A DNA stretch of 11,041 nucleotides from an uncultured Coriobacteriia bacterium (GTDB lineage: Bacteria > Actinomycetota > Coriobacteriia > Coriobacteriales > QAMH01), in contig CASDTD010000158.1 in NCBI GenBank assembly GCA_949283445.1, positions 1 to 11,041 on the forward strand, given 5' to 3'. Below, piece by piece: positions 1 to 11,041 of the stretch (position 1 is its first letter; every line of letters begins with the position of its first letter). The notes under the pieces are model-generated. The model was given only the letters and a program-made list of their open reading frames with translations, did not search any database and was not told the origin of the DNA. The position numbers and the translations under genes are program-made.

Positions 1-2136
1 GAAGTCGTCTACCACAAGGATCGTCTGCTCTACCCCATGAAGCGCGACCCGAAGGATCGCGGCAAGGACAAGTGGGAGCGCATCTCTTGGGACGAGGCCA
101 TCGACCTGGTTGCGAACACCTTCCTGGACATCAAGGAAAAGTACGGCGCTGAGGCCGTCATGTTCGGTCAGGGCACCGGCCGCGACATCGCCGCGTACAT
201 CACGCGTCTGTGCTGGTCGTTCGGTTCCCCGAACTACGTCCTGTTCCTGTCTGGCTGCGCCTGCTACCTGCCGCGCGTTGCTGGCTTCGCCGCCACGGCC
301 GGCTCCTTCTGGGTTGCTGACTGCTCGCAGGAATTCGCCGATCGTTACGACAACCCCGAGTACGTCGTTCCCGAGACCATGTTCGTCTGGGGCAACTACC
401 CGCTGCGCGCCAACTCCGACGGTTTCTACGGCCACTGGGTCGTCGACCTCATGAAGCGCGGCATGGAGCTCGTCGTCATCGACCCGAAGGTCACCTGGAT
501 GTCTGTCCACTCCAGGCTGCACCTGCCGGTTCGCCCCGGCTGCGACGCCGCTCTGGCTCTGGGCTTCCTGAACATCATCATCAAGGAAGACCTCTACGAT
601 CACGACTTCGTCGATCGCTGGACCTATGGCTTCGAAGAGCTGGCCAAGCGCGTCGAGGAGTACACGCCCGAGCGTGTCGCCGACATCACTTGGATCCCCG
701 AAGAGAAGATCATCGAGGCTGCTCACATCCTGGCCGAGTCCAAGCCCTGCACCATGCAGTGGGGCGTTGCAGTCGACATGACCAAGGAAGCTCTGCCCGC
801 TTCCCAGGCTATCGCTGCTTGCTTCCAGATCACGGGCAACGTCGACATCCCCGGCGGCATCATCGCTCCGCCTGAGATCCTCAACTACGCCGGTGGCTGG
901 GGCCGCGAGCTCTGCCCCGAGGAGACCTGGCAGAAGCGCATCGGTCTGGACAAGTACCCGCTGCTCAACTTCGGCTTCCAGATCGCTCAGCCCGACGAAC
1001 TGCGTCACACCATGGTGACCGGCAAGCCGTACAAGATCCATGCTTCCTGGCTGCAGCAGAACAACTGCCTGTCCTGCATGTCCGCTGACCCGCAGGAGAT
1101 GTACCTCGGCCTCATGAACTGCGACTTCAACGTCTCCGTTGACCTGTTCATGACCCCGACCATCATGGCTACCTCCGACGTTGTCCTGCCGGCTGCCACC
1201 TTCCCCGAGCGCGACGGTATCCGCGTCGGCGACGGTGTCCAGCGTGGCGAGGTCATCAACAAGGTCTGCCAGGTTGGCGAGTGCAAGTCCGACATGGAGA
1301 TCAACCTCGAGCTCGGCAAGCGCTTCAACCCCGAGGCCTGGCCGTGGGAGGATGTCGACGAGATGTTCGGCGCCATGCTCAAGGCCCAAACGCCGTACAA
1401 CTTCGAGGAGATGCGTGAGCATCACCCGGTCTACCTGCCGTTCAGCTACCGTCGTTACGAGACCGGCCGCCTGCGTGCCGATGGCCAGCCCGGCTTCAAC
1501 ACCCCGACCGGCCGCATCGAGCTGTGGTCCACGTTCTACAACTCCGCCGGCATGGACCCGATGCCCTACTTCGAAGAGCCGGTTCCTGGTCCTGGCTCCA
1601 CGCCGGAGCTCCTCGACGAGTACCCGCTGGTCCTCACCACCGGTGCACGTCCGTGGTCGCTGTTCCACTCCGAGCATCGTCAGGTCGCCCGCCTGCGTGC
1701 CCTCAAGCCCGAAGGCAATGTCTACATGAACCAGCAGACTGCCGACGAACAGGGTCTCAAAGACGGCGACTGGGTGTGGGTCGAGAACATCTACGGCCGC
1801 TGCAAGCTGCAGGTCGAGATCACGAACCTGTACCAGAACCCGAAGATCATCGCGTGCGACCATGCTTGGTGGCACCCCGAGGGAGACGCAGAGAGCCTGT
1901 TCGAGTCTCATGACATGAACGTCAACAACCTGCTCCCCGGCATCCCCGGCAAGTCGGGCTTCGGTTCGAACTACAAGACCACGTTGGTCAAGCTCTACAA
2001 GGTCACGCCGGAAGACGCCGACAACGGCTACTTCCTCGGCCTCGACGACGAGTACACGCCGCAGGCGCTGGACGGCAAGGGCGTTCCCGCCATCCAGGCT
2101 CTCGTCGATGAGCGCAACGCGATCATGAACAACTAA
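1..2136 (+). CDS. Molybdopterin oxidoreductase large subunit A, catechol dehydroxylase/transhydroxylase-like (5' partial)
   Basis: Catalytic subunit of a DMSO-reductase-superfamily enzyme that would bind Mo (or W) bis-MGD. The reading frame is open from base 1, and comparison with paralogue B puts the true start about 78 codons upstream, outside the window; the ATG at 37 is internal (MKRD, matching residue 91 of B). 711 residues are visible. Cofactor-binding hallmarks include QGTGRD (57-62), WGNYP, the VIDPKVTW stretch, RPGCDAALALG, QWGVAVDM and LPAATFPERDG. The C-terminal dinucleotide-binding domain carries TTGARPWSLFHSEHR. Cys88 in ACYLPR is the candidate metal ligand (inference). By eye it is about 60% identical to B, with some 40 extra C-terminal residues. 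Homologues known in gut Eggerthellaceae remove hydroxyl groups from catechols; acetylene hydratase and pyrogallol transhydroxylase are more distant relatives. The substrate here is unknown. It is followed after 19 bases by the ferredoxin subunit gene. Confidence 0.93.
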   Translation, partial: EVVYHKDRLLYPMKRDPKDRGKDKWERISWDEAIDLVANTFLDIKEKYGAEAVMFGQGTGRDIAAYITRLCWSFGSPNYVLFLSGCACYLPRVAGFAATAGSFWVADCSQEFADRYDNPEYVVPETMFVWGNYPLRANSDGFYGHWVVDLMKRGMELVVIDPKVTWMSVHSRLHLPVRPGCDAALALGFLNIIIKEDLYDHDFVDRWTYGFEELAKRVEEYTPERVADITWIPEEKIIEAAHILAESKPCTMQWGVAVDMTKEALPASQAIAACFQITGNVDIPGGIIAPPEILNYAGGWGRELCPEETWQKRIGLDKYPLLNFGFQIAQPDELRHTMVTGKPYKIHASWLQQNNCLSCMSADPQEMYLGLMNCDFNVSVDLFMTPTIMATSDVVLPAATFPERDGIRVGDGVQRGEVINKVCQVGECKSDMEINLELGKRFNPEAWPWEDVDEMFGAMLKAQTPYNFEEMREHHPVYLPFSYRRYETGRLRADGQPGFNTPTGRIELWSTFYNSAGMDPMPYFEEPVPGPGSTPELLDEYPLVLTTGARPWSLFHSEHRQVARLRALKPEGNVYMNQQTADEQGLKDGDWVWVENIYGRCKLQVEITNLYQNPKIIACDHAWWHPEGDAESLFESHDMNVNNLLPGIPGKSGFGSNYKTTLVKLYKVTPEDADNGYFLGLDDEYTPQALDGKGVPAIQALVDERNAIMNN

Positions 2137-2137
2137 C

Positions 2138-2145
2138 GAGAGGGG
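2138..2145 (+). promoter_or_regulatory. Ribosome binding site of ferredoxin subunit A
   Basis: The purine run GAGAGGGG lies directly after the large-subunit stop codon and 10 bases before the ATG at 2156. It fixes that start. A second ATG at 2146 is in another frame and is not used. Confidence 0.6.
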
Positions 2146-2155
2146 ATGGAAAGGT

Positions 2156-2536
2156 ATGCAAACTCCTAAGGAATTGAACAGCCGTCCTGCTGCTGAGTAC
2201 GGCATGCTCGTCGACTGGCAGTGGTGCACCGGTTGCCACAGCTGCGAAGTTGCCTGCCAGATGGAGCTCGGCCTGCCCGTCGGTCAGTCCGGCGTCGTCC
2301 TCCAGGACATGGGCCACTGGCCTCTGGAAGAGGGCAGCGATGATTGGCAGCTCGGCTACCTGCCGACCTTCAACATCGTGTGCGACACCTGCAAGGATCG
2401 TCGCTCCCTGGGCAAGGTCCCGACCTGCGTCCAGCACTGCCAGGCTCAGTGCCTCGAGTTCGGCCCCATCGACGAGATGGCCGAGAAGGCAAAGGAGCAC
2501 AAGGACTACGTGCTCTTCTCTCTCAACGAGCAGTAA
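2156..2536 (+). CDS. 4Fe-4S ferredoxin-type electron-transfer small subunit A
   Basis: Small Fe-S protein of 126 aa that would pass electrons to large subunit A in a cytoplasmic heterodimer. Visible cysteines are Cys24, 27, 30 and 34 (a CxxCxxCxxxC ferredoxin motif) and Cys76, 79, 91, 95 and 99. These nine are enough for two [4Fe-4S] clusters. It is much shorter than NrfC/DmsB-type subunits, which bind four clusters, and shorter than the transhydroxylase small subunit. There is no signal peptide or membrane segment. It is clearly paralogous to the 118-aa small subunit of module B, sharing WCTGCHSCE and the PTCV-x-HCQA-x-C block. The start is ATG 2156 with an upstream purine-rich SD. The gene sits 19 bases after the large subunit, so the two are one operon. 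The electron donor is not encoded in the window. Confidence 0.92.
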   Translation: MQTPKELNSRPAAEYGMLVDWQWCTGCHSCEVACQMELGLPVGQSGVVLQDMGHWPLEEGSDDWQLGYLPTFNIVCDTCKDRRSLGKVPTCVQHCQAQCLEFGPIDEMAEKAKEHKDYVLFSLNEQ

Positions 2537-2557
2537 GAACTAGACATTCGTTGAAAC

Positions 2558-2586
2558 CGCGCCCGCTTCGAAAAGGAGCGGGCGCG
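2558..2586 (+). terminator. GC-rich hairpin after ferredoxin A, possible terminator
   Basis: A perfect 10-bp stem (CGCGCCCGCT pairing with AGCGGGCGCG) closes a 9-base loop TCGAAAAGG, 21 bases after the ferredoxin stop codon. No T-tract follows, so it may act as a Rho-assisted terminator, an attenuator or an mRNA 3'-end stabiliser rather than a classic intrinsic terminator. The loop and 3' arm resemble the hairpin after the MFS gene. Confidence 0.6.
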
Positions 2587-2594
2587 AGATAGGA

Positions 2595-2658
2595 GGCTAG
2601 GCGTTTGAACTGCAGATTCACACCTCAGGTGTGAAGTGTGAGATTCATACGCCTAGCC
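2595..2658. repeat. Nested inverted repeats, candidate operator or structured leader
   Basis: Perfect 10-base outer arms, GGCTAGGCGT (2595-2604) and ACGCCTAGCC (2649-2658), enclose 44 bases. Inside is a perfect palindrome TTCACACCTCAGGTGTGAA (2617-2635, 9-base arms around one C), followed by another GTGTGA half-site at 2636-2641 (AGTGTGAG context). As DNA it suits a dimeric regulator. As RNA it would fold into an 8-bp hairpin inside a 10-bp stem. It lies between the module A enzyme genes and the MFS gene. The function is inferred; the repeats themselves are seen directly. Confidence 0.7.
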
Positions 2659-2695
2659 AACTGTCATCCCGGGAATTTCCCCATAAAGTTCCCGT

Positions 2696-2725
2696 TGTTG
2701 CGGCAATAGCGGATGTTTCGCAACA
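2696..2725. repeat. Inverted repeat TGTTGCG-N16-CGCAACA upstream of MFS gene
   Basis: Perfect 7-base arms, TGTTGCG (2696-2702) and CGCAACA (2719-2725), are separated by 16 bases. The element lies 43 bases upstream of the MFS start codon, within the probable promoter/leader region. It could be an operator or a leader hairpin. A 7-base match could also occur by chance. Confidence 0.4.
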
Positions 2726-2732
2726 CAGAGAG

Positions 2733-2751
2733 ATTCTTACCAGTTAAGAAT
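2733..2751. promoter_or_regulatory. Inverted repeat ATTCTTA-N5-TAAGAAT next to the MFS ribosome binding site
   Basis: Perfect 7-base arms (2733-2739 and 2745-2751) around CCAGT form a 19-base dyad that ends four bases before the AAGGAGGG ribosome binding site (2756-2763), which is 5 bases from ATG 2769. The position suits an operator just downstream of or overlapping the transcription start, or a leader hairpin that limits ribosome access. Confidence 0.5.
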
Positions 2752-2768
2752 TTGCAAGGAGGGTTTTA

Positions 2769-4058
2769 ATGTCAGCTATTCAGTCTTATGGCGTCCTGAA
2801 GGGCCGCCAGACCACGAACACGGAGCGTTGGCTGAGCTTTGCGGCTCTGTTCCTGTTCGGCTTCACGTCGGCTTGCAACATGTTCAAGTCGTCGCCTGTT
2901 ATGTCCGTCATCGGCGAGCAGTTCGGCGTGGGCGCCGGTGACCTCGGTCTTATCATGACGTCTTACTCCATCGCGGCTTTGATCTTCGCGCCCATCGGCG
3001 CTCTGGTCATGCGCAAGGTCGGCGTCAAGTTCATGGTCGTCGTCTCCTGCGCGATCATGATCGTCGGCACCTTCATTGCCGCTATCGCCTCCTCTTGGGG
3101 CGTCTTCCTGTTCGGCCGCGTCATCGAGGGCGTTGCCTACGGCCTCATCTGCGTTGAAGGCCCGAACATCCTGCCGCGTCTGTTCCCCCGTCGTCAGATG
3201 GGCATCGCAGTCGGCATCTGGTCGCAGTGGATTCCCTGCGGCACCATCATCGCCTTCTTCGCCGCTCCGGGCCTCTATGGCATGACCGGTAGCTGGCAGG
3301 GCGTCTGGTGGGCCACGCTGGTTCTCGACATCGTCGCGTTCATCCTGCTGATCGCGCTGGTCAAGATGCCCGCCAAGAACGAGAACACCATCGTTGACGG
3401 CGACGACACCATCGAGGCCAAGCCTGGCAAGCAGTTCTTTATGTCCGCTTGCGCAGTCTGCTGCATCTTCTTCATTTGGGTGTACCTCTACGTCGTCAAC
3501 ATCAACCAGCTCTACCCGACCTTCCTGCAGGAGGTCAAGGGCATGGACATGTTCACGTCCTCCATGCTGCCTAACGTGCTGGCTGCTATCACGATCGTCC
3601 TCGGCATCATCGCCGGCGTCATCTCCGACAAGTACCCCATCCGCAAGAAGACCCTCGTTGCCATGTACGTGGTCGTTGCCCTCATCTACTGGTTCCTGGC
3701 CTTCAACCCGGGCACCGAGACGGGCACCGCTTGGGCGTTCTGCGTCATCATGGGTATCGCGGCTTCCTTTATCCCGACCTACACCCGTGGTATCACGCCT
3801 GTTCTTACCACTGACGGCTTCAAGACCGACATGTCCCTGATGTGCATGGCGTTCTTCACCGGCCTGGCCCAGTGCTTCGCGTTCGTCGCGACCCAGACCG
3901 TCGCCGCCATCGGTTGGTTCAACAACGCTCACTTCGTCCTCGCTCCGCTGGCTATCCTGGCTGCTATCCTGGTTCTCGTCCTGGTCAAGGACGACGCCGC
4001 TGTCGTCAAGATCCGCGAAGAGGAAGAGGCTGCCGACCGCGCCGCAGCTGGCAAATAA
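2769..4058 (+). CDS. Major facilitator superfamily transporter
   Basis: Inner-membrane secondary transporter of 429 aa, the usual length for a 12-helix MFS carrier. Six hydrophobic helices lie at about residues 22-200, then a charged central loop at about 201-222, then six more to about 406, and an acidic/alanine-rich cytoplasmic tail. MFS signatures: the helix 2-3 region APIGALVMRKVGVK (74-87), the helix 4 GRVIEGVAYG stretch (116-125), and the second-half motif-A copy G-VISDKYPIRKK (283-294, Asp287). The start ATG has a strong AAGGAGGG SD 5 bases away. It is separated from the enzyme genes by 232 bases of inverted repeats, so it probably has its own control. MFS genes often sit beside catechol dehydroxylase genes in gut actinobacteria. 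Import of the enzyme's substrate or export of its product is therefore likely, but the ligand cannot be deduced. Confidence 0.93.
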   Translation: MSAIQSYGVLKGRQTTNTERWLSFAALFLFGFTSACNMFKSSPVMSVIGEQFGVGAGDLGLIMTSYSIAALIFAPIGALVMRKVGVKFMVVVSCAIMIVGTFIAAIASSWGVFLFGRVIEGVAYGLICVEGPNILPRLFPRRQMGIAVGIWSQWIPCGTIIAFFAAPGLYGMTGSWQGVWWATLVLDIVAFILLIALVKMPAKNENTIVDGDDTIEAKPGKQFFMSACAVCCIFFIWVYLYVVNINQLYPTFLQEVKGMDMFTSSMLPNVLAAITIVLGIIAGVISDKYPIRKKTLVAMYVVVALIYWFLAFNPGTETGTAWAFCVIMGIAASFIPTYTRGITPVLTTDGFKTDMSLMCMAFFTGLAQCFAFVATQTVAAIGWFNNAHFVLAPLAILAAILVLVLVKDDAAVVKIREEEEAADRAAAGK

Positions 4059-4109
4059 CTGTTCGACGTCAGCTTGAATTAACGCTATTGCCACCTATGC
4101 ACTAAGCGC

Positions 4110-4143
4110 AGCGGGCTTGCTCTCGAAAGGGAGCGGGCCCGCT
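4110..4143 (+). terminator. Hairpin after MFS gene, probable terminator
   Basis: A 13-bp stem with two G:U pairs joins 4110-4122 (AGCGGGCTTGCTC) to 4131-4143 (GAGCGGGCCCGCT) around loop TCGAAAGG, 51 bases after the MFS stop. The G:U pairs form only in the + strand transcript, which supports a role downstream of the MFS gene. No T-run follows. It resembles the 2558-2586 hairpin in loop and 3' arm. Confidence 0.6.
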
Positions 4144-4165
4144 CGTCGCGTCTTGCAAGACATGT

Positions 4166-4205
4166 CAAGGTGTCTCTGGGATGCAATATGCGAATGACCA
4201 CCTTG
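4166..4205. repeat. Inverted repeat CAAGGTG-N26-CACCTTG upstream of zinc-ribbon gene A
   Basis: Perfect 7-base arms (4166-4172 and 4199-4205) lie 63 bases or more upstream of the zinc-ribbon start at 4268. They lie in the only intergenic space that could hold a promoter for the zinc-ribbon/LuxR pair. The TACTAT at 4230-4235 could be a -10 box, but I see no convincing -35 at the right distance. Possible operator; chance cannot be excluded. Confidence 0.35.
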
Positions 4206-4267
4206 GCGGGGGAAGGGTGGCTGGTACGGTACTATGAAATGCACTGAAGCGAAAAGGGGGTCGCAGA

Positions 4268-4468
4268 ATGTCTTGCGGTTACGCGTGCGTTGGGTGTGGA
4301 AAATGCCAGGGGATCGCCCGCCCCTTGATGGCTGCGGGGTACTGCCCTGCGTGCCATACGCAAAACGATGCTGACGCGGTCAGGTGCAGCGGCTGCGGCA
4401 TGACGTTGCCTCCTGTGGCCGGCGCCCTTCGTTCGGAGCTTGCAGCAACTTCCTCCAAGGAGAACTAG
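4268..4468 (+). CDS. Double-knuckle zinc-ribbon miniprotein A
   Basis: A 66-aa protein with eight cysteines: Cys3, 7, 10 and 13 near the N-terminus and Cys26, 29, 40 and 43 as a CPAC-x10-CSGCG zinc ribbon. It would bind one or two Zn (or Fe) ions. There is no membrane segment. The ATG has an AAGGGGG SD 7 bases upstream (4254-4260). The stop codon TAG overlaps the GTG start of the membrane LuxR gene (TAGTG, 4466-4470), so the two are translationally coupled and probably act in the same process. A 58-aa paralogue is at 6083-6259, and both share the spacing C-x2-C-x2-C then C-x2-C-x10-C-x2-CG followed by a PP. The role is unknown; a partner or modulator of the regulator, or a metal/redox-sensing accessory, is inference. 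Confidence 0.85.
   Translation: MSCGYACVGCGKCQGIARPLMAAGYCPACHTQNDADAVRCSGCGMTLPPVAGALRSELAATSSKEN
4457..4462 (+). promoter_or_regulatory. Ribosome binding site deciding the GTG start of regulator A
   Basis: AAGGAG lies inside the end of the zinc-ribbon gene, 5 bases before GTG 4468. It supports that start over the longer open frame beginning at 4384, which would overlap the zinc-ribbon gene by 85 bases and has no comparable SD. Confidence 0.75.
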
Positions 4469-6042
4469 TGGCCTCCTCGGGCTCCAAGTGGAGCGTCCCG
4501 AAACCTGTGGGGAGCCCCGGCGCGCATTCGCACGCGCTCGGCTCTTTGCTCACGCCCCAGTTCTTGGGTGCGTTGGTGGGCTCCGTCCTGTACTGGAGCT
4601 GGATGTTCCTGTTCTATTGGACCGATTCCCTCGTTTCCTACCTCGCCTTCGACGATGGGCTGCTGTGCAAGGGATGCGGTTTTCTCGGCTCGGCGGTCAC
4701 GCTCGGGCTCATCTACCTGCTGGGCAAGCACAAGGTCCTTTTTCTTGCCAAAGGCGCGTTCGGCATTGCCGTGCCCGCAGTGCTCACGCCTGTTGTCGGC
4801 ATCGTCAACATACTCGTGGTGTACGTGGGCGTGCATATCTCGTTTCCCCTGCTGCTCGTGTGTTGGTTTGTCTCTGGACTGGGCATCGCCTTCATCCTCG
4901 TGCAATCGGGCGAGCTTCTGTGCCACCTGGTCAACGAGGCGACCATGCTGTTGCTATTCATGACCTTGTTCTTGAGCGCCATGCTGTGCATGTTGCTGCT
5001 CCAGACGGGTTCGGGTGTGGTCGAGGGCTATATGATCGGCGCCCCCTGGGTCAGCTTGGGCATTGTGCGCGCCGGGCTGCGCGAGCGTCACAAGGCCGGG
5101 GAGGGCGAGACGGTCGACGACAGCATCACCCCGCAGTTCAACTCCCCTGAATCGCGTACGCGCTACCGCCTGCTCATCGTGCAGCAGCTGCTGTTTTCGA
5201 TCGTGTTCTCGTTCGGGCAGTTCGCGAGCGTTTGCTATGCGTCTGTTGCCGGCTATGAGATTTTCGATTTCTTCTGGGTTGCCCTGTTTCTCTCGGGTGC
5301 CCTGTTTTTGCTGTACAGCTGCTGGCTCAACCGTTACGTGTCGCTGAACTCCCTGCAGATGATTCTGCTTCTGCTGACCGCGTTCTCGATTATCTTCCTC
5401 ACGCTGACGGCGCTCGACACGCGCCTGCGTTTCTGCTTCAGCGTGCTGCTGTGCCTGGGTTTCACTGCATTCGACGTGCTCAGCATGTATCAGCTCGCGC
5501 GCACCGTCGCGGTCAACAAGCTGCCCTTCGCGCGCTATTTCTCGGCCGGGCGTTTCGCCAACGCGTCGGGCATGTTCATTGGCTGGGCGCTGGTGTTCGG
5601 CGCTATCATGCTCAACGGCGGGGTGGTCGAAGGCGTGCAGTTCCAGTACATCCTGGTAGTCGCGTTCATCTTACTGGTGTTTTATTTTGCCTTTGCGTCG
5701 CGTGTGGAGCCTTCGGAAGACGACGAAGTGCTTGCTGCTCCGGGCACGGTGCGCAGCGAGGAAGAGGCGCCTAAGCGTCCTGTAGAGGGGTATTGGAAGC
5801 GCGCGACGCGAACCTTGAGCGAACGCTATGCGCTGTCGCCGCGCGAGATTGACGTGTTCGAGTTGTTAGGCCGTGGCCGCGACACCGGTTATATCTGCGA
5901 CTCGCTGTACATATCGGCCAGCACGGTCAAGACGCATTCCTATCATATCTATCAGAAGATGGGCGTTCATTCGCAGCAGGAGCTCATCTCCGCGCTGGAA
6001 AAGGAAGTGACGCTCATGCGCTCGGGAGAAGAGCAGGCGTAG
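4468..6042 (+). CDS. Polytopic membrane LuxR-family transcriptional regulator A
   Basis: Predicted 524-aa membrane-embedded regulator. About 12 hydrophobic helices lie between residues 31 and 412 (for example 31-50, 125-145, 160-178, 233-262, 296-318, 365-385, 392-412). A hydrophilic acidic linker follows (413-450), then a C-terminal LuxR/GerE helix-turn-helix at about 455-512 with LSPREIDVF and recognition helix STVKTHSYHIYQKMGV. There is no receiver or PAS domain, so the membrane part is the likely ligand sensor. The family is abundant in Eggerthellaceae beside oxidoreductase genes. The start is GTG 4468, coupled to the zinc-ribbon gene by TAGTG and served by AAGGAG. The likely targets are the inverted-repeat promoters upstream of the MFS and module A genes (inference). 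Regulator B in this window is a paralogue with the same plan. Confidence 0.9.
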   Translation: MASSGSKWSVPKPVGSPGAHSHALGSLLTPQFLGALVGSVLYWSWMFLFYWTDSLVSYLAFDDGLLCKGCGFLGSAVTLGLIYLLGKHKVLFLAKGAFGIAVPAVLTPVVGIVNILVVYVGVHISFPLLLVCWFVSGLGIAFILVQSGELLCHLVNEATMLLLFMTLFLSAMLCMLLLQTGSGVVEGYMIGAPWVSLGIVRAGLRERHKAGEGETVDDSITPQFNSPESRTRYRLLIVQQLLFSIVFSFGQFASVCYASVAGYEIFDFFWVALFLSGALFLLYSCWLNRYVSLNSLQMILLLLTAFSIIFLTLTALDTRLRFCFSVLLCLGFTAFDVLSMYQLARTVAVNKLPFARYFSAGRFANASGMFIGWALVFGAIMLNGGVVEGVQFQYILVVAFILLVFYFAFASRVEPSEDDEVLAAPGTVRSEEEAPKRPVEGYWKRATRTLSERYALSPREIDVFELLGRGRDTGYICDSLYISASTVKTHSYHIYQKMGVHSQQELISALEKEVTLMRSGEEQA

Positions 6043-6067
6043 CGGGGCGTTTTGCCTGGCGATGCTG

Positions 6068-6100
6068 GTGCCCACAGCGCTTTTACGCTTTCGAGGGCAC
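6068..6100. terminator. Hairpin between convergent regulator A and zinc-ribbon B genes
   Basis: GTGCCC (6068-6073) and GGGCAC (6095-6100) enclose a second short stem AGCG/CGCT with a CTTTTA loop. The structure overlaps the last codons of the zinc-ribbon B gene and follows the regulator A stop by 25 bases. It may act as a weak two-way terminator for the converging genes. No clean T-run follows on either strand. Confidence 0.3.
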
Positions 6101-6259
6101 AGAGGGGTCGTCCACGCCGGGGCGCGGCGGGAACACGAAGCCGCAGCTTTCGCATATCTTGGCATCGGGCGCGTTCATCGCCTTGCATATCGGGCACTGG
6201 CCGAAGGGCTTCGGCTTGCTTTTCTCGCAGTGGCCGCAGTGCTTGCAGGGGTAGCACAT
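6083..6259 (-). CDS. Double-knuckle zinc-ribbon miniprotein B
   Basis: A 58-aa protein paralogous to the one at 4268-4468. Cysteines are Cys2, 5, 8 and 11 (MCYPCKHCGHC), then Cys22, 25, 36 and 39 in a CPIC-x10-CESCG zinc ribbon, followed by FPPRPG. I chose ATG 6259 because an AAAGGA SD lies 7 bases upstream; an in-frame GTG at 6265 is too close to it. Reading toward regulator A, it ends 40 bases from that gene's stop codon. It lies 281 bases downstream of ferredoxin B on the same strand, behind a strong terminator, so it is probably transcribed mostly on its own. Unlike its paralogue it is not fused to or coupled with a LuxR gene. The function is unknown; metal binding is a safe expectation from the cysteine pattern. 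Confidence 0.78.
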   Translation of the reverse strand: MCYPCKHCGHCEKSKPKPFGQCPICKAMNAPDAKICESCGFVFPPRPGVDDPSVPSKA

Positions 6260-6320
6260 ACACACATCCTTTCTCTGAGTGTCGTCCGGCGGGTTTGCTC
6301 TGCTCCGATGTTTCGCACCC

Positions 6321-6404
6321 GCTCAGACCGGGCGTTGCTCAAGCGCTCGGGCGCAGTGCCCTACACGCGCCTTGTCGCGCTCCCGAGTAACGCCCGGCCT
6401 GAGC
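6321..6404. repeat. Large imperfect inverted repeat upstream of zinc-ribbon B
   Basis: Left arm 6321-6340 (GCTCAG, A, CCGGGCGTTGCTC) pairs with right arm 6385-6404 (GAGTAACGCCCGG, C, CTGAGC). Nineteen of 20 positions pair, with one G:U on the + strand and a single A/C mismatch, around a 44-base GC-rich middle. It lies in the 6260-6540 spacer. It could be a structured RNA, a two-way terminator or a protein-binding site. I see no mobile-element gene inside it. Confidence 0.6.
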
Positions 6405-6480
6405 TGCTCCACTTGCCTCCGCAAGGCAAACCCGCCGTACGCCGCATGCGAGCAGCGCACGACAGCGGTAGCGCGCTTGC

Positions 6481-6516
6481 AAAAACGGGCTTGCGAAGCA
6501 GATGCCCCGCAAGCCC
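6481..6516 (-). terminator. Intrinsic terminator of the module B enzyme operon
   Basis: Read on the - strand, a perfect 9-bp stem GGGCTTGCG / CGCAAGCCC with a 12-base loop is followed by GTTTTTG. It starts 25 bases after the ferredoxin B stop codon. The stem plus T5 makes this the clearest Rho-independent terminator in the window, and it separates the enzyme genes from zinc-ribbon B. Confidence 0.8.
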
Positions 6517-6540
6517 GCGCGTGATGCAGAAACGGTGCGC

Positions 6541-6897
6541 CTACAGGGCGAACAGCGTCTGCTTGGGATGGTCGTGCAGCTGCTTGACCAGGTCCTCAAT
6601 CTTGCCGTAGGTCATGCACTTGGCCTGGCAGTGCTTCACGCAGGTGGGCTGCTTGCCCTTGCCCACGCGCTCTTCGCACAGGTCGCACTGGTCGCCGAAG
6701 ACCACCATGTAGTCAAACTGCCACGTGTCGGCCTCGATTTCCCACGGACCCATCTCGAAGACCTTCACGCCGGTCTGGCCAATGGGGTAGTCGTATTCCA
6801 TCTGGCATGCCATTTCGCAGGAATGGCAGCCCGTGCACCACTCGTAGTCGACGAGAATGCCGTACTCGGGGTTCTTGGTCTTATCCATCAAAGGCAT
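6541..6897 (-). CDS. 4Fe-4S ferredoxin-type electron-transfer small subunit B
   Basis: A 118-aa Fe-S protein, the electron-transfer partner of large subunit B. Cys21, 24, 27 and 31 form the CxxCxxCxxxC motif; Cys71, 74, 86, 90 and 94 form the second group, giving room for two [4Fe-4S] clusters. There is no signal peptide or hydrophobic helix, so it is cytoplasmic. It closely matches the module A small subunit in length and cysteine spacing, with WCTGCHSCE and PTCVKHCQAKC shared or nearly so. ATG 6897 lies three bases after the large-subunit stop and has a GGAAGGGG SD (6906-6913) inside the end of that gene, 8 bases away, so translation of the pair is closely linked. A second Met four codons in (6888) is a weaker alternative start. 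Confidence 0.92.
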   Translation of the reverse strand: MPLMDKTKNPEYGILVDYEWCTGCHSCEMACQMEYDYPIGQTGVKVFEMGPWEIEADTWQFDYMVVFGDQCDLCEERVGKGKQPTCVKHCQAKCMTYGKIEDLVKQLHDHPKQTLFAL

Positions 6898-6900
6898 GTT

Positions 6901-9150
6901 CTATTCCCCTTCCTTGACCTTGTAGAGTTTCACAAGGTTGCACTTGTAGTTGGAGCCGAAGCCGGACTTGCCGGGCGTCCAGGTGATCTCCTGGTTGATG
7001 TTGAGATCGAAGACGTCGTACAGGTCTTCCGGCTTGGCCTCGGGGAACCACCAGCCGTGGTCGGTGGAGACCATGTTCTCGTGCAGCACCTGCGGGGTGA
7101 TGGTGACCTTGCGCTTGACGCGGTCCATGTAGTTCTCGACCCATACCCAGTCGCCTTCCTCGAGGCCGAGCTTGGCGGCGGTGTTGGGATGGACCTCGAT
7201 CAGCGGGTCGGGGTGTCCGGCGCGCAGACGCGGGATGTTACGGTGCTCGGAATGGAACTGCCACCAGTTGCGGGCGCCGGTGGTGAGCACCAGCGGGTAC
7301 TCGTCCATCATCTCGGGCGTGGAGTAGGGGCCGGGCTCGGGTTCCTCGAAGTAGGGCATCGGGTCGAGGCCGAAGCTGTTGTACGACGTGCACCACAGCT
7401 CGATGCGGCCGGTGGGCGTGTTGAAGCCGGGCTGGCCGTCGGCGCGCAGCAGGCCCTTCTCGTATTTCTTGTACTCGTACTTCGGGTACAGCGGGGCGAC
7501 TTCGCGCATGCCGTCGAAATCGTAGCCCGTGGACTCGATGACGTAGGAGAACATCTCCTTGACGTCCTTCCACGGCCAGGCCTCGGGGTTCAGGCGACGG
7601 CCAAGCTCGAGGTTGATTTCCATGTCGGACTTGCATTCGCCGATCTGCGTGACCTTGTTGATGGTCTCGCCACGCTGCGGGCCGTCGCCGATGCGGATGC
7701 CGTCGCGCTCGGGGTAGGTGGCAGCCGGCAGGACGATGTCGGCAAGCGCCATGATGGTGGGGGTCATGAACAGGTCGACGCAGTAGACGAAGTCCATCTT
7801 CTGGGCGGCCGCAAGCCAGCGCTTGGGGTCGGCGCCCATGCAGGCGATGGTGTTGGTGGTCTGCAGCCACAGGCCGTGCACCTCGTAGGGTTCGCCCGTC
7901 TCCATGGCCTCCATCATGACGTCGGCCTGCAGGGTGGCAAAGCCGGCGCCCAGCGCGGGGTACTTGTCCAGGCCAAGGCGCTTGGCCTCCTGCTCGGGGG
8001 TGAGCAGGTCAGCGCCGAAGCCGCCGCCGTAGAACAGGATTTCAGGCGGGACGATCATGCAGCCGGGCTTGTCGATGAAGCCGCAGATCTGGGGCAGGGC
8101 CATGATGGCCTGGCCGGCGGGCAGGGCTTCCTTGGTCATGTCGACGGCAACGCCCCACTGCACGCAGGCAGCTTCTGCGTTGGCGAACATGCGTGCGGCC
8201 GCGATGATCTTCTCGGCGGGCACCCACGTGGTCTCGGCGACCTTTTCCACCGGGTACTCAGCGCAGCGGGCCTTGAACTCGTCGAAGCCGTAGCACCACT
8301 TGCTCACGAAGTCGTGGTCGTAGAGGTCTTCTTGGATGATGACGTTGAGCATGCCCAGGGCAAGCGCGGCATCGGTGCCGGGGCGCACGGGCAGCTGCAG
8401 GGCGGCGCGGCTTCCCAGCCAGGTGATGCGCGGGTCCATGACGATGAGCTTCATGCCGAGCTTCATGGCGTCGACGACCCAGTGGCCGAAGAAGCCGTCG
8501 GAGTTGGAGACCAGCGGGTTGTTACCCCAGACGATCATGACCTCGGGGCACTTCCAGTTGGGGTTGTCGTAACGGTCGGGGTATTCCTGGGACATGTCGC
8601 AGACCCAGAAGCTGCCGGTGGTCGTGTAGCAGCCGGCCACGCGGGGCAGGTAGCAGGCCAGGCCGGAGAACGGGAAGCCGTAGTTGGGCGAGCCGTACGA
8701 CCAGGCCAGGCGCGAGATCCACGAGGCGATGTCGCGGCCGGTGCCCTGCATGAACATGACCGATTCGGGGCCGTACTTTTCGGCCGTCTCCTTGAGCTGG
8801 GCCTCGATGGTGTCGAAGGCCTCGTCCCAGGTGATGCGCTCCCACTCGTCGACGCCGCGCTTGGACTTGTCGCGCTTCATCGGGTAGGTCAGGCGCAGGT
8901 CGCTGTTGGTGACCTCGGGGATGTCGAGGCAGCGCACGCACAGACGACCCTGAGTGAAGGGGTTCTCCTCGTCGCCTTCGCACTTGACGAGCTTGCCGTT
9001 CTCGTCGGTGTAGAGCAACACGCCGCAGCCCAGGTGGCAGCCAGGGCCGGTCCATGCGCTGCCGCGGGTGACGGTCAGGCCGTCCTCCTCATAGCGCCAT
9101 GGCTTCTCATGGTCGATCTGGGGATAGTACCTTTCATCAGTCTCCGCCAT
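6901..9150 (-). CDS. Molybdopterin oxidoreductase large subunit B, catechol dehydroxylase/transhydroxylase-like
   Basis: Complete catalytic subunit, 749 aa from ATG 9150 (purine-rich leader GAGAGAAAGAGAG). The frame stays open upstream, but those codons look non-coding. There is no twin-arginine signal, so it is cytoplasmic. N-terminal cysteines are Cys38, 42, 57, 71 and 74 (GPGCHLGC and GRLCVRC). The canonical Cx2Cx3C Fe-S motif has Gly at the first position. Cofactor motifs: QGTGRDIA (135-142), WGNNP (208-212), RPGTDAALALG (256-266), QWGVAVDM (331-338), LPAATYPERDG (474-484). The dinucleotide-binding domain covers about 618-745, with TTGARNWWQFHSEHRN. Cys166 in ACYLPR is the candidate Mo ligand (inference). 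Known relatives are acetylene hydratase, pyrogallol transhydroxylase and the catechol dehydroxylases of gut Coriobacteriia. A reductive dehydroxylation is the best guess; the substrate is unknown. It diverges from regulator B, its probable controller. Confidence 0.93.
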   Translation of the reverse strand: MAETDERYYPQIDHEKPWRYEEDGLTVTRGSAWTGPGCHLGCGVLLYTDENGKLVKCEGDEENPFTQGRLCVRCLDIPEVTNSDLRLTYPMKRDKSKRGVDEWERITWDEAFDTIEAQLKETAEKYGPESVMFMQGTGRDIASWISRLAWSYGSPNYGFPFSGLACYLPRVAGCYTTTGSFWVCDMSQEYPDRYDNPNWKCPEVMIVWGNNPLVSNSDGFFGHWVVDAMKLGMKLIVMDPRITWLGSRAALQLPVRPGTDAALALGMLNVIIQEDLYDHDFVSKWCYGFDEFKARCAEYPVEKVAETTWVPAEKIIAAARMFANAEAACVQWGVAVDMTKEALPAGQAIMALPQICGFIDKPGCMIVPPEILFYGGGFGADLLTPEQEAKRLGLDKYPALGAGFATLQADVMMEAMETGEPYEVHGLWLQTTNTIACMGADPKRWLAAAQKMDFVYCVDLFMTPTIMALADIVLPAATYPERDGIRIGDGPQRGETINKVTQIGECKSDMEINLELGRRLNPEAWPWKDVKEMFSYVIESTGYDFDGMREVAPLYPKYEYKKYEKGLLRADGQPGFNTPTGRIELWCTSYNSFGLDPMPYFEEPEPGPYSTPEMMDEYPLVLTTGARNWWQFHSEHRNIPRLRAGHPDPLIEVHPNTAAKLGLEEGDWVWVENYMDRVKRKVTITPQVLHENMVSTDHGWWFPEAKPEDLYDVFDLNINQEITWTPGKSGFGSNYKCNLVKLYKVKEGE

Positions 9151-9197
9151 GATTCTCTCTTTCTCTCGATGCGTATGTAACCACACGATGCAAAGAT

Positions 9198-9222
9198 TAC
9201 AAAACGGTGACGTCGTTTTGTA
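9198..9222. promoter_or_regulatory. Inverted repeat TACAAAACG-N7-CGTTTTGTA, candidate operator of module B
   Basis: Perfect 9-base arms (9198-9206 and 9214-9222) around GTGACGT lie 48 bases upstream of the large subunit B start, in the 285-base space between divergent genes. The AT-rich arms stand out from the GC-rich surroundings. On the - strand TTGTAA and TTACAT with 16 bases between them could be a weak promoter starting within the right side of this element. Binding by regulator B is an inference. Confidence 0.6.
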
Positions 9223-9319
9223 TCGTCTGGCGGGGCGAAACGGATGGCATACCTTAAGTTTAGCCTTTGACCTGCGCAAACGCTGAAACGCGTCGGTTAT
9301 CTTGCAGTGTGCTGCCACA

Positions 9320-9366
9320 GCGCTTGCATGTGTTTTCACGCCTGCTCATACGCATTTTGCAAGCGC
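9320..9366. promoter_or_regulatory. Inverted repeat GCGCTTGC-N31-GCAAGCGC upstream of regulator B
   Basis: Perfect 8-base arms (9320-9327 and 9359-9366) are separated by 31 bases, ending 69 bases before the regulator B start. They may be paired regulator half-sites on the regulator's own promoter. I see no convincing -35/-10 pair here. The rest of 9223-9435 holds no gene I can support. Confidence 0.4.
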
Positions 9367-9419
9367 GTGAGGTGCATGCGGGGGGCGCTTTCTCGTATGC
9401 TGGTCACATTGTGTTTTCT

Positions 9420-9428
9420 AGGAAGGGG
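9420..9428 (+). promoter_or_regulatory. Ribosome binding site deciding the start of regulator B
   Basis: AGGAAGGGG lies 7 bases before ATG 9436. It favours this start over the longer open frame from 9307, whose extra 43 residues are Cys/Arg-rich and unlike a protein N-terminus. Confidence 0.75.
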
Positions 9429-9435
9429 TAGCCGC

Positions 9436-10926
9436 ATGGACCAGGCGTCTTCACGGGGCGCGTCAGCCGATGTCGACAAGACGTTTCTGCTGTTTCTTGT
9501 AGCAGGGTTTTCTCTGACGTGGTCGGTGACGTACGTGTTCGCCTACAGCTTCGTCTTCACGCCGCTCGACGTGTTCACGCAAGCGCAGGCGGATACCGCG
9601 CGCGTGAGCTACATCGGCGCCATCGCCCTTGCGCAGGGCGTGCTGTGCCTGGTCATGACGCGCTTGCTGAAGTGCCGCACGTTCAGGCTGCCGTTGGGTT
9701 CTGCCGTCTCGCTCGTGCTGTGCGTGATGGTGGGCGTCTACACGGCCGCCGCGCAGCAGCCCTTCGGCAACGTGGTGCTTGTGTTCATGCTGATTTCCGC
9801 TGGCATCTGGCAGGGGTGTTTTCATGTGCTGTGGGCGGAGATGTTCGCCTATCTGCGCGAGCCGGCGAGCCGACGGCTCATCTTCTCGTCTGTTGCCATC
9901 GGCGCCGTCGTGTTCATGGTCACGGTGCTTTTCGCGCAGCAGGCCACGTCGTATCTCACTATCTTGCTGGCCATCTGCTCGCTGGGCTGCTATGTGGCCG
10001 CGCAGGCGCGCAAGCCCCGCTTCGAGCTCAGTTGCAAGGTCGCTTCGCGCAAGCTGAAGAAGGACTTCCACAAGAGCAATGTCATCATGATGGTGTTCGG
10101 CGCGGTGTTCGGCGTTGGCATCTATGCCGCCATGACCACGACGGCTCTGCCCGCGTACGTCGCCTATGCGGTGACGGGTGCGGCGCTTGCCCTGGGCGCG
10201 GCGGCGCTGCTGGTCATCAGCCTTGTCTCGAACCGCAGCTACAGCTTGAGCGAGGTCACCTTGGCGCTGTCCCCGGTCATCGCCATCCTGCTTCTGACGC
10301 TCGTGTTCGTGAGGGGGCTTCCCGCGTGGATTATCTACGTCGTCATGATCGCCCTACTCACGGCGTTTGACACGACGGCGTTCTGTTTTCACCTGGGGGT
10401 GACGCGGGAAATGGGTCTGTCGCCGTTTTCGGCGCTCGCACGTGGGCGTTTCCTCATCCAGTTCGGCATGTTCATCGCGTCGTTGGCCAATCTCGTCTTC
10501 GTCTACTACGTCGACGCCTCGCACAGCCATTCGTTTCTCATACCGCTGGTCATGGTCGGCTTTCTGTTTGTCATGGTCTCGTCGGTGAGCCGCGTCGATT
10601 TCATGCCGCACGGGCATGCAGACGAAGACGTTGCGCCGGCAGATGTCATGCTCGTGGACGAAGGGCGCCCCCAGGCCCCGAAGCCCGTTTCGGCGGCGGA
10701 TCTGGTGCAGGCGATGGGGGATGACTACGACCTCTCGCGCAGGGAACGCGATGTGCTCAACCTGCTGCTTGCGGGCCACACCGCGCAAAGCATCGCCGAC
10801 AAGCTCGTGATATCGCTCAACACCGTCAAGTCGCACACCTACCACATCTACCGCAAGATGGGCATCAACTCGAAGCAGGAGATCGTCGACATCCGCGACG
10901 CGTACGCGAAAAAGCTGCAGGGATAG
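9436..10926 (+). CDS. Polytopic membrane LuxR-family transcriptional regulator B
   Basis: Predicted 496-aa membrane regulator. About 12 hydrophobic helices span residues 15 to 384, with a basic cytoplasmic loop in the middle (about 191-214, KVASRKLKKDFHKS). A linker follows (385-430), then a LuxR/GerE helix-turn-helix at about 432-488 with LSRRERDVLNLL and recognition helix NTVKSHTYHIYRKMGI. It shares this plan and HTH wording (TVK-[TS]-H-[ST]-YHIY-x-KMG) with regulator A. No receiver or other soluble sensor domain is present. It is transcribed away from large subunit B, with 285 bases between the starts that hold two inverted repeats. This is the usual layout for a regulator that controls its divergent neighbour. 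A ligand sensed in the membrane, perhaps the enzyme's substrate, is inference. Confidence 0.91.
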   Translation: MDQASSRGASADVDKTFLLFLVAGFSLTWSVTYVFAYSFVFTPLDVFTQAQADTARVSYIGAIALAQGVLCLVMTRLLKCRTFRLPLGSAVSLVLCVMVGVYTAAAQQPFGNVVLVFMLISAGIWQGCFHVLWAEMFAYLREPASRRLIFSSVAIGAVVFMVTVLFAQQATSYLTILLAICSLGCYVAAQARKPRFELSCKVASRKLKKDFHKSNVIMMVFGAVFGVGIYAAMTTTALPAYVAYAVTGAALALGAAALLVISLVSNRSYSLSEVTLALSPVIAILLLTLVFVRGLPAWIIYVVMIALLTAFDTTAFCFHLGVTREMGLSPFSALARGRFLIQFGMFIASLANLVFVYYVDASHSHSFLIPLVMVGFLFVMVSSVSRVDFMPHGHADEDVAPADVMLVDEGRPQAPKPVSAADLVQAMGDDYDLSRRERDVLNLLLAGHTAQSIADKLVISLNTVKSHTYHIYRKMGINSKQEIVDIRDAYAKKLQG

Positions 10927-11041
10927 GGCGAGAAGGCGGTTAATGGCGGTTGACCTGCCCGCATCTGCCCTGCAGAGAAGGGGGGCGGCTGAGAACTGCC
11001 CTGCGATGTGGAGGCTGCGACAAGCGGAGCGGGCATCGGGA
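10927..11041. other. Non-coding tail after regulator B
   Basis: 115 bases to the window end with no gene I can support. It holds a short direct repeat GGCGGTT at 10935-10941 and 10945-10951. No terminator with a T-tract is visible before the window ends. Confidence 0.4.

Follow-up and report, generated by a model that had tools for sequence, protein, structure and literature searches.

A recurrent eight-cysteine ribbon miniprotein as a candidate accessory protein of cytoplasmic catechol-dehydroxylase-like molybdenum enzymes

The products that gut bacteria form from plant polyphenols, lignans and ellagic acid are determined by catechol dehydroxylases. Strains of Gordonibacter and Ellagibacter are reported to carry typically more than 30 uncharacterised ones each (PMC12771579). 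For the Tat-type enzyme Dadh of E. lenta, accessory genes including one for a TorD-like chaperone are described as indispensable (PMC11887054); no accessory factor of the cytoplasmic enzyme type was found named in the portions of the literature covered. A locus from an uncultured Coriobacteriia bacterium, analysed here as a window of 11,041 nucleotides, encodes two molybdenum-enzyme modules that each include a cysteine-rich miniprotein, referred to below as the ribbon.

The original prediction of two modules, each composed of a large subunit (LS), a ferredoxin-like subunit, an eight-cysteine miniprotein and a membrane LuxR-type regulator, was confirmed in that all four parts were present twice (Table 1). 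The strands also differed as claimed, with module A on the plus strand and module B mostly on the minus strand except for LuxR B. Other details held in part: the inventory of module A had overlooked the MFS transporter gene and the truncation of LS A, whose N-terminal Fe4S4 domain would fall outside the window. The cysteine spacing of the ferredoxin-like subunits fitted the proposed two clusters, but Pfam matches stayed below curated cut-offs except for Fer4 (PF00037) in B. For the roughly 12 helices ascribed to both LuxR proteins, a crude hydropathy count gave 12 hydrophobic segments for LuxR B and nine for LuxR A. For the zinc ribbons, Pfam matches were below cut-off apart from PF18073 (LapB-rubredoxin) and, marginally, PF20864 in ribbon B.

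Table 1. Features of the two modules in the window
Feature	Positions	Strand	Remarks
Mo-bisPGD large subunit A (LS A)	1-2136	+	PF00384, PF01568; 711 aa visible, 5' end beyond window
Small 4Fe-4S ferredoxin-like subunit A	2156-2536	+	126 aa, 9 Cys; DmsB-like and Fer4 matches below cut-off
Strong hairpin in ferredoxin A/MFS gap	2588-2665	+	Inner palindrome 2617-2635
MFS transporter, module A	2769-4058	+	429 aa; PF07690 E 1.9e-40
Eight-Cys double-ribbon miniprotein A (ribbon A)	4268-4468	+	66 aa
Membrane LuxR-type regulator A (LuxR A)	4468-6042	+	GerE E 3.6e-14; GTG start
Eight-Cys double-ribbon miniprotein B (ribbon B)	6083-6265	-	60 aa, 9 Cys in total
Small 4Fe-4S ferredoxin-like subunit B	6541-6897	-	118 aa, 9 Cys
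Mo-bisPGD large subunit B (LS B)	6901-9150	-	749 aa; PF04879, PF00384, PF01568; likely start ATG 9150
Membrane LuxR-type regulator B (LuxR B), divergent from LS B	9436-10926	+	GerE E 9e-17; likely start ATG 9436 after GGAAGGGG

A single small 4Fe-4S subunit gene adjoins each LS. The same arrangement recurred in a complete Gordonibacter genome (G002), where all 34 clade members had such a gene within 500 bases, and a ferredoxin homologue lay 3' of LS A in 8/8 orthologous loci. The N-terminus of LS B (MAETDERYY...) contains no RR motif, and no Tat signal was seen. LS B was 48% identical to an LS at locus L019, which holds two LS that are 74% identical to each other and is the probable (+)-Eldh1/2 locus; a ribbon lies 1.7 kb from this probable pair. 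Judged from the sequence, both modules would specify cytoplasmic Mo-bisPGD reductases with two subunits, of the catechol-dehydroxylase type known from Gordonibacter, with catechols as putative substrates and the LuxR proteins as putative substrate sensors. In both regulators the GerE domain is C-terminal; the GTG of LuxR A overlaps the stop codon of ribbon A by one base (TAGTG) and has AAGGAG just upstream. Among the orthologous loci, four had a homologue of the module A transporter at 65-70% identity, and one more had a homologue at 39%. The window gave no Rfam match at gathering scores.

LS A and LS B shared 61% identity over 668 residues, the ferredoxin-like subunits 47% over 117, the LuxR proteins 29% over 280 and the ribbons 38% over 50 (E 2e-9 as a single comparison). 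Orthologues of LS A at 84-87% identity were present in eight of 138 Eggerthellaceae genomes, and LS B was 73-75% identical to sequences other than these orthologues. In the tree, from which the sequence L207 was omitted, LS A and LS B fell into separate clades with SH-aLRT values of 100 each. Forcing them together was worse by 26.8 log units, a marginal rejection (AU p 0.044) in a comparison that omitted L207 and the long branch L206 and whose clade members were picked after viewing the tree. The A/B pair was also adjacent in three other Eggerthellaceae genomes (G002, G004 and G063), indicating that the pair is old. Sequence comparison suggests that A and B are probably an old linked pair and not a fresh duplication. 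A tandem duplication in recent host ancestry followed by divergence would account for the adjacency of similar gene sets and for the LS identity, and the AU test disfavours an A+B clade only marginally; considering the higher identities of LS A and LS B to sequences elsewhere, the separate clades and the shared pair, we regard this scenario as very improbable. Of the proposed duplication and rearrangement, rearrangement was visible across the four compared loci, while duplication within this lineage was unsupported.

The ribbons carry four CX2C motifs. All eight cysteines were invariant in 18 aligned ribbons; among 61 aligned members, seven were invariant and one was conserved in more than 90%. 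At E 0.01, the general zinc ribbon PF13240 matched 38 of the 61 members, DZR 31 and PF18073 two. Neither TorD (PF02613) nor the FdhE family matched ribbon A or B at E 1, and both were absent from the 25 listed of the 27 families matched by the 61 members (E 0.01); homology of the ribbon to FdhE or TorD was therefore dismissed as lacking Pfam support. Five comparisons of ribbon A yielded dN values of 0.43-0.65 against dS values from 1.4 to saturation, indicating purifying selection. An AF2 model of ribbon B built from the 61 sequences reached a mean pLDDT of 65 and a pTM of 0.37, and Foldseek returned no match to it at E 0.001 or better. PDB fold and profile matches were generic ribbons such as RanBP-type fingers and ribosomal eL40, and no structural assignment of ribbon B was adopted. 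No fusion to an enzyme or transporter was seen at six inspected loci; the long open frames displayed for five of them read as frames of high GC content ahead of an in-frame Met. A recurrent and perhaps undescribed zinc-ribbon partner had been anticipated; indeed, ribbons occurred beside many cytoplasmic Mo enzymes, and no account of the family turned up in our literature searches. MCFRP-like proteins, which resemble a second, related ribbon family, were also found outside the Coriobacteriia, in a Desulfosporosinus genome and a deltaproteobacterium. Around either of two Desulfosporosinus proteins, about 1.5 kb on each side contained no LS or ferredoxin match; one of the Desulfosporosinus genes had an MFS match nearby and an LS about 5 kb away (L023). 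One deltaproteobacterial gene was flanked by weak LS and ferredoxin matches.

In the genomes read, ribbon neighbourhoods were limited to non-Tat Mo enzymes. For G002, 79 Mo ORFs were counted after three of 82 had been dropped as stop-split or in the wrong frame, and Tat calls followed a custom motif rule, with the call for ORF 328364 overruled by hand. A ribbon (type 1 or MCFRP) lay within 5 kb of 35/54 non-Tat but 0/25 Tat ORFs, whereas TorD-type genes were found near 2/54 and 17/25, respectively (p 9e-9; 8e-7 for 58 clusters). In a second genome, where domain coordinates were hand-merged to 65 Mo entries and a distance of 6 kb was applied, one entry had both ribbon and TorD, 23 had the ribbon alone, 15 TorD alone and 26 neither (p 0.003). 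Full-length type-1 ribbons on two Gordonibacter chromosomes were situated within 5 kb of PF00384 in 24 of 25 cases, compared to 17% and 21% of random positions. These counts rest on ribbons selected beforehand, namely full-length type-1 ribbons with E below ~1e-8 (16/40 in G002, 9/25 in G001) and, for MCFRP, near-full-length ones (20/32 and 10/21), the rest being partial or weak; of the partial type-1 matches included in the PF00384 comparison, 8/11 (G002) and 3/6 (G001) were within 5 kb. The possibility that ribbons are generic small genes hitchhiking in Mo-enzyme-rich islands gains some plausibility from the clustering of many G002 Mo genes and ribbons at 200-410 kb. However, in a local-shift control, a non-Tat Mo ORF lay within 2.5 kb of 31/36 ribbons at their real positions and a Tat ORF near 0/36, while 2000 shifts gave a mean of 8.0 and a maximum of 16. 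Together with the exclusion from Tat enzymes and the retention and correlated divergence described below, this already disfavours hitchhiking, which we consider quite improbable.

Across genomes, a type-1 ribbon was present in 33/37 with a close LS versus 14/101 without (E 1e-8). The ribbon A orthologue was kept beside LS A in 8/8 genomes, and a ribbon B homologue was found near the LS B orthologue in 4/4 loci (L001, G063, G002, G004). The association has exceptions: eight of the 34 clade members in G002 had no ribbon within 5 kb, and among 12 loci with an LS at least 58% identical to LS B, four had a ribbon of either type nearby and ten a LuxR gene, although two of the ribbon-less loci are on contigs ending within the LS. 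The concern that close homologues might usually lack the ribbon or the LuxR gene was thus justified for the ribbon at these loci and not for LuxR. Conversely, LuxR was present beside LS A in 3/7 orthologous loci and not found in the other four, one of them a 9-kb contig, although all four keep the ribbon. LuxR is accordingly no constant member of the module, and the notion that all four parts always occur together was rejected. Ribbon and LS divergence were correlated in Mantel tests (38 pairs, r 0.65, 0/5000; 21 non-redundant pairs, r 0.32, 6/5000), where each of the 38 ribbons used out of 43 was paired with the nearest LS within 4 kb; some A ribbons of G002, G004 and G063 were thereby paired with another LS, and over the whole set nearest-LS and nearest-ribbon assignments agreed for only 14/38.

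Gene content, family conservation, the restriction to non-Tat enzymes, orthologous retention, purifying selection and correlated divergence point to the ribbon as a dedicated accessory protein, probably for maturation, of cytoplasmic Mo-bisPGD enzymes of the Gordonibacter, catechol-dehydroxylase-like type. We assign this reading a probability of about 0.48. The ribbon would bind Zn or Fe through its four CX2C motifs, dock in the cytoplasm on the apo-LS or the LS-ferredoxin pair, and aid insertion or assembly of the metal centre, as TorD-type chaperones do for Tat-exported relatives. FdhE, a dedicated formate dehydrogenase chaperone with four CX2C motifs, provides a precedent (PMC10609526). On the other hand, the complementary distribution of TorD may simply reflect that TorD serves export, rather than the ribbon doing the job of TorD. 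Moreover, Gordonibacter (+)-Eldh1 and (+)-Eldh2 are reported to be active on expression in E. lenta (PMC11887054), which may argue against a strict requirement: the cognate ribbon is perhaps not essential, or E. lenta supplies one. More tentatively, metal-binding miniproteins of 55-75 residues (the eight-Cys MCYxC and MCFRP families) might form a maturation-factor class of their own for the cytoplasmic Mo-bisPGD reductases of Eggerthellaceae, dozens per Gordonibacter genome, in the place of TorD and each matched to the enzyme clade that it serves. If true, this would account in part for why such enzymes are hard to produce in foreign hosts. As a small, recurrent and easily cloned candidate, the ribbon makes the question of an accessory factor testable, and it can serve to mark enzymes of the cytoplasmic class in genomes.

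Two other roles have to be weighed against maturation. The ribbon could be a third enzyme component that carries electrons, acting as a rubredoxin-like iron protein that passes them to the ferredoxin subunit. The cytoplasmic location of the partner enzymes, the PF18073 match of ribbon B above cut-off and the position of several ribbon genes directly 3' of a ferredoxin gene are all compatible with this idea. Yet the rarity of PF18073 in the family, compared to PF13240 and DZR, and the description of the enzyme type as having two (predicted) subunits (PMC11887054, PMC11585353) render it unlikely. Less likely still, the ribbon might be a partner in regulation or transport and modulate not the enzyme but the LuxR sensor or the MFS transporter. 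Ribbon A is translationally coupled to LuxR A, in G002, G004 and G063 the ribbon B homologues immediately follow LuxR B, and the nearest annotated gene was MFS for 11/36 ribbons and LuxR for 5/36, so that the partner could be a transporter. Against this stand the four loci that keep the ribbon without a detectable LuxR gene beside LS A. A weaker argument comes from flavin enzymes: in E. lenta, 50 of 83 membrane LuxR genes are reported near them (PMC9734109), whereas FAD_binding_2 was within 5 kb of 0/16 type-1 ribbons in G002; with 5.6% at random positions, about one would be expected by chance, and the count is uninformative on a flavin-enzyme partnership.

Compared with known systems, the window resembles the Gordonibacter-type catechol dehydroxylases (Dodh, Cldh/(-)-Eddh, Gp Hcdh, Eadh1/2 and (+)-Eldh1/2) in a non-Tat LS (seen for LS B), one small 4Fe-4S subunit and MFS and membrane LuxR neighbours. 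A and B are likened to them by gene content. LS of this type, such as the 770-aa Gp Hcdh, do not reach the size of the Eggerthella enzymes (PMC7028382, PMC11887054, PMC11585353, PMC12771579). The regulators DadR, CadR and HcdR (10-12-TM LuxR) share with LuxR A and B a GerE domain that follows a polytopic membrane region, and a position beside a Mo enzyme (PMC9734109). The TorD/NarJ chaperones, including DadhF of E. lenta Dadh, are likewise encoded by a dedicated gene beside one Mo-enzyme type, with a distribution complementary to that of the ribbon; they differ in showing no sequence match and in occurring near Tat enzymes. TorD is an all-helical domain, whereas the ribbon comprises 60-66 aa with eight cysteines. 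FdhE is far larger than the ribbon and serves periplasmic formate dehydrogenases, while ribbons were beside 0/25 Tat Mo ORFs (G002, 5 kb). It shares with the ribbon the CX2C motifs and the tie to one Mo-enzyme class (PMC10609526). Rubredoxin has a two-knuckle single iron site; the ribbon has eight cysteines, and PF18073 matched two of 61 members. DadhE, finally, is an uncharacterised, hypothetical accessory protein, as the ribbon may be, and is required for the E. lenta catechol dehydroxylase Dadh (PMC11887054); it belongs to a Tat-type cluster, and kinship with the ribbon is possible.

The noted four-part set of large subunit (LS), ferredoxin, eight-cysteine ribbon and LuxR regulator was indeed found twice, and each part of module B is homologous to its module A counterpart. 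Identities were 61% for the large subunits, 47% for the ferredoxins, 38% over 50 residues for the ribbons and 29% over 280 residues for the LuxR proteins. The strand layout, with a collinear A and a divergent regulator in B, was also as noted. LS B combines Fe4S4, molybdopterin and dinucleotide-binding domains, and inspection of its sequence showed no Tat signal. This anatomy matches the published Gordonibacter-type catechol dehydroxylases, which the available text of PMC7028382, PMC11887054, PMC11585353 and PMC12771579 describes, partly by prediction, as cytoplasmic two-subunit enzymes with a smaller LS lacking a Tat signal and with MFS and membrane LuxR genes as neighbours. Both modules would encode enzymes of this kind. 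The GTG start of LuxR A shares one base with the ribbon A stop codon (TAGTG), with AAGGAG upstream. A very stable hairpin in module A (MFE –40.4 kcal/mol, z –7.6 at 2590–2665) is a candidate terminator, attenuator or operator; it had no match in Rfam, and the 17-base core of its inner palindrome had no exact copy in 242 loci.

Gene order of the two modules and coordinates of features in the window and in related Gordonibacter sequences
Feature	Source	Position	Strand	Content
Module A	window		+	LS (cut by window edge), ferredoxin, MFS, ribbon, LuxR
Module B, enzyme genes and ribbon	window		–	ribbon, ferredoxin, LS
Module B, LuxR B	window		+	divergent from LS B
Hairpin	window	2588–2665		between ferredoxin A and MFS
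Inner palindrome	window	2617–2635		TTCACACCT-C-AGGTGTGAA
Overlapping ribbon gene	locus L201	13982–14299	+	
Overlapping ribbon gene	locus L201	14169–14369	–	
Same ribbon overlap	genome G002	332.8–333.4 kb		

LS A orthologues (84–87% identity) occurred in 8 of 138 Eggerthellaceae genomes, and three of these eight (G002, G004 and G063) also contained an LS B orthologue (74–75%), with both modules lying within 12 kb; a further LS B relative in locus L001 showed 73% identity. A quick IQ-TREE run with 51 LS sequences placed A in a clade of eight and B in a clade of five, both with SH-aLRT 100 and with other clades in between. Constraining A and B to one clade was worse by 26.8 log units (AU p = 0.044, 50 rows), a rejection that is only marginal because the clade members were picked after the tree was seen. 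In the Gordonibacter genomes G002 and G004, a third LS module sits between modules A and B, and ribbon B and LuxR B are arranged otherwise than in the window, both in order and in strand. Of the suggested duplication followed by rearrangement, the rearrangement is therefore retained, while the separate clades and the pair shared by three genomes indicate an old, retained pair and probably not a fresh duplication.

Alignment of 18 ribbons showed eight invariant cysteines in the pattern C-x(2–6)-C-x2-C-x2-C ... C-x2-C ... C-x2-C (type-1). Some of the 85 relatives that a protein search returned at E 1e-3 were generic multi-ribbon proteins; source names were attached to three eight-cysteine relatives, all of them Gordonibacter proteins labelled "zinc ribbon domain-containing" or "hypothetical". 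In line with the suspicion that this partner might be undescribed, we found no description of the family in the accessible main text of the literature on Eggerthella molybdopterin enzymes and on Gordonibacter. The term "zinc ribbon" was absent from the catechol dehydroxylase papers among the matches listed, and no title among those listed for small zinc-ribbon proteins in molybdoenzyme operons dealt with the family. Scanning the first 68 related loci with a profile revealed further miniproteins of the eight-cysteine build. A second class (MCFRP, A2) has an MCFRP start, a single ribbon and, in most, a Pro/Ala-rich tail. In the complete Gordonibacter genome G002, 16 of 20 MCFRP ribbons had a non-Tat Mo enzyme no more than 2.5 kb away, and the class was seen in the second Gordonibacter chromosome, G001, too. 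MCFRP-like miniproteins also occurred outside Coriobacteriia (L223, L224 and L226, from Desulfosporosinus and a deltaproteobacterium), the deltaproteobacterial one adjoined by weak LS and ferredoxin matches. In L201, the 3' ends of two ribbon genes from adjacent modules share about 130 bases in a tail-to-tail overlap, with the eight cysteines kept in both frames.

Type-1 ribbons matched in all nine genomes tested at E 0.01, and at E 1e-8 one of these (G007) had none. Across 138 genomes, a type-1 ribbon (E 1e-8) was present in 33/37 with an LS A match at E 1e-200 and in 14/101 without. In the chromosomes of G001 and G002, PF00384 lay within 5 kb of 24 of the 25 full-length type-1 ribbons, versus 17% and 21% of random positions. 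In G002, 14/16 type-1 and 18/20 MCFRP ribbons were co-directional with their nearest annotated neighbour. FAD_binding_2 within 5 kb (0/16 type-1 ribbons in G002) was uninformative, as only about one was expected. We read 82 Mo ORFs in G002 and dropped three, leaving 54 without and 25 with a Tat signal. A ribbon of either class lay within 5 kb of 35/54 non-Tat but 0/25 Tat ORFs, whereas TorD-type genes, chaperones of exported relatives, accompanied 2/54 and 17/25, respectively. Merging into 58 clusters gave ribbons in 21/35 non-Tat clusters and in none of 23 containing a Tat enzyme. When the 36 ribbons were shifted by 10–60 kb (2000 trials), an average of 8 and a maximum of 16 had a non-Tat Mo ORF no further than 2.5 kb away, compared with 31 observed. 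In G001, ribbon and TorD were again close to mutually exclusive (both 1, ribbon alone 23, TorD alone 15, neither 26; p = 0.003). The distribution says that the ribbon accompanies the cytoplasmic enzyme, not exported ones, and is not strictly tied to LuxR.

A ribbon A orthologue adjoined the LS A orthologue in 8/8 genomes, including G124, known from a 3-kb contig. A constant LuxR partner was not upheld: LuxR adjoined in only three of seven (G063, G002 and G004), G124 being omitted for its short contig, and was not found within the sequence around LS A in G116 (9 kb), G119 (40 kb), G076 and G056 (20 kb each). The G002 LuxR shared about 32% identity with LuxR A, versus 87% for LS A; judging from these sequences, divergence or replacement is much faster for the regulators than for the enzymes. 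Ribbon A differed from five orthologues by dN 0.43–0.65 and dS from 1.4 to saturation. Ribbon divergence tracks LS divergence (Mantel test with shared cysteines masked, 38 pairs, r = 0.65, 0/5000 permutations; restricted to LS less than 80% identical, 21 pairs, r = 0.32, 6/5000), with agreement of the exact nearest neighbour in 14/38.

The window's LS clade in G002 (34 ORFs with profile score >800) was accompanied by ferredoxin in 34, a ribbon in 26 and LuxR in 18, and eight members had no ribbon within 5 kb. The ribbon partner, consistent for LS A orthologues, was often missing near close relatives of LS B: among 12 loci with LS at least 58% identical to LS B, two of them cut contigs (L026 and L046), only L001, L002, L003 and L041 had a ribbon nearby, of MCFRP type in L002 and L003. 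Moreover, G. pamelaeae (+)-Eldh1 and (+)-Eldh2 were active in E. lenta from constructs that may or may not have included a ribbon (PMC11887054). Given these ribbon-less relatives and this activity, not every such enzyme has a ribbon in cis, and the need for one is unproven. The LS genes that stand in tandem at L019 of G. pamelaeae 7-10-1b share 74% identity and probably represent the published pair, judging from identity and gene numbering; 1.7 kb upstream of them, the opposite strand carries an eight-cysteine ribbon.

The four CX2C motifs of the ribbon suggest two metal sites. Its main rival role, an electron carrier or extra subunit, we consider rather unlikely. With a probability of just under one half, we favour an assembly or metal-insertion factor for the cytoplasmic Mo enzyme, which would act on the apo-LS or the LS–ferredoxin pair and aid assembly or metal insertion. 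This proposal is made by analogy with two chaperone systems, as described in the available text of the respective papers: Dadh of E. lenta is active only with the help of accessory proteins, a TorD-like chaperone among them (PMC11887054), and the formate dehydrogenase chaperone FdhE likewise carries four CX2C motifs, which hold iron in FdhE (PMC10609526).
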